A stretch of DNA of 64,000 nt, from NCBI GenBank assembly GCA_016841205.1, contig JAENZP010000009.1:99554-163553 (forward strand). The letters are read 5' to 3'. Under the pieces are notes generated by a model. The model made no database searches and was not told the origin of the DNA. It worked only from the letters and a program-made list of their open reading frames with translations. Position 1 is the stretch's first letter; each line of letters begins with the position of its first letter. The position numbers were made by a program, and so were the translations under genes. Below are positions 1 to 64,000 of the stretch, one piece after another. The stretch comes from Desulfoscipio geothermicus (lineage in GTDB: Bacteria > Bacillota > Desulfotomaculia > Desulfotomaculales > Desulfallaceae).

Positions 1-352
1 TGTCAGGGCAGCTTTCTTCGGTGAAATTGGGCATTTGCTCGCCCATCATGCGGGCCAGTACTTCGGCGTGCTCCATTTCTTGCTTGGTCAGCCGCTTAAA
101 GATAGCCTGGTTGAATATGTTTTCGGATTTATCTGCGCAGCATTTGTAGAAGGTCCAGTTGCTAATTTCAAACCCCAGGGCGGTACGGCATTTTTCCATA
201 TCGTTTTGGTCCAAGTTCAACTTAATATAATCAATCCATTCCGCAGCGTGCACCATTTGCCTGCCGGCGGCTCCGCAGAAGGGACAACGGTCAGGCACCT
301 GATCCCCCAGGTAAACTTCTCCACACACTTGACAGCGCATGGGTTTCATCAT
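1..352 (-). CDS. Rubredoxin-like/ferritin-like (rubrerythrin-type) protein, C-terminus beyond window edge
   Basis: The minus-strand reading frame begins with an ATG-ATG pair at 352 behind a GAGGTG ribosome site and stays open to base 1. The first 30 residues carry two CxxC knuckles (CQVC and CPFC), a rubredoxin-like iron or zinc site. The rest looks like a ferritin-like helical bundle, with E..W.FY and EMEHAE motifs typical of diiron ligands. This order (metal knuckle first) is that of reverse rubrerythrins and related ferritin-like proteins used in peroxide or oxygen defence in anaerobes. The 3' end lies outside the window, so the total length is unknown. The family call is good, the exact substrate is inference. 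Confidence 0.72.
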   Translation of the reverse strand, partial: MMKPMRCQVCGEVYLGDQVPDRCPFCGAAGRQMVHAAEWIDYIKLNLDQNDMEKCRTALGFEISNWTFYKCCADKSENIFNQAIFKRLTKQEMEHAEVLARMMGEQMPNFTEESCPD

Positions 353-568
353 TTTCCATCACCTCAAGGTTATTTTTTGCCCGGGATAGCCTAGGGTATA
401 CAATTTGCTTTTCCTTTTTTCGACAGCAGAGAAGGATTTTTTTCAGAAAACAAGAATATATTTGGAGCATGTACACAGACAAACTGCGCATATCCAGGAC
501 GGTCGGAATATGATAAAAAAGCAGGGAAAAACTAAGGGTATATCGTGGCCAACTGCGGGGAGATTTAA

Positions 569-1426
569 ATGTCCTGGAAAACATTAATCAGGTTTTTTTG
601 GGTAACTATGGGAGTGGCGATTACTGCTTTTGGCTTGGACATGTTCCTGGTGCCAAGTAAGATTGCCGCCGGTGGAACGAGTGGTGTTGCTACCATATTG
701 CATTATTTGATCGGCACCCCTGTGGGTATGACCATGCTGGCACTGGATGTACCGCTGTATGCCCTAGGTATATACAGGCTGGGGTTGGCTTTTGGGCTTC
801 GCTCATTATATGGTTCGGTAAGCCTGGCGATATTGGTGGACGTTTGCAGTCTGTTTGTGCCGGTACCCACCAGGGATCCACTTTTGGCCAGCCTGTTCGG
901 GGGCGTGTTGGTGGGACTGGGGTTGGGACTGGTTTTCCGCTTTCGGGGGACTACCGGGGGAACCGATCTGGCCGCGGCTATTTTACGCACTTACACGGGT
1001 GTAAATATCGGCCAATTGCTGTTTCTGTTGGACGGTATGGTGGTGGCGGCAGCGGGTTTGGTTTTCCAGTCCTGGGAATTAGCCTTATACGCGTTGATTG
1101 CTATATTTGTCTTTACCCGTGTGATTGATACGGTCCAGGAGGGTATCAGTTACGCCAAGGCATTTTTTATTATCTCCAACCATACTGACATTATTGCCGG
1201 TAGGATATTGAATGATTTAGACCGGGGTGCCACTGCTCTTAAGGGGCGGGGGCTGTATACCGGCAACGACCGGGAGGTGATCTTTACCGTGGTCAACCGT
1301 TCCGAGGTCAGCCGGCTTAAGGAGATAGTCTACGAAGTTGATCCCCGGGCTTTTATCATATTAGCCGATGTGCGGGAGGTGCTCGGGGAAGGTTTTAAAG
1401 GATATGGGCATGGCAAGGACAGTTAA
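569..1426 (+). CDS. YitT family membrane protein (DUF161 + DUF2179)
   Basis: 285 residues, the usual YitT length. The first two thirds hold about five to six hydrophobic helices with the family's glycine-rich stretch (FRGTTGGTDLAAAIL near residue 125) and an early AFGLDMFLVPSKIAAGGTSG signature. The last 80 residues are the soluble DUF2179 domain (GRGLYTGNDREVIFTVVNR). Start chosen at ATG 569 behind GGGGAG. The function of the family is not settled; it is an integral membrane protein widespread in Firmicutes. It stands alone here, transcribed toward the transketolase pair 57 bases downstream. Confidence 0.85.
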   Translation: MSWKTLIRFFWVTMGVAITAFGLDMFLVPSKIAAGGTSGVATILHYLIGTPVGMTMLALDVPLYALGIYRLGLAFGLRSLYGSVSLAILVDVCSLFVPVPTRDPLLASLFGGVLVGLGLGLVFRFRGTTGGTDLAAAILRTYTGVNIGQLLFLLDGMVVAAAGLVFQSWELALYALIAIFVFTRVIDTVQEGISYAKAFFIISNHTDIIAGRILNDLDRGATALKGRGLYTGNDREVIFTVVNRSEVSRLKEIVYEVDPRAFIILADVREVLGEGFKGYGHGKDS

Positions 1427-1483
1427 TTGGCGCCGAGTGTTGAAAGTTGCTTATGGGACTAGAATTGATCGGGAGGTTTAAGG

Positions 1484-2305
1484 ATGAGTAAAAAAACGGA
1501 AAAATTGGCGAAGCTGCGGGATCAGGCCCGGCAGATCAGGCGCTATATTGTTTCCATGGTGGGGGAGGCCGGTTCCGGCCACCCGGGCGGGTCATTGTCG
1601 GCGACCGATATAGTTACTGCATTGTATTTTGATGTTATGCGTATAGATCCCCAAAATCCGGGTTGGCCGGATCGGGACCGTTTTGTCTTATCAAAAGGGC
1701 ACGCTGCGCCGGTATTGTATGCCGCACTGGCCGAGCGGGGATTTTTCCCGGTAGAGAAATTGCGCACGCTGCGCCAGCTGGGCAGCCCGCTCCAGGGACA
1801 CCCGGATATGCGCAAGGTGCCGGGGGTGGAAATGTCCACCGGGTCACTGGGGCAGGGATTGTCCGCGGCCAACGGCATGGCTCTTGCCGGCAAGCTTGAC
1901 GATAGGGATTACCGGGTGTTTGTGCTGTTGGGGGACGGTGAAATTGAGGAAGGGCAGGTCTGGGAGGCCGCTATGGCTGCTGCCCACTATAAGCTGGACA
2001 ACGTGACCGCCTTTTTGGATCATAACGGTTTGCAAATCGACGGTCCCACTGATGTGGTCATGTCCGCTGAGCCTTTGGCCGATAAGTGGCGTGCCTTTGG
2101 CTGGGAGGTTCAGGAAATCGATGGGCACGATATGGAACAAATCCTGTCTGCTCTTGCCCGGGCCCGGGAAACACGGGGCAAGCCCAGCATAATTATCGCC
2201 CGGACAGTAAAGGGCAAAGGCGTTTCCTTCATGGAAAACGAGGTAAATTGGCACGGTACGGCACCCAAGCCTGAGCAAGTGGAAAAGGCGCTGGCTGAGC
2301 TATAA
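1484..2305 (+). CDS. Transketolase, N-terminal subunit (split transketolase)
   Basis: 273 residues, matching the thiamine-diphosphate (pyrimidine-phosphate side) half of transketolase as found in archaea and many anaerobic Firmicutes. Visible motifs are [18 protein letters not shown] near residue 32, the [13 protein letters not shown] stretch, and the ThDP/Mg motif [14 protein letters not shown] near residue 150. It pairs with the next gene to form the active enzyme, which moves two-carbon ketol units in the non-oxidative pentose phosphate pathway. Start ATG 1484 follows GGGAGGTTTAAGG. It is co-transcribed with the C-terminal subunit 59 bases downstream. Confidence 0.94.
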
Positions 2306-2364
2306 AGGGCTTAATTTGAATTAAATACTTTCCAACCAGTTTCAAAATAGGAGGTTTTCACCAA

Positions 2365-3312
2365 ATGACCAAAAAAATAGCCACCCGGGAGGCATATGGT
2401 GCGGCGCTGGTGGAGTTGGGGCAAAAAAACCCCGCCGTTGTAGTGCTGGATGCGGATTTATCCAAGTCCACCAAAACCTATGATTTCAGCCAAAAGTTCT
2501 CCAACCGTTTTTTTAATATCGGGATAGCCGAGCAAAACATGATGGGAACTGCCGCCGGGCTGGCCGCGGCGGGTAAAATAGCCTTTACCAGTACATTTGC
2601 CGTATTTGCCACCGGGCGGGTTTATGACCAGATCAGGAATAGTATTGCTTACCCCCGGCTCAACGTCAAAATAGGCGCCACCCACGCCGGTCTTACCGTG
2701 GGTGAGGACGGTGCCTCCCACCAGTCGGTGGAGGACATCGCGCTGATGCGTTGTTTGCCCAATATGACTGTTCTTGTGCCCGCTGATAGCGTTGAGGCCA
2801 GGGCCGCGGTGTTGGCCGCGGCGGACATTGACGGGCCGGTTTACATAAGATTGGGTCGTTCCGAAGTACCCGTGCTGCATGATGAAGCGAACTTTAATTT
2901 TGTCCCCGGCAAGGCGATAACTCTTCGCGAAGGTAAGGACGCTGCCATCATTGCCTGCGGCATCATGGTAAGCGCTGCCCTGGAAGCAGCGGAACAGCTG
3001 GCTAACCAGGGCGTTTCCGTACAGGTTCTGGACATGCATACAATTAAGCCCCTGGACGTGGAGGCAGTGGTGGAAGCGGCCCGGGCTACGGGTGCGGTAG
3101 TCACTGCGGAAGAACACAGTATTTATGGCGGTCTTGGTGGTGCCGTGGCCGAGGCGCTGGTAGAAAATTATCCGGTACCCATGCGCCGGGTAGGCGTACG
3201 GGATACCTTCGGTGAATCCGGTAAACCCCAGGAATTACTGGAAAAATATGGCCTTACAGCTTCCGATCTAGTGCGGGTTGTATACGAGGTACTGAAGCGC
3301 AAAGGTAAGTAG
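2365..3312 (+). CDS. Transketolase, C-terminal subunit (split transketolase)
   Basis: 315 residues corresponding to the pyrimidine-binding and C-terminal domains. The catalytic-glutamate motif is visible as IGIAEQNMMGTAAGLA near residue 50, followed by TFAVFATGRVYDQIR and the C-terminal domain from about residue 190. Start ATG 2365 follows a strong AGGAGG. It forms the second half of a heteromeric transketolase with the preceding gene and is followed by an intrinsic terminator, so the two genes form a compact operon. Related families (DXS, PDH E1-beta) are less likely because the N-terminal partner is clearly transketolase. Confidence 0.94.
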   Translation: MTKKIATREAYGAALVELGQKNPAVVVLDADLSKSTKTYDFSQKFSNRFFNIGIAEQNMMGTAAGLAAAGKIAFTSTFAVFATGRVYDQIRNSIAYPRLNVKIGATHAGLTVGEDGASHQSVEDIALMRCLPNMTVLVPADSVEARAAVLAAADIDGPVYIRLGRSEVPVLHDEANFNFVPGKAITLREGKDAAIIACGIMVSAALEAAEQLANQGVSVQVLDMHTIKPLDVEAVVEAARATGAVVTAEEHSIYGGLGGAVAEALVENYPVPMRRVGVRDTFGESGKPQELLEKYGLTASDLVRVVYEVLKRKGK

Positions 3313-3353
3313 ATAGCCTCGACAGTGTTTTTGAAAACTGAACAAACCCCAAC

Positions 3354-3382
3354 AAAATACCCTGCGGGGTATTTTTGTTTTC
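3354..3382 (+). terminator. Intrinsic terminator after transketolase
   Basis: A perfect 9-bp stem (3354-3362 with 3367-3375), loop TGCG, running straight into a T-rich tail. It lies 41 bases after the transketolase C-subunit stop. Confidence 0.85.
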
Positions 3383-3505
3383 CTTTTGCTGAAGGATTTA
3401 CTTTTCTGCCGTCGAAATGCCAATTAAGTTAAAGGAATTATTATTACAACTGTCGAATTAAATTACGAAACTGAATAACCGAAGATTAACATATGAGGTA
3501 TATGT

Positions 3506-4192
3506 ATGATTCAATTGTACAATGTCTCCAAAAAATATCCGAATAAAGTTCAAGCCCTTAACGACATAACCTTGAACATTCAGAAAGGGGAATTTGTATT
3601 TTTAGTGGGCCCCAGCGGGGCGGGCAAGTCTACCCTGACAAAACTAATTTGCCGGGAAGAATTGCCTAGCCGCGGGCAAGTTATCGTGAACGGACGCAGC
3701 TTGTTAAGAATGAAAAACCGGGAAGTTCCTTATCTGCGGCGGAAAATTGGCATGGTATACCAGGATTTCCGCCTTATTCCTAACAAAACTGTTTTTGAAA
3801 ACATAGCTTTTGCCTTGGAAATAATCGGTGCCTCACACAAGGAGATTAAACAGGTAGTGCCGGCGGTGCTGCGCATGGTGGGCATGGAAACAAAAATCAA
3901 TATGCTGCCGGCCCAGCTTTCGGGTGGTGAACAACAGCGTACCGCCGTGGCCCGGGCCATAGTTAATAACCCCGTACTGATCCTGGCGGATGAACCCACC
4001 GGCAATCTTGACCCCGATACATCCTGGGAGCTGATGAAACTTTTTATGGATATCAACCGCCGGGGTACTACGATTTTGATGTCCACTCATGCCTGGGATA
4101 TTGTTGATAACATGAAAAAGAGGGTGATTCAGCTCGACAATGGTGTTATTGTCCGGGACGAAGAAGGTGGGGTTTACAGCCATGATCATTAA
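3506..4192 (+). CDS. ftsE: Cell division ATP-binding protein FtsE
   Basis: 228 residues, full length for FtsE. The Walker A motif ([13 protein letters not shown], near residue 36), the signature LSGGEQQR and Walker [13 protein letters not shown] are all present. FtsE energises FtsX at the membrane and the complex controls peptidoglycan hydrolases. The sequence overlaps ftsX by 11 bases, and an EnvC-like M23 protein and a Ctp protease follow, the classic Gram-positive division/sporulation neighbourhood. Start ATG 3506 follows GAGGT. Confidence 0.95.
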
Positions 4193-5069
4193 CACCATTA
4201 TATATTATTTCCGTGAGGCCGCTACATCCTTAATCCGCAATGCTTGGCTGACTGTTGCTTCGATGGGCACTATTATTATATCGCTGCTTATTTTGGGCAG
4301 TTCGGTGCTGCTGGTGCTAAATGTGCGTCAGATTGCGTCAGATTTGGAGTCCAGTTTGGAAATTACTGTTTTCCTGGAAGATGGTTTGGAGCAGGATCGG
4401 CTGGATGAACTGAGGGAAGAGATTAAGTTTGTACCCGGGGTGACCGTGGTGAATTTTGTTGCTAAGGAACAGGCCCTGGAGGATTTAGAAGAAAGCTTCG
4501 GTGATAAGGCTGAACTGCTCAGCGGTCTGGAGGATAATAATCCCCTACCTAATTCATATACGGTGAAAACCAGGGAGGCTAATCTGGTACCCGAGGCAGC
4601 CCGGGAGCTGGAAAAGCTGGAGGGTGTTGAGCAGGTGCGCTACGGGCAGGGTGTGGTTGAGAAACTGCTTGCCCTCACTCACTGGGTACGCATTTGGGGC
4701 TCTCTGGCCTTGCTGGTGCTGGGCGTGGCCGCTGTATTACTAATCGCCACAACCATCCGTATGTCGGTTTTTGCCCGACGACGGGAGATTGGTATTATGA
4801 AAATGCTGGGGGCCACTAATATTTTTGTGCGTATGCCCTTTATGCTGGAGGGTATGATCATTGGGTTGACGGGCGGTCTTGTTGCCGTCTTGATTATTAA
4901 TTTCGGTTACCTGTCGCTGCTGAACAAGGTAATGCTTGCATTGCCCTTTATTCAGTTAGTTGACGATCCTGGAAATATTTATTTGGTGCTGGGCAGTCTT
5001 TTGGGGGCGGGTTTTGTAATCGGCACTCTTGGCAGTACTATATCGCTGCGCCGTTTTTTGCGGGTATAG
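4182..5069 (+). CDS. ftsX: Cell division membrane protein FtsX
   Basis: 295 residues with one N-terminal membrane helix, an extracytoplasmic domain of about 100 residues (roughly 50-155), then three further helices, the FtsX topology. The C-terminal MacB/FtsX fold shows the conserved RREIGIMKMLGA motif. An upstream in-frame ATG at 4140 exists, but ATG 4182 has the better site (GGTGGGG) and gives the normal N-terminus, just inside the end of ftsE, so translation is coupled. It transmits FtsE ATP hydrolysis to an external hydrolase, probably the next gene's product. Confidence 0.94.
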   Translation: MIINTIIYYFREAATSLIRNAWLTVASMGTIIISLLILGSSVLLVLNVRQIASDLESSLEITVFLEDGLEQDRLDELREEIKFVPGVTVVNFVAKEQALEDLEESFGDKAELLSGLEDNNPLPNSYTVKTREANLVPEAARELEKLEGVEQVRYGQGVVEKLLALTHWVRIWGSLALLVLGVAAVLLIATTIRMSVFARRREIGIMKMLGATNIFVRMPFMLEGMIIGLTGGLVAVLIINFGYLSLLNKVMLALPFIQLVDDPGNIYLVLGSLLGAGFVIGTLGSTISLRRFLRV

Positions 5070-5177
5070 TGGGACTCTGTACTCTACGAGCGGCACCAGC
5101 GTTAGCATTAAATAGAGCTAATATTTGAGTTTGGTTAGCTAATTATTTGTTAGTGAAAAATGATTGGAGGACCTCAG

Positions 5178-6317
5178 GTGCGTTCGGTTGGTAATTTAAG
5201 CTGGAAAAAAAGGTTGATCGCATTTACACTGGCTGCTGCCATGGTTTTGGGGTGTGGCACGGCGTACGGGGCTAGCCTACAAGAATTGCTCCAGCAAACC
5301 AGGCAAAAGATTAGTCAGATTAAGCAGCAGCAAATGGAAAAGAAAGAGGAAATTAAAGATTATTCCAGTGAGACGGCTGCACTAGACCAGCAAATTGAGC
5401 AAAAGAACCGGGAAATAAACGGTTTGCGGGAGCAGCTGGATGTGGCTATGACCAGACTGGCTCAAAATGAAAGGGAAATAACCCGGGCGCAAGAAGAACT
5501 GCAAAAAAGCACTGATGAATTGCACAAACGGGTGCGGGGAATGTATATTAACGGTAACGTGCAATTTATTGAGGTGCTCCTGGCTTCCACTAGTTTTGGG
5601 GAATTTTTAAATCGCTATGAACTACTCAAACGTGTGGTTGATAGAGATGTGGGCGTGGTCAAAGAAGTGGAGGAGCGTAAGCAAGAACTCGAGAACATGC
5701 GCCAGGCGCTGGCTCAACAGAAGGAAAACATTGCTACTTTAATGCGCCGGCAGGAGATGGCTCGCCAGGATCTGGCCTCCAGGAGCGCGCAAAAAAAGCA
5801 AGTGGTTGCCCGGGCACAGCAGGAAATGACCAAATACCAATCTGAAGTGGACCGGCTGGAACAGCAGGAGGAGGATATTATCCGGCGTATTACCACGCAA
5901 AGTGCCAGCAGTGGTCAGCCTACGGCCACGGGCGCTTATCTCTGGCCGGTGCCGGGTCATACATCTGTTTCTTCACCGTATGGTTATCGGATTCACCCTA
6001 TATTAAAAACCCAGCGGCTGCACAGCGGCATTGATATTCCCGCCCCTTCGGGCTCAACTGTGCTGGCCACCCAAGGAGGACGGGTGATTAATGTAAGCTA
6101 TATGAGCGGTTACGGTAATGTAGTAATGATTGACCATGGCGGGGGCATTGTTTCGTTGTATGGACATTTGTCCGCCCAACTGGTGAGCAGTGGTGCAGTG
6201 GTAACCAAGGGACAGGCCATCGCCAGGGTGGGCAGCACAGGTATGTCTACGGGGCCTCACCTGCATTTTGAAATAAGGGTCAATGGTTCAGCAGTGAACC
6301 CGAGGAATTACGTGTAA
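5178..6317 (+). CDS. EnvC-like murein hydrolase / activator, coiled coil plus M23 peptidase domain
   Basis: 379 residues. A signal peptide (roughly 1-30) is followed by two long coiled-coil segments (about 35-105 and 150-235) rich in Q, E and K, then a LytM/M23 domain at about 255-375. Catalytic zinc motifs are retained: HSGIDIPAP (HxxxD type) and HLHFEIR (HxH), so it may be an active endopeptidase rather than a degenerate activator. GTG 5178 was preferred over in-frame ATG 5160 because GGAGG lies 7 bases before it. The position after ftsEX matches proteins gated by FtsEX (EnvC, PcsB, CwlO). Confidence 0.9.
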
Positions 6318-6360
6318 CCTGGCGATGTAAGGATATAGGAGGGAAAGGGTTACTTAATAA

Positions 6361-6401
6361 GGGATAGTCGTTTCCACAAGATGGAGACGATTGTCCCTTT
6401 T
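6361..6401 (+). terminator. Intrinsic terminator after the M23 gene
   Basis: A long hairpin with arms 6361-6376 and 6382-6397 (GGGATAGTCGTTTCCA pairing with G-U wobbles) is followed by TTTT. It separates the ftsEX-envC unit from ctpA. Confidence 0.8.
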
Positions 6402-6409
6402 GAAATTTC

Positions 6410-6441
6410 TTGTAATTCAAATTATATTTATGTAGTATAAT
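6410..6441 (+). promoter_or_regulatory. Possible SigA promoter of the ctpA-minJ pair
   Basis: A perfect -10 hexamer TATAAT at 6436-6441 lies 42 bases before the ctpA start. The nearest -35-like TTGTAA (6410-6415) is 20 bases upstream, wider than ideal, so only the -10 is convincing. Confidence 0.4.
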
Positions 6442-6482
6442 ATGGTATGTGATTTTATGGAAAATGGCAGGTGGCTTTAGAT

Positions 6483-7634
6483 ATGAATGGATACAGGCAT
6501 AAAAGTGGCGGCATCTCCCGTTGGTTAACGGTGCTGGCCATTGTTTTTTTTACTTTGTTTGTACTGACGGGCGCTATTATAGGCAGCAATTACCAGAATG
6601 TGGGCAATTTGATCAAAGTGATTTCATTGGTGCGAACTCAATATATCGAGCCGGTGCAGACCACCAGTTTGGTGGACGGGGCCATGCGAGGGATAGTCGA
6701 ATCACTGCAGGACCCCTATTCGGTTTACCTGGATGCGGATACTTTTAAACGGCTGCAGGAACAGATTAGCGGTACTTTTGGCGGCCTGGGCATACTAGTG
6801 GGAGTTAATAAGGAAGAATTTCTTACGGTGGTGCGGGTGTATGAAGATACACCCGCTGCCGGTGAGGGTGTGCAGGCAGGGGATATAATTGTGGGTATAG
6901 ATGGCCGCGATGTTCAGGGGTTGGATTTGGATACAGCCATTAATCTGATGCGCGGCCCGGTGGATAGTAAAATTAAGCTCAGCATAATGCGGGAGGGACG
7001 GCCGGAGCCAATTGAGTTTAACATTACCAGGCAGGAAATTAGTGTGCCCAGCGTCGAGGGGCGGATGTTGCCTAATTCACGTATTGGCTACATAACCATC
7101 AGCCAGTTTACTGAAAAAACTCCGGATGAAATGCTGCAGGTGCTGGCCAAGCTACGGGATCAGAACATGAAGGGTATAATTCTTGATTTGCGCGATAATC
7201 CCGGCGGTGAACTGACTTCCGCTACCCGGGTTGCTGATAACTTTATCCCCGAAGGACCAATAGTGTATATCGATTACCGGACGGGTGCCGAAGATGTAAA
7301 AAGAGCAGACGATAATTACCTGCACCTGCCTATGGCCGTGCTGGTTAACGAAGGCAGTGCCAGCGCAGCCGAAATACTGGCTGGGGCCGTCAAGGATACC
7401 AAAGCCGGTGTTTTGGTAGGCACTCGGACCTTCGGTAAGGGCATTGTGCAAACTGTATTTACCCTGAATAAAGGCGCTGGTTTAAAACTAACTACTGCTC
7501 GCTACCTGACCCCTAAGAAAAAGGATATTCATAAAAAGGGTATCATGCCCGATGTGCTGGTGGAAAACCTGCCGGACAAAGCCGGTGACGAGCAGCTGGA
7601 TAAAGCCATTAGCCTGGTGGAACAAGAATTATAG
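6483..7634 (+). CDS. C-terminal processing serine protease (CtpA/CtpB, S41 family)
   Basis: 383 residues. One N-terminal membrane anchor (about 12-35) precedes a PDZ domain (about 95-180) and the S41 protease core. The catalytic serine motif NEGSASAAEILAGA and the lysine motif GTRTFGKGIVQ are intact, and GIILDLRDNPGG is the family hallmark. ATG 6483 was preferred over GTG 6471 because AGGTGG is correctly spaced. In Bacillus the CtpB homologue sits in the same ftsEX-ctpB-minJ order and cleaves SpoIVFA during sporulation. The role here is inferred from order and domain content. Confidence 0.93.
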   Translation: MNGYRHKSGGISRWLTVLAIVFFTLFVLTGAIIGSNYQNVGNLIKVISLVRTQYIEPVQTTSLVDGAMRGIVESLQDPYSVYLDADTFKRLQEQISGTFGGLGILVGVNKEEFLTVVRVYEDTPAAGEGVQAGDIIVGIDGRDVQGLDLDTAINLMRGPVDSKIKLSIMREGRPEPIEFNITRQEISVPSVEGRMLPNSRIGYITISQFTEKTPDEMLQVLAKLRDQNMKGIILDLRDNPGGELTSATRVADNFIPEGPIVYIDYRTGAEDVKRADDNYLHLPMAVLVNEGSASAAEILAGAVKDTKAGVLVGTRTFGKGIVQTVFTLNKGAGLKLTTARYLTPKKKDIHKKGIMPDVLVENLPDKAGDEQLDKAISLVEQEL

Positions 7635-7691
7635 CCGCTTTGTTAACCGCCTGCTCATCTGGTTTTTAACTTTGTTTTGAGGTGAATTTTA

Positions 7692-8942
7692 TTGTTTCCT
7701 TTTGGTGATATTTTCCCCCTGATTATTGTTAATATGGGGAGTGTACTGCGGGAGCCTGTATTCTGGGTTGTGGTGCTACTGATTGGGCTGCAGTACCGGC
7801 GTATGAACGGAACGCGGGAAAGTATTTACAGGGCGCCGCTTAAAGTCTCCATTTGGACTGACGTGAGCACCGTCATACTAATGGGGCTGTTGGGCGGCCT
7901 ACTGGGCAGTTTACTAATGGTGTTTATCGGGGTGACCCTTACCGGTACCGGGCTAATTTATATCTGGCCCCTAGCCTTATTGCTGATGCTAATCGACGCC
8001 CGGTTTATTTGTTTTGCTTATGCCGGGGGGCTACTAGCCCTTTCCGGGTTGTTGTTTGGTTTTCCCCAGGTTAATGTTTCCCAGGTGCTGGCCCTAGTGG
8101 CTGTGCTGCATATGGTAGAAAGTATGCTGATATTTTTTAGTGGGCATCTCGGTGCGGTGCCTGCTTTTTTTAGGGATCGTGCCGGTCGGGTGGTAGGCGG
8201 CTTTACGTTGCAAAAATTCTGGCCTATCCCTATCACAGCCCTGGCCATTATGGCGGGTGTTAATATTCCGCCGGGTAGTGTTGATATGCCCGACTGGTGG
8301 CCGCTCATTAGCCCTGGTGTTGAAAATGCGGGTAATATTGCCTATACACTGATGCCCGTGGTGGCGGCGCTGGGCTATGGTGATATGGCGATTGCCCGGA
8401 GCCCGCGGCAAAAAGGCCGGATATCTGCGGGTTATTTAGCGCTGTATAGTCTCCTATTGCTCATTCTGGCTGTGCTGGCTGACCGCTCCCTATTGCTGGG
8501 GGTATTGGCGGCCTTGTTTTCGCCCCTGGGCCATGAAACGGTAATTCACATCGGACGCCGACTGGAAATACAGGGTGACCCCATCCATGTGCCCCGTACT
8601 GGTGGGTTGGCCGTGCTGGATGTGGTCCCGGAGTCTCCTGCCTGGCAGGCCGGGCTGCGTTCGGGTGACCTGCTGGTACAGGTCAACGGGGTGCCGGTGC
8701 GCAGCCGGGCGGATTTGGCGGCTATGTTATCTGACGTGGACCCGCCCTTGCAATTAGATTGCGTCAATCGCCAGGGGCGGCGCTTCCGGCGGGAATTACC
8801 ACCACATAACAATAATGACCCGCTGGGTATTTTACTCGTTCCAGAGGGTAACGAGCAAGAAGCGGTCATTGAATTAAGCTCTGCCGGCCCGCTAGGTCGC
8901 TATTTTACCACTCTTTGGCGGTGGCTGGGTAAGAAAAGGTGA
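7692..8942 (+). CDS. Polytopic membrane protein with C-terminal PDZ domain (MinJ-like)
   Basis: 416 residues with about eight hydrophobic segments in the first 290 residues and a PDZ domain at about 310-375 (LDVVPESPAWQAGLRSGDLLVQVNG). The start is a TTG at 7692, with GAGGTG seven bases upstream; no nearby ATG has a site. Length, architecture and position directly after ctp match Bacillus MinJ/SwrAB, which links DivIVA to MinD at the septum. Sequence identity could not be tested, so the MinJ role is inference. Confidence 0.8.
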   Translation: MFPFGDIFPLIIVNMGSVLREPVFWVVVLLIGLQYRRMNGTRESIYRAPLKVSIWTDVSTVILMGLLGGLLGSLLMVFIGVTLTGTGLIYIWPLALLLMLIDARFICFAYAGGLLALSGLLFGFPQVNVSQVLALVAVLHMVESMLIFFSGHLGAVPAFFRDRAGRVVGGFTLQKFWPIPITALAIMAGVNIPPGSVDMPDWWPLISPGVENAGNIAYTLMPVVAALGYGDMAIARSPRQKGRISAGYLALYSLLLLILAVLADRSLLLGVLAALFSPLGHETVIHIGRRLEIQGDPIHVPRTGGLAVLDVVPESPAWQAGLRSGDLLVQVNGVPVRSRADLAAMLSDVDPPLQLDCVNRQGRRFRRELPPHNNNDPLGILLVPEGNEQEAVIELSSAGPLGRYFTTLWRWLGKKR

Positions 8943-8981
8943 TTCATGTTTGTGGGTGAGACTGGTACCACAAATTATGCG

Positions 8982-9011
8982 TTGACATGCCTATTTGCGT
9001 GGAGCTATAAT
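8982..9011 (+). promoter_or_regulatory. SigA promoter of the cooT-like gene
   Basis: A perfect -35 TTGACA (8982-8987) and perfect -10 TATAAT (9006-9011) are separated by 18 bases. Transcription would start near 9018, leaving an untranslated leader of about 110 bases before the CooT-like start. Confidence 0.85.
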
Positions 9012-9019
9012 TTAACAAA

Positions 9020-9101
9020 GGGGAGCCAGGGAGGCTCTCAAGATGAGCAGCGTTAACGGCCACGGAGGTTCGACGCATTAAGCGTAACCGAGGTGGTTTT
9101 T
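9020..9101 (+). promoter_or_regulatory. Structured leader ending in a terminator hairpin (candidate riboswitch/attenuator)
   Basis: The leader starts with hairpin GAGCC-AGGGA-GGCTC (9023-9037). A compound hairpin at 9060-9096 pairs CCAC (9060-9063) with GTGG (9093-9096), GGTT (9067-9070) with AACC (9086-9089), and ACGC (9073-9076) with GCGT (9082-9085), and runs into TTTTT (9097-9101). The last hairpin has the form of an intrinsic terminator placed before the gene it precedes, the layout of a transcription-attenuating riboswitch. As the next gene is a nickel-binding family member, a metal (NiCo/czcD class) sensor is a reasonable guess, not shown. Confidence 0.6.
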
Positions 9102-9127
9102 CGTCTCTTTATGGGGAGGTGAAATTT

Positions 9128-9328
9128 ATGTGCGAAGCAAACGCGTACCTACGCCAGGACGGCAAAGAGGAAATATTTATGGAAATGGTGGACAAGGTGA
9201 TTCCGGAAGCAGACGGTATAGTACTTGAGGATATTTTCGGTCGCCGCAAGGTGATCAAAGCAAGAATTGCCGAGCTAGCCCTGGTGGACCACCGTATCAT
9301 CCTGGAACAAGATGATGGCCAAGCTTAA
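9128..9328 (+). CDS. CooT family nickel-binding protein
   Basis: 66 residues beginning Met-Cys-Glu-Ala. In the CooT family the cysteine at position 2 is the nickel ligand, which supports ATG 9128 (behind GGGGAGGTG) rather than the in-frame GTG at 9119. The rest fits the family: a small beta-rich protein with a conserved DIFG.R..V.ARI..L.LVDH pattern. CooT was named for a nickel-insertion accessory of CO dehydrogenase, but most members are found without it, as here. Transcribed from its own promoter with a structured leader and ended by a strong terminator. Confidence 0.8.
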   Translation: MCEANAYLRQDGKEEIFMEMVDKVIPEADGIVLEDIFGRRKVIKARIAELALVDHRIILEQDDGQA

Positions 9329-9388
9329 GCTTTCTTAAACTACTGCAATATTTAAATAATCCAATATTTTTTAAGCTAACAATGCAAC

Positions 9389-9431
9389 AAAGCCCGCCGC
9401 TAGGTGCTGTACGCAGCCATCGGCGGGCTTT
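9389..9431 (+). terminator. Intrinsic terminator after the cooT-like gene
   Basis: An 11-bp perfect GC-rich stem, AAAGCCCGCCG (9389-9399) with CGGCGGGCTTT (9421-9431). The A/T ends let it act in both directions. Confidence 0.85.
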
Positions 9432-9580
9432 ATGCATATGTGTGCACCTTTTAAGTCTGTAGGCAAGGATTTTGAGTTATTTTGAAGAAATTGTACAATA
9501 TATGGCATATGTACAATTGCGCTAAAAATAACAGGGACGGCTATTAGAGGAGAGTCTGTGATGTTAAAGTGCTAAAACCA

Positions 9581-10132
9581 ATGCGTTTTGTAACCGGCAA
9601 CCAGCAAAAAATAACTGAATATGAACACCTGCTGGCTCCACATCAGTTTATTCCGGTTCGTTTAGATGTTCGGCAACCCCAGGGAGATGACCAGCGAGAG
9701 GTGGTTCGCGACAAGCTGTTATTAGCTTATACTGAAAAAAGAGCCCGGCTTTTTGTAGATCATACCGGAATCAGCGTTAAAGCCTGGAACGGTTTGCCCG
9801 GCGGTATGACAAAGGAAATCTGGGGGCAGCTAGGCATAGCCGGTTTTCTGCGGCTGCTGCAGTGTGATACCAACCGGCAGGCCACGGTACGTACCATTAT
9901 CGGGTATTGTAGCGGCCGCCGCATTTATATTTTCGAGGCCGACCTACAGGGTGTCATAGCTGCCGAACCAGATGGACTTACGGACACCTGGGAAAGTTTA
10001 TTTATTCCTGAAGGGTGTGCCAGATCGTTGGCCGCTTTGCCACTGGAAGAGAAATTGAAAATATCGGCTCGGGGCCAGGTGGCCCAAAAATTTAAGGAAT
10101 TTTTATCCCAGCAGGCGGTGAGAACATGGTGA
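9581..10132 (+). CDS. HAM1/ITPase-like non-canonical purine NTP pyrophosphatase
   Basis: 183 residues. The start MRFVTGNQQKITEY matches the substrate-binding T-G-N-x-x-K motif of XTP/dITP pyrophosphatases, which place it 4-10 residues from the N-terminus. Later elements (FVDHTGISV, LPGGMTKEIW, FIPEGCARS) are diverged versions of family motifs, so this is a distant member and may act on another nucleotide. An in-frame GTG at 9569 is possible. The only good ribosome site (AGAGGAGAG) serves a four-codon minigene at 9561-9575. It overlaps the SIR2-like gene by 7 bases, suggesting joint function. Confidence 0.72.
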   Translation: MRFVTGNQQKITEYEHLLAPHQFIPVRLDVRQPQGDDQREVVRDKLLLAYTEKRARLFVDHTGISVKAWNGLPGGMTKEIWGQLGIAGFLRLLQCDTNRQATVRTIIGYCSGRRIYIFEADLQGVIAAEPDGLTDTWESLFIPEGCARSLAALPLEEKLKISARGQVAQKFKEFLSQQAVRTW

Positions 10133-10938
10133 GCTATAATAAGCTGATGGACGAACTAGCCCAGGATATTTTTGAAAAGAAAATCATTCCCTTTGTAGGG
10201 GCCGGTCTTTCCCGTAATCTGGGGCTGCCGGAATGGGATGTTTTAATGGCCAAGGTGGCCGAAGATCTGGATATTGATCCGGAGATATTGTCCATCCATG
10301 GGGACTCGTTACAGATTGCTGAATATCATATCATCTGTCATGGCGGTAGTAAAAACCGCATTAGTAAAATCATTGACCGTAACCTGCGTTCCACTGAGGT
10401 GGATATTGGTGCATCAATAGTGCACAAGTGCCTTATTGATATGCACTTCCCCAAAATATATACCACAAATTTTGATGAAGCTATTGAAAGGGCCTTCCGG
10501 TATCATGGAGAACCCTATTATTCCATTGCCACCCTCGATGATATTTTGGCTGCCCCGGACAACGTGCCACAGATTGTTAAGTTTCATGGCACCCTGGATC
10601 TTGACGAAACGCTGGTCATCAGTGAAACCGACTATCACAACCGGCTGGACATGGAAGGTCCCCTGGATATTAAATTACGTGCGGATCTGCTGGGCAAAAC
10701 CGTGCTATTTTTAGGATACAGCTTCCGGGACCTGAATATCCGGTACATGTGGAGCAAGCTCTTTAAAATAATGCAGGCCAACTGTAAGGCTTTCATGGTG
10801 ACCATGAAGCCCAACTATGTATTTGAAACGATATACGGTAAAAAGGGCATGAAAATTATCTGCTTGGATTCGGATGATTTTCGCGCTGATTTTACTAAAT
10901 TTATGGTGGATTTGCGCAGTCGGGTACTGAAAGGATAG
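10126..10938 (+). CDS. SIR2-like domain protein (putative NAD-processing enzyme)
   Basis: 270 residues, essentially a single SIR2-like (SIR2_2) domain. Visible are the NAD-binding PFVGAGLSRNLGLPEW near residue 20, the YTTNFDEAIERAF motif near 107 and the KFHGTLD motif with the catalytic-type histidine near 147. There is no zinc tetrad as in protein deacetylases. Such domains are common in NAD-depleting antiphage effectors, but as stand-alone short proteins they are also found in unrelated contexts. The start ATG 10126 follows GGTGAG inside the end of the pyrophosphatase gene. Confidence 0.78.
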   Translation: MVSYNKLMDELAQDIFEKKIIPFVGAGLSRNLGLPEWDVLMAKVAEDLDIDPEILSIHGDSLQIAEYHIICHGGSKNRISKIIDRNLRSTEVDIGASIVHKCLIDMHFPKIYTTNFDEAIERAFRYHGEPYYSIATLDDILAAPDNVPQIVKFHGTLDLDETLVISETDYHNRLDMEGPLDIKLRADLLGKTVLFLGYSFRDLNIRYMWSKLFKIMQANCKAFMVTMKPNYVFETIYGKKGMKIICLDSDDFRADFTKFMVDLRSRVLKG

Positions 10939-10991
10939 GTAATCTGAGCAATATGATGAGCAATATGAAATGAAAATGAAGGTGTTTTTTA

Positions 10992-11588
10992 GTGAATGAT
11001 AAACTCGATCGCTGGAACCAGGTAAAAGAGGTTTGCCTGCGCTGCGGCGCTTGCCCGCTGGCAGCCCGTCGGAATAATGTGGTTTTTGGGGAAGGGGTGT
11101 TGGAGGCGCCGGTGATGTTTGTGGGTGAGGGCCCCGGGGAGCAGGAAGATTTACAGGGGCGGCCATTTGTCGGTCCGGCCGGGCAGCTGCTGGATCGGAT
11201 GCTGGCCGCCATTGATCTTAGACGTGAAAAAAACGCCATCATCTGTAATATTGTCAAGTGCCGCCCACCTGGCAACCGGGAGCCCACTCCGGAGGAGGGT
11301 GCCAAGTGCCTGCCTTTTTTAAGGGCTCAGGTGGATATAGTACGGCCCAGGATCATTGTATGCCTGGGAGCAACAGCGGTACGGCATATCATTGGTCCCG
11401 AGGCCCGTATCACTCGTGTAAGGGGGCAGTGGACAGAGCGTAAAGGGTTCTGGATTATCGCTACTTATCACCCCGCCGCACTGCTGCGGGATACTTCTCG
11501 CAAAGGACAAGCCTGGTCGGATATGATGGCCATTCGCGCCAAACTGATCGAGTTGGAGCTGGTACCTCCGGCCTTCGATCATAAATAA
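10992..11588 (+). CDS. Type 4 (family 4) uracil-DNA glycosylase
   Basis: 198 residues, typical for the thermostable-type Fe-S uracil-DNA glycosylases. The N-terminal CLRCGACPLA and later cysteines (KCRPPGN region, CLPF) supply the [4Fe-4S] ligands. The active-site motif is GEGPGEQEDLQGRPFVGPAG and the second motif is TYHPAALLR. It removes uracil from DNA for base excision repair. GTG start at 10992 behind GAAGGTG. Monocistronic, followed by a terminator. Confidence 0.92.
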   Translation: MNDKLDRWNQVKEVCLRCGACPLAARRNNVVFGEGVLEAPVMFVGEGPGEQEDLQGRPFVGPAGQLLDRMLAAIDLRREKNAIICNIVKCRPPGNREPTPEEGAKCLPFLRAQVDIVRPRIIVCLGATAVRHIIGPEARITRVRGQWTERKGFWIIATYHPAALLRDTSRKGQAWSDMMAIRAKLIELELVPPAFDHK

Positions 11589-11631
11589 GACTTAGCTTTT
11601 CCTCGCGTACCCGGCGGTAACGTTGATAGCT

Positions 11632-11666
11632 TACAGCCTGATTATTTGCTGGGCTGTAGTTTTTTT
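11632..11666 (+). terminator. Intrinsic terminator after UDG
   Basis: TACAGCC (11632-11638) pairs with GGCTGTA (11652-11658), followed by G and seven T residues. Confidence 0.75.
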
Positions 11667-11788
11667 AATAGTAGCATTGCTTTAACATTTAGGTGGCAGT
11701 AAATCTGCTATAAAGTTTGATATACTTATTTCCCCTGTAGCAATAAGTTAGAAAACCTTGTGGTTTATCAATGCCTGTGTCTAAAACG

Positions 11789-12100
11789 TTACTCTTGTTT
11801 GTTAGCTTGTTCCTCCGTTGTTTGGGACGCTTCGCTAGTTGCGGTGCAGTACGGTTCTATTTGCCATGCCGTGATATTTTGCTGTCTTGCTTGTTCAAGA
11901 ATTGCCATGTATTGCCTCTCGTTGGCCTTGATCTTGAGCACTGTATAATCAATAAGGTTTTTGTCGCTGATATAATTAAAATCATACTGCGCTTGTTGCC
12001 AATCCCGCCTAGCCGAATTAACAGCTTCCAGCAGCCCAAACGGCTCTTTTTTTAAGGGTGTTAACCAAGTTAAAAATTGATCCAGATATATTTTAAACAC
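11789..12100 (-). CDS. DUF2508 (YaaL-like) small protein
   Basis: 103 residues. The pattern LLEAVNSARRDWQQAQYDFN followed by LIDYTVLKIKANERQYM is the DUF2508/YaaL signature. GTG 12100 was chosen because GGGAGGTGA lies directly upstream on the minus strand; the in-frame TTG at 12115 would overlap that site. In Bacillus yaaL sits beside bofA and recR, but here it is alone. Function unknown. Confidence 0.75.
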   Translation of the reverse strand: MFKIYLDQFLTWLTPLKKEPFGLLEAVNSARRDWQQAQYDFNYISDKNLIDYTVLKIKANERQYMAILEQARQQNITAWQIEPYCTATSEASQTTEEQANKQE

Positions 12101-12382
12101 AAAGTCACCTCCCAAAAAATACCTATATAAATAATTATTATGCCGGTCAATTCCTATTTAACACAGTTTGTCAAAAGGCTGGGGTTTGAACTTTCCCACC
12201 AGGAAGAATTCACACTGAACTACTTTGAATAAAGACCTGCTAAGCAGCACAGCCTAAATAAAGCTTTGAAATACCGTCAACGCCGCTGTATGGCATTGAC
12301 GTACAGTGCAAGCTACACTGCAAGAAGGGGAAATTATCACTTTGTTGTTGATTTAGAATGAAACATGCCCGGAGGTGGGTAA

Positions 12383-13942
12383 ATGCGTGGGCTCAGGTTT
12401 AGAGGCTATGGGCAATCAAGGGCTTTATCAGTGGTTGTTTTTCTAATGATATTCACGCTTTTATTGGCCGGCTGTGGCAGCAAACCGCAGTACAAACCCG
12501 CTCAAGCGCCGGTTAAGATAGCCTTTGCGTTAGCTGATATGAACCGGGACGGCAATAAAACGATAAAAAAAGTAGTGGATGAGCAAAAAAGGCAAGTGAA
12601 TGCAGATGTAACCTGGTTGGATGCCCAAAACGACTCCGCTGAGCAACAAAAACAGCTGGACGGGTTGGCTAATAAAAAGGTCAAGGCAGTGGTACTGCAG
12701 CCTGTTGATACTAGTATGGCACAGAATTTGATAGATAAATTGACCCGTTCCGGTATCAAGGTGGTGGCGCTGGAGAATCTACCGGTGAATACCCCGGTGG
12801 AAGGTTATATTGCCTCGGATCACGCTATGGTGGGGCGATTGCAGGCCCGTTTTGTGCTAGAGGCACTGAGGCGAACTGCTGAGGCCCGAAGTGGTGCTCA
12901 ATTTACGCCGCCGCAAGCGGGTACTATTATTCGGTCGGGTGAGGAACAGAGCGAACCCTCCCAAGGTGCGCAATCGCCGGGCGGGTCGGACCAGGGGAAT
13001 AACAGTGGGCAGCAGAGCAGTGCCGGGTCCGGTCAGGGAAATAGCAGTGGGCAAGGGTTGGTTACCGGGGCGGTGGATTACAGTGTGGTGGCCCAGCTGC
13101 CCCGGCAGCGCCCTCTAAACCTTGTCATACTGCAGGGGGACCCGCATGATCAGGTGGCCCTGGATATTACCGCCGCCAACCAGGCAGCATTGCAGGGGGA
13201 AAAGGACATCAACATTGTGCAAGTTTTTGAACACCCTCATTGGGACCCGTCCAGCATTGCTGCCAACCTGGCTGAGGTCATCAGCCGGGACGGCCGAATC
13301 GATGTCGTACTGGCCAATGATAGCACCTTGGCTATGGCGGCGGTAGAGTTTTTAAAAACGGGTGGCTATGATAAAAGTGTTTTAACAGTGGGCGCCGGTG
13401 CCGATGAAAAAGCTTCACAAGCGCTAATCAGCGGCGAACATGACGCGGAGGTGGACGTGCAGCCCGAGATGTTGGGGCGGTTTGCTCTGGAAGCGGCGGT
13501 GGGTCTAGCCAGAACCGGTTACTGGCAATACGGTGAAAAGGTGAACAATGGGGATTATAGCGTGCCTGCCCGGATAGTGCCGGTGCGCCTGATTACCGCA
13601 AAAAATGCTTATTTGCTGGAAGAACGTTGGAAAGCGTTAAAGAAAGCCCAGGGGAAAGAGTCCAGTCAGCAGCAGTCGCAGTCACAGGGCGGACAGCAAG
13701 GTAGCAAGCAGGATAGTGGGCAGGGCCAGGGCGACCAAAGCCAGCAGGGACAGCAGAATAAGAGCAGTCAGCAGGGCGGGCAAAGCCAGCAGGGTAAAAC
13801 AATGCTGCGTATTACCACCCAGGATGGTAAAACGATGGAAGTGCAGATAGACGGTCAGGTTAAAAAAATAGAATCATCAGGTCAGCAAGGTGGACAACAA
13901 GGCAGCCAGCAAGGCGGCGGGCAGGGCCAGGGGGGCAGTTAG
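12383..13942 (+). CDS. Periplasmic-binding-protein type 1 lipoprotein with Gln/Gly/Ser-rich segments
   Basis: 519 residues. A signal peptide with lipobox (LLLAGCGS) near residue 33 is followed by a ribose/xylose-type sugar-binding fold: VKIAFALADMNRD at the start, LDAQNDSAEQQKQLDGL, AVVLQPVDTSMAQNLIDKL, and a second lobe beginning LVILQGDPHDQVALDI. The two lobes are separated by a low-complexity insert (about residues 185-225), and a Q/S/G-rich tail runs from about residue 430 to the end. No transporter genes are adjacent. It may therefore be an envelope sensor or scaffold rather than a transport component. Starts at ATG 12383 behind GGAGGTGG. Confidence 0.78.
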   Translation: MRGLRFRGYGQSRALSVVVFLMIFTLLLAGCGSKPQYKPAQAPVKIAFALADMNRDGNKTIKKVVDEQKRQVNADVTWLDAQNDSAEQQKQLDGLANKKVKAVVLQPVDTSMAQNLIDKLTRSGIKVVALENLPVNTPVEGYIASDHAMVGRLQARFVLEALRRTAEARSGAQFTPPQAGTIIRSGEEQSEPSQGAQSPGGSDQGNNSGQQSSAGSGQGNSSGQGLVTGAVDYSVVAQLPRQRPLNLVILQGDPHDQVALDITAANQAALQGEKDINIVQVFEHPHWDPSSIAANLAEVISRDGRIDVVLANDSTLAMAAVEFLKTGGYDKSVLTVGAGADEKASQALISGEHDAEVDVQPEMLGRFALEAAVGLARTGYWQYGEKVNNGDYSVPARIVPVRLITAKNAYLLEERWKALKKAQGKESSQQQSQSQGGQQGSKQDSGQGQGDQSQQGQQNKSSQQGGQSQQGKTMLRITTQDGKTMEVQIDGQVKKIESSGQQGGQQGSQQGGGQGQGGS

Positions 13943-13967
13943 TAAATCATTGACGCATAAACGAGCG

Positions 13968-14011
13968 GTGAGCGAGTTGCTTTGAAAAGTAGGCGGCTCG
14001 CTCACTTTTTT
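13968..14011 (+). terminator. Intrinsic terminator after the binding-protein gene
   Basis: A perfect 9-bp stem GTGAGCGAG (13968-13976) with CTCGCTCAC (13997-14005) is followed by six T residues. Confidence 0.85.
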
Positions 14012-14397
14012 GTGGTTTTGGGGTGGGGGTGTTGTTAATTCGTACTATAATAAAACTTGTCTTACTCGAGTTTGACAGTTTACCGTTATTTTTATATAAA
14101 CTAAATAAAGGTGTAGATTAGGAGAAGTGAGTTGATAAAAAACTATGCAGCAGAGTTTTATTCCGGAGCATGGGGAAAACAGCCGGTTTAGCTCATATGT
14201 GGCAAAAACTGATTGCTATGGCAAAGGTATCTACAAACAAATAAATAGCCGATTATTGTGATGAATAGGAACATTTGGAAGATAAAGAAGGTAAAATTCC
14301 GGATGCAATATCCACTAAAATATTATTTGTATTACGACCATGCGTTGTAAACATTCAGGATATGGCTTAACGTCTTAACTATATAGGAGGTATTATC
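14012..14397 (+). other. Gene-poor, AT-rich stretch with a possible gene remnant
   Basis: No intact frame. A stop-interrupted plus-strand reading (about 14131-14370) looks protein-like (for example NYAAEFYSGAWGKQPV, then EDKEGKIPDAISTK) and may be a dead gene. I do not recognise the family. The 3' end carries the AGGAGG site of the next gene. Confidence 0.3.
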
Positions 14398-15045
14398 ATG
14401 TACAAAGAAATTTGTTTTAAAACAGATGAAGTATTTAAAAAAGACGATATATTGTCACATTGGATAATTGACTTAGCTTTAATTAGAAATGATTTATTAT
14501 ATTCAAATGAATATGCTTTTAATCATTTCGAAAGAGAGATTGAATTGGAAAATGGTAGATTTATACAGTATTTTAGAATTATTGTATCACATTATATAGA
14601 AGCAATGAAGTTTTTAGATAAATATAAAAGTGGACCTGAAATTATTAGCTTTATAGAAAAATTAGATGCTAGAAATAAAGAGAAATATTTAAGTATTCTT
14701 AATAATGTAACCCCTTATGATAGTTCTTTTGTCAAAAATAAATGCGTACCTGTTATAAACGCAACAATGCACTATGCAGATAATAGAGATAACTTAGTTA
14801 GATATCTTGCATGTTACCAAGAGGGTAAAATAATTATTAAGGGGAACAAAGCAAGATATGTTGATTTGGAATTTGCGGATGATTGTGCTACCTGTTTGAG
14901 TTTTGCACATATTGAGCCTGAAAAGGTAGAGATCTTTTGTAAAGAAATAAGTGAAAAATTACTAGAGTTAATGTCTTTTATTGAAGAAATTATCCCTATT
15001 TATTTGTCTCAAAATATGGACAATGCTATAAAGGACGTCGATTAG
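14398..15045 (+). CDS. Hypothetical protein, AT-rich
   Basis: 215 residues, no recognised family. Predicted mostly helical and soluble, with several cysteines (CVPV, CYQEG, DDCATC, FCKE). The codon use is far more AT-rich than the flanking genes (AAA, ATA, TTA dominate), suggesting recent acquisition. The start ATG 14398 follows a perfect AGGAGGT. The adjoining upstream 250 bases are of the same AT-rich character and hold what may be a gene remnant, so this is the intact part of a small foreign island. Confidence 0.6.
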   Translation: MYKEICFKTDEVFKKDDILSHWIIDLALIRNDLLYSNEYAFNHFEREIELENGRFIQYFRIIVSHYIEAMKFLDKYKSGPEIISFIEKLDARNKEKYLSILNNVTPYDSSFVKNKCVPVINATMHYADNRDNLVRYLACYQEGKIIIKGNKARYVDLEFADDCATCLSFAHIEPEKVEIFCKEISEKLLELMSFIEEIIPIYLSQNMDNAIKDVD

Positions 15046-15056
15046 CAGGATGTGAC

Positions 15057-15833
15057 ATGATGGCGGGAACAATAGTGATGATTCACGGGATGATGACCGG
15101 TGCCTGGTGCTGGGATAAATATAAGGAGTTTTTTGAAACTAGGGGTTACCGGTGCATTGTTCCCGTGCTGCGTTACCACGATATGGATCCACCCGGTAAG
15201 CCTGATTCACGCTTGGGGGCCACCAGTTTATTGGATTACGTCCGGGATTTGGAAAGAGAGATAGGGCAAATGGCTGAGCCGCCTGTGCTGCTGGGACATT
15301 CGATGGGCGGGCTGTTGGCGCAAATTTTAGGCAGTCAGGGTCTGGCTCGGGCGCTGGTATTACTTGCCCCGGCGGCCCCCGCCGGTATATTGCCTGTTAG
15401 TAATTCTGTTGTAAAAAGCTTTTTTGTTATGCTGTCTCAAATGAAATGTTGGCGAGGATCCTTTCGCATATCTTTCCAGGCAGCTGTGTACGCCATGCTG
15501 CACCGGCTGCCTGCTAGTGAGCAGAAAGATGTTTACAGCCGGATGGTGTATGAATCAGGCCGGGCGGCTTTAGAAATGGCCTTCTGGTTCATGGATCCCT
15601 GCCGTGCTTCTCGGGTTGACGTTCAAAAGATTAAGTGTCCGGTACTGGTTATTGCCGGTAAAGATGATAAAATAATTCCTGCATCAGTGATTAAAAAAGT
15701 AGCCTGTAAGTATAAACAGGTGGTTACTTACGAGGAATTTGACCATACCCACTGGATAATAGGCGAACCAGGTTGGGAAATTATTGCCGGGTATGTTGAT
15801 AAGTGGCTTGGTGGCCAAACTTGGGCTGAATAA
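15057..15833 (+). CDS. Alpha/beta hydrolase
   Basis: 258 residues. The opening TIVMIHGMMTGAWCWDKYK gives the oxyanion-hole HGM motif, the nucleophile elbow is GHSMGG near residue 82, an acid residue lies in VIAGKDDKIIP near 205, and the catalytic histidine is in FDHTHW near 228. All triad elements are present, so it is probably an active esterase or lipase-like enzyme; the substrate cannot be told. The start may be either ATG 15057 or the adjacent ATG 15060. Base composition returns to that of the host chromosome here. Confidence 0.85.
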   Translation: MMAGTIVMIHGMMTGAWCWDKYKEFFETRGYRCIVPVLRYHDMDPPGKPDSRLGATSLLDYVRDLEREIGQMAEPPVLLGHSMGGLLAQILGSQGLARALVLLAPAAPAGILPVSNSVVKSFFVMLSQMKCWRGSFRISFQAAVYAMLHRLPASEQKDVYSRMVYESGRAALEMAFWFMDPCRASRVDVQKIKCPVLVIAGKDDKIIPASVIKKVACKYKQVVTYEEFDHTHWIIGEPGWEIIAGYVDKWLGGQTWAE

Positions 15834-15838
15834 TTACA

Positions 15839-15873
15839 AAGCCCTTATTCCCCTTTTGGAGGAATAAGGGCTT
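15839..15873 (+). terminator. Hairpin between convergent genes (likely terminator)
   Basis: A perfect 13-bp stem (15839-15851 with 15861-15873) with loop CCTTTTGGA. There is no T run on the plus side, and only a weak one on the minus side. It sits between the convergent hydrolase and GH18 genes. Confidence 0.6.
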
Positions 15874-15922
15874 GAGGGGGAACTCTATGAGTAAAGCCCG
15901 CTAGGGCGAAATTTTTCCCCTT

Positions 15923-17236
15923 TTATTTTACAAATTTACTCGCAATGACCCGCCAATAATCAGGGTCTTCCATACCCAGGCGCCACAGGGCAATGCCTTT
16001 TAGGTTATACTTATTTACCGCGTCCAGCTTAAAGGCCAGACTGCTGGAGTTTTCAAAATAAACGCTGTGCCAGTAGCCGTTCTGGTCGGTATAGCTATAG
16101 TAGGGAGCTTGACTGCCGCTATCCCACTGCACGCTTTTATTATATTTTTTAGCGGTTTCCATAGCCATTTGATAAGAAAGATAACGGGAGTTGCCTATGC
16201 CGTAATTCCAATCAAAGCCATAGCCTGCAATACCCAGGAGTATCTTTTCCGGCGGCAGCTTAGCCAGTGTATACTTGATTACTTGTTCAAGGTAGGCCGG
16301 GGAGGCTATAGGACCGGCCTGGCTGCCCGAGGAGTGTTCGTCATATGCCATTACGGCTATCATATCGGCATACCGACCTACTTTGGTAAAATCAAAGTTG
16401 TCACCCCAGCCGCCGGTGGCTTGGTCAGTGGTTTTGGCGGGGACACAGGCAATTATTTCGTAACCCGCAGGTTTTAACTGGGCGGAGAGCTCGGCTAAAA
16501 ATTGGATATACAGCTGCCGGTCCCATGCATGCATATCTTCAATATCTATACACACACCGTCAAAACCATTTTCTTTCAGCAGATTGAATATATTCATCAC
16601 CAGTGTCCAGCGGGTATTCGGGTCAGCCAGCATTGTATGCAGCACATTTCGACCCACGGATGTTTGACCGTAAAGCAAATTATGTATAAGGGCATAATTT
16701 TTAATATTGTTTTCTTTGGCCAGCTTGAGCACTTGCTTGATTTCCTGTGCTGTATCGCTGCCGTATTGTTCCAGTTTACCCGGGTTATTTCTATCCAGCC
16801 TGTACCAGAAAGGGGATATGGAGGTTATAATGTCCTTCTGCTTTTCCAGGGTAGCGTAAGAAGCTGGTATTGAGTACTCATTGCCAACGTAAAAACCAAG
16901 CACTTCCTTTGGAGACTTGGAGGATGGGGCGTAACCCAGCAATTTGTTAATTATTTGATTAGTTTGCGGGCCTACAATGCCGTCTACTTTTAATTGATAA
17001 TCGGCTTGTAGTTTTATTATTGAGTTAGTGGTGATGGGACCAAAATAACCGGTGGGATTGGTTTGAAAGTAACCTAGGGTCTGCAGCTGCTGCTGCAAGG
17101 TAAGTACATTAGTGCTTCGGTCTCCTTGTTTTAGCGGCAGCGGAGCTGCCTGGGATGAGGGTATGCTAATTATTAAAAAAGAAAACAGCAAAGCGGTAAG
17201 GGCCAGAGAAAGAAGCTTTTTCCATGATGTTATCAT
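15923..17236 (-). CDS. Peptidoglycan-binding domain plus glycoside hydrolase family 18 (spore-type YaaH/SleL-like)
   Basis: 437 residues. A signal peptide (about 1-28) is followed by a PG_binding_1 repeat (about 35-90: LQQQLQTLGYF, GIVGPQTNQIINKLLG), then a GH18 barrel. The catalytic motif FDGVCIDIED keeps the DxxDxE spacing with the acid glutamate, and AVMAYDEH is the usual barrel strand. ATG 17236 was chosen (AAGGAGG six bases upstream) over an upstream ATG at 17308 that would hide the signal peptide. Such proteins act on spore cortex or cell-wall N-acetylglucosaminyl bonds. Confidence 0.88.
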   Translation of the reverse strand: MITSWKKLLSLALTALLFSFLIISIPSSQAAPLPLKQGDRSTNVLTLQQQLQTLGYFQTNPTGYFGPITTNSIIKLQADYQLKVDGIVGPQTNQIINKLLGYAPSSKSPKEVLGFYVGNEYSIPASYATLEKQKDIITSISPFWYRLDRNNPGKLEQYGSDTAQEIKQVLKLAKENNIKNYALIHNLLYGQTSVGRNVLHTMLADPNTRWTLVMNIFNLLKENGFDGVCIDIEDMHAWDRQLYIQFLAELSAQLKPAGYEIIACVPAKTTDQATGGWGDNFDFTKVGRYADMIAVMAYDEHSSGSQAGPIASPAYLEQVIKYTLAKLPPEKILLGIAGYGFDWNYGIGNSRYLSYQMAMETAKKYNKSVQWDSGSQAPYYSYTDQNGYWHSVYFENSSSLAFKLDAVNKYNLKGIALWRLGMEDPDYWRVIASKFVK

Positions 17237-17437
17237 AATGGCCTCCTTACAAATATTTTTTTTCACATATAAATTATAGAATAAATGGACAAGCAAAGCA
17301 TTGATCAAATATATGCTCCGTTGACAGAAGTTTCAAAGTATTAATAAGTCTGGTATTAAGGAATAGAAAGGCCAGAGCATAAATTAGCCGGGCATTTACC
17401 ACAATATAATTATTACATTAAGATGGAGGTTTATCTA

Positions 17438-17635
17438 ATGGCAGAAAGACCATATCACCTGGATTTTAAACATGATGAGCCCGAGCTGCAGCAGGATTTG
17501 CACCGGCCGGTGGGGGCACCACGGGCCAGGGAGATTAAGTCCCAGGAGGCCCAGTTGAACAGTGGGCACCGGCACGGCACGAATAAGGGTGTAAAAATGG
17601 GTATGTCCGAGAAAACCGGGCTAAAAAATGAATAA
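17438..17635 (+). CDS. Small hydrophilic protein, unknown
   Basis: 65 residues, very charged and rich in H, R, E, K and G, no membrane segment, likely disordered. The start ATG 17438 follows TGGAGGT at good spacing, and the gene is closed by a clear terminator, so it looks like a real monocistronic gene. Composition resembles small acid/heat-stable spore or nucleoid-associated proteins, but no family is recognised. Confidence 0.6.
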   Translation: MAERPYHLDFKHDEPELQQDLHRPVGAPRAREIKSQEAQLNSGHRHGTNKGVKMGMSEKTGLKNE

Positions 17636-17638
17636 GTA

Positions 17639-17667
17639 AAAAAAGCCCCACCCGGGGGCTTTTTTTT
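17639..17667 (+). terminator. Intrinsic terminator after the small protein gene
   Basis: AAAAAAGCCCC (17639-17649) pairs with GGGGCTTTTTT (17655-17665), followed by more T residues. Confidence 0.85.
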
Positions 17668-17754
17668 GAGTTTCATGCCCCGGTGTGGATTATAATGTAA
17701 GCAGCGAAGTCAAGGAAATATGGGTGTGTAAATGTATGAGGGTTAGGAGAATGT

Positions 17755-18513
17755 ATGATGAGTAGTGATGAACTGCGGCAATTATTAATAAATGTAAATG
17801 AGGGCCGTCTGGATGTTGATGCGGCCTTGGATAAGTTGAAGACTTTGCCTTATGAAGACATAGGTTTTGCCAAACTTGACCATCACCGGGCGCTACGCAA
17901 GGGTTTCCCGGAGGTGGTCTTGTGTCAGGGTAAAACTACTGAGCAAATTGTGGAAATAATGAAGAAACTAGGTCAAAGTAATAATACTGTCCTGGCCACA
18001 CGGGCCGGGCGGGAGGTCTTTGCTGCGGTGCGTGCTGAATTAAACGATGCGGTTTATTCGGAGCTGGCCCGCACCATTGTGGTCCAGCGCGGGCGGCAAC
18101 CGGTGCCCGGAGGCAATGTGCTGGTGGTGACGGCCGGCACTGCGGATCTTCCGGTGGCGGAAGAAGCGGCCATTACCGCCGAGGTAATGGGCAATCAGGT
18201 GCGCAGGTGTTATGACGTGGGTGTGGCGGGCATCCACCGTTTGTTTGATAAGCTGGATATGTTTAAATGGGCGCAGGTAGTCATTGTGGTGGCGGGCATG
18301 GATGGCGCCCTGGCCAGCGTGGTGGGCGGGCTGGTGGAACAGCCGGTGATTGCAGTACCCACCAGTATGGGTTACGGGGCTAGTTTCCAGGGTCTGTCGG
18401 CACTGCTCAGCATGCTGAACAGCTGTGCTCCTGGTGTTGGCGTCGTGAATATCGACAATGGTTTTGGAGCCGCCACACTGGCTAACGCGATTACCCGTCT
18501 TTTCTATCATTAA
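17755..18513 (+). CDS. larB: Nickel-pincer cofactor biosynthesis protein LarB
   Basis: 252 residues. LarB carboxylates and hydrolyses nicotinic acid adenine dinucleotide, the first step to the nickel-pincer nucleotide of lactate racemase-type enzymes. The N-terminal third (LINVNEGRLDVDAALDKL, YEDIGFAKLDHHRALRKGFPEVV) is diagnostic for LarB, and the C-terminal two thirds is the PurE-like AIR-carboxylase fold (VVTAGTADLPVAEEAA, VVVAGMDGALASVVGGL). larC, larE and a racemase are not adjacent. Its 3' end overlaps the convergent mscS by 23 bases. Confidence 0.92.
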   Translation: MMSSDELRQLLINVNEGRLDVDAALDKLKTLPYEDIGFAKLDHHRALRKGFPEVVLCQGKTTEQIVEIMKKLGQSNNTVLATRAGREVFAAVRAELNDAVYSELARTIVVQRGRQPVPGGNVLVVTAGTADLPVAEEAAITAEVMGNQVRRCYDVGVAGIHRLFDKLDMFKWAQVVIVVAGMDGALASVVGGLVEQPVIAVPTSMGYGASFQGLSALLSMLNSCAPGVGVVNIDNGFGAATLANAITRLFYH

Positions 18514-19609
18514 TTTCCATTTCCCATTGCATATTCTTCAGCAGGGCCGTATCCACACTGCGCAGGTGAATATCGCGCTGTGGGAAGGGTATCTCCACGC
18601 CATGCTCCTGCAATAGGTCGTTAATGCGGTAGTTCAGGTCACTTTTTATCTGAATGCGCAACACAGGATCGGGTATCCAGAATTGTAATCTAAAATCCAG
18701 CGAGGATTCCCCGAAATTGAGAAAGTCCACCTGTGGTGGTGGGTCGTCCAGCACTTTTTCGTGCTCGTGGGCTGCCTGCAGCAGCAGTTTTTCCAATAGC
18801 CGCACGTTTGAGCCGTATGCCACGCCAATGTAGATTATTTCCCTTATTGTAGGGTCACCGTAAGACCAGTTGATGATTTGATTCTCGATAAACTGGCTGT
18901 TGGGTATGATGATGTGCTCGTTACTTGCGGTACATACTACTGTGGAGCGGATATTAATATGCTGTACGTCGCAGGGGATGTCGTTGATTTTTATTTTATC
19001 TCCTACTTTTATAGGGCGTTCAAAAAGTAAGATCAGGCCGGATATAAAGTTGGAGATAATATTTTGCGTACCGAAGCCTATGCCAATACCTGCTACTCCG
19101 GCGAAAACAGTGAGGACGCTCAGGTCAAAGCCAATCAGGGGTAAAGACACCAAGACAGCAATAACGATAATGGTGTAGTGCAGTAGCCGGTTAAAGGTAT
19201 ACTGCATCCCCTGGTCCATTTCATGCCGGTTGTATACCCGCTGCAAAAAGAGGCGGGAAAAAAAATTGGAGAACTTGATGCTCAAGCTAATGATGATGGC
19301 AGGTATGATAAAGGTCAGCGTGGTAACCGGCGTATTGCCAATTTTAAACCAGGTTTCCCCCAGCCAAAAGGTATCTTTGAAGTATACAATGGCGTATAAA
19401 ACTATGGCATAAAAAGTACCCCAGTTAATCAGGGACTGTTTGAAAGGGGCCAGATCATTTTTATCCATTCTGTCTGCAAGCGAAGTGTTAAATTTCTTAA
19501 GTATCCAAGAACGCAGCAGGAAAAATAGCGGAATAAATATTAGAAAGTTTACTTCATTATGGTACCGGTAATGCTGCCAAAGCTCGTACCATTCTCGTAT
19601 GCCTTCCAT
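18491..19609 (-). CDS. Small-conductance mechanosensitive channel (MscS family)
   Basis: 372 residues. Four or five hydrophobic helices occupy residues 20-185, the last being the pore-lining TM3 (VFAGVAGIGIGFGTQNIISNFISG) and leading to FERPIKVGDKIKI, the MscS beta-domain entry. A C-terminal alpha/beta domain follows. It releases solutes on hypo-osmotic shock. It converges on larB with a 23-base overlap of the two 3' ends, unusual but common in compact chromosomes. Confidence 0.92.
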   Translation of the reverse strand: MEGIREWYELWQHYRYHNEVNFLIFIPLFFLLRSWILKKFNTSLADRMDKNDLAPFKQSLINWGTFYAIVLYAIVYFKDTFWLGETWFKIGNTPVTTLTFIIPAIIISLSIKFSNFFSRLFLQRVYNRHEMDQGMQYTFNRLLHYTIIVIAVLVSLPLIGFDLSVLTVFAGVAGIGIGFGTQNIISNFISGLILLFERPIKVGDKIKINDIPCDVQHINIRSTVVCTASNEHIIIPNSQFIENQIINWSYGDPTIREIIYIGVAYGSNVRLLEKLLLQAAHEHEKVLDDPPPQVDFLNFGESSLDFRLQFWIPDPVLRIQIKSDLNYRINDLLQEHGVEIPFPQRDIHLRSVDTALLKNMQWEMEINDRKDG

Positions 19610-19763
19610 GCCAGCCCCTCCATAAATATTATTTATTGCTTCATTTCCTCAATATATAATAACATATTTTTTAAACTCATACGCAAATAGCTACCCGGTC
19701 ATAATAAGCTTAAAGTTCAAATATAAGCGATGTTACATTTTTTAACGAAAGGAATGGTGGATA

Positions 19764-20300
19764 ATGCCGGGTAAGCCTGAAGACAAAGATAAAGCACTGC
19801 AGCACAAAGTCCAACAATTACTTGATCAAGATAAAGATTTGCAGGGTTATGCTTTAAAAGCCCATGTAATCGATGGTGAGGTGCAGGTGAGCGGTGTGGT
19901 GGACGCGCTGGCAGAGCAAAACAGGCTCAGGGAAACGCTTACTAAGATGCCCGGGGTTAAAAGAGTGGAACTGGGACTGGCGGTAAGCACGGATGGGGCC
20001 ATTGACGATAACGCGGTGACCGCGGAGGTCATGGAGGAACTGCAAGCTAATCCCAAGGTGAATCTGCGCCATGTGGGGGCCAAGTCGGTTGACGGAACGG
20101 TTTTCCTGATGGGCCGGGTAGCTACGCCGGAGGAAGAGCAAGAAGCTATAGCCAGCGCGTCCAAGGCCCGGGGAGTAACCAGGGTGGTCAGCCAGCTGAA
20201 AAATAGGCCCGGTGACGGTTATGACGAAGAAAGCATTGAGGAAATTTTTCATCACCAGGTAAACAATGATAAGGAAGATGATGTGCTGAGAATTTTTTAA
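19764..20300 (+). CDS. Protein with two BON domains
   Basis: 178 residues with two BON repeats (about 8-75 and 88-155), each with the alpha-beta-beta-alpha-beta pattern and a central glycine (IDGEVQVSGVVDALAEQ, VDGTVFLMGRVATPEEE). No signal peptide, so it is cytoplasmic. BON domains bind phospholipid or partner proteins and often occur in osmotic-stress proteins. The acidic C-terminal tail (about 157-178) is non-conserved in appearance. It lies 15 bases upstream of adhE and is likely co-transcribed. Confidence 0.82.
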   Translation: MPGKPEDKDKALQHKVQQLLDQDKDLQGYALKAHVIDGEVQVSGVVDALAEQNRLRETLTKMPGVKRVELGLAVSTDGAIDDNAVTAEVMEELQANPKVNLRHVGAKSVDGTVFLMGRVATPEEEQEAIASASKARGVTRVVSQLKNRPGDGYDEESIEEIFHHQVNNDKEDDVLRIF

Positions 20301-20315
20301 GGATGGGGGGATACA

Positions 20316-22934
20316 GTGAGCGAGCCAAATAACGGGCCGGATATTAAATATATTGGCGATGAGCAGAAGTTAATGGTGGACAAGCTGGTAGAAAACGCGG
20401 GGCAGGCCCAGCAGGCTTTAATGCGCTTATCCCAGCAACAAATTGATGAAATAGTCAAGACTATGGCTCTTGCCGGGCTGGACCGGCACATGGAACTGGC
20501 CAGACTGGCGGTGGAGGAAACCAAAAAGGGCGTTTATGAAGACAAATCGATTAAAAATATATTCGCTACCGAATCGATCTACCATAGTATCAAGTATAAA
20601 AAAACCGTAGGGGTTATCAGTCTCAATGAGGAAGAAGACTTAATAGAAGTGGCTGAGCCGGTGGGGGTGATTGCCGCCGTGATCCCCGTGACCAACCCCA
20701 CTTCCACAACTATGTTTAAATCGTTGATTTGCCTAAAAACGGCCAATCCGCTGATTTTTAGTTTTCACCCCGGGGGACAAAATTGCAGCGAGGCAGCTGC
20801 CCGGGTGATGTACGACGCGGCGCTGGCCGCCGGGGCACCGGAAAATTGTATTAGTTGGATAGAGCAGCCTTCGCTTGAGGCTACCAGCTACCTGATGAAC
20901 CATCCCGGAGTGCAATTGATCCTGGCTACCGGGGGAGCCGGCCTAGTGCGGGCCGCTTATAGTACGGGCAAGCCGGCCTTGGGGGTGGGACCGGGCAATG
21001 TGCCCTGCTATATAGAAAAATCAGCCAATGTCAAACGAGCAGTAACCGATTTGATTTTAAGTAAAACGTTTGATAACGGCCTGATTTGCGCTTCGGAACA
21101 GTCGGTGGTTATTGACCGGGAAATTTATCAGGAAGTCTCCGGGCTAATGCAAGATTATGGCTGTTATTTTCTGAACGGGCAAGAAACTGAGATGCTTGAA
21201 GCTATGGCAGTAAAAGGTGAAAAATGTGCTTTAAACCCGGCTATTGTAGGGCAACCCGCTTATGCTATCGCACAGATGGCGGGGTTTGAGGTGCCCAAGG
21301 ATACCAAAGTACTGGTGGCACCCCAGCAGGAAGTTGGGTTGGGACATCCCCTGTCTATGGAAAAGCTGAGCCCTATTCTGGCCTGCTACCAGGTAGCCGA
21401 TTATCATGAAGGTATTAAGCGTTGTGAGGAAATAGTTGGCTTTGGCGGCCTGGGCCATTCGGCGGTGCTGCATACCGAAGATAAAGATGTTCTGGCTGAA
21501 TTTTCCCGGCGCATGCGGACCGGGCGGATTATCATTAATTCCCCGGCCACCCACGGGGCCATCGGTGACATATACAATGTTAACACACCTTCGCTGACCC
21601 TGGGCTGTGGCTCGATGGGCCGCAATGCTACCACCTCCAATGTCAGCGTGGATAACTTGATTAATATTAAGCGGGTTACCGGGAGGCGGGACAAGCTGCA
21701 GTGGTTCAGGGTGCCCGAGCGCATTTACTTCACTTCGGGTTCGGTGCAGTATTTGCAAAAAATGCAGGGTGTAACTAGAGCCCTCATAGTTACTGACCCG
21801 GGTATTGTTAAGCTTGGTTTTGTAGATAAAGTGGTCTACCATTTAAATAAGCGCAATAGCCCGGTCAGGGTTGAAGTATTCTCGAATGTGGAGCCTGACC
21901 CGTCGGTGGAGACGGTACAAAAGGGCGTCGAGGTAATGAAGCAATTCCGCCCGGACACCATTATTGCTTTGGGGGGCGGCTCGCCCATTGACGCCGCCAA
22001 GGCTATGTGGCTGTTTTATGAACATCCCGAGGTGGAGTTTGACTTTCTGCGCCTGAAATTCATGGATATTCGCGAGCGCACTTACAAATATCCCAAGCTG
22101 GGGAGGAAGGCTCAGTTGGTGGCTATACCAACCACCAGCGGAACCGGCTCGGAGGTGAGTGCCTTCGCGGTGATTACCCACAAGGGCCAGAATATCAAGT
22201 ATCCCCTGGCCGATTACGAACTGACTCCCGATGTGGCAATTATTGATCCGGACTTTGTCGGCACATTGCCCCCGGCGGTTATCGCAGACACCGGTCTTGA
22301 TGTGCTGACCCATGCCCTGGAAGCTTATGTTTCTGTGATGGCTTCGGATTATACCGATGCTATGGCTATGAAGGCTACCGAGCTGGTGTTTAATTATCTG
22401 CCCGCCAGTTATGGGGAAAAGGATAATTTTGAGGCCCGGAGCAAAATGCATAACGCCTCTTGTATAGCGGGCATGGCTTTCACCAACGCTTTTTTAGGGA
22501 TCAACCACAGTCTGGCTCATAAACTTGGCGGTGAATTTCACATTACCCACGGCCGGGCCAATGCTGTCTTGCTGCCACATGTAATCAGGTATAATGCGGG
22601 GTTGCCCAGTAAGTTCGCCTCTTTCCCGCAATACGAATATTTCCAGGCTCCGGAAAAATACCGGCAGATGGCTGCTTTTTTGGGAATGCCGGCGCGTACG
22701 GTGGAAGAGGGGGTAAACAGCCTTATTTCCGGGGTTGAAGAGCTGCGGGCCAGGGTAGGCATACCGGATACTATTGCCCAATGCGGTATTAACGAAGCGT
22801 TCTTTAAGCAAAAGGTGCCCGAGCTGGCCGAGAAAGCCTTCGAGGACCAGTCTACCAGCGCCAACCCGCGCATGCCTTTGATTGAAGAACTGGCTGCCAT
22901 TTTGCTGCGCGCCTACGACAACCCGCACGCATAG
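20316..22934 (+). CDS. adhE: Bifunctional acetaldehyde-CoA/alcohol dehydrogenase AdhE
   Basis: 872 residues, full AdhE length. The N-terminal aldehyde dehydrogenase half (about 15-440) has the catalytic cysteine in FDNGLICASEQ near residue 254. The C-terminal iron-dependent alcohol dehydrogenase half (about 470-870) has GGGSPIDAAKAMW (NAD site) and the iron ligands in GLDVLTHALEAYVS and HSLAHKLGGEFHITHGRANA. It reduces acetyl-CoA to ethanol with two NADH, or runs in reverse during ethanol oxidation, and usually forms spirosomes. GTG start at 20316 behind a G-rich site. Confidence 0.96.
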   Translation: MSEPNNGPDIKYIGDEQKLMVDKLVENAGQAQQALMRLSQQQIDEIVKTMALAGLDRHMELARLAVEETKKGVYEDKSIKNIFATESIYHSIKYKKTVGVISLNEEEDLIEVAEPVGVIAAVIPVTNPTSTTMFKSLICLKTANPLIFSFHPGGQNCSEAAARVMYDAALAAGAPENCISWIEQPSLEATSYLMNHPGVQLILATGGAGLVRAAYSTGKPALGVGPGNVPCYIEKSANVKRAVTDLILSKTFDNGLICASEQSVVIDREIYQEVSGLMQDYGCYFLNGQETEMLEAMAVKGEKCALNPAIVGQPAYAIAQMAGFEVPKDTKVLVAPQQEVGLGHPLSMEKLSPILACYQVADYHEGIKRCEEIVGFGGLGHSAVLHTEDKDVLAEFSRRMRTGRIIINSPATHGAIGDIYNVNTPSLTLGCGSMGRNATTSNVSVDNLINIKRVTGRRDKLQWFRVPERIYFTSGSVQYLQKMQGVTRALIVTDPGIVKLGFVDKVVYHLNKRNSPVRVEVFSNVEPDPSVETVQKGVEVMKQFRPDTIIALGGGSPIDAAKAMWLFYEHPEVEFDFLRLKFMDIRERTYKYPKLGRKAQLVAIPTTSGTGSEVSAFAVITHKGQNIKYPLADYELTPDVAIIDPDFVGTLPPAVIADTGLDVLTHALEAYVSVMASDYTDAMAMKATELVFNYLPASYGEKDNFEARSKMHNASCIAGMAFTNAFLGINHSLAHKLGGEFHITHGRANAVLLPHVIRYNAGLPSKFASFPQYEYFQAPEKYRQMAAFLGMPARTVEEGVNSLISGVEELRARVGIPDTIAQCGINEAFFKQKVPELAEKAFEDQSTSANPRMPLIEELAAILLRAYDNPHA

Positions 22935-23117
22935 CGGGTAAATTCGGGTATGGGAAGCATGGGGACGGTTCTCTTGCTTTCCTTAGTCATATAATTTATG
23001 GGCAGCAAGAAGGACTCTTTTATGCTGGATGACTAGTTCTATAAAATCTAACTATAGAAGGGGGTAAGGCCTGGTAGGAGAGAGTGGTTTTGTAAAGTCT
23101 AATGCCAGGCTGTTGTA

Positions 23118-23396
23118 ATGGCTCAAGTAATTTTGGATCGGGAACGTAATTTTAAACTGACGGAAGAAACGATGACTCGGATAAATGATAAGTATAGCTC
23201 TGTTGAGGCTGCGATTGAGGAACTGAAACAAGTTAATCTGCATGCCTTTATTACCGTAGTCTGGGCGCTTTTGGCTGAGGATGACCCGGAACTTACCTTT
23301 GAAGATACCGCCCGGTTGCTTTACGCTAAGACAGAAATAATGAAACAGGTTGATGAGGCTATTGTTGTTGCGTTTACAGAGCAAATTGTTCCGTAG
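23118..23396 (+). CDS. Small protein resembling phage tail-assembly chaperones
   Basis: 92 residues, acidic and helical. The layout (ILDRERNFKLTEETMTRI, then HAFITVVWALLAEDDPELTFEDTARLL) is reminiscent of tail-assembly-chaperone-like proteins of Firmicutes phages. No other phage genes are near, so it may be a stray or domesticated relic. There is no clear ribosome site before ATG 23118. Low certainty about function, moderate that it is translated. Confidence 0.45.
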   Translation: MAQVILDRERNFKLTEETMTRINDKYSSVEAAIEELKQVNLHAFITVVWALLAEDDPELTFEDTARLLYAKTEIMKQVDEAIVVAFTEQIVP

Positions 23397-23453
23397 TTCC
23401 GCATTAAGGGAAGGAACTATTTGCTCTGTTCGACTAATTTAAGCGGCAAGTGA

Positions 23454-23612
23454 TCAATCTTCTTTAGCCTCCCGGGATACATATATAGCACCGCTGCCGT
23501 AATGGCTGGGAGATGTTGTTTGCCCGCGGGTATTGTCAATATGGGCGGATTTGGCATGGTACTTATCTAGATTGCTCTTTTTAATGATTGGTTTACTACT
23601 TTTGGTTTTCAT
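23454..23612 (-). CDS. Small basic protein, unknown (52 residues)
   Basis: ATG at 23612 lies behind GAGGTG with good spacing, and the frame is open for 52 codons to TGA at 23454. The N-terminus is lysine-rich (MKTKSSKPIIKKSN), the rest is rich in S, H, G and Y, with HAKSAHIDNTRGQTTSPSHYG, the look of a small spore or matrix protein. No family recognised. Confidence 0.5.
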   Translation of the reverse strand: MKTKSSKPIIKKSNLDKYHAKSAHIDNTRGQTTSPSHYGSGAIYVSREAKED

Positions 23613-23841
23613 GATAACACCTCTGTGTAATTTCCCTTTATGATAGTATTATATCCCTGCGGCCGGTTAAATATTGTTTTCAGCTGCATAATACTTATGT
23701 GCAGGAATATCACTAATTCTAGGCAAATTTCCAAAGCAAATACTGGAATTAGAACCGATATGGGTATTAAGCAGGTGATCCTGCCTAGGATAAAAACGAC
23801 AGAGTTTCCCAATAAACACACCAAGGGGGTGAGATGTGGAA

Positions 23842-24039
23842 ATGAACCAGACGCTTAAAGTGGAAGGCATGAGCTGCCATCATTGTGAAATGGCCGTGGA
23901 GAAAGCAGTTAAAGGCATTGCCGGTGTGGAAAACGTGCAGGTAGATTTAATTAAAAAGGAAGTAATGGTAACTGGTTCTGCAGACCGGGAGCAAATAGCC
24001 AGGGCTATTAAGGAAGCCGGTTATGAAGTAGTGAGTTAG
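23842..24039 (+). CDS. Heavy-metal-associated (HMA) domain protein, CopZ-like
   Basis: 65 residues, a single HMA domain with the metal motif GMSCHHC (GMxCxxC with His in the variable positions). Single-domain HMA proteins are cytosolic copper (or other soft metal) chaperones. ATG 23842 is preferred over GTG 23836 by spacing to GGGGGTGAG. No P-type ATPase is adjacent. The next 1.5 kb downstream is a decayed region. Confidence 0.88.
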   Translation: MNQTLKVEGMSCHHCEMAVEKAVKGIAGVENVQVDLIKKEVMVTGSADREQIARAIKEAGYEVVS

Positions 24040-24048
24040 GAACCTCGC

Positions 24049-24400
24049 GGCCTGGCTTATAAAGCCAGGCCGTAGGATTTCAGGCGGCTGATTTTGCGCA
24101 CGATGGTGGACTGGTCCACCTTTAAGGCCTAGGTTGACGTTCCGAGGCCAGTAATAGCGTAACAAGGAGTCAAAAACCCGGTGACTTATTTTTTTACGAA
24201 TACCGTACTTCCTTCATAATTTTGTTTAAAGGCACAAGACTACCCACCCTGCTTTTCCCCAGGAAGCCGTTTAAGCGGTTATCTTAAGAAGTGTTATGTT
24301 TATATAGCTATCAGAGTGCGCAATGTTCCATGCCTCGGATTTATGTATTTCGGCATAACGATGTATTTTTTCATAACCTCGTAAAAACCTGCGTTGGTAT
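24049..24400 (-). pseudogene. Remnant of a CBS-PAS-sigma54 activator gene and its upstream region
   Basis: Stretches here match the intact activator at 28974-31067 in the same order and orientation but with large internal deletions. They are the C-terminal Fis-type segment with its end hairpin (24049-24121), an AAA+ segment (about 24122-24231), a CBS/PAS-linker segment (about 24235-24285), and the upstream repeats (24330-24400). The sequence between is lost. So this is a stripped second copy, recognisable by near-identical nucleotide runs such as CAAAAACCCGG and TTTAAAGGCACAAG. Confidence 0.85.
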
Positions 24401-24589
24401 AAGAATTTTTGTATGGTATATGCAAGATTGCAAAATTGCTGGTCGCTTTGAATGAATAGCTTAGTATGTAATTGCAGTGAGTATCTGCAGTAAGTACATT
24501 GTGCTTGTTAAAAAAATTACCATAGAAGTAAAAAAATAGACCAGAATTTATTGCTTTGCTAACATCTAAATGGAAGATATAACACCATT

Positions 24590-25200
24590 TTAATTCAGCC
24601 TTTTTTTGACTCGGCTGCGCAGAAAACTGGGCGAACTTCAATTGAAGGTCGAAGAATTTACCGTGATCTTTGGCAAAGGCACAATACGAAAAAGAATTTT
24701 GCCGAATTGGATGCTTCTGGAGTTCCCTATGTAGCTTCGCCAGGGACAAATCCGCGGTTTTACATTAAGTCTTGACAAAAAACAGCAACAATTACAGGAA
24801 CTTGAAAGCAGATTAAATAATCCTCAGGCCCGGAACGAAAAAAGGAAGCGCTAGAAGCGGAAAGCATTGCGGCCTATCAGGGACAAAGGCGTATTGAACG
24901 GGCTTTTAAATAATTGAAGAATTCCCATCATTATGCTATGACGCCGCAATATCACTGGACCGACCAAAAAATCAAGATACATACATTTATTTGTCTTACC
25001 GGCCTACTGCTCTCCTAACTGTTATGGAAGAAGGCACGGGAAGCCGGTTGCCGGATGAATGTGGAAACGTTATTGGATCGCCTCGGAAATCCGCATGGCT
25101 GAAATTATCATTGTGGGAAACTCACGCTAGGATATATTGGCTAAAAGCGAGACATGGACGATGTCTGGCACTAATATTGCTTATTTAAACAACGGTAACT
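24590..25200 (+). pseudogene. Degenerate IS1634-like (IS4 superfamily) transposase
   Basis: Three-frame fragments on the plus strand show characteristic transposase text: NKKNFAELDASGVPYVA-like, then AYQGQRRIERAFK, NSHHYAMTPQYHWTDQKIK and HTFICLTGLLL, interrupted by stops and frameshifts. The last motifs are the conserved C-terminal region of IS1634-type DDE transposases. Terminal repeats were not identified. The element lies between the activator remnant and the decayed permease/OadG cluster. Confidence 0.75.
25166..25182 (+). promoter_or_regulatory. Candidate sigma-54 (-24/-12) promoter
   Basis: TGGCAC (25166-25171), five bases, then TTGCTT (25177-25182) fits the GG-N10-GC spacing of sigma-54 promoters. 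It faces the decayed permease/oadG/oadB genes, and a remnant of a sigma-54 activator lies upstream. It overlaps the tail of the transposase remnant, so chance cannot be excluded. Confidence 0.5.
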
Positions 25201-25327
25201 AAATGCCGGTTGCAGTTTCATTATTTCTTTAGAGGAAAACAGGTATTGTTGTTGAATATACAAGTAAACCATTGATTTTGTCAGCTTATGGATTATGCAC
25301 AATGCTTAAATGAGAGGGGGCTATGAT

Positions 25328-25435
25328 ATGGACGCGCAAACTTAGGTTGTTTTAGCCGGTACTATTTTTTTGATTGCCTATGCAATGATTATGTGGGAAA
25401 AAGTCCACAGAACAGTGATTTTGGTCAAAAATTGA
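25328..25435 (+). pseudogene. N-terminal remnant of an ArsB/NhaD-type permease
   Basis: After an early in-frame stop, the reading VLAGTIFLIAYAMIMWEKVH resembles residues 9-30 of the intact permease at 27402 (FATAVFLVVYAIIVSEKIH), and both continue with RTVI. The rest of the gene is absent. Its ATG has a G-rich site (AGAGGGGG), so this was a real gene start. Confidence 0.7.
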
Positions 25436-25523
25436 AGCGCACAATCGGAATTATGGGTTATTTATCAGTGTATGCCAGTTCAATATTATAATATTCATTT
25501 AATGGAAGGGAGGTTATGCATGT

Positions 25524-25664
25524 ATGGAAACTGCCATAGCAGTGTGTATATCGGGATTAGGGTCTGTTTTCGCGGTGCTGTTAATTTTGCAAATTGGTAT
25601 ACAAATAACTGGCAGTGTGATAGACAGTATGGCTAAAAAACAAACACAACAACAAAATGGATAA
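25524..25664 (+). CDS. OadG-like gamma subunit of a sodium-pumping decarboxylase
   Basis: 46 residues, one membrane helix (about 5-30: CISGLGSVFAVLLILQIGIQ) followed by a short polar tail (KKQTQQQNG). Size, topology and position between the permease remnant and the biotin carrier/OadB fit the OadG/MmdD gamma subunit, which anchors the decarboxylase complex. The ribosome site GGGAGG lies 10 bases upstream. It is too short for standard calling. It may no longer be useful since its neighbours are broken. Confidence 0.65.
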   Translation: METAIAVCISGLGSVFAVLLILQIGIQITGSVIDSMAKKQTQQQNG

Positions 25665-25807
25665 GTCAAAAAGAATGATCTACTGGTTACCCTGGAAGCT
25701 ATGAAAATGCATATTAAAGTGTACTCGTTCAGCGACGGCGAAAAAGCTGAAGTAAATGTGGTTCCTGTGATGTAGTGAACATTGATACTGTTCTAGTTTT
25801 GGAATAA
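25665..25807 (+). pseudogene. Biotin carboxyl carrier protein fragment, frameshifted
   Basis: Only the C-terminal half of a biotinyl domain remains: VKKNDLLVTLEAMKMHIKVY contains the biotin-lysine motif E-A-M-K-M, followed by FSDGEKAEVNVV. A one-base shift then moves the rest (DVVNIDTVLVLE, stop) into another frame. The N-terminal half, including the usual Ala/Pro linker, is missing. Confidence 0.85.
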
Positions 25808-25841
25808 TTATATTAAAAAATAATAAACAGGAGGATTGGGC

Positions 25842-26954
25842 ATGCAACAGGTTGCTGATATTTTCAGTAATATTGGACTTTTATATTTAAATGCAGGACA
25901 GGTTGGCATGTGGCTGATAGCCTTTGTCCTCTTTTATCTGGCCATTAAGAAAGGTGTTGAGCCGCTGCTCCTGGTGCCTATCGCATTTGGAATATTTGCG
26001 ACCAACTTCCCTCATACCGGCCTGACAGAAGAGGGCGGACTGTTTTATATCTTTTACAATTACGGTATTGCTAATGAATTAATCCCACCCCTTATTTTCC
26101 TGGGTCTGGGTGCGATGACGGACTTTGGGCCGGTGCTTGCTAATCCCAAAACATTGCTTTTAGGTGCGGCAGGTCAGATTGGTGTTTACGTGGCGTTTTT
26201 CGGTGCCATACTGATCGGCTTCACTCCGAACGAGGCGGCCACCATTGGTATAATCGGTGGTGCTGACGGCCCGACTTCCATATATCTTGCTGCCAATCTG
26301 GCCCCGCACTTGTTGGGAACGGTGGCGGTGGCGGCTTATTCTTACATGGCGTTGGTGCCAATAATCATTCCGCCCGTTGCCAAAGCGCTGACTACCCAGA
26401 AAGAACGGGAAATGGTTATGCAAATGGTGCGTACACCAAGTAAGACGGAAAGAATTGTTTTCCCTATTTTGGTATCCATTATTGTTATGCTGTTGGTGCC
26501 CATGGCGGCCCCGCTGATTGCCATGTTCATGCTGGGTAACTTGTTCATGGAAAGCGGTGTGGTGGAGCGTCTGACCACGGTTAGCCGTGAAGCTTTAATG
26601 AATATAGTTACCATTTTCCTTGGTGTAGCCGTTGGCTCCACCATGACTGCGGAAACTTTCCTGAACGCTAAAACCCTCGGTGTGTTTGCAATGGGCATAG
26701 TAGCCTTTGCCTTTGCTACGGCTGGCGGTGTATTAATAGCCAAGCTAATGAACCTGTTCGTTAAGAACAAGGTCAACCCGCTTATCGGTGCTGCGGGTGT
26801 ATCCGCTGTACCCATGGCAGCTCGGGTGGTCCAGAATATGGGTATGGAGGCTAACCAGCAAAACTACCTGCTGATGCACGCTATGGGGCCCAACGTGGCC
26901 GGTGTTATCGGCACGGCTGTGGCGGCCGGTGCGTTTATTGCGGCTTTAACGTAG
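25842..26954 (+). CDS. oadB: Sodium-translocating decarboxylase, beta subunit (OadB family)
   Basis: 370 residues, about nine to eleven membrane helices, intact. The family motifs GAMTDFGPVLANPKT and GIIGGADGPTSIYLA carry the aspartate used for sodium translocation, and the C-terminal SAVPMAARVVQ and HAMGPNVAGVIGTAVAAG are diagnostic. The protein couples decarboxylation of a carboxybiotin intermediate (oxaloacetate, methylmalonyl-CoA or glutaconyl-CoA type) to Na+ export. ATG 25842 follows GGAGG. No alpha (carboxyltransferase) subunit is in the window and the local biotin carrier is dead, so a partner elsewhere is needed. Confidence 0.92.
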   Translation: MQQVADIFSNIGLLYLNAGQVGMWLIAFVLFYLAIKKGVEPLLLVPIAFGIFATNFPHTGLTEEGGLFYIFYNYGIANELIPPLIFLGLGAMTDFGPVLANPKTLLLGAAGQIGVYVAFFGAILIGFTPNEAATIGIIGGADGPTSIYLAANLAPHLLGTVAVAAYSYMALVPIIIPPVAKALTTQKEREMVMQMVRTPSKTERIVFPILVSIIVMLLVPMAAPLIAMFMLGNLFMESGVVERLTTVSREALMNIVTIFLGVAVGSTMTAETFLNAKTLGVFAMGIVAFAFATAGGVLIAKLMNLFVKNKVNPLIGAAGVSAVPMAARVVQNMGMEANQQNYLLMHAMGPNVAGVIGTAVAAGAFIAALT

Positions 26955-27097
26955 CAGTTTAGGATAATTAACTCATCTTGCGGTGTTGGCAAAAAACTAT
27001 AATTGTGCCGTCTTCATATATAACCTAGCTTTCAAGAAATTAGGCAAATTATCTATGATTCTAAAATAAACTTACTGACTTTGATTAACTAGTAACC

Positions 27098-27176
27098 AAG
27101 CAAAGCACTTTTTTCTCAGGTTTTGGTATGGTTACCAATATTAACTCAGAAAAAGAGTGTTTTGCTTATTTTTTTT
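27098..27176 (+). terminator. Large hairpin/terminator after oadB
   Basis: Arms 27098-27116 and about 27149-27167 (AAGCAAAGCACT with AGTGTTTTGCTT plus A/T pairs) form a long stem followed by eight T residues (27169-27176). Confidence 0.7.
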
Positions 27177-27302
27177 CGTACAAAAATACCATTTATATCA
27201 GAATTTTAGCCAATCTTGAACCCCGAAAGTTTAGTTGAGTTTGTAAGTAGCTTTTCTGTTTATTGCTTTTTTTACGCGTGGTAATAGTATGTTTCACCAA
27301 AG

Positions 27303-27318
27303 TGGCCTTTGGGGTGCA
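27303..27318 (+). promoter_or_regulatory. Candidate sigma-54 (-24/-12) promoter of the permease gene
   Basis: TGGCC at 27303-27307 and TGCA at 27315-27318 give exact GG-N10-GC spacing, 85 bases before the permease start and near a gene for a sigma-54 activator. The match to the full consensus is moderate. The rest of 26955-27401 holds only the terminator. Confidence 0.4.
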
Positions 27319-27401
27319 TAACTATAATTTCCGACAAATATGAATTTAAAAATTAGCTTGCTTAAGGTTTACATTGCTTTGTAGAGAAAGGGGGAATAAA
27401 T

Positions 27402-28805
27402 TTGCCGGAGCATTTACAAATTTATTTTGCTACTGCAGTTTTTTTAGTTGTTTACGCCATCATTGTATCTGAAAAGATTCACCGGACTGTCATTGCTTTG
27501 GTAGGCGCGGCATTGGTTGTCGTATTCGGTATTGTGAGCGCTGAGAGTGCAGTGGAGCACATTGATTTCAATACCCTTGGCCTTTTGGTGGGTATGATGA
27601 TTATTGTGGGCATTACGCGCCAGACAGGTGTTTTCGAGTTCCTTGCCATTAAGGCCGCCAAAGGCTCCAAGGGTGAGCCGCTCAAAATTATGGCGGCGTT
27701 ATCCATGGTTACAGCTGTTCTATCGGCGCTTCTTGATAATGTCACCACGGTGCTGCTCATTGTTCCGGTGACCTTTGCTATTGCCAAAAAACTTAAAATC
27801 AACCCCATGCCGATATTAATAGCAGAGATATTGTCATCTAACATAGGCGGTACTTCTACATTAATTGGTGATCCGCCCAACATTATGATCGGCAGTGCAA
27901 CTCACTTGGGTTTCATGGACTTTATTATTAATCTAACTCCAGTTGTCGTGGTTGTTTATGTGGTTACTTTGACGCTGCTGCGCTTGATTTACCGGTCTCA
28001 ACTAGTTTGCGACCCGAAACTGCAAGCGTCAATAATGGAATTAGACGAGCGCGCTGAACTTAAAGATATGAAGTTGTTGAGTAAATGTTTGGTTGTACTG
28101 GCACTTACCATAACCGGTTTTGTTCTGCATCAGTACTTAGGCCTGGAGTCTTCGGTGATTGCCCTGACCGGAGCCAGTTTACTGCTTTTGGTCAGCCGTC
28201 AGGAGCCGGAACACGCCCTGCAAGCTGTGGAGTGGCCCGTAATATTCTTCTTTATTGGCTTGTTTGTGCTGGTAGGCGGCCTGGTTGAAACGGGGGTTAT
28301 TGCTATGATAGCCGCCGGAGCTATGGATTTGACCGGTGGTGCCATGATTCCCACTTCCATGCTGATATTATGGCTTTCGGGAATTGCCTCAGCCTTTGTA
28401 GATAATATTCCCTTTGTGGCGACCATGATTCCTATGATTCATGACATGGGCAGATTAATGGGTATAACCGATCCCAATGCTTTGAATTTGTTCTGGTGGT
28501 CACTGTCCCTGGGGGCCTGCCTGGGTGGAAACGGTACGATAATCGGTGCCTCCGCTAACGTTGTGGTAATTGGTATGTCTGAAAAGCGGGGTGTCCTTAT
28601 AACTTTCATGAAATATTTTGTGGTAGCTTTTCCGCTGATGTTGATATCGCTGGTGGTGTGTACCGGATACTTGTTGCTATGGCATCTTTATTCAGAATCA
28701 ATAGTTATTGTTGTAACACTGGGCTTTGGCTTACTGGTTGCATTAGCCGCCATGCCAATTAACAAAATGTTGGAAAAGCAGGCTGCTTCAAAAACATTAA
28801 ACTAA
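27402..28805 (+). CDS. ArsB/NhaD-type permease (SLC13/citrate-transporter superfamily)
   Basis: 467 residues with about eleven to twelve membrane helices. Family signatures are LLDNVTTVLLIVPVT, SSNIGGTSTLIGDPPNIMIG and the second-half repeat FVDNIPFVATMIPMI with GGNGTIIGASANVV. These mark the ArsB/NhaD/P-protein branch of ion transporters, with arsenite, Na+/H+ or dicarboxylate substrates possible. TTG start at 27402 behind AAAGGGGG. The dead copy of the same gene start near oadG and the adjacent sigma-54 activator suggest a role in organic-acid metabolism with Na+ coupling rather than arsenic resistance; that is inference. Confidence 0.85.
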   Translation: MPEHLQIYFATAVFLVVYAIIVSEKIHRTVIALVGAALVVVFGIVSAESAVEHIDFNTLGLLVGMMIIVGITRQTGVFEFLAIKAAKGSKGEPLKIMAALSMVTAVLSALLDNVTTVLLIVPVTFAIAKKLKINPMPILIAEILSSNIGGTSTLIGDPPNIMIGSATHLGFMDFIINLTPVVVVVYVVTLTLLRLIYRSQLVCDPKLQASIMELDERAELKDMKLLSKCLVVLALTITGFVLHQYLGLESSVIALTGASLLLLVSRQEPEHALQAVEWPVIFFFIGLFVLVGGLVETGVIAMIAAGAMDLTGGAMIPTSMLILWLSGIASAFVDNIPFVATMIPMIHDMGRLMGITDPNALNLFWWSLSLGACLGGNGTIIGASANVVVIGMSEKRGVLITFMKYFVVAFPLMLISLVVCTGYLLLWHLYSESIVIVVTLGFGLLVALAAMPINKMLEKQAASKTLN

Positions 28806-28830
28806 ATGCGTAAGAAATTAATTGTTTGAT

Positions 28831-28856
28831 AAAGGCACCCCTTGTGGGGTGCCTTT
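28831..28856 (+). terminator. Intrinsic terminator after the permease
   Basis: A perfect 11-bp stem AAAGGCACCCC (28831-28841) with GGGGTGCCTTT (28846-28856), loop TTGT. Confidence 0.85.
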
Positions 28857-28965
28857 ACCCGTAAAAGCCGGGTTTTTCCCTGTCTACAATGATTTGGTAT
28901 CAATGGCCAGGTTACTTAGCATGGCATGTCGGACCTACTGCTTTGAGGAAATATTTGGCTTTGGA

Positions 28966-28988
28966 GGCCTGGCTTATAAAGCCAGGCC
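28966..28988. repeat. Perfect hairpin overlapping the activator stop codon
   Basis: Ten-bp arms GGCCTGGCTT (28966-28975) and AAGCCAGGCC (28979-28988), loop ATA. The stop codon of the minus-strand activator lies inside it. The same hairpin is kept at 24049-24071 in the remnant copy. No T run follows, so it may stabilise mRNA rather than terminate. Confidence 0.7.
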
Positions 28989-31067
28989 GTTTGATTTTAG
29001 ACGGCTTATTTTGCGCACGATGGTGGACTGATCCACCTTTAAGGCTTGGGCGGCCCGGTTGGCACTACCGCATTCCTTGATGGCAGTGCTGATTAACTGC
29101 CGCTCGACCTCCATAACGGCGTTTTTTAATGGCATGATACCCTTCACATACACTTCGGGCAGTTGCTGTTCAAGGTTTTCAAAAACGTGTTCCGGCAGGT
29201 GGTCCACGGAAATTTCATCATCAGCGGTGGTTACCATCAGCCTTTCCATCATATTATCCAATTCTCTAACGTTCCCGGGCCAGTAATAGCGTAAAAGGGC
29301 GTCAAAAACCCGGGGACTTATTTTTTTGCGAATGCCGTACTTTTCTTCATACTTATGTTTAAAGGCACAAGCCAGCGGTATGATGTCTTCTTTGCGCTCT
29401 CGCAGTGGGCAAATATAAAGTGGTACCACGTTGACGCGGAAGTATAGATCCTCCCTGAACTGGCCTGCTTTAACCATCGTTTCCAGATTGCGATTGGTAG
29501 CCGCCAGGATTCGTACATTAACAGGTTTTGGTTTGCTGCCGCCCACCCGGAGCACTTCCCTTTCCTGGATAGCCCGGAGCAACTTAACCTGAAAGCTCAT
29601 CGGCAGATCGCCAATTTCATCCAATAACAGCGTGCCGTTATTGGCTAGCTCAAACATGCCCGCTTTGCCCTCCCGGTTGGCCCCGGTAAAGGCACCTCGC
29701 TCATAGCCGAACATCTCCGATTCCAGCAGGTTTTCGGGTATAGCCCCGCAATTGACGGTAATAAAAGGCCCGCTTTGACGTTTGCTGTTATTATGAATGG
29801 TTTTGGCAAAGACTTCCTTGCCCACCCCGGATTCTCCCAAAATTAGTACCGTGGTATCAACCATGGCCAGGCGTATGGCTGTCTGTAATAACTCACGCAT
29901 TTTGGGGGAGTTAAAAATCAGCCCTTCCTGGCTTAAAAGCCGCCCCCGCAGTTCAGTTAGCTCATCCTGATAGCGTTCGCTCATTTCCTTGGTTTGCTTG
30001 AGTTGTTCACGCAGTTCATTAAGCTCGGTGAGGTCACGAATGTTTATCACAAGGCGCTCAATCTCCCCATCCTGGTTCTGCACGGGACTGCCGGTTATTA
30101 AAAATTGGTCTCTCTCTACCACGGTAACGGGTCCGCCTGCTGCAAGTACAGCTTCGACAATGGAGTGCTCATAGATTCCTTTTTCAATCAGATAGTCCAT
30201 GTACTGACCTTGAATTTGATCCGAGGGTATACCGATGATGCGCTCGTGGGCCTGGTTGGCTCTTAATATAAGACCTTGGGCATTGGTAATAATAATGCCA
30301 TCGTAGGATGACTCAATGATAAGCTCCAATTTTTTGTTTAATTGTTTAACTGAATCCAGCTCTTCGGAGATAAACTCCAATTCGGAAATATCCTGAAAGA
30401 TAGCCACAGCGCCCACCACTTGTCCATTTTCATAGATGGGGCTTTGATTAGTCAGGTAGGTGCGGTTTCCTTGGGTATAGGTTAATTTAACCTCTTTGCG
30501 GCTAATGCCGTCTTTTAATACATCCAGCAAGCCCTGCAAGCAAATGACTGTGGAAATATGGCTTCCCATGGCATAGTCTTTGGGCAGCCTGGTCATTTTC
30601 TCCGCTGCCTGGTTGTACAGACGGATTACGCCGCTATTGTCGATAGCGATAATGCCATTGTTCACTGAATCTAAAATAGTATCCACCTGCAGCAGTATTG
30701 AATTGGCCTTGTTTAATAGTTCAGAGCCCACTCTAGTTTTCCCCAGGAAGCCGCTTAAGCAATTATCTTGATCAACCACTGGGAAAGCCTGCCCGTGCAG
30801 TGCCCAGGCGTTAGCCCAGGAATCATTTTCTCCAATGGTACGCACCGGGCTTTGCATTATGGCTGTTACAGTGGTTGTTTCCTCGAATACCTTTGGCCCC
30901 CATTTAAAGATATCGTTTCTGGTAACCATGCCGATGATCTCTCCGTCCGGGTTTAGCACCGGTAGACCGGAAATTTTGTGCTGCCGGATTAATTGCCAGG
31001 CTTCTGCCGCCGGCTGATCGGGACGAAGGCTGATGCTTATTGGAGTCATTATTTTATTAACCAACAT
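28974..31067 (-). CDS. Sigma-54-dependent activator with CBS pair and two PAS domains
   Basis: 697 residues. Order: CBS-domain pair (about 1-115), PAS (about 125-235), PAS (about 245-360), coiled linker, AAA+ sigma-54 interaction domain (about 385-625) and Fis-type helix-turn-helix (about 650-690). The AAA+ motifs GESGVGKEVFAKTIH and the sigma-54-contacting GAFTGANREGKAG are intact. CBS domains usually sense adenine nucleotides, PAS a small molecule or redox state. It probably activates the neighbouring permease and/or decarboxylase genes. Start ATG 31067 behind GGGGGT. A stripped copy exists at 24049-24400. Confidence 0.93.
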   Translation of the reverse strand: MLVNKIMTPISISLRPDQPAAEAWQLIRQHKISGLPVLNPDGEIIGMVTRNDIFKWGPKVFEETTTVTAIMQSPVRTIGENDSWANAWALHGQAFPVVDQDNCLSGFLGKTRVGSELLNKANSILLQVDTILDSVNNGIIAIDNSGVIRLYNQAAEKMTRLPKDYAMGSHISTVICLQGLLDVLKDGISRKEVKLTYTQGNRTYLTNQSPIYENGQVVGAVAIFQDISELEFISEELDSVKQLNKKLELIIESSYDGIIITNAQGLILRANQAHERIIGIPSDQIQGQYMDYLIEKGIYEHSIVEAVLAAGGPVTVVERDQFLITGSPVQNQDGEIERLVINIRDLTELNELREQLKQTKEMSERYQDELTELRGRLLSQEGLIFNSPKMRELLQTAIRLAMVDTTVLILGESGVGKEVFAKTIHNNSKRQSGPFITVNCGAIPENLLESEMFGYERGAFTGANREGKAGMFELANNGTLLLDEIGDLPMSFQVKLLRAIQEREVLRVGGSKPKPVNVRILAATNRNLETMVKAGQFREDLYFRVNVVPLYICPLRERKEDIIPLACAFKHKYEEKYGIRKKISPRVFDALLRYYWPGNVRELDNMMERLMVTTADDEISVDHLPEHVFENLEQQLPEVYVKGIMPLKNAVMEVERQLISTAIKECGSANRAAQALKVDQSTIVRKISRLKSNGLAL

Positions 31068-31187
31068 TTTTTCTACCCCCTTTACCCAGACATCAGCATA
31101 TTCCAGGCGTTTTTAAACATCTGTAGCTTTTCGCTTGTTACATTGTGGTATCGTTGCATATGCATAACGGATTACCGGTCACGGATT

Positions 31188-31221
31188 TATGTATTTACGC
31201 ATAATATGTATTTCTGCATAA
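31188..31221. repeat. Abutting 17-bp direct repeats upstream of the activator gene (possible enhancer sites)
   Basis: Units at 31188-31204 and 31205-31221 share 15 of 17 bases (TATGTATTT-NN-GCATAA). The activator remnant keeps two diverged units at 24342-24358 and 24360-24376. Retention in both copies suggests a binding site, most simply for the activator itself. Confidence 0.6.
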
Positions 31222-31318
31222 CTTCGTAAAAACCCTGCTTTACTAAAGTATTTTTTTCTACTTAGTTCACATAAATTGCTCACCCTTGTCAAGTAATTAA
31301 CACTTGTATAAAATAAAT

Positions 31319-31347
31319 GGTAAACCGGGGATTATATCCGGTTTACC
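31319..31347 (-). terminator. Hairpin downstream of the YhcN-like gene
   Basis: GGTAAACCGG (31319-31328) pairs perfectly with CCGGTTTACC (31338-31347). On the minus strand it is followed by an A/T-rich tract, consistent with termination of the YhcN-like gene. Confidence 0.6.
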
Positions 31348-31377
31348 ATAAAGATCAGTATGCTTTGGTTTGGCTTT

Positions 31378-31878
31378 TTACATGGTTCTTGGTGTTAACC
31401 GGCGGGCTATCTCACCCAGCTCGTTAGCGAAGCTGGACGCCGGCATGCCATTGGCCATACCTTTATCTATGTTTTTAAGTCGGGTTAACGTATCCACGTC
31501 TGAGCTTACAAAAACTGTTTTAATGCCGGACTCAGTGCCTCTAACGCGTTTAATAACAGCTTCCTCTACGGCTTTGGTTTGCCCTTTTTCGATATTGGCT
31601 TTAATATCCAGACCAATATAGGCAGTATTCCCAGCTACTACAACGGTGGAACTTTTTACCCCATCCACCTGGTCAGTTTTCCGGGCGATGTTCCGGGCCT
31701 GCTCCCGGGCTTTATTATTGACCTGGTTGGTATTGTTATTGACGGCTGGTGTCTGGTTAGTCTGGTTGGGGACAGGCTGAGTAGGACCGGGTTTCCTGGC
31801 CGTTGAGCAACCGCTGAAGATAATCAGTGAAGTGATGAACAGCGCAAGCAGCAGGGTGGTTAAATTTTTGGTGCTCAT
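31378..31878 (-). CDS. YhcN/YlaJ-type sporulation lipoprotein
   Basis: 166 residues. A signal peptide with lipobox (IIFSGCST) is followed by a P/N/Q-rich linker with NQTNQ repeats (about 28-60), then the YhcN/YlaJ domain: AREQARNIARKTDQVDGVKSS, GNTAYIGLDIK, VRGTESGIKTVFVSSDVDTL. These lipoproteins sit in the forespore or spore inner membrane. ATG 31878 is used because AAGGAG lies at proper distance; the in-frame GTG 31887 abuts the site. Confidence 0.88.
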   Translation of the reverse strand: MSTKNLTTLLLALFITSLIIFSGCSTARKPGPTQPVPNQTNQTPAVNNNTNQVNNKAREQARNIARKTDQVDGVKSSTVVVAGNTAYIGLDIKANIEKGQTKAVEEAVIKRVRGTESGIKTVFVSSDVDTLTRLKNIDKGMANGMPASSFANELGEIARRLTPRTM

Positions 31879-32191
31879 TTTACGCACTCCTTTTGTAAAT
31901 CGTTTCTTTTCTAGAGTGCGAAAATAACAAAAAAATATACTTTACTTATTTCTTTGCAGCACCTTCAGACCTGCAACATTGGACTTCAATTCTAAAAAAC
32001 ATTTGGTATTGCACTATAAATGACAATATATCCTTATCAACATGCTTGCGGGGTGAAATATAGACAAACCTGCAGGGGCGGAAAAGGTAATACTAGAAAA
32101 TAAAAATGTGTCGGAAAAATTATGCTTTAAGGTAAAGGTTTACTCCCTGGTATGTCGAACTTATATCTGAAAAATAAGAGGGGGGAGTGAC
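31879..32191. other. Intergenic region between divergent lipoprotein genes
   Basis: About 310 bases, AT-rich, expected to carry the divergent promoters. I see no clear operator, RNA structure or small gene beyond the GGGGGGAG ribosome site at its right end. Confidence 0.4.
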
Positions 32192-32929
32192 ATGTTGCAT
32201 AAGTTCAAAATCCTTTTAGTAACCGTGCTTGTGTTGGTTTTCAGTTCCTTTGGTCTAGCCGGGTGCGGTGGGGACAAGCAGGAAAACAATAGCAGCGGCG
32301 ATAGCCAGAGCGTAAGTGCAGGGCAAAAAACGACGCAAGACACTAAGAAAGAATCGGCAAAGGATTTATTCTCTAAAGGTCAGAAAATTGAAGGTATGAC
32401 CTGTGATTATGTTTTTACGTCAGAAGGCGTTACTGCACAGGGTAAAATGTGGGTGCAGGGCGACAAGGTTAAACATGAAACAACAGCACAGGATCAAAAA
32501 ATAATTATGCTTTTTGATGGTAGTACTTATTATAGCTACAACCCGGCTGAAAATATGGCGATTAAATTTACTATTGAGGACATGCAGGGGGATAGCGAAG
32601 ATATAGATACGCCTCTTGACTACACGGAAGAAGCTAGTGATGAATTAATCACCGAGCTTGAAACCATGGACTACGAAGGATATAAATGTAGGGTGCTTTT
32701 GGTTAAGGAAAAGGAATCTCAAGACGAAGTAAAAATGTGGGTACGAGAGGATTGCGGTATCCCCGTTCGTGTAGAAGCTACGGATGTGAATGGTACCAAG
32801 ACGGTCATGGAATATAAAAACTTAAAGGTGGGGGCTCTGCCGGCGGGTACCTTTGAACTGCCGAAGGGTGTGCAAGTGCAGGATATTAGTGAATTGATGA
32901 GCCAGATGCCAAAGGCGTCCGGCAACTAA
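32192..32929 (+). CDS. Lipoprotein with a LolA-like/DUF4412-type domain
   Basis: 245 residues. Lipobox LAGCGG near residue 24, then a polar linker (about 28-65), then a beta-rich domain: MTCDYVFTSEGVTAQGKMWV, VKHETTAQDQKIIMLFDGS, TYYSYNP, and a second half YEGYKCRVLLVKEK, VKMWVREDCGIPVRVE. The pattern of modified-outer-layer-style sheets fits LolA-like or DUF4412 proteins, thought to bind lipids or act in the cell envelope. No operon partners. Confidence 0.75.
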   Translation: MLHKFKILLVTVLVLVFSSFGLAGCGGDKQENNSSGDSQSVSAGQKTTQDTKKESAKDLFSKGQKIEGMTCDYVFTSEGVTAQGKMWVQGDKVKHETTAQDQKIIMLFDGSTYYSYNPAENMAIKFTIEDMQGDSEDIDTPLDYTEEASDELITELETMDYEGYKCRVLLVKEKESQDEVKMWVREDCGIPVRVEATDVNGTKTVMEYKNLKVGALPAGTFELPKGVQVQDISELMSQMPKASGN

Positions 32930-32950
32930 GCCAGTACCTTGATACCATGG

Positions 32951-32995
32951 GACCACGAAGGTCTGCCTCAAAGAGGGGCGTCTTTGTGGTCTTTA
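32951..32995 (+). terminator. Intrinsic terminator after the lipoprotein gene
   Basis: GACCACGAAG (32951-32960) pairs with CTTTGTGGTC (32982-32991), an inner CCTC/GAGG helix, then T-rich sequence. Confidence 0.7.
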
Positions 32996-33219
32996 TACTT
33001 TATTTCAAGGTTACTTTTATGGCTACCTGATGACCTGGTGAACTCTCCCCTACAGAGGCGGGAGATGCTTAAATAAATGGTGCTCTTAGTTTAGTCTAGT
33101 ATTATAGTTATTAAACTTAGATTGTTGGCACAATCTAAAGCAAGTAGAAATAGATTTAAATGTTATTAATTGCCAAAGCAAATTAGGCCTGATAAATTGA
33201 AAAAATGAGGTGTTTAATT

Positions 33220-33831
33220 ATGTGTTTGGAAAAGACTCCCTGGGAAAAAGCCATTGATTTTCACGGACACGTTTGTCCTGGCTTGGCTATCGGGTACCGG
33301 GTATCGGAAATAGCGTTAGAACATCTGAAGGAAATGCGCTCGCCTGACGAAGAACTGCTGGCTATTGTGGAAAACGACGCCTGTGGCGTGGATGCTGTCA
33401 TGGTGATGACGGGGTGCACTTTGGGCAAAGGCAATCTGATTTTCCGAGACCTGGGCAAACAAGTGTATACCTTTGGCAGCCGCAACAGCAACCGGGCGCT
33501 GCGCATATCTGTGGACGGGGCCAAGGTACACCGGTCCGAATCTCAAAAGAACGAATTGCGCAGTAAAGTATTCAGCGGCACGGCTACCGGGGAGGAAAAG
33601 GCTGAATTCGAACTGGCCCGGGGGCGGCGGATAGAACAAATACTGCACATGCCCGAGGATGATTTCTGTAAAGTGGAGCAAATCGATTTCCAATTCCCTT
33701 CCAAAGCGCTGACGTTTCCTTCCGTACAGTGCGCCCGCTGCGGTGAATATGTGATGGAGCCCAGGTCCAGGGTGCGAGACGGTGAGTTTGTGTGCCTGGA
33801 TTGTTTTGAGGATTACACTCGGGGTTGGTAA
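33220..33831 (+). CDS. FmdE family protein with C-terminal zinc ribbon
   Basis: 203 residues. The FmdE domain (about 1-150) starts with AIDFHGHVCPGLAIGYR and has the conserved ENDACGVDAVMVMTGCTLGKGN. A treble-clef/zinc-ribbon (about 170-200) has CARCGEYVMEPRSRV and CLDC. FmdE proteins were named for formylmethanofuran dehydrogenase, but in sulfate reducers and syntrophs they occur without it and are thought to be linked to molybdenum/tungsten or redox cofactors. ATG 33220 was chosen (GAGGTG 8 bases before) over ATG 33205. Confidence 0.88.
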   Translation: MCLEKTPWEKAIDFHGHVCPGLAIGYRVSEIALEHLKEMRSPDEELLAIVENDACGVDAVMVMTGCTLGKGNLIFRDLGKQVYTFGSRNSNRALRISVDGAKVHRSESQKNELRSKVFSGTATGEEKAEFELARGRRIEQILHMPEDDFCKVEQIDFQFPSKALTFPSVQCARCGEYVMEPRSRVRDGEFVCLDCFEDYTRGW

Positions 33832-34011
33832 CAGCAGATATTAAATGTGGGCGGTCCATGGTGTCAAATAATTCACTACAATAGGCAAAGGAGAGGGATC
33901 ATTTTAGGAGCATGGTCGTCCGGCTATGCTCCTTTGGTTTATAAACCGGAGGAAAATGGAGATAATGCTCAATATAAGGTTGTTGTTGCGAATATTAGAT
34001 GCTTACGGCAT

Positions 34012-34041
34012 TTGCCATTAGTGCTTTATATGCAATACTAT
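34012..34041 (+). promoter_or_regulatory. Probable SigA promoter of htpG
   Basis: TTGCCA (34012-34017) and TACTAT (34036-34041) spaced by 18 bases, placing the start point just before the CIRCE element, as in other HrcA-controlled genes. The upstream 33832-34011 shows nothing else. Confidence 0.6.
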
Positions 34042-34052
34042 CATTTTATAAG

Positions 34053-34079
34053 TTAGCACTCGCCTTGGATGAGTGCTAA
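34053..34079. promoter_or_regulatory. CIRCE operator (HrcA binding site)
   Basis: A perfect TTAGCACTC-N9-GAGTGCTAA inverted repeat (34053-34061 and 34071-34079), the full CIRCE consensus. It lies 62 bases upstream of htpG and immediately downstream of the predicted promoter. HrcA repressor binding would make htpG heat-shock inducible. Confidence 0.97.
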
Positions 34080-34141
34080 CAACAGCCTGGCTTAAGTAAA
34101 CTTGGTTAAACCAAACTTTAACAAATAGGGAGGGTATATAT

Positions 34142-36025
34142 ATGGCTGAAGAAGCTGGTACCAAACAACAACAGACTCTGGAATTCCAGGCGGAAGTTAA
34201 ACAAATGCTGGATATTGTGATTAACTCCCTTTACACCGACCGGGAGATATTTCTGCGGGAGCTGGTATCCAATGCTGCCGATGCGCTGGAAAAGTTAAGA
34301 TACCGGACTATTACCGATAAAGAAGTTGCGGATGCAGATCTGCCGCTGGAGATAACCATAGAAGTAAACGAACAGGATAAAACTATAACCATTAGTGATA
34401 CGGGTACCGGTATGACCAGGAATGAACTTGTGGAAAACCTGGGCACCATCGCCCGGTCGGGCTCTAAGGCTTTTTTACAGCAGTTGGCCGAAGCGGACCA
34501 AAAGGACTTAAATTTAATTGGCCAATTCGGGGTTGGCTTTTACTCTGCCTTTATGGTAGCCAAGCGCGTGCGAGTGCTGACACGCTCATTTTTAGCTGAT
34601 GAGGATGGCTGCGAGTGGGTTTCTGATGGGGTGGGCAGCTACACTATAGACCAGGCGTCAGGCCTTACACGGGGCACTAAAATAATATTGGAGCTTAAAG
34701 ATGACGCCGGAGAGTTTGCCTCTCCCGATACCATTAAGCGGATAATCAAGCGCTACTCCAACTTTGTGCCCTTCCCCATTATTTTAGGGAGTGAAAAAAT
34801 CAACACGGTGCAGGCCATCTGGGTGCGCAACAAAAATGAAATCAAGGATGAGGAATACACCGAGTTTTACAAATTTATCGCCAATGCCTATGATGAGCCA
34901 TTTTACCGGCTGCATTTTTCCGCCGACGCCCCTCTGGCGATCAATGCACTGTTATTTGTGCCACAGGAAAACCTGGAGCGCTTTGGCTTTGGCAAAACCG
35001 AGCCCGGAGTTTCCCTGTATTGTCGCAAGGTGATGCTGCAGCAAAACGCCGAGGGGATACTGCCCGAGTGGATGCGTTTTGTCAAAGGCGTAGTGGATAG
35101 TGAAGACATACCCATTAATATATCCCGGGAAACTATGCAGGACAGCGCCTTGATGGCCCGGCTGCGCAAAGTGCTTACCGGACGCTTCCTCAAGTTTTTA
35201 GGAGAGCAGGCCAAGGCCGACCCGGATAAATACAGCGAATTCTGGAAAAAGTTCGGCATTTTCCTGAAGGAGGGCGCTGCTTCAGATTTTGCGTACAGCC
35301 AGGATATTGCGCCGCTGCTGCGCTTTGAATCCTCCAAATCCGAGCCCGGCAAGTACATATCTCTAGATGATTACCTGGCGCGGATGCCGGAAACACAAAA
35401 ACACGTTTACTATATCAATGGGCCGACCCGGGAGATTATTGAAGCCGGTCCCTATCTGGAGGCACTTAAAGTGCGGGATATGGAGGTTATTTACACACAC
35501 GAGCCCGTGGATGATTTTGTGCTTACCAACCTGGCCCAATATAAAGAAAAGAAACTGGTTTCCGCCGACCAGACTGAGCTGGACCTGCCGGAAATAGAGC
35601 AGGATAACGATGCCGGGGCGGATGCTGCCAAGCTGGAGGGCCTGGAACTGAAGAATTTACTAGCCTTTATGAAGCAAGCCCTGGGAGACCGGGTTAGCGA
35701 GGTGCGGGAATCCAAACGCTTGGTGGACAGCCCGGCGGTGCTGATTAATATGGAAGGTGGCATGACAAGCAGCATGCAACGGGTGATGCAGTCGTTGCAT
35801 AAGGAATTCGGCGGCATGGGGCTAGGTCAAAAGGCGCTGGAAATAAACCCCGGCCACAAGCTAATCAAAGGACTGGAGTTCCTGCGCCAGAAGGATACAG
35901 ACTTTGCTACCTTGGCCGTGGAGCAAATCTACGATAACGCTCTTATCGCCTCGGGTCTGCTGACCGATCCCCGTGGCATGGTGGACCGTATGTATCGCAT
36001 ACTGGAGCGGGCGCTGGCAGAATAA
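34142..36025 (+). CDS. htpG: Molecular chaperone HtpG (Hsp90)
   Basis: 627 residues, full length. The GHKL ATPase domain shows ELVSNAADALEKLRYR, ISDTGTGMTRNEL and IGQFGVGFYSAFMVA; the middle domain begins near residue 235, and the C-terminal dimerisation domain follows residue 500. It is an ATP-dependent cytosolic chaperone for late folding clients. The upstream CIRCE predicts HrcA control, unlike Bacillus subtilis, where htpG lacks CIRCE. Monocistronic, closed by a strong terminator. Confidence 0.96.
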   Translation: MAEEAGTKQQQTLEFQAEVKQMLDIVINSLYTDREIFLRELVSNAADALEKLRYRTITDKEVADADLPLEITIEVNEQDKTITISDTGTGMTRNELVENLGTIARSGSKAFLQQLAEADQKDLNLIGQFGVGFYSAFMVAKRVRVLTRSFLADEDGCEWVSDGVGSYTIDQASGLTRGTKIILELKDDAGEFASPDTIKRIIKRYSNFVPFPIILGSEKINTVQAIWVRNKNEIKDEEYTEFYKFIANAYDEPFYRLHFSADAPLAINALLFVPQENLERFGFGKTEPGVSLYCRKVMLQQNAEGILPEWMRFVKGVVDSEDIPINISRETMQDSALMARLRKVLTGRFLKFLGEQAKADPDKYSEFWKKFGIFLKEGAASDFAYSQDIAPLLRFESSKSEPGKYISLDDYLARMPETQKHVYYINGPTREIIEAGPYLEALKVRDMEVIYTHEPVDDFVLTNLAQYKEKKLVSADQTELDLPEIEQDNDAGADAAKLEGLELKNLLAFMKQALGDRVSEVRESKRLVDSPAVLINMEGGMTSSMQRVMQSLHKEFGGMGLGQKALEINPGHKLIKGLEFLRQKDTDFATLAVEQIYDNALIASGLLTDPRGMVDRMYRILERALAE

Positions 36026-36032
36026 AGGATTT

Positions 36033-36068
36033 AGTTAAAAAACAGCCGATTTTGGCTGTTTTTTAACT
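36033..36068 (+). terminator. Intrinsic terminator after htpG
   Basis: A perfect 15-bp stem, AGTTAAAAAACAGCC (36033-36047) with GGCTGTTTTTTAACT (36054-36068). Confidence 0.9.
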
Positions 36069-36216
36069 AAATATACATAAATTTGATTTATTTGGTTATT
36101 TAGTGCTTAAATAAAGAGTTTGGAAGCTGGGCATTTGGCAGGGCAGCCACATGGATATAATCTTCATTAGGGGGAAATCTAAAACAAAAGTTGTCTGGCA
36201 TACATGGAGGAGCATC

Positions 36217-36891
36217 ATGATTAAAAGCGAATTCAAGCGACTGCCCAAACACATCGGAGTGATACCGGACGGGAATAGAAGGTGGGCCGTGGGTAAAGGG
36301 CTGCCCAAGCAAGATGGCTATCAAAACGGGCTGGATCCTGGTATGATGCTGTATGAGTTATGTGTAGAGCTGGGTATTCCGGAGCTTACCTTTTACGGCT
36401 TTACCCAGGACAACACCAAGCGTCCGGCAGTGCAAACCAGGGCCTTTCAAAAGGCCTGCGTGGATGCTGTGGACATGCTGGCTAACCGGGATGCCTCACT
36501 ATTGGTCATGGGCGATTATGAATCCCCCCTTTTTCCCCCCCAGCTGCGGGAATACAGACAAAGAAAAACCTTTGGTCGGGATTTAATTAAAATTAATTTT
36601 TTGGTAAATTACGGCTGGAAGTGGGATCTGCATCATTTCCTAAATGAAGCTTCAGCCAACAGCAGTGGCACCCAGCGTAATGTTTTTCACTCCATTGCTT
36701 CCCGTGATATTTCCCGCATTGATTTGATAATTCGCTGGGGGGGGCGAAGAAGGCTCAGCGGTTTTTTACCTGTCCAATCGATATATGCCGATTTTTACGT
36801 TGTTGACGATATGTGGCCTGATTTTCAAAAAGAACATTTTTACGAGGCTCTTCATTGGTACGAGATCCAGGATATTACCTTGGGTGGGTAG
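36217..36891 (+). CDS. UppS-like cis-prenyltransferase
   Basis: 224 residues, slightly short for undecaprenyl diphosphate synthase. The opening LPKHIGVIPDGNRRWAVGKG is the substrate-binding motif with catalytic aspartate, GFTQDNTKRP is the second conserved region (usually FS.ENW.RP), and the end keeps DLIIRWGGRRRLSGFLP and YADFYVVDDMWPDF (usually DLxIRTSGE and F.WPDF). Several consensus positions differ (TQDNTKRP, RWGG for RTSGE), so this is a divergent paralogue that may make a different prenyl chain. ATG 36217 follows TGGAGGAG. Confidence 0.82.
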   Translation: MIKSEFKRLPKHIGVIPDGNRRWAVGKGLPKQDGYQNGLDPGMMLYELCVELGIPELTFYGFTQDNTKRPAVQTRAFQKACVDAVDMLANRDASLLVMGDYESPLFPPQLREYRQRKTFGRDLIKINFLVNYGWKWDLHHFLNEASANSSGTQRNVFHSIASRDISRIDLIIRWGGRRRLSGFLPVQSIYADFYVVDDMWPDFQKEHFYEALHWYEIQDITLGG

Positions 36892-37057
36892 GGAGTCAGG
36901 CTAAAACTTTCTTAAAAAATTGTAAAATTCCATGATCGTCTTTGGATGCCGAAAATTTATCATTTATCAGTCACAGTTTGTTCAAAATTTCTGGGCAGAC
37001 TAAAGTTAACGCAGTGGAATTGGACATTGCGAAATAAAAAAAAGGAAGGGGTGCCGG

Positions 37058-37525
37058 ATGAAGAAGAAAATATTGTTTTTAACTGTTGCCTTGCTTTTGG
37101 TATTCGGTATTGTCCAGGTAGCTATGGCTGCAGGAATGGGTTGGGGTGGCGGCCCGCATATGTTAAACAGCGATAAGTGGGTCAGCCCGGTGAAAGCCTT
37201 AAACCTCACAGACCAGCAAATTACTAAAATGCGTGAAATTAATCAAAATAACTACGAACAAACCCGTGAATTGCGCATTAAATTAATGGATAGCATGCAT
37301 GAACTAAAACAGCTCCAGCTACAGAAAAACCCGGACAAAGATCAGGTAGATACCAAGATTAAAGAAGTAAACGATCTGCGTCAAAAAATCCACGATATAT
37401 CTCGGCAAAGCAGGCAACAGTGCCATTCTTTACTCACCAAGGAGCAGCAGGCTAAATTACAGGAGTTTAAAGGTGAAAAAGGCTGTGGCTTCAGGGGTTG
37501 TCCTGGAGTAGGTAATACACAGTAA
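37058..37525 (+). CDS. Spy/CpxP-like extracytoplasmic protein
   Basis: 155 residues: signal peptide (about 1-25, ending AMAAG), a glycine/tryptophan-rich mature start (MGWGGGPHM), then a helical domain with the LTDQQITKM motif, the LTxxQ repeat of Spy/CpxP periplasmic chaperones. A second LTKEQQAKLQEF near residue 130 completes the pair. The C-terminus has two cysteines (GCGFRGCPG). Probably an envelope-stress or metal-related chaperone-like protein. Confidence 0.75.
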   Translation: MKKKILFLTVALLLVFGIVQVAMAAGMGWGGGPHMLNSDKWVSPVKALNLTDQQITKMREINQNNYEQTRELRIKLMDSMHELKQLQLQKNPDKDQVDTKIKEVNDLRQKIHDISRQSRQQCHSLLTKEQQAKLQEFKGEKGCGFRGCPGVGNTQ

Positions 37526-37540
37526 GTTTTGGCGTTAGTG

Positions 37541-37572
37541 AAGGGGGGGCAACTTTTATTGTCCCCCTTTCC
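37541..37572 (+). terminator. Intrinsic terminator after the Spy-like gene
   Basis: AAGGGGGGGCAA (37541-37552) pairs with TTGTCCCCCTTT (37559-37570), T-rich tail. Confidence 0.75.
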
Positions 37573-37660
37573 TTGTCACTTTTATTACATATACTTCAAA
37601 AAGAAGGTTAATTGCGTATATATATTAATATGATATGACTTTGTCAACTGGAGGCATATT

Positions 37661-39358
37661 ATGGTGGAATGTCCCATTTGTGGTAACCATAGTCCTGCTG
37701 AAAATCAGTTTTGCGGCAGCTGCGGAGGCAGATTAATTGGCGCGACGGGATTAATTGATCCAAATACTATTTTAGAAGGTCGTTATCTGATTATAAAACT
37801 GGTAGGCCGGGGTGGCATGGGGGCGGTCTATAAAGCACTGGACAAGCGCCAACAAAACCGGGTAGTGGCTATCAAAGAAATGAGTACAAATGCCGTTGGT
37901 TCGGATAATTATACTGCTGCTGTGGATGCCTTTGAGCGCGAGGCAGGCATGTTAAACAATCTTGATAGCCCGGCCTTGCCCCGGGTGTGGGATTTTTTTC
38001 CGGGAAATCACCACCGTTTGTATTTAGTGATGGATTATATCGAAGGAGAGTCCCTGGAAGCTGCAATCCAAAGATGCGGGCCAATACCCGAATCTATGGT
38101 CATTGATTGGGCGAGGCAGATTTGCGATGTACTGCATTATTTGCATAGCTACAACCCACCAATAATATTTCGGGACCTGAAGCCTTCAAACATTATGCTT
38201 ACGCCACAGGGCAAGATAAAATTGATAGATTTTGGCATAGCGAGACACTTTAAACCCGGGCAGTCTACGGATACGGTTACTTATGGCTCCATAGGATTTT
38301 CGGCTCCTGAACAATACGGGCAGGGCCAAACCGATGCCCGGTCCGATATCTATTCCCTTGGCGCAACGCTTTATTATTTGTTAACCGGCATAAATCCAAG
38401 TAAAAATCCCTTCCAATTTGAACCGGTTGGTAACTTTATAGAAGTGAGCCCGCCCTTGGCGCAAGCCATCCATTGGGCATTGCAGCTAAAACCGGATGAG
38501 CGGCCGGCAAGTGTACGCGAGTGGATGAACCTGCTTGACTTTCCGTATACGCTAAAGAAAGATGCTGACGATACAGTGCTGCTTAGCAGTAATCCTGATT
38601 TAACAACTAAACTGCCACCTTCCGATGCAAGCGGCGACCCTACCGTAGTTATTCAAAAACCAGGCCGCCAATTTGATTTGAAATTTAATTTTAAACGGGA
38701 GGCAGCTGTTCTGGCCTTGCTTCTTCTGCTGTTTGCCGTCTGGTTCGGGTTTTCTACAGATGATATGTCTATACTCCGGGGTACAAAACCGGTTACCCGG
38801 GACGATACGAACAGTCAACCGGCCAGTCAGCAAGTTAATGAAATTGACCCAATACAGAATTCTGCTTTGGAGGCTGCCAGACTGCCAGCAGTTGAAGATA
38901 AAAAACTGGCTAAGAAAGAAAGCAGTACCCTCAAAAAAATATATTATCAAGAGTATAAAAACGAACGGTTTGGTTATTCCATTGAATACCCCAGGGAATT
39001 TAAAACCGGTGCACCACCGGAAAACGGTGACGGGCGAGGGGTTTCTTCATTGGACGGGGAGGCCAGGTTAATTATTTATGGGGCCAATGTGTTGTATGAT
39101 GAATCTTTGGAAGACGTTTATAAAGCTTCAAAGGAGTATGTCCGGGAAATAATTTCTTACCAGCAAAAGGGCAATAATTGGTTTGTTCTTTCATGGAAGA
39201 AGGACAATTATATATATTATCTAAAAACCTTTGTTGGACAGGGTTCGGCGAATTCATTTATATTTTCTTACCCTGAAGCTGAAAAACAATATTATGATCA
39301 AGTAACCATTCACTTGGAGTCTACCTTTCACCCCGGGGACGTTAATAATTCCAGGTAA
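37661..39358 (+). CDS. Zinc-ribbon serine/threonine protein kinase, membrane-anchored
   Basis: 565 residues. An N-terminal zinc ribbon (CPICG and CGSCG, about 4-22) precedes a Hanks-type kinase (about 38-295): GRGGMGAVYKA (glycine loop), VVAIKEM (lysine), IIFRDLKPSNIML (catalytic loop) and LIDFGIARH. The usual HRD is FRD, a change known in zinc-ribbon kinases. One membrane helix lies at about 349-366, followed by an external domain (about 425-560) resembling PsbP/lipoprotein-like folds. It links an external or lipid signal to cytosolic phosphorylation. No phosphatase is adjacent. Confidence 0.88.
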   Translation: MVECPICGNHSPAENQFCGSCGGRLIGATGLIDPNTILEGRYLIIKLVGRGGMGAVYKALDKRQQNRVVAIKEMSTNAVGSDNYTAAVDAFEREAGMLNNLDSPALPRVWDFFPGNHHRLYLVMDYIEGESLEAAIQRCGPIPESMVIDWARQICDVLHYLHSYNPPIIFRDLKPSNIMLTPQGKIKLIDFGIARHFKPGQSTDTVTYGSIGFSAPEQYGQGQTDARSDIYSLGATLYYLLTGINPSKNPFQFEPVGNFIEVSPPLAQAIHWALQLKPDERPASVREWMNLLDFPYTLKKDADDTVLLSSNPDLTTKLPPSDASGDPTVVIQKPGRQFDLKFNFKREAAVLALLLLLFAVWFGFSTDDMSILRGTKPVTRDDTNSQPASQQVNEIDPIQNSALEAARLPAVEDKKLAKKESSTLKKIYYQEYKNERFGYSIEYPREFKTGAPPENGDGRGVSSLDGEARLIIYGANVLYDESLEDVYKASKEYVREIISYQQKGNNWFVLSWKKDNYIYYLKTFVGQGSANSFIFSYPEAEKQYYDQVTIHLESTFHPGDVNNSR

Positions 39359-39410
39359 AGCAAATAGAGAGAAGGAATGCAAGTGCATTCCTTCTCTCTA
39401 TTTGCTTTAC
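39355..39410 (+). terminator. 27-bp perfect inverted repeat after the kinase (terminator)
   Basis: Arms 39355-39381 and 39384-39410 pair without mismatch around a two-base centre. The left arm includes the kinase stop codon. It is much longer than an ordinary terminator. Confidence 0.75.
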
Positions 39411-39636
39411 CTGTCCAGATCTCGTTTTCTAAAAGTATTGTCTTTTTTAGTATACGCCATAGGCGCGGTTTTATGGTTAAATAAAAAGCTACAAGGTAAA
39501 CCGTACAGATAGAATGTTCTTTAGCGAAATAACCTAAGTTTTGTGCGTTTATGTTATATCTTACTCTTTTTCTTCGTCCATACCATACTCTGATAATGGA
39601 TAATGCGCAATCATTTTTAAAAATTAAGGGAACAAA

Positions 39637-41091
39637 ATGAGTTTGCTGGTCGTATATAATATAAACATTAATTATTCTGCCTGCGTTGCGCGTAATTTTG
39701 GGGAAAACCATACTCCGAAGGGATTGAAGAGTTTGCGTTTAAAAAACATACTGATATTGCTAACATTGGTGGCTTGTTGGGTTATGTATATCCCACAGGC
39801 CTTTGCTGGCGTGGATGTTTATGTTGAAGGAAAAATTGTGCAATTTGATGCGCCGCCTATAATAGATGCCTCATCCAACAGGACCCTTGTGCCATTTAGG
39901 CAGGTATTTGAAGCCCTGGGAGCTGAGGTATGGTTCGATAGCCGATTAAATTCGGCTTTTGGCCAAAAAGGAGACTTAACTATAGAGCTTCCCATTAATC
40001 AAAAGGTGGCCTATAAAAATAACGAGCAAATTCAGCTTGATGTTGCAACCCGGGCCATTAATGGACGGACTATGGTACCGCTGCGTTTTATCGGTGAATC
40101 ACTAGGCTGTCGTGTAGATGCGCATAACACACCGGATGGTTCAAGAGTTGATATAGCATGGATAGACCCCGGCCAGCCGGACAATGAACGATTGCTAAAG
40201 GAAATAACAACTACAGCAAGTGATTCGGAATTATTAATAGAACTAAAAGTTGAAGATGGGTTAAACAAAGTATTTAAACTTGGCAACCCCGATCGCCTGG
40301 TTATAGATTTGCATAATACCACCAACGGGGTGGATGAAATATTAAATTTGGATAATTCAATGGTTTCTGCAATTAGGACAGGCCAGTTGGCCAGCGATAC
40401 CACCCGGATGGTTTTGGATTTAAAAAAAATTGTGGATTATCATTTCGAAATAAATAAAGACGCCTTGTTAATTAGGATTGTCGAGCCAACTGGTTCAAAT
40501 GATGTAACCGTTCCAAACGAGTCCGCCGGTCAATCGGAACAGCCAATGCCGGTGGTAGACGACAAGTTAATCATATTGGATCCGGGGCATGGTGGTATAG
40601 ATGTTGGGGCCATTGGTGCTTCGGGAAAATATGAAAAGAACCTGGTGTTTGATATAACTAATCAACTGAAAACTGCCTTGGAGGATGAAGGGTATACAGT
40701 GGTATTAACCAGATCGGACGACAGCTATATATCCCTGGATGAGCGGGTAAATATAGCCGACCATACCAATGCCTTTGCTTTTGTTAGTATTCATGCCAAC
40801 AGTGCTGCCAATTCTTCGGCCGAGGGGCTTGAGGTGTATAAATACTATGGCTCCGACCCTAAGCTTGCCCAAAATGTGTTGGATGCGATACTTATACAAA
40901 CGGGGCAGGTCAATAGAAAAGTAAAAGAAGCAGGATTTTACGTGATTAAAAATACTCTGATGCCCTCTGTCCTTATCGAGACCGGTTTTATCAGCAACAC
41001 CCGGGAGGAAGCTTTTCTTTGGGATCAAGAAAACCAGGAGGATATTGTTCGAGGTATAGTGGAGGGGATAATGAAGTACCAGGGCAGGTAA
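39637..41091 (+). CDS. N-acetylmuramoyl-L-alanine amidase with stalk and AMIN domains
   Basis: 484 residues as called. A signal peptide (about 34-58 in this numbering) is followed by a copper-amine-oxidase-N/stalk domain (about 60-170, VPFRQVFEALGAEVWFD, VPLRFIGESLGCRVD), an AMIN domain (about 180-280) and Amidase_3 (about 305-480). The zinc residues are visible in ILDPGHGGIDVGAIG, YEKNLVFDI and VSIHANS, and the catalytic glutamate in VLIETGFISN. The start is uncertain: ATG 39637 has AAGGGA, but TTG 39724 would place the signal peptide at the N-terminus. It cleaves the amide bond between MurNAc and peptide. Confidence 0.92.
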   Translation: MSLLVVYNININYSACVARNFGENHTPKGLKSLRLKNILILLTLVACWVMYIPQAFAGVDVYVEGKIVQFDAPPIIDASSNRTLVPFRQVFEALGAEVWFDSRLNSAFGQKGDLTIELPINQKVAYKNNEQIQLDVATRAINGRTMVPLRFIGESLGCRVDAHNTPDGSRVDIAWIDPGQPDNERLLKEITTTASDSELLIELKVEDGLNKVFKLGNPDRLVIDLHNTTNGVDEILNLDNSMVSAIRTGQLASDTTRMVLDLKKIVDYHFEINKDALLIRIVEPTGSNDVTVPNESAGQSEQPMPVVDDKLIILDPGHGGIDVGAIGASGKYEKNLVFDITNQLKTALEDEGYTVVLTRSDDSYISLDERVNIADHTNAFAFVSIHANSAANSSAEGLEVYKYYGSDPKLAQNVLDAILIQTGQVNRKVKEAGFYVIKNTLMPSVLIETGFISNTREEAFLWDQENQEDIVRGIVEGIMKYQGR

Positions 41092-41107
41092 AAAGTTATT
41101 TACTATT

Positions 41108-41196
41108 CGACAATAAGCAAACGGCAGCAGACGCCGTGATAATGAATTCCAGGATAAGTAAAGACTGTGGTTTGTGGTGAACCATAGTCTTTTATA
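41108..41196 (+). repeat. 89-bp direct repeat, copy 1, with terminator hairpin
   Basis: Nearly identical to 41861-41949. Its right part is a terminator (AAGACTGTGGTT 41161-41172 with AACCATAGTCTT 41180-41191, T-rich tail). It begins the first copy of a roughly 750-bp tandem duplication that includes the following membrane-protein gene. Confidence 0.85.
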
Positions 41197-41378
41197 TGGA
41201 AACGACTATTTTAGTTCTAGTATTTACAGGCTATGACGAAATGTGTTGTTTATTCTCGTAAAGTGCGTTCGAAATATGGGGGGCATTTAAAGGAGCTATT
41301 GCCAATGCTGTAGAAAAGTAAAATTTAATATTGGAACTTATAAAAGTTTTAACCTTTGCGTCAGCAATGAGGTGCATA

Positions 41379-41840
41379 ATGACAGAGTTCTTACTATTTT
41401 ATGTGCAGGGAATTCTCGAAACAATGGGTATTATGGCCTGCAGCTTGGCCCTTGCCAGGGTAACACTGCGTTGGGGGGTGATCCTGGCTTTTGCCGGTAT
41501 TTTGGTGACGGTAATTTATATGATTAGGCACATGCCGGTCACCTTTGGGCTGCATACCGTGGCGGCGATTTTATTGTGCGCGCTGCTTATCGTCCGATTT
41601 ACCATGGTGCCGCCTTCCACAAGCTTTATTGCTGTGTTTGCTAGTATTTCTGTTATGGCGTTGCTGGAGGTGAGCGTATATGAACTATTTGAACTACTTT
41701 TAAATATTGAGTACAGACATTTTGTGTTTAGTCAATATACTCGGAAGTTAATAGGGTTGCCTCATGCCCTTATCATGATTGTCATTGCTCTGGTTATTTC
41801 CATGTATCGAAAACCTTTGGAAGGTATGTGGAAATTATGA
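41379..41840 (+). CDS. Agr-locus membrane protein, copy 1
   Basis: 153 residues, four to five predicted membrane helices, no recognised family. It is a paralogue of the next gene along its whole length (LLFYVQGILETMGIMACSLA vs LLFCAQGIPEMTGVVAFSLA; shared VTFGLHTV, RFT.VPPS, YRKP.EGMWK). ATG 41379 was chosen because GAGGTG lies at the same distance as before copy 2. An upstream ATG at 41331 has no site. It sits just before the AgrB/AgrD genes, so it may assist peptide export or sensing; that is inference. Confidence 0.7.
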   Translation: MTEFLLFYVQGILETMGIMACSLALARVTLRWGVILAFAGILVTVIYMIRHMPVTFGLHTVAAILLCALLIVRFTMVPPSTSFIAVFASISVMALLEVSVYELFELLLNIEYRHFVFSQYTRKLIGLPHALIMIVIALVISMYRKPLEGMWKL

Positions 41841-41860
41841 GTTATTTATACTTTTATTTT

Positions 41861-41949
41861 CGATAATAAGCAAACGGCAGCAGACGCTGTGATAATGTAT
41901 TCCAGGGTAAGTAAAGACTGTGGTTTGTGGTGAACCATAGTCTTTTTTA
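41861..41949 (+). repeat. 89-bp direct repeat, copy 2, with terminator hairpin
   Basis: Second copy of the repeat at 41108-41196, offset 753 bases. The terminator stem is 41914-41926 with 41933-41945, followed by TTTTT. It lies after copy 1 of the membrane gene and ahead of copy 2. Confidence 0.85.
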
Positions 41950-42139
41950 TATGCAAATTGGATATTTCAGTTGTTCCGGCACGTGCTTGTACTGCCGAAA
42001 TTAGTTGTTTATTATCATATATTGCGATCAAAATATGTGAGGCATTTAAAGGATTTATTGGCCATGCTGTAGAAAAGAAAAAATTAACATTTGAATTAAT
42101 TAAATTTTTAGACTTTACGTCCAGCTAACGAGGTGGGTA

Positions 42140-42601
42140 ATGACACAGTTGTTACTATTTTGTGCGCAGGGAATTCCTGAAATGACTGGTGTTGTGGCCT
42201 TCAGCTTGGCACTGACCAGGGTAAAACAGCGCTGGGGAGTGATCCTGGTTTTCGCTGTTATTTTGACGGTGGTAATTTATATTATTAGGAGCATACCGGT
42301 CACCTTTGGGCTGCATACCGTGGTGGGGATTTTATTGTGTGCGCTGTTTATCGCCCGCTTCACCGTGGTGCCGCCTTCCATAAGCTTTATTGTCGTGTTT
42401 GCCAGTTTTGCTGTTCTGTCGTTGCTGGAGCTGACAGTAAGCGAATTGTTTATTTTCTTTTTACATACGGAAGTCAGCCAGTTAATATCTGATGATTATG
42501 CGTGGATGTTGATAGGGTTGCCTCAGGCCATTATCATGATTGCCATTGCTCTGGCTATTGCCAAGTACCGAAAACCTATGGAAGGTATGTGGAAAATATG
42601 A
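42140..42601 (+). CDS. Agr-locus membrane protein, copy 2
   Basis: 153 residues, same length, topology and start context (GAGGTG, then ATGACA) as the preceding paralogue, diverged at perhaps a third of positions. It overlaps agrB by 4 bases (ATGA), so its translation is coupled to agrB. No family recognised. The overlap makes copy 2 the original cassette member, with copy 1 the duplicate. Confidence 0.75.
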   Translation: MTQLLLFCAQGIPEMTGVVAFSLALTRVKQRWGVILVFAVILTVVIYIIRSIPVTFGLHTVVGILLCALFIARFTVVPPSISFIVVFASFAVLSLLELTVSELFIFFLHTEVSQLISDDYAWMLIGLPQAIIMIAIALAIAKYRKPMEGMWKI

Positions 42602-43224
42602 GTTATCTATTCTTCAGCAGGCGCTGCGCTAGTTACTTGGGTCGCCAAACCGACCTCCCGGCGGAGCAGGAAACTGTTTTGGCCTATATTATTGAGGTGT
42701 TGGTCTTAAACTTTTTGAATATTTTTTTCACGCTTCTGCTGGGAGCATTTCTAGGAGTAATGCCCGGGACTGTAACCTGCCTGGTTATAGCTATATTGTT
42801 CAGGCACAGTGCCGGAGGAGCCCATTCCAATTCTCCCCTGCGATGCGCTATTGTTACCATTGCAATATTTCCCCTGCTTGCCTTGCTGGGTGCGTATTTA
42901 AGCCGCTTGGACCAGGGGGTGGTTGATATGTTGTCAGCTGTGGCCTTTGGGGTGGGGATAACAGCTATGATAATGCTGGCGCCGGTGGATTCTCCGGCTG
43001 CTCCCATCATATCTCCCCTCCGGAGAAAAAAACTGAAGTATATCTCTATTACTTTTGTGGGGTTGGTGATTGCTGCGGCAATGTGGCTCAGGGGCAGCCA
43101 GTGGCAATATGCCGAAATGGTTCGCGCCTGCATCACCTTAACTTTGCTGTGGGTTAGTTTTATGCTTACCGATTGGGGACATAAAATAATGACAATTATT
43201 GACAGTATATCATTAAAAAAATAA
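42598..43224 (+). CDS. agrB: AgrB-type accessory gene regulator / peptide processing protease
   Basis: 208 residues, five to six membrane helices. The family motif lies in FRHSAGGAHSNSPLRC, where the histidine of AGGAHS and the following Cys (C at about residue 80) are the protease dyad of AgrB. AgrB cleaves the C-terminal tail of AgrD and forms the thiolactone. ATG 42598 overlaps the end of the membrane-protein gene. The AgrD-like peptide gene follows 13 bases downstream. Confidence 0.92.
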   Translation: MSYLFFSRRCASYLGRQTDLPAEQETVLAYIIEVLVLNFLNIFFTLLLGAFLGVMPGTVTCLVIAILFRHSAGGAHSNSPLRCAIVTIAIFPLLALLGAYLSRLDQGVVDMLSAVAFGVGITAMIMLAPVDSPAAPIISPLRRKKLKYISITFVGLVIAAAMWLRGSQWQYAEMVRACITLTLLWVSFMLTDWGHKIMTIIDSISLKK

Positions 43225-43237
43225 AGGGGGTGTAATC

Positions 43238-43369
43238 ATGAAAAAGTATATGGCTAAATTGTTTGTCTTTATGACTACGGCACTATTGTTTTTAGCCAGT
43301 GTGACTGCTGCTTCTAGTTGTGCGATTTCCCACTTTCAGCCAGAAGTACCTAAATCACTGAGGAAATAG
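43238..43369 (+). CDS. agrD: AgrD-type cyclic lactone autoinducer peptide precursor
   Basis: 43 residues, too short for most gene callers. An amphipathic leader (MKKYMAKLFVFMTTALLFLA) is followed by the region with the single cysteine (ASSCAISHF) and a polar, charged tail (QPEVPKSLRK) for AgrB cleavage. The layout leader-Cys-acidic/proline tail is that of clostridial AgrD-type cyclic lactone precursors. The site AAAGGGGGTG is strong. By analogy the signal would be a thiolactone formed on Cys 28 or so; the exact product boundary is not known. Confidence 0.88.
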   Translation: MKKYMAKLFVFMTTALLFLASVTAASSCAISHFQPEVPKSLRK

Positions 43370-43413
43370 AGAAAATTATCAAATTAAATTTGTTGTGTTT
43401 TGGTTGTTGCATT

Positions 43414-43436
43414 AGGGTGGTGATTTCCGCCCTTTT
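43414..43436 (+). terminator. Terminator between agrD and the kinase
   Basis: AGGGTGG (43414-43420) pairs with CCGCCCT (43427-43433), then TTTT. It should let agrBD be expressed more strongly than the kinase. Confidence 0.65.
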
Positions 43437-43469
43437 CTTATGATAAAACATCAAAAGAGGGTGATGAGC

Positions 43470-45125
43470 ATGGTAACGGATGATATGCCCTATAGGAAAA
43501 AAGAGCTACAGGAATATTTGCTTACTACACATATGCTTTGCCTTCTGATCGTAATATCTTCACTGGTTCTCAGTAATAAATTTTTCATATCAGCTCAGAT
43601 ATACCCTGTTATCAATGTGCGCTTTTTTATTGTAGCCGGGCTGGTTGCGCTGTGTTTTGTTATACTTTTCAAAACCAATAATAATTCTTTATTAGAAGAT
43701 ATCCATACTATGTCATTTGCCAAGGCAACTTATTTATCTTTTCCCCTGTTGATAACGATGGTTACCCTGCTGGCCGTAAATAACAGCCTTGATGATATCG
43801 AGACCATTTTGCTGCTGCCCGTTCTGGTAGCCGCTTCCATGACCGGTAATACAGGCGGGTTGATTATGTCTACCCTGTGTGCTTTTGGGCTGGTTTTTTA
43901 TAGCACCCATATAAACAGTTTAAATATTTATCAAGCCATGGAAGAAAATCTGCTTTTTATTGGTATGCTGTATGTAATGGGCTGGCTTGTGGGTGGGCTG
44001 ACCAACTTGGAGGCGAACCATCGCAAGCATTTAGTCCATAGCCTGCAATCTCTGACGGAAGAAATCGCCGTCCGGGAGAAAGCCGAAGAACAGCTTAGAG
44101 TAATATCCAGCGCTGTGGAGCAAAGCCCGGTGATGGTGGTTATAGCAGGAACCGACGGCAGGATACAATATGTCAATAACAGTTTTACCCGCATTACCGG
44201 CTATTCGCCGGTAGATGTTGATGGTAAAGAGATTGTAGAATTTTTAGGTGATCGGAACGGAAATTTGGAACAGTTATCAGGGATTCTTAAATCCGGTGGA
44301 AGATGGCAGGGGGAAATAACCGGTCTTAAAAAAAGTGGGGAATATTACTACGAAAATGCTTCCCTTTCTTTCGTGAGGGACTCGGAGGGCCGGATCACAC
44401 ATGTATTAAAAATTGCTGAGGATATAACCGAGAAAAAACAAATGGAAATTGAAATGGCCAAACTGGACCGTCTGAACCTGGTGGGTGAGATGGCTGCAGG
44501 CATAGGGCATGAAATAAGGAATCCCATGACCACGGTGCGTGGTTTTTTACAACTACTGAGCGGTAAAGAGGATTGCCGGAAGTATAATGAATATTATGAT
44601 TTGATGATCCAGGAATTGGACCGGGCTAATTCAATAATTACGGAATTTCTTTCTATGGCCAAAGATAGGCCGGTTAATTATAAAATGCAAAACCTTACAA
44701 AAATTGTAGAGGTCATGGCTCCGCTGATAAATGCTGACGCCATAAATTCAGACAATGTCATTAAACTTGACTTGCAGGAGGTGCCTGACCTGCTGCTTGA
44801 TGAAAAGGAAATCCGGCAGTTACTGTTGAATTTGGCCCGCAATGGGCTGGATTCCATGAAATCAAAAGGAAGTTTGACTATACGAACATTTATGAATAGT
44901 GATGCAGAGATAGTTTTATCAGTAAAAGATCAAGGATGCGGTATTGCTCCGGAGACTCTCGATAAAATTGGCACCCCCTTTTTTACCACCAAGGAAGAAG
45001 GAACGGGCCTTGGTCTGGCAGTTTGTTTCAGTGTTGCCGAACGACATAACGCGACCATAAAAATAGATACCGGTAGTGGAGGCACTACTTTTTTTGTTAT
45101 TTTTAGACAGTCATCTTTTATATAA
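43470..45125 (+). CDS. Membrane histidine kinase with PAS domain (sporulation-kinase-like)
   Basis: 551 residues. Six or so N-terminal membrane helices (about 20-190) are followed by a PAS domain (about 215-335), HisKA dimerisation with the phospho-accepting histidine in GIGHEIRNPMTTVRG, and a HATPase domain (N box NLARNGLDSMK, G1 DQGCGIAPETLD, G2 GTGLGLAVCF). This NtrB/Kin-type core differs from AgrC, whose H-box is distinct, but the position after agrBD suggests it is the peptide receptor. No response regulator is adjacent. Start 43470 is favoured by AGAGGGTG; ATG 43464 and 43440 are alternatives. Confidence 0.86.
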   Translation: MVTDDMPYRKKELQEYLLTTHMLCLLIVISSLVLSNKFFISAQIYPVINVRFFIVAGLVALCFVILFKTNNNSLLEDIHTMSFAKATYLSFPLLITMVTLLAVNNSLDDIETILLLPVLVAASMTGNTGGLIMSTLCAFGLVFYSTHINSLNIYQAMEENLLFIGMLYVMGWLVGGLTNLEANHRKHLVHSLQSLTEEIAVREKAEEQLRVISSAVEQSPVMVVIAGTDGRIQYVNNSFTRITGYSPVDVDGKEIVEFLGDRNGNLEQLSGILKSGGRWQGEITGLKKSGEYYYENASLSFVRDSEGRITHVLKIAEDITEKKQMEIEMAKLDRLNLVGEMAAGIGHEIRNPMTTVRGFLQLLSGKEDCRKYNEYYDLMIQELDRANSIITEFLSMAKDRPVNYKMQNLTKIVEVMAPLINADAINSDNVIKLDLQEVPDLLLDEKEIRQLLLNLARNGLDSMKSKGSLTIRTFMNSDAEIVLSVKDQGCGIAPETLDKIGTPFFTTKEEGTGLGLAVCFSVAERHNATIKIDTGSGGTTFFVIFRQSSFI

Positions 45126-45598
45126 ATTCGGTATTAGTACTATAGCGAAATTACTTATGAGCCATTGCCTGAAGTCATTTTATATTTTTCTTAAGATTGT
45201 TTAACTTTCAACCTTTCAACACCGGCACCTATGAACTATTATCATCCTTAATGATCTGTGCTTTCCGGTCTTCTTGGGATCCCCCGTCTTTATTATGCTA
45301 ACTTGTGATAATATTCGAGTTGAAATGACCACGCCGCCATTTCATATTAAGAACATATAATTTTTTGCAATGGCGCCCTGCCGGCTCTTACCTTTAGCAT
45401 GATCAGCATATTTATTATGACCGCCTGTGGTTTATCAATGTCAGATAACGTGCTCAGGCGGTTGCCTAGCTGCACTGAGAAAATAAATTAATCATAGTAA
45501 ATCAGTAAAAAAAATTATCTGATGAATTTAAATCGGCTTTCCTTATTGGGGCCGGTCTTTTTTTGCCAGTATTATGAAAAAAATACTTTATTATACCT
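45126..45598. other. Intergenic region, low coding potential
   Basis: About 470 bases with no intact gene. It holds a weak inverted repeat, ACCGCCTG (about 45420-45427) with CAGGCGGT (about 45455-45462), and a possible terminator-like T run near 45560. Nothing else supported. Confidence 0.35.
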
Positions 45599-45628
45599 TT
45601 GCTAGACATAAAAATATTAAATTATAAA
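45599..45628 (+). promoter_or_regulatory. Possible SigA promoter of the selenoprotein operon
   Basis: TTGCTA (45599-45604) and TATAAA (45623-45628), 18-base spacer, about 85 bases before the first gene. No operator was recognised. Confidence 0.5.
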
Positions 45629-45714
45629 CATAAAGGATTTACATATTTCAACAAAGAAAATACTTAGAGTTATAAAGTCGAATCATAAAAATTTTTGAAA
45701 GGGGGTCTCATGTT

Positions 45715-46884
45715 TTGCGTCCCGAAACAATGAGAATTGTCGATGACCTGCGTGATCAAAATATACTTAACCTGGAGCATGCCAAAAGAGATAACCAGAA
45801 AATTGTGGGTATGTATTGTGCCTATTCTCCCAAGGAGCTTATCATGGCCGCCGGGGCCCTGCCGGTAGGTCTGTGCGGGACCAGGCAGGAGCCCATTGCA
45901 GCGGCGGAAAAGATACTGCCTCGCAATATCTGTCCGCTAATTAAATCCAGCTTTGGCTTTGCCATTACAGACACCTGTCCCTATTTTCGCCTTTCTGACT
46001 TTGTGATTGCGGAAACCACTTGTGACGGTAAAAAAAAGATGTTCGAAATGCTCAGTGCCTATAAGCCTTTGCATGTGCTGCATCTGCCCCAGGGAAGCAA
46101 CCGGCCGGGGGCCTTAAAATGGTGGGTTGATGAGCTATATTTGCTTAAGGATAAGCTGGAAGAAAATCTAGATATAAAGATCAGCAGGGAGAGCTTAAGA
46201 GAGGCCATTAAACTGGTTAATAAAGAGAGGCTGGCGATGCGGAAGCTGCATGAACTAAATAAAGTGAACCCTGCCCCGCTTAGCGGCATGGATATGCTGA
46301 CCTCCCTCTGGATGAAGGGCTTTAATGTTGACGTTGAGGAAGGTATCGAGCTGATCAACCAGCTGGCCATGGAAGTTGAGGATATCGTACGGCAGGGATC
46401 GTCCCCCTTTGTGGTGGGTACCCCGCGGATCCTGTTGACTGGCTGCCCGGTAGGCCTGGGTTCAGAAAAGGTATTGAGGCTTTTGGAAGAGTGCGGCGGT
46501 AGCGTGGTTTGCCTGGAAAACTGCAGCGGCTTTAAAACAGTAGATACACTGGTGGATGAAGATGAAGCAAGGGACCCAATTGAGGCCATTGCTGAAAAAT
46601 ATTTGCAAATCCCCTGCTCCTGCATGTCGCCCAATGAGGGAAGGTTTGATCTAATCGGCAGGATGATCGATGAATATAATGTCGACGGTGTTGTCGATCT
46701 CACTTGGCAAGCCTGCCATACCTACAACGTGGAGGGAGAAATGCTTAACCGGTATGTTAAGGATAAATGGGATTTGCCATATCTTCATTTGGAAACGGAC
46801 TATTCCACTTCCGACCTGCAGCAGTTGCAAACCCGAATTGGAGCCTTTATTGAACTGCTCAAAAGGAGAAAAGCATTGCCATGA
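45715..46884 (+). CDS. Double-cubane-cluster anaerobic reductase (2-hydroxyacyl-CoA dehydratase D-component family)
   Basis: 389 residues, a single-polypeptide HgdB/YjiM-like protein. Conserved cysteines fit the family: GLCGTRQEP near residue 62, ICPLIKSSFG near 82, DTCPYF near 94, TTCDGKKKMFE near 107, then TGCPVGLGSEK and CLENCSGFK in the second half. Such proteins carry a double-cubane [8Fe-9S] cluster and perform low-potential ATP-driven reductions of small molecules. The start is TTG 45715 behind GGGGG. It overlaps its activase by 4 bases and heads the selenoprotein operon; substrate unknown. Confidence 0.85.
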   Translation: MRPETMRIVDDLRDQNILNLEHAKRDNQKIVGMYCAYSPKELIMAAGALPVGLCGTRQEPIAAAEKILPRNICPLIKSSFGFAITDTCPYFRLSDFVIAETTCDGKKKMFEMLSAYKPLHVLHLPQGSNRPGALKWWVDELYLLKDKLEENLDIKISRESLREAIKLVNKERLAMRKLHELNKVNPAPLSGMDMLTSLWMKGFNVDVEEGIELINQLAMEVEDIVRQGSSPFVVGTPRILLTGCPVGLGSEKVLRLLEECGGSVVCLENCSGFKTVDTLVDEDEARDPIEAIAEKYLQIPCSCMSPNEGRFDLIGRMIDEYNVDGVVDLTWQACHTYNVEGEMLNRYVKDKWDLPYLHLETDYSTSDLQQLQTRIGAFIELLKRRKALP

Positions 46885-47648
46885 TTACAGTGGGCATTGA
46901 TGTGGGTTCTATGACCACCAAGGCAGTGCTGCTGAACGGCCAAATATGGCGCAGTGTGATCAGGCCAACCGGATGCAGCCCCCGGCAGTCCGCCCGGGAT
47001 GCTTTTGATGAGCTTTTACAAGGGACCGGACTCAGAGCCGGAGAGATTAGCCACATTACTGGAACAGGCTATGGCCGTATAGCGCTGGACTTCATTAATG
47101 ATGCCGTGACTGAAATAACCTGCCATGCCAGGGGTGCTCATTATTTAGTGGAAGGGACGGACCTGGTTATTGATATCGGTGGGCAGGATAGCAAGGTTAT
47201 TAAGACTGACGGGCAGGGTAATGTGATTGATTTTGCCATGAATGATAAGTGTGCTGCAGGAACCGGGCGGTTCCTACAGGTAATGGCGTCCGCACTTGGT
47301 GCCGATGTTAGTGAACTGTCTGAATTGTCCCGTGGTGCTGAGCCGGTGGAAATCAGCAATATGTGCACTGTCTTTGCTGAGTCCGAGGTAGTTAGCCTGC
47401 TGGCCCAGGGAGTCGCCAAAGAGAGTATCATTGCAGGCATACATCGCTCGGTGGCCCGTCGGGTGGTTGCTATGACCGGCAGACTGGGCAATGGCAGCAA
47501 GATTACCTTTACCGGTGGGGTGGCCAGAAATGCTGGGGTTAAGGAGTGGTTGGCCGCGGAACTGGGAGCGGAAATTAATGTTGTGCCGGCGTCCCAACTG
47601 GCCGGGGCGCTTGGGGCAGCCCTGCTGGCAAGAGAGACGTCTAAATGA
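46881..47648 (+). CDS. ATP-dependent activase of the double-cubane enzyme (HgdC/YjiL-like)
   Basis: 255 residues, ASKHA fold. TVGIDVGSMTTKAVLL is the phosphate-1 motif, DIGGQDSKVIK phosphate-2, and TFTGGVARN the adenosine motif. Two cysteines that hold the bridging [4Fe-4S] in the homodimer are present in NDKCAAGTGRF and SNMCTVFAESEV. It injects a high-energy electron into the upstream reductase using ATP. ATG 46881 overlaps the preceding stop (ATGA), and the next gene starts 36 bases after its stop. Confidence 0.92.
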   Translation: MITVGIDVGSMTTKAVLLNGQIWRSVIRPTGCSPRQSARDAFDELLQGTGLRAGEISHITGTGYGRIALDFINDAVTEITCHARGAHYLVEGTDLVIDIGGQDSKVIKTDGQGNVIDFAMNDKCAAGTGRFLQVMASALGADVSELSELSRGAEPVEISNMCTVFAESEVVSLLAQGVAKESIIAGIHRSVARRVVAMTGRLGNGSKITFTGGVARNAGVKEWLAAELGAEINVVPASQLAGALGAALLARETSK

Positions 47649-47684
47649 AAGAGGGAGAAACCGTGAGTTAATGGAGGTGCTGCA

Positions 47685-47948
47685 GTGTCTATGGTTAAGG
47701 TGGAGTTTATCAATACTTGACCCGGTTGTGAGGAACATGCTCGGATGATAAAAAATGCTGCCACAAAGTACGGGGATGCCGTGGCAGTTAAAATTTATTA
47801 CGCGGGTAAAGATATGGATTATCTTAAAAAATACGGCATGATAACCAAAGGTACCATGATTGTCAACGGCAGAAAAAAATATGACGTTCTCTCCAGACTC
47901 GTCATTGAAAAAGTTATTGAGGAAGCGGTTAGGGGTAATGGACTGTGA
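47685..47948 (+). CDS. saoT: Thioredoxin-like selenoprotein with U-P-G-C active site (TGA at 47718 read as Sec)
   Basis: 87 residues with TGA (47718-47720) read as selenocysteine. The frame VKVEFINT-U-PGCEEHARMI is a thioredoxin-fold opening: beta strand, then UxxC redox motif, then helix; the remainder (VKIYYAGKDMDYLKKYGMIT, TMIVNGRKKY) is a typical small thioredoxin-like/arsenical-redoxin sheet. Without readthrough the remaining frame (from 47745) lacks the redox motif. GTG 47685 sits 6 bases after GGAGGT; ATG 47691 is an alternative. Overlaps the next gene by 4 bases. The sao symbol follows what I recall of the SAO naming. Confidence 0.88.
47722..47744 (+). promoter_or_regulatory. bSECIS-like hairpin for saoT
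   Basis: Immediately after the TGA: CCGG (47722-47725) pairs with TCGG (47741-47744), one U/C mismatch, then TGTG (47727-47730) with CATG (47736-47739), loop AGGAA with G residues. The stem-loop, about 10 bases past the UGA, is compatible with SelB recruitment though a little close. Confidence 0.65.
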
Positions 47949-49030
47949 TTTTGGAAATAGTGAACAGGATAATTTACGTCTCCATTGATATACTTAATGG
48001 TGCTTCGGTGTGGCTGGTAGCCAGCTTTATTCTGGCCGGTTTGCTGCACAATGTTTTAAGCCCGGAGAAGCTGCAGCGGATGCTGGGTAATACAAATATT
48101 TCATCCATTATTAAGGCTATCTTGTCAGGTATGCTGCTGCCTATGTGCAGCTGCGGGGTAATCCCCCTTGGTCTGGGTCTGTATTATTCCGGCGCCTGTC
48201 TTGGTCCGGCTCTGGCCTTTATGACTGCAACTCCCATCATCAACCCTGCCGCCGTACTGCTGGCCTTCGGTTTTCTGGGACCTCAGATTGCTGCCATTTA
48301 TCTGGTATCCGGGTTTGTGGTGCCGCTGTTCATTGGTATCGTTGGCAACAAACTGGCAGGATCGGAGCTGTATGCTCCCGGTATGGAAAAAGGACTTGAT
48401 TTGGTGGAGCTTGAGTCCGGGGGAAAGGACAGCTTGACACAAAAGCTGCGCGCCGGTTTGGAGTGGGGCTTTATGGATATGGGCGTTTCGGTTAGTAAAT
48501 ATGTCTGCCTGGGCATGCTGCTGGCCGGTTCGATCATAGCGCTGGTTCCCCCAAACTTTATCCAGCAGTATCTGGGTAATCCCGGCCTGCTTTCACTAAC
48601 CGGCATTGCAGTGCTCGGCGCTATTATGTATGTATGTGCCGTAGGACACATACCCTTTATTGCTGCCCTGGTGGCCAGCGGGGCAGCTCCGGGCCTGGCC
48701 ATAACATTTTTACTGACCGGGACGGCTACCAATCTTCCGGAATTAATCAGTATGTATAAATTGATTGGGAGACGGGCGGTGGCTATTTATGCGCTGGTTT
48801 TAATCAGTGCTTCTTTTCTCATTGGTTACCTGACCAATATGCTACTGACTGATTTTGTCCCTTTGTTTAACATATTCGAAACCAAAGACACTGTGAGCAT
48901 GGCTAACAAGTTTATTTTTTCTGCACCGGAATCTTTGAAGTACCTGTGTTCTGTTATTGTTGCAGGGCTGGGAATTTATTCATTTTGGCCGGGCATTAAG
49001 CGTTACCTGGTTAAGGAAAGGACTGCATAA
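47945..49030 (+). CDS. saoE: Efflux permease, DUF318/ArsP-like (SaoE)
   Basis: 361 residues, about ten membrane helices in two related halves. The first half has MLLPMCSCGVIPLGLGLYYS with a Cys-Ser-Cys-Gly motif, also seen in ArsP/YraQ-type permeases, and TATPIINPAAVLLAFGFLG; the second has AVLGAIMYVCAVGHIPFIAAL. Such permeases export organoarsenicals (ArsP) or other thiophilic compounds. GTG start 47945 overlaps the preceding gene (GTGA). In the operon it most simply exports the product of the lyase/reductase chemistry. Confidence 0.82.
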   Translation: MILEIVNRIIYVSIDILNGASVWLVASFILAGLLHNVLSPEKLQRMLGNTNISSIIKAILSGMLLPMCSCGVIPLGLGLYYSGACLGPALAFMTATPIINPAAVLLAFGFLGPQIAAIYLVSGFVVPLFIGIVGNKLAGSELYAPGMEKGLDLVELESGGKDSLTQKLRAGLEWGFMDMGVSVSKYVCLGMLLAGSIIALVPPNFIQQYLGNPGLLSLTGIAVLGAIMYVCAVGHIPFIAALVASGAAPGLAITFLLTGTATNLPELISMYKLIGRRAVAIYALVLISASFLIGYLTNMLLTDFVPLFNIFETKDTVSMANKFIFSAPESLKYLCSVIVAGLGIYSFWPGIKRYLVKERTA

Positions 49031-49503
49031 TGTTCAGCTATAACAAACTGCAGGTCATACTTACATATTTAATGATCATCCTGGTTTGCAGCTGTTGTGA
49101 TAATACGCCGGTGGAAAAAAGTACGGCTGTTGATCGGATAATGCAGAGCGATTCTTTGCTGCAATACTTTATATCCACTCATCCGGCCAAAGAGGTAATC
49201 AAATTCGCCCGGGCTGATGTAAATGACAGTGGTACGGAGGATATGGTGGTGATATATAGAGCAGGACAAGATAAAAACATGATGGAAGTGGTTTTTGATG
49301 TGGCAGGGAAATTACATTGTTCCAACGAAGTTCCGGCCCCGGCCACCAACCAGCTGATCCAATTCAAGGATATCGATAAAAGACCGCCGCTGGAGTTCAT
49401 CGTCCAGGGTATGAAGGACGCCAAGGTAGGTTACGCCATTTACCGGTTGGAGGAAGGCAGGCTGGTTGACCTGTTTGGGGAAGGCATGGAAGATTGCTGT
49501 TGA
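49030..49503 (+). CDS. saoC: Small protein ending in Cys-Cys (Cys-Cys-COOH protein SaoC)
   Basis: 157 residues with an N-terminal hydrophobic segment (lipid-anchor-like, CSCCDNTP near residue 20), then a compact domain (ARADVNDSGTEDMVVIYRAG resembles an FG-GAP/VCBS-type repeat) and a C-terminal EGMEDCC followed by TGA. The terminal vicinal cysteine pair is unusual and would bind soft metals. TGA here is the genuine stop: the reading beyond it (LCKREGDYL then TGA) is short and has no family match. It overlaps saoE by one base (TAATG). Confidence 0.8.
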   Translation: MFSYNKLQVILTYLMIILVCSCCDNTPVEKSTAVDRIMQSDSLLQYFISTHPAKEVIKFARADVNDSGTEDMVVIYRAGQDKNMMEVVFDVAGKLHCSNEVPAPATNQLIQFKDIDKRPPLEFIVQGMKDAKVGYAIYRLEEGRLVDLFGEGMEDCC

Positions 49504-49529
49504 TTATGCAAACGAGAGGGAGATTACTT

Positions 49530-50660
49530 ATGAAAAAATTAAAAAATGTGCTGCTATTCATTGGAACTATACTGGTGTTTTCGCTGCTGGCAGGATGCAG
49601 CGGGGGGGAGAAACCGGTTAGTGAAAACAAGGCGGCTGATGAAGGTATACCGGCAAAAGATAAAGATTATGTAGTGCAATTGGGCTATTACAATTGCGAT
49701 CACATGACAGGAGCCTGTATTGCCAAGGATGCCGGTATATTTGATGAACTTGGACTCAAGGTTAACGTTACCGGCAACGGTAAGGTTCCACAGGCAATGG
49801 CGGCAGGCCAAATGGATGTGGGTTATATAGGCACGGAAGGGCTGATGAGAGCCTTTTTAGCAGGGTCTCCCATTATGGTGGCAGCCAATAATCACCTCGG
49901 GGGCTCATATTATCTGGTAGCGTCCAATAATATTCAAGATGCCAAGCAGCTTGTTGGTAAAAAAGTGGCCTGGGGTTCCAATCCAGAGAAAACCCAGTCC
50001 AACTGGGTACAGATGGCGGAAGATTTAGGCATTCCGGTTGAAGGAGCAAAATACCAGAACTTTGATATGGCGGACAAGGACGAGTACATGACTATGAAGA
50101 CAGGTAAGCTGGATGCCTATCTCTGCTGTGATCCCTGGGGATCGATGGCCGAGTACGAAAAAACAGGGCATATATTGGCTACCTGGCTTAAGCTGCCAAA
50201 TGACGGGTGGGGATCCTGCTGTGTATACTCCATGAGCCAGGATTTTGCGAAAGAGCACTCTGAGTTAGCCCAAAAGATGATATTGGCCCACACTAAAGCC
50301 ATTGAGCATATCTATACCAAACCTGTTCGCTCCGCGGAGATTTTTGCGGAGAACTACAGCGTGCCCATGGAAGTGGCTCTGATGACTATTTATAAAAAAA
50401 CTGTGGGCGAAGGTAGGACGCTGACCTGGAAAGTTGATCTCCAAAACTTTATTGATGAAATTGAATTTGAGAAAAGCAAGGGTACCCTGGAGTCCGCTCC
50501 CGATGTAAATCAATTTATTCAGACTAAACTTCTTGATGAGTGCGGCGCGGACGACTTTGACACATTTATCAATGAAAAGGTTGACCCGGTATTTCCGCAG
50601 GGTATGGCTTACGAGCAGTGGAAGGCCAAAGCTTGTGAGCTTGAAGGTATAAAGGCTTAA
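49530..50660 (+). CDS. ABC-transporter substrate-binding lipoprotein, SsuA/NMT1-like, cysteine-rich
   Basis: 376 residues. Lipobox LLAGCSGG near residue 24, then an SsuA/TauA/NMT1-type type-2 binding fold: YYNCDHMTGACIAKDAGIFD, VTGNGKVPQAMAAGQMDVGYIG, VAWGSNPEKTQSN. It is rich in vicinal cysteines in expected ligand-cleft regions (DAYLCCDPWGS, GWGSCCVYSM) and has NCDH near the N-terminus, suggesting a thiol-bound ligand such as a soft metal complex. ATG 49530 behind GAGGGAG. It presumably delivers its ligand to the downstream permease/ATPase; a second binding protein follows. Confidence 0.85.
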   Translation: MKKLKNVLLFIGTILVFSLLAGCSGGEKPVSENKAADEGIPAKDKDYVVQLGYYNCDHMTGACIAKDAGIFDELGLKVNVTGNGKVPQAMAAGQMDVGYIGTEGLMRAFLAGSPIMVAANNHLGGSYYLVASNNIQDAKQLVGKKVAWGSNPEKTQSNWVQMAEDLGIPVEGAKYQNFDMADKDEYMTMKTGKLDAYLCCDPWGSMAEYEKTGHILATWLKLPNDGWGSCCVYSMSQDFAKEHSELAQKMILAHTKAIEHIYTKPVRSAEIFAENYSVPMEVALMTIYKKTVGEGRTLTWKVDLQNFIDEIEFEKSKGTLESAPDVNQFIQTKLLDECGADDFDTFINEKVDPVFPQGMAYEQWKAKACELEGIKA

Positions 50661-50669
50661 TCTGCATGA

Positions 50670-51479
50670 ATGATTAAAAATGCCGTCTTCTTTTTAGTGT
50701 TCATGCTGGTGGTTGTTGTAATCGGTGCTGAATTCATTCCCCTGGACAGAAATACCGGGAAAGTAGTCATCGGTGCTCCGGATGACTCCGGGGGAATGAT
50801 TATACACTACCTGATCAACAAAAAAGGCTTAAAATACGCCGAGGTGCGGAGCACCTTCGATATATATCCTATCAAAGACTGCTGCACCAGCACCTCTCAA
50901 TGGGCGATGAGCACAGACTTGCTTGATCTTGCAGTAATGTGCCCCGATGCGGCTCGGGCACTTTTAGCCAAGGATAGTCGTTTTGAAATTATAGGGCCTT
51001 TTCTGGTTAATTCAGACATTATTGCCCTAACGCCGGGCAAAGACCCTAAAAAAATAGGCATTACCCAAAACCGTTTATACCAGGAACAGATTGTTGTAGA
51101 AAAGTTTGGTCCAGAATGCTCAGCCGTTCAGATGTTGTCGGCAGCTCTGCCATATGCCCTGGAAAAAAACGCTGTTGATGGGGTGGTAGTTGATGTGTTA
51201 AAAGGGCTGGTGCTCAAAGGCGATAAGTTTTCTACAATTGCAGCCGGTGGTAACAGGGCTACGTATGTGCTGGTGGCACGCCAAAGCTTTATGGGCAGCC
51301 CTGCGTTCAAGCGTTTTATTACTCTTTTTAATCAAGCGGCAGGCGAATTGAACCGCCCGGATATTCTTAGGGAGGAAATTAATAGCTACAGTAACATGGA
51401 CATAACCCGGGAGGATGTGAAAAAGTGGAGCCAATTGGGGATAAAGTTCGTATCTATAATTCCGGTAACCAGCGAGTAA
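50670..51479 (+). CDS. saoB: Second substrate-binding protein, (seleno)protein family SaoB, Cys form
   Basis: 269 residues with an N-terminal membrane anchor (about 3-22). The opening VVIGAPDDSGGMIIHYLINK and the segment KDCCTSTSQWAMSTDLLDLA match a type-2 periplasmic-binding fold with a vicinal Cys-Cys at the presumed ligand site. As I recall, relatives can have Cys-Sec there; here both codons are Cys (TGC TGC), so no readthrough is needed. Its stop overlaps the permease start by one base. ATG 50670 has a weak site, consistent with translational coupling. Confidence 0.78.
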   Translation: MIKNAVFFLVFMLVVVVIGAEFIPLDRNTGKVVIGAPDDSGGMIIHYLINKKGLKYAEVRSTFDIYPIKDCCTSTSQWAMSTDLLDLAVMCPDAARALLAKDSRFEIIGPFLVNSDIIALTPGKDPKKIGITQNRLYQEQIVVEKFGPECSAVQMLSAALPYALEKNAVDGVVVDVLKGLVLKGDKFSTIAAGGNRATYVLVARQSFMGSPAFKRFITLFNQAAGELNRPDILREEINSYSNMDITREDVKKWSQLGIKFVSIIPVTSE

Positions 51480-52255
51480 TGCGGGAAATTATCTTGGGGT
51501 CTGCCCAAAGTAAGCAGATATTCTACCGTTTGATCATGGTGCTGGGAGTACTGGTTATATGGCAGCTGGCGGCCAATCATTATAACAGCGACCTGCTGCT
51601 TCCCCCACCGTGGAAAACACTGGTAACCTTTGTGGCAGCTGTGCACGACCCCGAGGTGCTTACCAATCTTTTTATTACCCTGCGCAGAGTGCTGACGGGA
51701 TTTTTGTATGCGCTTTTGATCGGTATACCCCTGGGCTTTTTGATGGGCTATTCAAAGGTGGTGCTGCACATATTGGAGCCCTTAATCGATTCACTCCGCC
51801 AGGTTCCCATTATGGCCTGGGTGCCCCTTACTATTGTCTGGTTCGGTTTGGGTGATGGGCCGACTATATTTCTCATAACTTTTGCCGGTGTTTTCCCCAT
51901 TATATTAAATACTATTGCCGGGGTGCAGAACATTCCTAGGGATTACTACCATGCCGCCCGCAGTATGGGGGCTGGTCCCTGGAGTATTTTTGCCCATGTC
52001 ATCGTTCCAGGCTCAATGCCCGACATTCTTACTGGTGGCAGGATTGCCGTCGGGATGGGGTGGATGTCTGTCATATGAGCGGAATTTATAGCAACGAGTG
52101 CCGGTTTCGGCTACTCTATGGTGGAGGCGGAGACCAGAATGCAGACGGACATGCTGCTTGCCCTCATGATTATGGCTGCACTGGTAGGTTACGGTATCGA
52201 CCGGGTGATTCAAATGTTTAATAGCAAGGTTACTAAATGGAGGTTTGTCCAGTAG
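51479..52255 (+). CDS. saoP: ABC-transporter permease selenoprotein (TGA at 52076 read as Sec)
   Basis: 258 residues if TGA 52076-52078 is Sec (residue 200). Before it: SsuC/TauC-type helices with the EAA loop AARSMGAGPWSIFAHVIVPG and GGRIAVGMGWMSVI. After it: AEFIATSAGFGYSMVEAETR, the normal continuation of this family (usually GWMSVVAAEM). Termination at the TGA would remove the last helix and the conserved A-E. Full length matches the family (about 250-270). ATG 51479 overlaps the saoB stop; GTG 51425 is a less likely start. Its stop overlaps the ATPase start. Confidence 0.88.
52097..52115 (+). promoter_or_regulatory. bSECIS-like hairpin for saoP
   Basis: AGT-GCCG (52097-52103), loop GTTT (52104-52107), CGGC (52108-52111), bulged T (52112), ACT (52113-52115). 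A 7-bp stem with single bulged U and a loop starting G-U, strongly like the E. coli fdhF minihelix. The loop lies 26 bases past the UGA, in the usual range. Confidence 0.8.
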
Positions 52256-53049
52256 TGAATTTAAGCGTTGAAAACTTGAGCAAGGTTTATTTAAATGAGG
52301 GTAATGTCCATACTGTTTTGTCGGGCGTTAGTTTTACCGTTCAGGAAGGTCAGTTTCTCACTTTGCTGGGTCCTTCGGGGTGTGGTAAGACAACTTTGCT
52401 TACAATTCTTGCCGGCTTTCAAGATGCTTCCGGAGGCAGCGTATTGCTTAATGGTAAAAAAGTAATTAAACCGGGGCCTGACAGGGGCTTTGTTTTTCAA
52501 AACTATGCTCTTTTCCCCTGGATGACAGTACAGGATAATATACTTTATCCCATGAAACGCCGCAAAATGCCAAGACAGCAAAGGGAACAGCGTCTGAAAG
52601 AACTGCTGGAAATGGCCCAACTGGAAGGTAAGGAGAGGCTATATCCTCATCAGCTGTCCGGGGGTATGAAACAAAGAACTGCATTTGTCAGGGCATTGGC
52701 CGGCAGCCCTGAGGTCCTGTTAATGGACGAGCCCCTGGGGGCGGTAGATTTCCAAATGAGGCAAATACTGCAGGAAGAACTGGAGTCTCTCTGGCTTAAA
52801 GACAAAACTACGGTGATCATGGTAACCCACGATGTGGATGAGGCTATTTATTTAAGTGACCGGGTAATTGTGATGTCGTCATGGGAAGGCATCATTTTGG
52901 AGGATTTGGAGATAAAACTGGGCCGGCCCCGAAACAGAAATGGAGAAAAATATTTAAGGCATAAAGAAAACCTGATGAATGTATTAAGAAAAGCGCTGGT
53001 TAAGGAATCGGATGCGTCCGGAAAGGAAAGGGAACTTTGTCTGGCTTAA
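52255..53049 (+). CDS. saoA: ABC-transporter ATP-binding protein of the selenoprotein system
   Basis: 264 residues, SsuB/TauB-type. Walker A GPSGCGKTTLLTIL, Q-loop VFQNYALFPW, signature LSGGMKQRTAFVRALA and Walker B VLLMDEPLGAVDF are intact. It energises the upstream selenocysteine-containing permease. GTG 52255, one base into the permease stop and ten bases after GGAGGT, was chosen over the upstream in-frame ATG 52237, which overlaps that site. The MerB-like gene begins two bases after its stop. Confidence 0.92.
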   Translation: MNLSVENLSKVYLNEGNVHTVLSGVSFTVQEGQFLTLLGPSGCGKTTLLTILAGFQDASGGSVLLNGKKVIKPGPDRGFVFQNYALFPWMTVQDNILYPMKRRKMPRQQREQRLKELLEMAQLEGKERLYPHQLSGGMKQRTAFVRALAGSPEVLLMDEPLGAVDFQMRQILQEELESLWLKDKTTVIMVTHDVDEAIYLSDRVIVMSSWEGIILEDLEIKLGRPRNRNGEKYLRHKENLMNVLRKALVKESDASGKERELCLA

Positions 53050-53051
53050 GT

Positions 53052-53720
53052 ATGTATAATTCTAGTGGTGATCACAACAACAGTCGTTTTAAGCATTACT
53101 CTGAAGAGTTGTTGATGATTGCAAGCATATCGTCAAAACTCACCGTAACTGAAAGGTTTTTGAGAAATTTCATATTAGAAAGTATTGTTAACAATGGAGC
53201 GCCTGTAAAGGTGGGTGGTTTGCAGCATGTATTAAATGCACGGCAAAAGGATATCGATGTTATAGTGGAAAACCTGATCGAAAAAAGAACTGTGGTAAAA
53301 GATGATGCGGGAGATATTGTTTTTGCGTACCCCGTATCGGCCCTGCCTACATCTCATCGGGTGACTTTGCGGGATGGGCGGAAACTGTATGCTATGTGCG
53401 CTGTTGATGCGATGGGAGTTTCTTTCACTTTTAAACAAGATATTAAAATTGACTCTGTATGCCGGCATTGCAATACACTGGTTTCCATGACCATAAAAAA
53501 CGGGGAAATAGTTGGGCAGTATCCCGAAACTACCCATGTTATGCATGTAGACCTTAACAAGCTGGATAATTGGGCGGGCGGCTGCTGAAACATTATGAAT
53601 TTCTTCTGTACGAAGAAGCATTATGATGAATGGGTTGACTGCAATGGGGTTAATCGGGACGAGATTTTTTGTTTAGATGCATATGAAGGGCTGTTGGTGG
53701 CCAGGATGCTTTTTAGTTAG
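53052..53720 (+). CDS. saoL: MerB-like organometallic lyase selenoprotein (TGA at 53586 read as Sec)
   Basis: 222 residues with TGA (53586-53588) read as Sec. The MerB-type motif YAMCAVDAMGVSF gives C116 and D119, equivalent to MerB Cys96 and Asp99; C137 matches Cys117 by exact spacing; Sec179 (in NWAGGC-U-NIMNFFC) falls at or beside catalytic Cys159. The post-TGA part (CTKKHYDEWVDCNGV) is the usual MerB C-terminus. An N-terminal winged-helix segment precedes it. Protonolysis of carbon-metal bonds is the expected chemistry. TTG 53037 with AAAGGGA is an alternative start. The 3' end would be lost by naive calling. Confidence 0.9.
53598..53622 (+). promoter_or_regulatory. bSECIS-like hairpin for saoL
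   Basis: TTCTTC (53601-53606), loop TGTAC (53607-53611), GAAGAA (53612-53617), extended by AAT (53598-53600) with ATT (53620-53622) across a GC bulge. The loop starts 18 bases past the UGA and contains a G. Confidence 0.72.
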
Positions 53721-53760
53721 TTAAATTGATTTTAAATAATAATTAAAGGGGTTATAAATA

Positions 53761-54093
53761 ATGAAAGTGGCTTATGTTTTTAGCACCTCAAACTCACAAA
53801 AAATACTAAATACCATGATTATGCCACAGTTGGAAAAGGATACTCATGTGGCTGAAGTTGTGGGTATGTTTTTTTTCATGGATAATACTTTTTTCCTTTT
53901 GAAAGGTACTGAAACGGGAGAGAGGCTGCAGGCCATCCAAGAAAGGACAGGTATGCTGCTCATGGCCTGCGACCAGTGTGCTATGGAACGAAATATAGAA
54001 AATGACCTGGTGTCCGGGGCGGCGATAGGGTGTTTCCCTCAGCTATATGGCAGTTTAGCCGGGGTTGGGGTGGATCAGGTTATAACTTTGTGA
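53761..54093 (+). CDS. saoD: DsrE-like small protein (SaoD)
   Basis: 110 residues, DsrE/F-type Rossmann-like fold: KVAYVFSTSNSQKILNTMIM, VVGMFFFMDNTFFLLKGTET and TGMLLMACDQCAMERNI, the last with a CxxC pair at the position of the sulfur-carrying cysteine of DsrE proteins, plus GAAIGCFPQLY. It may carry sulfur, selenium or a metal-thiolate between proteins. ATG 53761 follows AAAGGGG 40 bases after the lyase end, and the operon ends with a terminator. Confidence 0.85.
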   Translation: MKVAYVFSTSNSQKILNTMIMPQLEKDTHVAEVVGMFFFMDNTFFLLKGTETGERLQAIQERTGMLLMACDQCAMERNIENDLVSGAAIGCFPQLYGSLAGVGVDQVITL

Positions 54094-54183
54094 AGAATAG
54101 CTTTATCGAAGCGGCTGCAGCATCATTTTCCCTTAGTTAATTACATAAAGTGAATGTTGCTGATAAAAGAACGAAACGTTTTA

Positions 54184-54221
54184 AGCTTACCTGGCCGGGA
54201 CGGTTCCAGGCCAGGTAAGCT
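54184..54221. terminator. Bidirectional terminator between saoD and the NrfD gene
   Basis: A perfect 13-bp stem AGCTTACCTGGCC (54184-54196) with GGCCAGGTAAGCT (54209-54221), between convergent genes. Confidence 0.8.
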
Positions 54222-54238
54222 CGTAGTTTAATTGCCAC

Positions 54239-55426
54239 TTAATTGCTCAATTCAATGCTTGATGTACTCGTATTTATACTATTATTAAGATTGGGTGCCT
54301 GATCATGCTTATGATTAGGTAGGATGTTGAAATTCTCTACAATAAACAAATAACCGAGTACACCAATGGCTATTAAGCCAATGCTTACTAACCACTCAAT
54401 GGCTGAGGGGAAGTAAGAGCCGCCCATAAAATCTGCCATGCCGGTAAATACAACGTTCATTCGGTTGATAATAACACCAGCCACCACTAGCACCCCAAAG
54501 GTTACCAAACCGCCCACGCTGCTGCGCAGATTGGGGGTGAAACAGATAACAATGGGAATGATTATGCCAAGTACCATTTCTAGCAAAAACATATTGCCTT
54601 CTAGGTTGCCCATGAAGACAAGGCTGGTAGCCCCGCGGTATGAAAGGTCAACTACTTTAAGCACCAGATAAACCAACATTAAATAGCCCGATACTTTAAT
54701 TAAAGACTGCAATACACTAATATCTGGTTTGTGACCGTGGGCTCGGGCCCCTAGCATGGTTTCCACTGTTACCATAGCCGGTCCCACAAAGAAGGAGGAC
54801 ATTAAAAAGAACACCGGTAACATCATGGACCACCATAGAGGGTGTAATTTACCTACTTCGATAACATAAAGTGAACCTAACGAGGACTGGTGCAGTGTAG
54901 GCAACAGAACACCAATAATTAGTAGCGCAGGCAAGGCCTTTTTAAATAATTTATGCCAGCCCTTCTGTACCTTTTCGGTGGCCACCTCGCCAAATTCTAG
55001 CAGCTGAACTAACGTATAAAGTGAAACGCACCAAAATACTTCAAACAAGACACTATGGTAGCCCCACGAAACAAATGGTCGCCAGAAGTTAAACCAGCGG
55101 CCGATATCCATAAACAGTCCGGCCATTACTAGTAAATAACCAATTAAGGAAGTTAACATAGCACTACGGGCTATAGGAGTAAATTTTTTAATGCCCAGGA
55201 CGTGCACCAAAAGCGCCGTGCTGTATCCGCCGCCGGCTAGTGCCACGCCGGTTAGCACATCAAAACCAATCCACATGCCCCAGGGCCATTGATCGTTTAA
55301 ATTAGTAGCACTGCCCAACCCAGACGCCAGTCGGTACACCATGAGCAGTACGCCTACCAGGCTCAGTACCAGCAACACATACCTAGTGGGGGTCATGGTA
55401 AAACGCCATTTATCTTTGTCGGCCAT
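54239..55426 (-). CDS. NrfD/PsrC-type membrane subunit (hydrogenase electron module)
   Basis: 395 residues with nine to ten membrane helices, NrfD/PsrC family (HybB-like). Conserved polar residues in helix 2-3 (WPWGMWIGFDVLTGVALAGGGY) and the middle PLWWSMMLPVFFLMSSFFVGPAMVTVET are visible. It would pass electrons from the ferredoxin-type subunit to menaquinone or couple them to ion movement. Last gene of the minus-strand hydrogenase operon, 38 bases after the ferredoxin subunit; the C-terminal tail is polar and cytoplasmic or external. Confidence 0.9.
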   Translation of the reverse strand: MADKDKWRFTMTPTRYVLLVLSLVGVLLMVYRLASGLGSATNLNDQWPWGMWIGFDVLTGVALAGGGYSTALLVHVLGIKKFTPIARSAMLTSLIGYLLVMAGLFMDIGRWFNFWRPFVSWGYHSVLFEVFWCVSLYTLVQLLEFGEVATEKVQKGWHKLFKKALPALLIIGVLLPTLHQSSLGSLYVIEVGKLHPLWWSMMLPVFFLMSSFFVGPAMVTVETMLGARAHGHKPDISVLQSLIKVSGYLMLVYLVLKVVDLSYRGATSLVFMGNLEGNMFLLEMVLGIIIPIVICFTPNLRSSVGGLVTFGVLVVAGVIINRMNVVFTGMADFMGGSYFPSAIEWLVSIGLIAIGVLGYLFIVENFNILPNHKHDQAPNLNNSINTSTSSIELSN

Positions 55427-55464
55427 TACAAAGCCTCCCTGTAAATTAGTTTTCGCGCCTTAAA

Positions 55465-56250
55465 TTATTCATCACCGGGTTCTTTCTCCTCCCGGGCTAT
55501 TTCATTGCGCCGGTGGTTATAAACATACATACCAGTCAGTAGCGCTCCCCAACCAAGTGCCACGGCCGGTGTCAAACTAAGTATGCTTTCAGTATAATGG
55601 GGCAGCGGCGTGGTGGTGATGTTGGTGCGGAAGCCCAGTGTTTCAAAAGGTACATCCGATATATACAGCCAGCTCGTGCCACCTGCTTCTTTTTCGCCAT
55701 AGATCTGCTTAATGTAGCTACTGTCGCTGTTTATTTTTTCCCTGGCTATAGCGAGCAAGCTATTGCGATCTCCAAAGGTGAGCGCTCCCGCCGGGCATAC
55801 ACTCACACAGGCCGGGCTTTCACCGGTTTGCACGCGTCCCGCACACATCTGGCATTTACGTACCTGAGGAAAGGTCTTATTCCACTCGTATTTAGGAACG
55901 TTAAAGGGGCATGCCAGCATACAGTACCGGCAGCCCACGCACAAATTAACGTCGTAAACCACCGGGCCATCCTTGGTTTTTTTGATGGCTTTGGAGAAAC
56001 AAGCCGAAGCACATGCCGGTTCCTCGCAGTGCAGACATTGGTATTTAACGAATCGCCACACAGGTTCATTATTCTTTTCAGTTTGCACACGATTAACTGC
56101 GGTCCAATTTTCCGCATTTAGGCCACTGCCCTTATCAGGGGCAGTTTGGTTATATTGCAGATTATTCCACATTTTACAGGCTACTGTACAACTGCCACAG
56201 CCGATACACCTTGTGATATCAACCAAAACTCCCTTGGACAAATCATTCAC
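55465..56250 (-). CDS. 4Fe-4S ferredoxin-type electron-transfer subunit (HybA/DmsB-like)
   Basis: 261 residues. Four cysteine clusters are visible: CIGCGSCTVACKMWN, CLHCEEPACASACF, CVGCRYCMLACPF and CQMC...ACVSVCPAGAL, the 16-Cys pattern of HybA/DmsB proteins that hold four [4Fe-4S] clusters. A C-terminal hydrophobic helix (about 225-245) anchors it. There is no Tat signal, so export would be as a passenger with the hydrogenase. It lies between the hydrogenase and the NrfD gene. Confidence 0.9.
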   Translation of the reverse strand: MNDLSKGVLVDITRCIGCGSCTVACKMWNNLQYNQTAPDKGSGLNAENWTAVNRVQTEKNNEPVWRFVKYQCLHCEEPACASACFSKAIKKTKDGPVVYDVNLCVGCRYCMLACPFNVPKYEWNKTFPQVRKCQMCAGRVQTGESPACVSVCPAGALTFGDRNSLLAIAREKINSDSSYIKQIYGEKEAGGTSWLYISDVPFETLGFRTNITTTPLPHYTESILSLTPAVALGWGALLTGMYVYNHRRNEIAREEKEPGDE

Positions 56251-56317
56251 CTACCTTTTAGCAGTTTTCAAAATAATAAAAATTCAATAAAGCTGCATTG
56301 TTAGAATTAGGTAATAA

Positions 56318-57889
56318 TTAAGCAGTTATTTCTCTAACCTTTTTGCCCCGGTCGGTATATTCTGTATGCAGCAGTTCTTCGGACAGCTCGCTCATGGGGT
56401 GCTGTAAAAAGTCTTGATAAAGGGCTAGGACCTCGGCGTTCTCATGGCTTTCACGCCGTGGTGCCTGGACATCCGCCTGGTACAGGCTGTTGATTCTAGC
56501 CATGCGTATCTCATCGGAGGGCGGGACCGCGGATCGTGGTTGTCCGCCCCCACTAATGCACCCACCGGGACAGGACATAAATTCTACGAAGTGCCAGGGG
56601 GCGTTACCTTGGCGCACCGCCTCCAGTACCTGCCGGGCATTGCTCAGACCATGACAAACCGCTACCTTTACTGTGCCTACGCCAGGTACATCCAGCGCCG
56701 CCTCTTTAACTCCATCCAGCCCGCGCACCGGGGTAAGGTTCAAGAGATTGGCCGGGGGCTGCTGTTGGGTGATAAAGTAATATGCGGTGCGCACTGCCGC
56801 CTCCATCACGCCGCCTGTGGCGCCGAAAATAATGGCAGCGCCGGTACCTTCGCCCAGCATAGAGTCGTATTTTTGTTCCGGTAATTTAGATAGATCAATG
56901 TGCTGCTGTTTGATCATCCTGGCCAGCTCCCGGGTGGTTAATACCACATCCACATCTTGCAGGCCCTTTTTATTCCAGTAATGGGCGCTGCTGATCATTT
57001 CCGGGCGCTGCATCTCAAATTTCTTGGCTGTGCAGGGCATGATGGATACAGATACAATGTTTTCCGGTTTTATATTTTTAGCTTTGGCGTAGTATGTTTT
57101 GGCAAGCGCTCCTAACATTTGCTGAGGGGATTTGCAACTGGACATGTGGGGTAGTAGATCTGGATAGAAATATTCACAAAATTTAACCCAACCTGGGCTA
57201 CAGGATGTAAACTGGGGCAGCGGCTTAATTATGTCGCCGGTAATCCGCTTGATCAGCTCGGTGGCTTCTTCCATGATAGTTAGGTCAGCGGTAAAATTGG
57301 TATCGAACACAGCGTCAAAACCCAGGCGTTTTAAGGCCGCTACCTGCTGACCTACTACCCAGGTGCCTGGGGGTAGCCCGAATTCCTCGCCCAGCGCCAC
57401 CCTGGTGGCCGGAGCTGTTTGTACCACTACATGTTTGTTCGGGTCCTGGATGGCTTGCAACACTTTTTGGGTATCATCACGCTCAGTAATAGCCGAAGTT
57501 GGGCACCATAGAGTGCATTGCCCGCAGTTAACGCAAATAACATCATTAGCGAGCGGCAAACCATAGTGACCTGCTACCGTTTGGATGTTATTACATACTT
57601 CCATACATTGCCCGCATAAAATGCATTTTTGATCATCCCGGGTAATAGAAGGGTTATCTGGGTCAATAGGTACCCGCCCCCGTACCTGGGCCGGCCAGGT
57701 ACCCCGGCCTTGATACTGCTGGGGCAGCCAGCCATCCCCTCCAGCCTGCTCTACCATCGATGAATTACTGCAGCCAGCCAGGCTCATCGTTATACCCGCC
57801 AGTCCCAGACCACCCATCATTTTTAGAAAAGACCGCCTAGTTACCTTCTTATACAGCTGCTGCTCATCTTCCTTTACATGGTCATCCAT
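56318..57889 (-). CDS. Tat-exported [FeFe]-hydrogenase catalytic subunit
   Basis: 523 residues. N-terminal Tat signal (TRRSFLKMMGGLGLAG) with a lipobox-like SLAGC, then two [4Fe-4S] motifs (CILCGQCMEVCNN, CVNCGQCTLWCP) and the H-cluster domain with TSCSPGW (L1), MPCTAKKFE (L2) and SCPGGCISGGGQP (L3). The second L1 residue is Ser where most group A enzymes have the proton-relay Cys (TSCCP). Exported hydrogen uptake with electrons passed to the HybA- and NrfD-like partners is the expected role. It is followed by tatC and tatA upstream, supporting its export. Confidence 0.93.
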   Translation of the reverse strand: MDDHVKEDEQQLYKKVTRRSFLKMMGGLGLAGITMSLAGCSNSSMVEQAGGDGWLPQQYQGRGTWPAQVRGRVPIDPDNPSITRDDQKCILCGQCMEVCNNIQTVAGHYGLPLANDVICVNCGQCTLWCPTSAITERDDTQKVLQAIQDPNKHVVVQTAPATRVALGEEFGLPPGTWVVGQQVAALKRLGFDAVFDTNFTADLTIMEEATELIKRITGDIIKPLPQFTSCSPGWVKFCEYFYPDLLPHMSSCKSPQQMLGALAKTYYAKAKNIKPENIVSVSIMPCTAKKFEMQRPEMISSAHYWNKKGLQDVDVVLTTRELARMIKQQHIDLSKLPEQKYDSMLGEGTGAAIIFGATGGVMEAAVRTAYYFITQQQPPANLLNLTPVRGLDGVKEAALDVPGVGTVKVAVCHGLSNARQVLEAVRQGNAPWHFVEFMSCPGGCISGGGQPRSAVPPSDEIRMARINSLYQADVQAPRRESHENAEVLALYQDFLQHPMSELSEELLHTEYTDRGKKVREITA

Positions 57890-57991
57890 TATTAAGCCTC
57901 CTTAAATCAGACCTAAATTTTAAGTTAAAATTTTATTTAAATTTAATTTAAAATAACTGTATATAATAGGATTGTTAATTGATTACTTTAA

Positions 57992-58819
57992 TTATTCAGT
58001 CATAGCTCCACGGTTTTTGATCTTGTGTAGTAAGTTTTTTAAGGTCGCCTTAATGTTAAATGTTTTACCGGCTTGTTTACGGCGCGCCAACCACTCCACT
58101 ACGCGGACGATGGTAGCGCTGATTTCGTATAAAAGATACAAAGGGGCTGCCATAAGCATTACCGAGAATATATCCGGGGAGGCCACCAGCGCGGAAGCAA
58201 TAACCACAGAGGCTAGGATGGCTATTTTCCGTGCCTTAACCATTGCTCGGTAGCTGATCACACCCAGCTTGGCTAGGAAAAAACTAGCCAGAGGCAGTTC
58301 AAAAACCAACCCGAAGGGCAGTAAAAAATTTAAGGTGAAGGACACATATTTACCTATGGTGAGCATGGGTATCAACTCGCTGCCCCCATAATTAAGCAAA
58401 AAATTGACGCACATGCGGAAAACCACCATAAAACCAAAAGCTACTCCACCCATGAAAAGCAAAAACGAAGATAAGACAAAAAAAGTGAAATAAATGCGCT
58501 CTATCTTACGTAAAGCGGGAATAATAAATCCCCAAAACTGCCAGAGTGTCACCGGCAGCGATACTAAAAAACCCAGGAAAAATGCTAGCTTAATTTTAGT
58601 CATAATTGCTTCGGTGACGCCGATAAAGATAACATCATAACCTTTGTTGGTAATCGGTTCGAGCAATATCCTGAGTACGGGATCGCTTATAAACCAGCAC
58701 ACCCCCGCTGTTATAAAAGTGGATAGTACTGATATTATTATTGCCCGGCGTAATTCCTCTAGATGCTGCATTACCGATTCTTCGTCATTTTGGGATGCCC
58801 GCCGGTTAATTTGAATCAC
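57992..58819 (-). CDS. tatC: Sec-independent translocase TatC
   Basis: 275 residues, six membrane helices. The N-terminal MQHLEELRRAIIIS carries the conserved HLEELR signal-binding motif, and FRMCVNFLLNYG and GFVFELP-type loop motifs are visible (GLVFELPLASFFLAKLG). GTG 58819 as start, with AAGGGG directly before it; ATG 58771 would begin exactly at the HLEELR motif and is possible. It lies directly upstream of the Tat-dependent hydrogenase, and after tatA. Confidence 0.95.
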   Translation of the reverse strand: MIQINRRASQNDEESVMQHLEELRRAIIISVLSTFITAGVCWFISDPVLRILLEPITNKGYDVIFIGVTEAIMTKIKLAFFLGFLVSLPVTLWQFWGFIIPALRKIERIYFTFFVLSSFLLFMGGVAFGFMVVFRMCVNFLLNYGGSELIPMLTIGKYVSFTLNFLLPFGLVFELPLASFFLAKLGVISYRAMVKARKIAILASVVIASALVASPDIFSVMLMAAPLYLLYEISATIVRVVEWLARRKQAGKTFNIKATLKNLLHKIKNRGAMTE

Positions 58820-58879
58820 CCCCTTAGCGAATAATTATTGCACCTAAAGACATTGCCTGGCCTTTAATTGCCTGGACTG

Positions 58880-59137
58880 TTACTGCAGATTGGTGTTTTG
58901 CGGAGCATTTTGGACAGCAGCTGCTGCACTGCCAGCTCCGGCTTTATTTTCCACTTCTGATCCATTGTTTTGTTGACTTCCTTTTTTCTCCTCATCTTCC
59001 GTGAAAGAGTTCCTCATGTCTCGCATGGCCTTACCCATGGCTTTCGCGGCATCGGGCAATTTGCCGGGCCCAAAAATAATGAGCACCACCACAAGAATGA
59101 GAATTAAATGGGTTGGTTGAAAAATTCCGCTAAACAT
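58880..59137 (-). CDS. tatA: Sec-independent translocase TatA
   Basis: 85 residues: membrane helix (about 8-25), amphipathic helix with the FGPGKLPDAAKAMGKAM hinge (F-G-P in TatA), then an acidic, disordered tail. ATG 59137 was chosen behind AAGGAGGGG; GTG 59143 is in frame. First gene of the tat/hydrogenase operon on the minus strand. Confidence 0.94.
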   Translation of the reverse strand: MFSGIFQPTHLILILVVVLIIFGPGKLPDAAKAMGKAMRDMRNSFTEDEEKKGSQQNNGSEVENKAGAGSAAAAVQNAPQNTNLQ

Positions 59138-59953
59138 CAACACCCCTCCTTTTAAGTATGAATTTTGCAGTAATAAACTTAAGTTATAAAATTCATTACT
59201 ACTAATATAACTATACTTTATACTATAGGTTTTTTTCAGTTTTTTTGCAATTGTATATTTTTTTAGTTATTTTGCAAATAATTGTATAATATTATAATAA
59301 TTTGTCGATTTAATAATAGAAATGTCGTAATTAACCGACCATGATGGTTTTTAACACATGCTCGGAAAGGTAAACCTTAATCTTATTTGGTATCATCCTG
59401 AGATAAGCAGGTACTTGTCCACTGAAATCAGTGGAGTAAAGTTATATATGCTTGTTTATTCATATCCTGCTTATCTTATATATATAGAGTAAGGAGATTA
59501 TTTATGCTTTTAGGGGAAATCTTTACAATCGTTTGGATGGAAAAAAAGGATATGCGGTTTATAGTTTTGTGAAAGGTGGATTAATGCTGCATCAGCTGCA
59601 CAAGAAATAATGTAAATTTGAGGATATTATGCAGGGAAGAGGCTATAAACCTAATATGGGAGGCCTAATGTTGGTAAATCCAGTTTAATAACGCACTAAG
59701 CGAGCAGTATCTAGCCATTTTAACCTGGCTGTCACTCTCTCTGGGTGAGCATAAGCGGCAAACTTATAGCGTTAGTCCGGGCTTGACACTACCTGCTTAA
59801 GCAGGAAACAGCCGAGGTGGAACTTTTAATACGTTGAAATCCGATACCAGCCTGTCCGACAGGCGCAATGTTTGCGCTGCCATTACCCCAAAAGGCCGAT
59901 ATTGGTTTAGAACCAGCCCGGCCATAGTTGACAGATAACTGCTTTAATGATTC
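59138..59953. other. Gene-poor 800-bp stretch with possible degraded coding fragments
   Basis: The right part shows stop-interrupted protein-like text (for example NRLDGKKGYAVYSFVKGG at about 59531-59580, plus strand) of unknown family, with a ribosome-site-like AAGGAGA before a 22-codon frame at 59504. The left end, near 59138-59260, is AT-rich and likely holds the tatA promoter. No known RNA seen. Confidence 0.35.
59401..59476. repeat. Nested inverted repeats in the tat-rSAM intergenic region
   Basis: AGATAAGCAGG (59401-59411) pairs with CCTGCTTATCT (59466-59476); inside, CCACTG (59419-59424) pairs with CAGTGG (59429-59434). An 11-bp outer stem enclosing a second hairpin. Confidence 0.6.
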
Positions 59954-60559
59954 TTAGTCTACATAATATCTTACTCTAAATTTTACGCCAATTTGGTCAG
60001 CTATGACTCTGCAGGTCTGAATGTCCTTTGTGTTTATTACATCTACTACAGTCAAAACAACCTTGGGAACATGTTTTTTGCACTGAATAGCAAAATTAAT
60101 TAACGCATCGAAAGCAATGTCTCCGTACACTGACTTGCACATAGCCTGGTAACTATCTTTATTACTGGCATTCATGCTGATCGAAATAATATCCACACAG
60201 CCTTCTAATAGCGGAGTGATATCTCGTCCGAATATAAGGTTGGCTTGACCATTTGTGTTGATACGAATGGGGATATTATGAGTTGGTTTAACTTTCTTAC
60301 ATATCTCTATAATATCCATGGTACGCATCATGGGCTCACCATAGCCGCAAAATACCAGTTCTTGATATCTGGAGAGATCCCGTTTTTGAATAGCCGTCAT
60401 AATTTCATCCACGGTGGGTTCGCGGTCAAGCCATAGATTGTTAGCGCTACCGACTCCGTCTGATTTGTTACGTACGCAAAAAGAACAATTGTTGCTACAA
60501 CGGTTAGTAATATTAAGGTACAAGGAATTTCCGACTTGATAAGTTATGGTCATTGACAT
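59954..60559 (-). CDS. Radical SAM protein (TatD-linked family)
   Basis: 201 residues, short for radical SAM. The cluster motif NRCSNNCSFCVRN (CxxxCxxC) is intact, with FCGYGEPMMR (SAM-binding GGE-like motif) and IRINTNGQANL following. The length and motif fit the family of short radical SAM proteins found linked to TatD nucleases, whose activity is unknown. The C-terminus (KFRVRYYVD) is complete, so it is not a truncated larger protein. No TatD gene is next to it. Confidence 0.82.
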   Translation of the reverse strand: MSMTITYQVGNSLYLNITNRCSNNCSFCVRNKSDGVGSANNLWLDREPTVDEIMTAIQKRDLSRYQELVFCGYGEPMMRTMDIIEICKKVKPTHNIPIRINTNGQANLIFGRDITPLLEGCVDIISISMNASNKDSYQAMCKSVYGDIAFDALINFAIQCKKHVPKVVLTVVDVINTKDIQTCRVIADQIGVKFRVRYYVD

Positions 60560-60819
60560 TCTAAACGCTCCTATCTATAATGAACAACATTTCTATCATC
60601 CTGACTGCCAAAAGTCTGCTCTCTTGCTGTAAATAAGCCTGGCGAAATGAGTGCCGTTTTTCGAAAGGGCCAATGAAAAGTCCGGCGAATTGTTATAATA
60701 TTCGTTGGATGCCGTGGATGTTCCTGTATAGTACTAAGGAACAATTAGGTTTCTTGCACGTCTTTATTATGAACAATATTTTATCATGTATTTAAAAAAT
60801 AGATTTAGGAAGTTATCGT

Positions 60820-61506
60820 ATGAGATATAAGGTTCTGATCATATTTACCCTTATTTTGTTTATATTGGGCTTGGCAGCTTGTAGTATTCAACAAAATAAT
60901 AAAGGAGAAAAGGTGATCCCTGAAAATGGAACAAAAGGGACAAATTCTTCAAGTTCCAGCCATTCACAGAATACTGGCACGGATAATAGCGGTCAGGAAA
61001 ATATTGAAAGTATTATATGTACCAGGGCCACAGAAGTTCTTGGTTTAATAAAGGTTAAAGATATGGAAAAACTTTCTGAAACAGTTCACCCTGACAAAGG
61101 GGTTCGTTTTTCTCCTTACGGGTATGTAAATACGAAATCCGACCTTGTGATTACTGCAGATGAGATAAAGAAACTACCATCTGATAATACTGTCTTTGTC
61201 TGGGGAAGCTATGATGGTTCAGGAGAACTGATAGAACTGAGTTTTGAGAATTATTTTAACAAATTTGTGTACGATAAAGACTTTTTGAATGCTAAAGAAG
61301 TAGGGTATAACAAAATTCTGGGTAAGGGTAATAGCCAGATTAACATCTCCGAGGTATATCCTAAGGCGAAATTTGTTGAGTACTACTTCCCGGGTTTTGA
61401 ACCAAAATATGAGGGGATGGATTGGGAAAGTATAAGGCTGGTCTTTGAGAAAAAAGATTCCGTGTGGTATCTTGTGGGTATAATCCATGATCAGTGGACG
61501 ATTTAA
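60820..61506 (+). CDS. Hypothetical lipoprotein
   Basis: 228 residues. Lipobox LAACSI near residue 21, then a Ser/Asn-rich linker (NSSSSSHSQNTGTDNSGQ, about 42-62), then a compact domain (about 65-228) of alternating strands and helices, for example LIKVKDMEKLSETVHPDKGVRF. No family recognised. The ribosome site is weak. Codon use is AT-rich like the following gltX. Confidence 0.65.
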   Translation: MRYKVLIIFTLILFILGLAACSIQQNNKGEKVIPENGTKGTNSSSSSHSQNTGTDNSGQENIESIICTRATEVLGLIKVKDMEKLSETVHPDKGVRFSPYGYVNTKSDLVITADEIKKLPSDNTVFVWGSYDGSGELIELSFENYFNKFVYDKDFLNAKEVGYNKILGKGNSQINISEVYPKAKFVEYYFPGFEPKYEGMDWESIRLVFEKKDSVWYLVGIIHDQWTI

Positions 61507-61590
61507 GCTTCCGGAGACAGCGAACGGGGGGAAACGAAAGGAAAATTATCGGTTATAAAAAAAAATTGTTTAAAAATTATCTAATAGGTG

Positions 61591-61646
61591 TATAATTTAC
61601 ATGGACGGTTCTTTGTTTTAGTGACAAAAGAAGCCGTCTTTAATTT
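61591..61646 (+). promoter_or_regulatory. Promoter-proximal hairpin before gltX (possible attenuator or terminator)
   Basis: A -10-like TATAAT (61591-61596) is followed by a hairpin: GACGG (61604-61608) with CCGTC (61634-61638), inner TTCTTT (61609-61614) with AAAGAA (61627-61632), bulged bases, then a T-rich tail. It may end the lipoprotein transcript or, if gltX starts at the -10 here, act as a 5' attenuator. No T-box motif was seen. Confidence 0.5.
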
Positions 61647-61672
61647 TATTACAATGAGAATGAGGGAAAATT

Positions 61673-63322
61673 ATGAATTATAAGAAGTTAGCGGATTTAC
61701 TTTTCCCAGACATAACGAAAACATTAGATTATTATGAAAAAACCGTATTTCCCAATAGAGACTTAAGCGAGGAAGCAAAAGTCACTAGATTAGCACCAAG
61801 TCCTACCGGATTTATTCACCTTGGCAATCTATACGGCGCCTTCGTAGATGAACGTTTAGCCCACCAAAGCAAAGGGATATTTATACTGCGCATAGAAGAT
61901 ACAGATGAAAAACGCAAGGTTGAGGGAGCAGTTAAAACTATTATCACCTCCTTGGCATACTTTGACTTAAAGTTTGACGAAGGAGCAAGCATTAATGGGG
62001 AATTAGGAGATTATGGACCATATTTTCAAAGTAATCGTAAAGTGATTTATCAAACTGTAGCTAAATATTTAGTTGAGATTGGCAGAGCGTACCCTTGCTT
62101 TTGTACAGAGGAAGAATTAGGGGAAATAAGAAAACAGCAAGCAGCTGCCAATGTTAACACGGGGTATTATGGTAAATGGGCTAGAGATAGAAGTTTATCC
62201 CTGGATGAAGTACAAATAAATTTAAAAAATAATAAAAGTTTTGTCCTTCGATTGAAATCAATAGGGGATCAAGAAACCACATTTGAAATAAATGATGCTA
62301 TCAGAGGTAGCCTCTCATTACCTGTAAATTATCAGGATGTAGTTATTTTAAAGGCTAATGGAATACCTACCTATCATTTTGCCCATGTGGTAGATGACCA
62401 CCTAATGAGAGTTACCCACGTAGTAAGGGGGGAAGAATGGCTTTCAACCTTGCCGATACATTTTGAAATATTTAAGACATTAGATTGGGAGTTGCCGGTA
62501 TACTGTCATACAGCGCACTTAATGAAAATAGACAACGAAGTGAAAAGAAAGCTATCAAAAAGAAAAGATCCGGAATTGGGATTAGAGTATTACATGAAAT
62601 TAGGCTATCATCCGGTCGCAGTTAGAGAATATCTGCTGACGATTTTAAATTCTAATTTCGAAGAGTGGAGAAATGAAAATTCAGACAGTAGTACAGATGA
62701 CTTCCAATTTGCATTAAATAAAATGAGCAATTCCGGTGCTTTATTTGACTTAAATAAACTTAATGATATTAGCAAAAATGTTTTGTTAAAAATTCCAGTG
62801 GAAGAAATTTATGATTTTCTGCTTAGATGGGCTAAGGATTATAAAGAAGAAATAGTTAATTCTTTGATTCATCATAAGGATGCTGTATTAAAATTGCTGT
62901 CTATAGGCAGAGATTCTGCTAAGCCACGTAAAGATTTAATATATTGCGAACAAATTTTTGGATTTATTAGCTATTTCTTTGACGATTATTTTAAAGTGGT
63001 CGATAAGTATCCTGAAAATATAGAGTACACGGAAGCTAAAAAATTACTGGAAGCATACTTGGAAACTTATGATCATAGCGATAACCAAAGCCAATGGTTT
63101 GATAAAATTAGAGTAATAGCAACAAAAAATGGATACGCGGCCAAACCAAAAGACTTTAAAAAAAATCCTGAAATATACAAGGGCGATGTTGGGAATGTAA
63201 GTACTGTAATTAGAATAGCCATTGTTGGCCGTAGCTCTTCACCGGATCTTTGGGAGCTTCAACAAATTATGGGCGAAGAAAAAATCAGGAAAAGAATACA
63301 AAGTTTGATCACTCTTAATTAA
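61673..63322 (+). CDS. gltX: Glutamyl-tRNA synthetase
   Basis: 549 residues, near the clostridial GluRS length. The HIGH-type motif is in RLAPSPTGFIHLGNLYGAF, the KMSKS loop is KLSKRKDPELG near residue 300, and the zinc-like CFCTEEELGEIRKQQ near 140 is partly kept. Codon use is strongly AT-rich compared with the neighbourhood, and the anticodon-binding half is unlike standard bacterial GluRS. It may be a second, laterally gained copy. Glutaminyl- or glutamylating variants cannot be excluded. Confidence 0.9.
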   Translation: MNYKKLADLLFPDITKTLDYYEKTVFPNRDLSEEAKVTRLAPSPTGFIHLGNLYGAFVDERLAHQSKGIFILRIEDTDEKRKVEGAVKTIITSLAYFDLKFDEGASINGELGDYGPYFQSNRKVIYQTVAKYLVEIGRAYPCFCTEEELGEIRKQQAAANVNTGYYGKWARDRSLSLDEVQINLKNNKSFVLRLKSIGDQETTFEINDAIRGSLSLPVNYQDVVILKANGIPTYHFAHVVDDHLMRVTHVVRGEEWLSTLPIHFEIFKTLDWELPVYCHTAHLMKIDNEVKRKLSKRKDPELGLEYYMKLGYHPVAVREYLLTILNSNFEEWRNENSDSSTDDFQFALNKMSNSGALFDLNKLNDISKNVLLKIPVEEIYDFLLRWAKDYKEEIVNSLIHHKDAVLKLLSIGRDSAKPRKDLIYCEQIFGFISYFFDDYFKVVDKYPENIEYTEAKKLLEAYLETYDHSDNQSQWFDKIRVIATKNGYAAKPKDFKKNPEIYKGDVGNVSTVIRIAIVGRSSSPDLWELQQIMGEEKIRKRIQSLITLN

Positions 63323-63376
63323 TATCTACCTTGCGGGATATCATATAAGCATAAAATGCTTTAGGAGGCGGATTTA

Positions 63377-63766
63377 ATGACTGACATTGAAGTTTTAGTT
63401 AGGGAAAAGTTTGTTTCCCTTAAAAATCGGGCCAGTGATGCTCTGGCTGAGAGAAACCCCCAGTTATATTCTTTGTTGGACATGTATTTTTCAGGAAAAA
63501 AGTACAGCATTGGTATGCAAATTACGGAGGATGGCCAAAAAGCGGGTGATTTTACAATACATGCCGAGGGCTTAAAAATTACTGAAGTGCAAAGTGGAGT
63601 GTTGGCTCCGGAAGTGCCGCATCCATTTGGAGTAATTAAACCATATGTGATTATTGAAAGGGATATATTTGAGCAAATACTTCAAGACGAAAATGGCTTT
63701 ATTAATGAACCTTTTGCTTTGATGCGGAAGTATATGGCGGATATTACGATCAAGTTTATGAGATGA
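63377..63766 (+). CDS. Hypothetical protein
   Basis: 129 residues, soluble, acidic. A central alternating pattern (KKYSIGMQITEDGQKAGDFTIHAEGLKI) with a helical C-terminus (EPFALMRKYMADITIKFMR) could be a small ligand-binding or SCP2-like fold, but no family can be named. ATG 63377 follows GGAGGC. It lies 54 bases after gltX with similar spacing, possibly a shared transcript. Confidence 0.6.
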   Translation: MTDIEVLVREKFVSLKNRASDALAERNPQLYSLLDMYFSGKKYSIGMQITEDGQKAGDFTIHAEGLKITEVQSGVLAPEVPHPFGVIKPYVIIERDIFEQILQDENGFINEPFALMRKYMADITIKFMR

Positions 63767-64000
63767 TTTTTGGATATCATCTCCCTGCCTCTAACTGATA
63801 TATTTGTACAGATTGTGGTAATATACTAGTAAATTACAAACCATTTATTAAAAGGTTTTGCCACCAGTGCGGGAGCCCTGGCTTATATGCGTGATATGAA
63901 ACGTGCATTTAGTGACTTAGCTTGGCGCATGTGGTGCCAAAGTGATAATTAGGGCTTGCTGAACGGTCTCATTATTTCAACTAAATCACTAAAAATATCA
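63767..64000. other. Terminal intergenic sequence
   Basis: About 230 bases to the window edge. Plus-strand text TSAGALAYMRDMKRAFSDLA (about 63862-63921) ends at a stop and looks like the tail of a broken gene. No intact gene seen. Confidence 0.3.

Follow-up and report, generated by a model that had tools for sequence, protein, structure and literature searches.

The window, a 64,000-nucleotide stretch of contig JAENZP010000009.1 from the anaerobic bacterium Desulfoscipio geothermicus, contains eleven plus-strand genes between positions 45715 and 54093. They are arranged in the order DCCP (double-cubane-cluster reductase), its ATPase activase and SaoT-E-C-X-B-P-A-L-D, with neighbours that overlap by up to 19 bases or lie up to 40 bases apart, and the ATG of SaoP overlaps the stop codon of SaoB (Table 1). 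An earlier reading of the DNA that was made without database searches, termed the sequence-only reading, had described eleven tightly packed genes, and both their coordinates and their strand were confirmed. It had also placed a terminator at the end of the operon. A very stable hairpin is indeed found there, but it lacks a run of T and is not among the matches of our intrinsic-terminator scan. A promoter scan of the window found 15 candidates, compared to 17.1 expected from shuffles.

Table 1. Genes and features of the operon, in positions of the window.
Feature	Position	Strand	Evidence
DCCP, double-cubane-cluster reductase	45715..46884	+	TTG start; NF040772 512.8 bits (cut-off 350); Pfam HGD-D
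ATP-dependent activase of DCCP (BcrAD/BadFG ATPase)	46881..47648	+	TIGR00241 263.8 bits (cut-off 125.4); PF01869
SaoT, thioredoxin-like selenoprotein	47685..47948	+	NF040730 136.1 bits (cut-off 65); U-P-G-C motif; TGA 47718-47720 = residue 12
SaoE, ArsP/SO_0444-type efflux permease	47945..49030	+	NF040736 529.3 bits (cut-off 325); PF03773
SaoC, C-terminal Cys-Cys-COOH	49030..49503	+	NF040734 179.2 bits (cut-off 80); CC in 75/75
SaoX, substrate-binding protein	49530..50660	+	NF040735 528.3 bits (cut-off 300); type II binding-protein fold
SaoB, second substrate-binding protein	50670..51479	+	NF040727 303.7 bits (cut-off 140); D-C-C motif; binding-protein fold
SaoP, ABC permease selenoprotein	51479..52255	+	TGA 52076-52078; NF040733 430.4 bits (cut-off 295), scored on the longer ORF from 51425; start 51479 picked from the sequence
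SaoA, ABC ATPase	52237..53049	+	NF040729 445.3 bits (cut-off 360)
SaoL, MerB-like lyase selenoprotein	53052..53720	+	NF040728 189.2 bits (cut-off 140); PF03243; TGA 53586-53588 = residue 179
SaoD, DsrE-related protein	53761..54093	+	NF040732 187.1 bits (cut-off 169)
Stable hairpin 3' of the last gene, possible transcript end	54184..54221	+	Fold -29.5 kcal/mol, z -5.3; no T run

In profile searches all nine Sao proteins of the window, which form one cluster, exceed their curated NCBIfam cut-offs, as do DCCP (NF040772) and the adjacent activase (TIGR00241). The eight Sao parts that the sequence-only reading had named (SaoT, SaoE, SaoC, SaoB, SaoP, SaoA, SaoL and SaoD) are all present, and a ninth, SaoX, is found among them. 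SAO stands for the selenocysteine-assisted organometallic system, which is described in a review (PMC13188914); its NCBIfam families are SaoA-E, L, P, T and X. We searched for related loci with a pair of peptide patterns from SaoX that contain Cys56 and Cys200, respectively; a SaoX with Sec at both positions would escape them. The best 80 of the 93 loci found were analyzed, and counts of absent genes at these loci include contig ends. Together with the window's own genome, 47 genomes from the 80 loci make up a set of 48 SAO genomes from several phyla. For comparison, single draws of Bacillota genomes were surveyed for SAO (398), SelB (398), DCCP (149) and HgcA (398).

SaoT, SaoP and SaoL of the window each contain one in-frame TGA, in line with the earlier claim that three genes are split in this way. 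At the aligned positions in the 80 related loci and the window we found TGA or Cys codons only: 15 TGA and 55 Cys of 70 in SaoT, 46 and 31 of 77 in SaoP, and 40 and 5 of 45 in SaoL. Homologues with a residue other than Cys or Sec, which the sequence-only reading had named as possible counter-evidence, were thus not encountered in this survey. A fourth variable site is the second Cys of the D-C-C motif of SaoB, which is Cys in the window and TGA in 19 of 76 loci. Summed over the four sites there are 120 TGA, 148 Cys and one gap. By these counts Sec is kept most often in SaoL (40/45, compared to 46/77 in SaoP, 19/76 in SaoB and 15/70 in SaoT), including 11 loci whose SaoT, SaoB and SaoP sites are all Cys. 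Five full-length SaoL homologues (P0127, P0133, P0143, P0158 and P0201) show Trp at the TGA site; we rejected this reading because the DNA survey of the 80 loci and the window gives TGA or Cys only, and the Trp most likely stems from gene calls that read TGA as Trp.

Could the TGA codons be true stops or sequencing errors, and the genes simply broken? The same codons are TGA in 14, 45 and 39 other loci for SaoT, SaoP and SaoL, respectively, and otherwise Cys only. Moreover, the sequence 3' of the TGA still matches the expected families: the Pfam MerB match runs through the TGA of SaoL as far as position 125 of the 126 in the profile, and the BPD_transp_1 match through that of SaoP as far as position 183 of 184, the Sec of SaoP being situated within the region that matches TauC-type permeases. 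The genome also encodes the full Sec machinery that the sequence-only reading had proposed to look for, namely tRNA-Sec (68.6 bits), selA (617 bits), selB (375.6 bits) and selD (404 bits), the last of which has one in-frame TGA itself. The SECIS-like hairpins of the window are weak (z -1.9 for SaoL, -0.4 for SaoP and +1.7 for SaoT). What speaks for broken genes is that two of the three TGA codons, those of SaoT and SaoP, have no hairpin better than most shuffles. Compared to 150 random in-frame codons the TGA sites of the window are not set apart. Across the loci, shuffle-scored hairpins have a mean z of -1.03 after TGA (n=115) and of -0.19 where the same sites carry a Cys codon (n=147; Mann-Whitney p 4e-12, with rows that are not independent and shuffles that keep base make-up, not dinucleotides), while raw hairpin energies show no difference between TGA and Cys (one-sided p between 0.07 and 0.98 for the individual genes). 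All in all, we regard broken genes as exceedingly improbable. Nine Sao models over cut-off, the exchange between TGA and Cys and the Sec machinery together indicate that the operon is, as judged from its sequence, a genuine SAO system of the published type and no new kind.

The DCCP of the window matches its best solved relatives, 7yyl and 6eno, with an E-value of 8e-85 over 376 residues. In 35 of 81 loci a DCCP gene and the Sao cluster lie no more than 1.5 kb apart, on the same strand every time, and DCCP is present in 48/48 SAO genomes compared to 53/149 Bacillota. A single SAO-specific DCCP clade was considered and rejected, since the DCCP tree requires at least 12 changes of linkage to SAO. 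The linkage, the shared strand, the repeated recruitment in the tree and the distribution over genomes therefore identify DCCP as a real partner of SAO that has been recruited repeatedly. We know of no natural substrate of DCCP.

In a multiple alignment Cys116, Asp119 and Sec179 of SaoL align with Cys96, Asp99 and Cys159 of MerB, which we take to be its catalytic residues, Cys96 and Cys159 binding the metal and Asp99 protonating the carbon. Cys116 and Asp119 are kept in 45/45 sequences, residue 179 being the site at which TGA (40) and Cys (5) alternate. A HMMER pairwise alignment of SaoL with 1s6l places Cys178, not Sec179, on Cys159, whereas the multiple alignment and a pairwise alignment with MerB2 favour Sec179. 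SaoL may work like MerB, yet it falls outside the MerB family proper, since it scores below the cut-offs of PRK13239 (75.9 bits, cut-off 193) and NF033555 (62.9 bits, cut-off 200). Handling of an organometal with cleavage of a carbon-metal bond fits the conserved MerB catalytic residues. However, SaoL is over its cut-off in 25/48 SAO genomes, so that the core of SAO must comprise more than an organometallic lyase, and SaoL is without any match in 18/48, so that cleavage is not obligatory for SAO. Thus, SaoL is an optional part of SAO.

Both binding proteins are modelled as type II binding proteins and have invariant residues, which are Cys56, Cys200 and Cys231 in SaoX (alignment of 24) and Asp70, Cys71, Cys/Sec72 and Cys91 in SaoB (alignment of 48). 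Apart from the Sao families themselves, SaoX and SaoP come closest to taurine/sulfonate transporters, in profile model as well as in fold. This would be expected if SaoX, SaoP and SaoA were importers of the TauA/SsuA type for ordinary organosulfur compounds, with Cys and Sec protecting or reducing thiols. Such a role leaves the invariant Cys of both binding proteins and the Cys/Sec of the permease unexplained, as well as the MerB catalytic residues kept in SaoL, and we consider it very unlikely. SaoE matches Pfam PF03773 (ArsP_1), which together with the several invariant Cys of the binding proteins, fitting trivalent As, could point to import or recycling of As or Sb in methylated or aromatic form. 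SaoL would then be an O2-independent C-As lyase, and SaoE, as a member of the ArsP superfamily, would export trivalent metalloids. The sole named non-Sao model matched by SaoE is, however, the Cu/Zn efflux family SO_0444, below its cut-off, and the arsenic route appears quite unlikely to us.

MerB chemistry is known for carbon-metal bonds and not for carbon-selenium bonds. This counts against a further alternative, selenium supply, according to which an organic Se compound is imported, the Cys/Sec residues serve to exchange Se and not to bind a metal, SaoL, where present, cuts C-Se, and DCCP reduces the product for SelD. SelB is over its cut-off in 44/48 SAO genomes and in 8/8 SAO-positive genomes of the Bacillota sample, as selenium supply would predict; of the 17 SAO genomes in which all readable Sao sites are Cys, 15 have it (hand count). 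But SelB is already found in 254/398 Bacillota; 15/17 or 8/8 therefore says little for this alternative, and the link between SAO and Sec use is likewise weak. Two of the four SAO genomes without SelB over cut-off have TGA at a Sao site (L026 in SaoL, L088 in SaoP), perhaps through incompleteness of these genomes. The neighbourhood of the Sao genes lends selenium supply some further support: a cluster of YedE-type putative selenium transporters is found in 4/80 loci and one of NifS-type desulfurases in 6/80, each assigned from one scanned representative. In addition, DCCP/activase-like genes adjoin selenium genes in Lin et al. 2015 (PMC5322559), and a figure on methyl-selenium gene clusters in PMC10418091 marks Sao and DCCP genes. 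On balance, we judge selenium supply to be unlikely.

The annotation of flanking genes covers 3 of the 30 flanking clusters listed. In eight loci a molybdopterin oxidoreductase lies at most 34 bp from the Sao cluster. In L026 and L085, which belong to one actinobacterial lineage, hgcA and hgcB are located inside the SAO cluster. HgcA is found in 9/48 SAO genomes and is absent from the window's genome, where the best match scores 69 bits (cut-off 275). Among the SAO-positive genomes of the Bacillota sample it is found in 0/8, compared to 26/398 overall, which argues against a general link to mercury.

Our preferred reading, to which we assign a probability of roughly 0.5, is that of a complete SAO operon headed by DCCP and its activase, which likely takes up a thiophilic metal or metalloid in organic form, would cleave the carbon-metal bond at a Sec-type MerB site and would expel the ion thus set free. 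The individual steps are all inferred from the anatomy of the operon. SaoX and SaoB, through their invariant Cys (some relatives have Sec at one site of SaoB), would hold a soft metal outside the cell, and SaoP and SaoA would carry the metal compound inward. SaoT, with its UPGC motif, and SaoD could hand the metal on or maintain thiols and selenols in their reduced form. In SaoL, Cys116 and Sec179 would bind the compound and Asp119 would protonate the carbon, as in MerB, whereupon SaoE would expel the product. Low-potential electrons from DCCP, which the ATPase recharges, would maintain the reduced state of the metal, the selenols or a product. That a poison should be imported is odd for plain detoxification, and this weighs against the preferred reading.

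More speculatively, SAO and DCCP could be the anaerobic counterpart of the mer operon, combining O2-independent import of methylmercury or another methylated soft metal with C-metal cleavage by a selenolate that replaces Cys159 of MerB, in a cycle kept reduced by ATP-driven double-cubane electrons. The hgcAB-bearing actinobacterial lineage would then join methylation and demethylation into a loop within a single cell. We think it rather unlikely that this extended scheme holds. If the preferred reading is true, a Se-based organometal pathway exists in some sulfate reducers, syntrophs and gut clostridia and would matter for the turnover of methylmercury and organoarsenic in sediments and guts. 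Even with another substrate, the position of Sec179 of SaoL on a catalytic Cys of MerB, the highest Sec retention at this very site and the repeated joining of DCCP make the roles of DCCP and SAO testable together.

The system of the window can be compared with four known ones. With the published SAO system, reportedly that of Haft and Gwadz 2023 (J Bacteriol), it shares the nine Sao proteins, the operon form and Sec in SaoT, SaoP and SaoL, whereas its SaoB, SaoC and SaoX carry Cys and its operon begins with DCCP and the activase. The DCCPs of 6eno and 7yyl, the enzyme being reportedly the subject of Jeoung and Dobbek 2018, have the sequence match and the adjacent activase in common with the DCCP of the window, which differs in being embedded in a selenoprotein transport operon. 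TauABC and SsuABC resemble SAO in the family and fold of SaoX, the fold of SaoB and the families of SaoP and SaoA, but SAO has two binding proteins, invariant Cys and Sec in the permease. Finally, SaoL shares with MerB of the mer operon the MerB domain and the equivalents of Cys96, Asp99 and Cys159, but has Sec at the equivalent of Cys159, and SAO adds an ABC transporter and Cys-bearing binding proteins.

The eleven plus-strand genes at 45715-54093 constitute a complete and bona fide example of the selenocysteine-assisted organometallic (SAO) system known from the literature (review PMC13188914). Adjacent genes overlap or lie at most 40 bases apart, in the order (5' to 3') DCCP (double-cubane-cluster reductase), activase, SaoT, SaoE, SaoC, SaoX, SaoB, SaoP, SaoA, SaoL and SaoD, and every Sao protein encoded by the operon passes its curated NCBIfam cut-off. 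Judging from the sequence, SaoP most likely starts at the ATG at 51479, inside the SaoB stop, rather than at 51425, the start of the longer ORF. A very stable hairpin that lacks a T run lies 3' of the operon (54184-54221). Convergent with the operon, minus-strand genes at 54239-56250 encode membrane and iron-sulfur subunits resembling HmcC/HybB and HmcB/HybA, at scores below the curated cut-offs. Upstream, a PAS-domain histidine kinase is encoded at 43440-45125; a relative is encoded next to the Sporotomaculum syntrophicum SAO locus (L009).

In-frame TGA codons in Sao genes of the window
Gene	Position	Strand
SaoT	47718	+
SaoP	52076	+
SaoL	53586	+

Of 398 sampled Bacillota genomes, 8 have SaoX above the cut-off, and a genome from the window's own genus is without it; SAO is therefore patchily distributed. 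Among the best 80 of 93 related loci, the closest named one is L009, with 48-90% identity depending on the gene. Identity is uneven along the operon (DCCP 90%, SaoX 68%, SaoB 48%), and the binding proteins thus diverge faster than the reductase.

We then read codons from the DNA of the window and of these 80 loci, which surround SaoX relatives in named genomes and in which the other Sao genes were located with profiles built for the analysis. TGA was found at 15/70 SaoT sites (Cys at 55), 19/77 SaoB sites (Cys at 57, one gap) and 46/77 SaoP sites (Cys at 31). The SaoL site is the most retained of these four variable sites, with TGA in 40/45 and Cys in five, and none of the four showed any residue other than these two. 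SaoP carries selenocysteine in all 15 loci with Sec SaoT and all 19 with Sec SaoB, so that Sec use looks ordered, in related loci that are not independent; in 11 loci SaoL has Sec while SaoT, SaoB and SaoP all have Cys. Three of the five Cys-bearing SaoL sequences (L031, L036, L040) are divergent, and the best SaoL matches in their genomes fall below the SaoL cut-off. SaoL is often absent: it exceeds the cut-off in 25 of the 48 SAO genomes, and 30 have any match. Five database SaoL proteins (P0127, P0133, P0143, P0158, P0201) have Trp at the Sec site, probably because gene callers translated TGA as Trp.

At 262 sites outside the window, shuffle-scored SECIS-like hairpins were better after TGA (mean z -1.03, n=115) than after the homologous Cys codon (-0.19, n=147), whereas raw hairpin energies did not differ. 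Of the window's three TGA sites, only that of SaoL has a hairpin that beats most shuffles. The window's genome encodes tRNA-Sec, adjoining selA and selB, and selD (G000:C24:126799-127719), whose own in-frame TGA makes its product look like a selenoprotein. SelB exceeds the cut-off in 44/48 SAO genomes, and in 8/8 SAO-positive genomes of the Bacillota sample compared to 254/398 overall. The other four SAO genomes include two (L026, L088) in which a Sao site reads TGA; genome incompleteness may explain why SelB is missing there.

In 35/81 loci DCCP is no more than 1.5 kb away from the contiguous Sao cluster, always on the same strand, compared to 4 of 12 further DCCP genes at 1.5-10 kb. It exceeds the cut-off in 48/48 SAO genomes and in 53/149 sampled Bacillota. 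Counting well-supported branches, the DCCP tree (71 rows) requires a minimum of 12 switches between the linked and the unlinked state; DCCP genes therefore repeatedly joined or left SAO clusters. In this tree the window's DCCP groups with those of Sporotomaculum, Pelotomaculum and a Desulfotomaculaceae MAG (five rows, SAO-linked).

Clustering of 642 ORFs flanking the loci and the window revealed a molybdopterin oxidoreductase in 12/80 loci, 11 on the operon strand. In eight (L010, L015, L016, L017, L018, L039, L044, L068) it is separated from the Sao cluster by at most 34 bases, on the same strand, which makes it a possible unnamed SAO partner. Of its 13 ORFs, the six that were scanned are similar to models of formate dehydrogenase or PhsA, with scores under the cut-off. 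In L026 (13630-15137) and also in L085, the SAO cluster contains the mercury methylation genes hgcA (404 bits) and hgcB (125.5 bits), flanked on the same strand by SAO-linked DCCP genes and saoD. These loci are near-identical and represent one actinobacterial lineage. Elsewhere, however, the mercury link fails: HgcA occurs in 9/48 SAO genomes, 26/398 Bacillota and 0/8 SAO-positive genomes of that sample.

The predicted SaoX structure (pLDDT 88.4) suggests a TauA/SsuA-type fold, and Cys56, Cys200 and Cys231 are unchanged in 24/24 aligned sequences. SaoB, which has no Pfam match, is also predicted to be a type II binding protein (pLDDT 90.9); its Asp70, Cys71, Cys/Sec72 and Cys91 are unchanged across 48 sequences. 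Two thiol-bearing binding proteins per importer would fit a soft-metal cargo. Four clusters (L012, L030, L054, L068) contain two SaoX genes.

The best-supported reading is a candidate mechanism in which a compound would be imported and then undergo selenol-assisted carbon-metal cleavage, with DCCP acting as reductant; the main rival reading is selenium supply. SaoL was aligned with the alkylmercury lyase MerB, in which Cys96, Asp99 and Cys159 act in protonolysis. One pairwise alignment with MerB (1s6l) places the last SaoL site, Sec179, off by one residue, and that with MerB2 (5c17) supports its position. When 45 SaoL sequences and two MerB fragments are aligned together, SaoL Cys116, Asp119, Cys137 and Sec179 align with Cys96, Asp99, Cys117 and Cys159 of MerB (1s6l).
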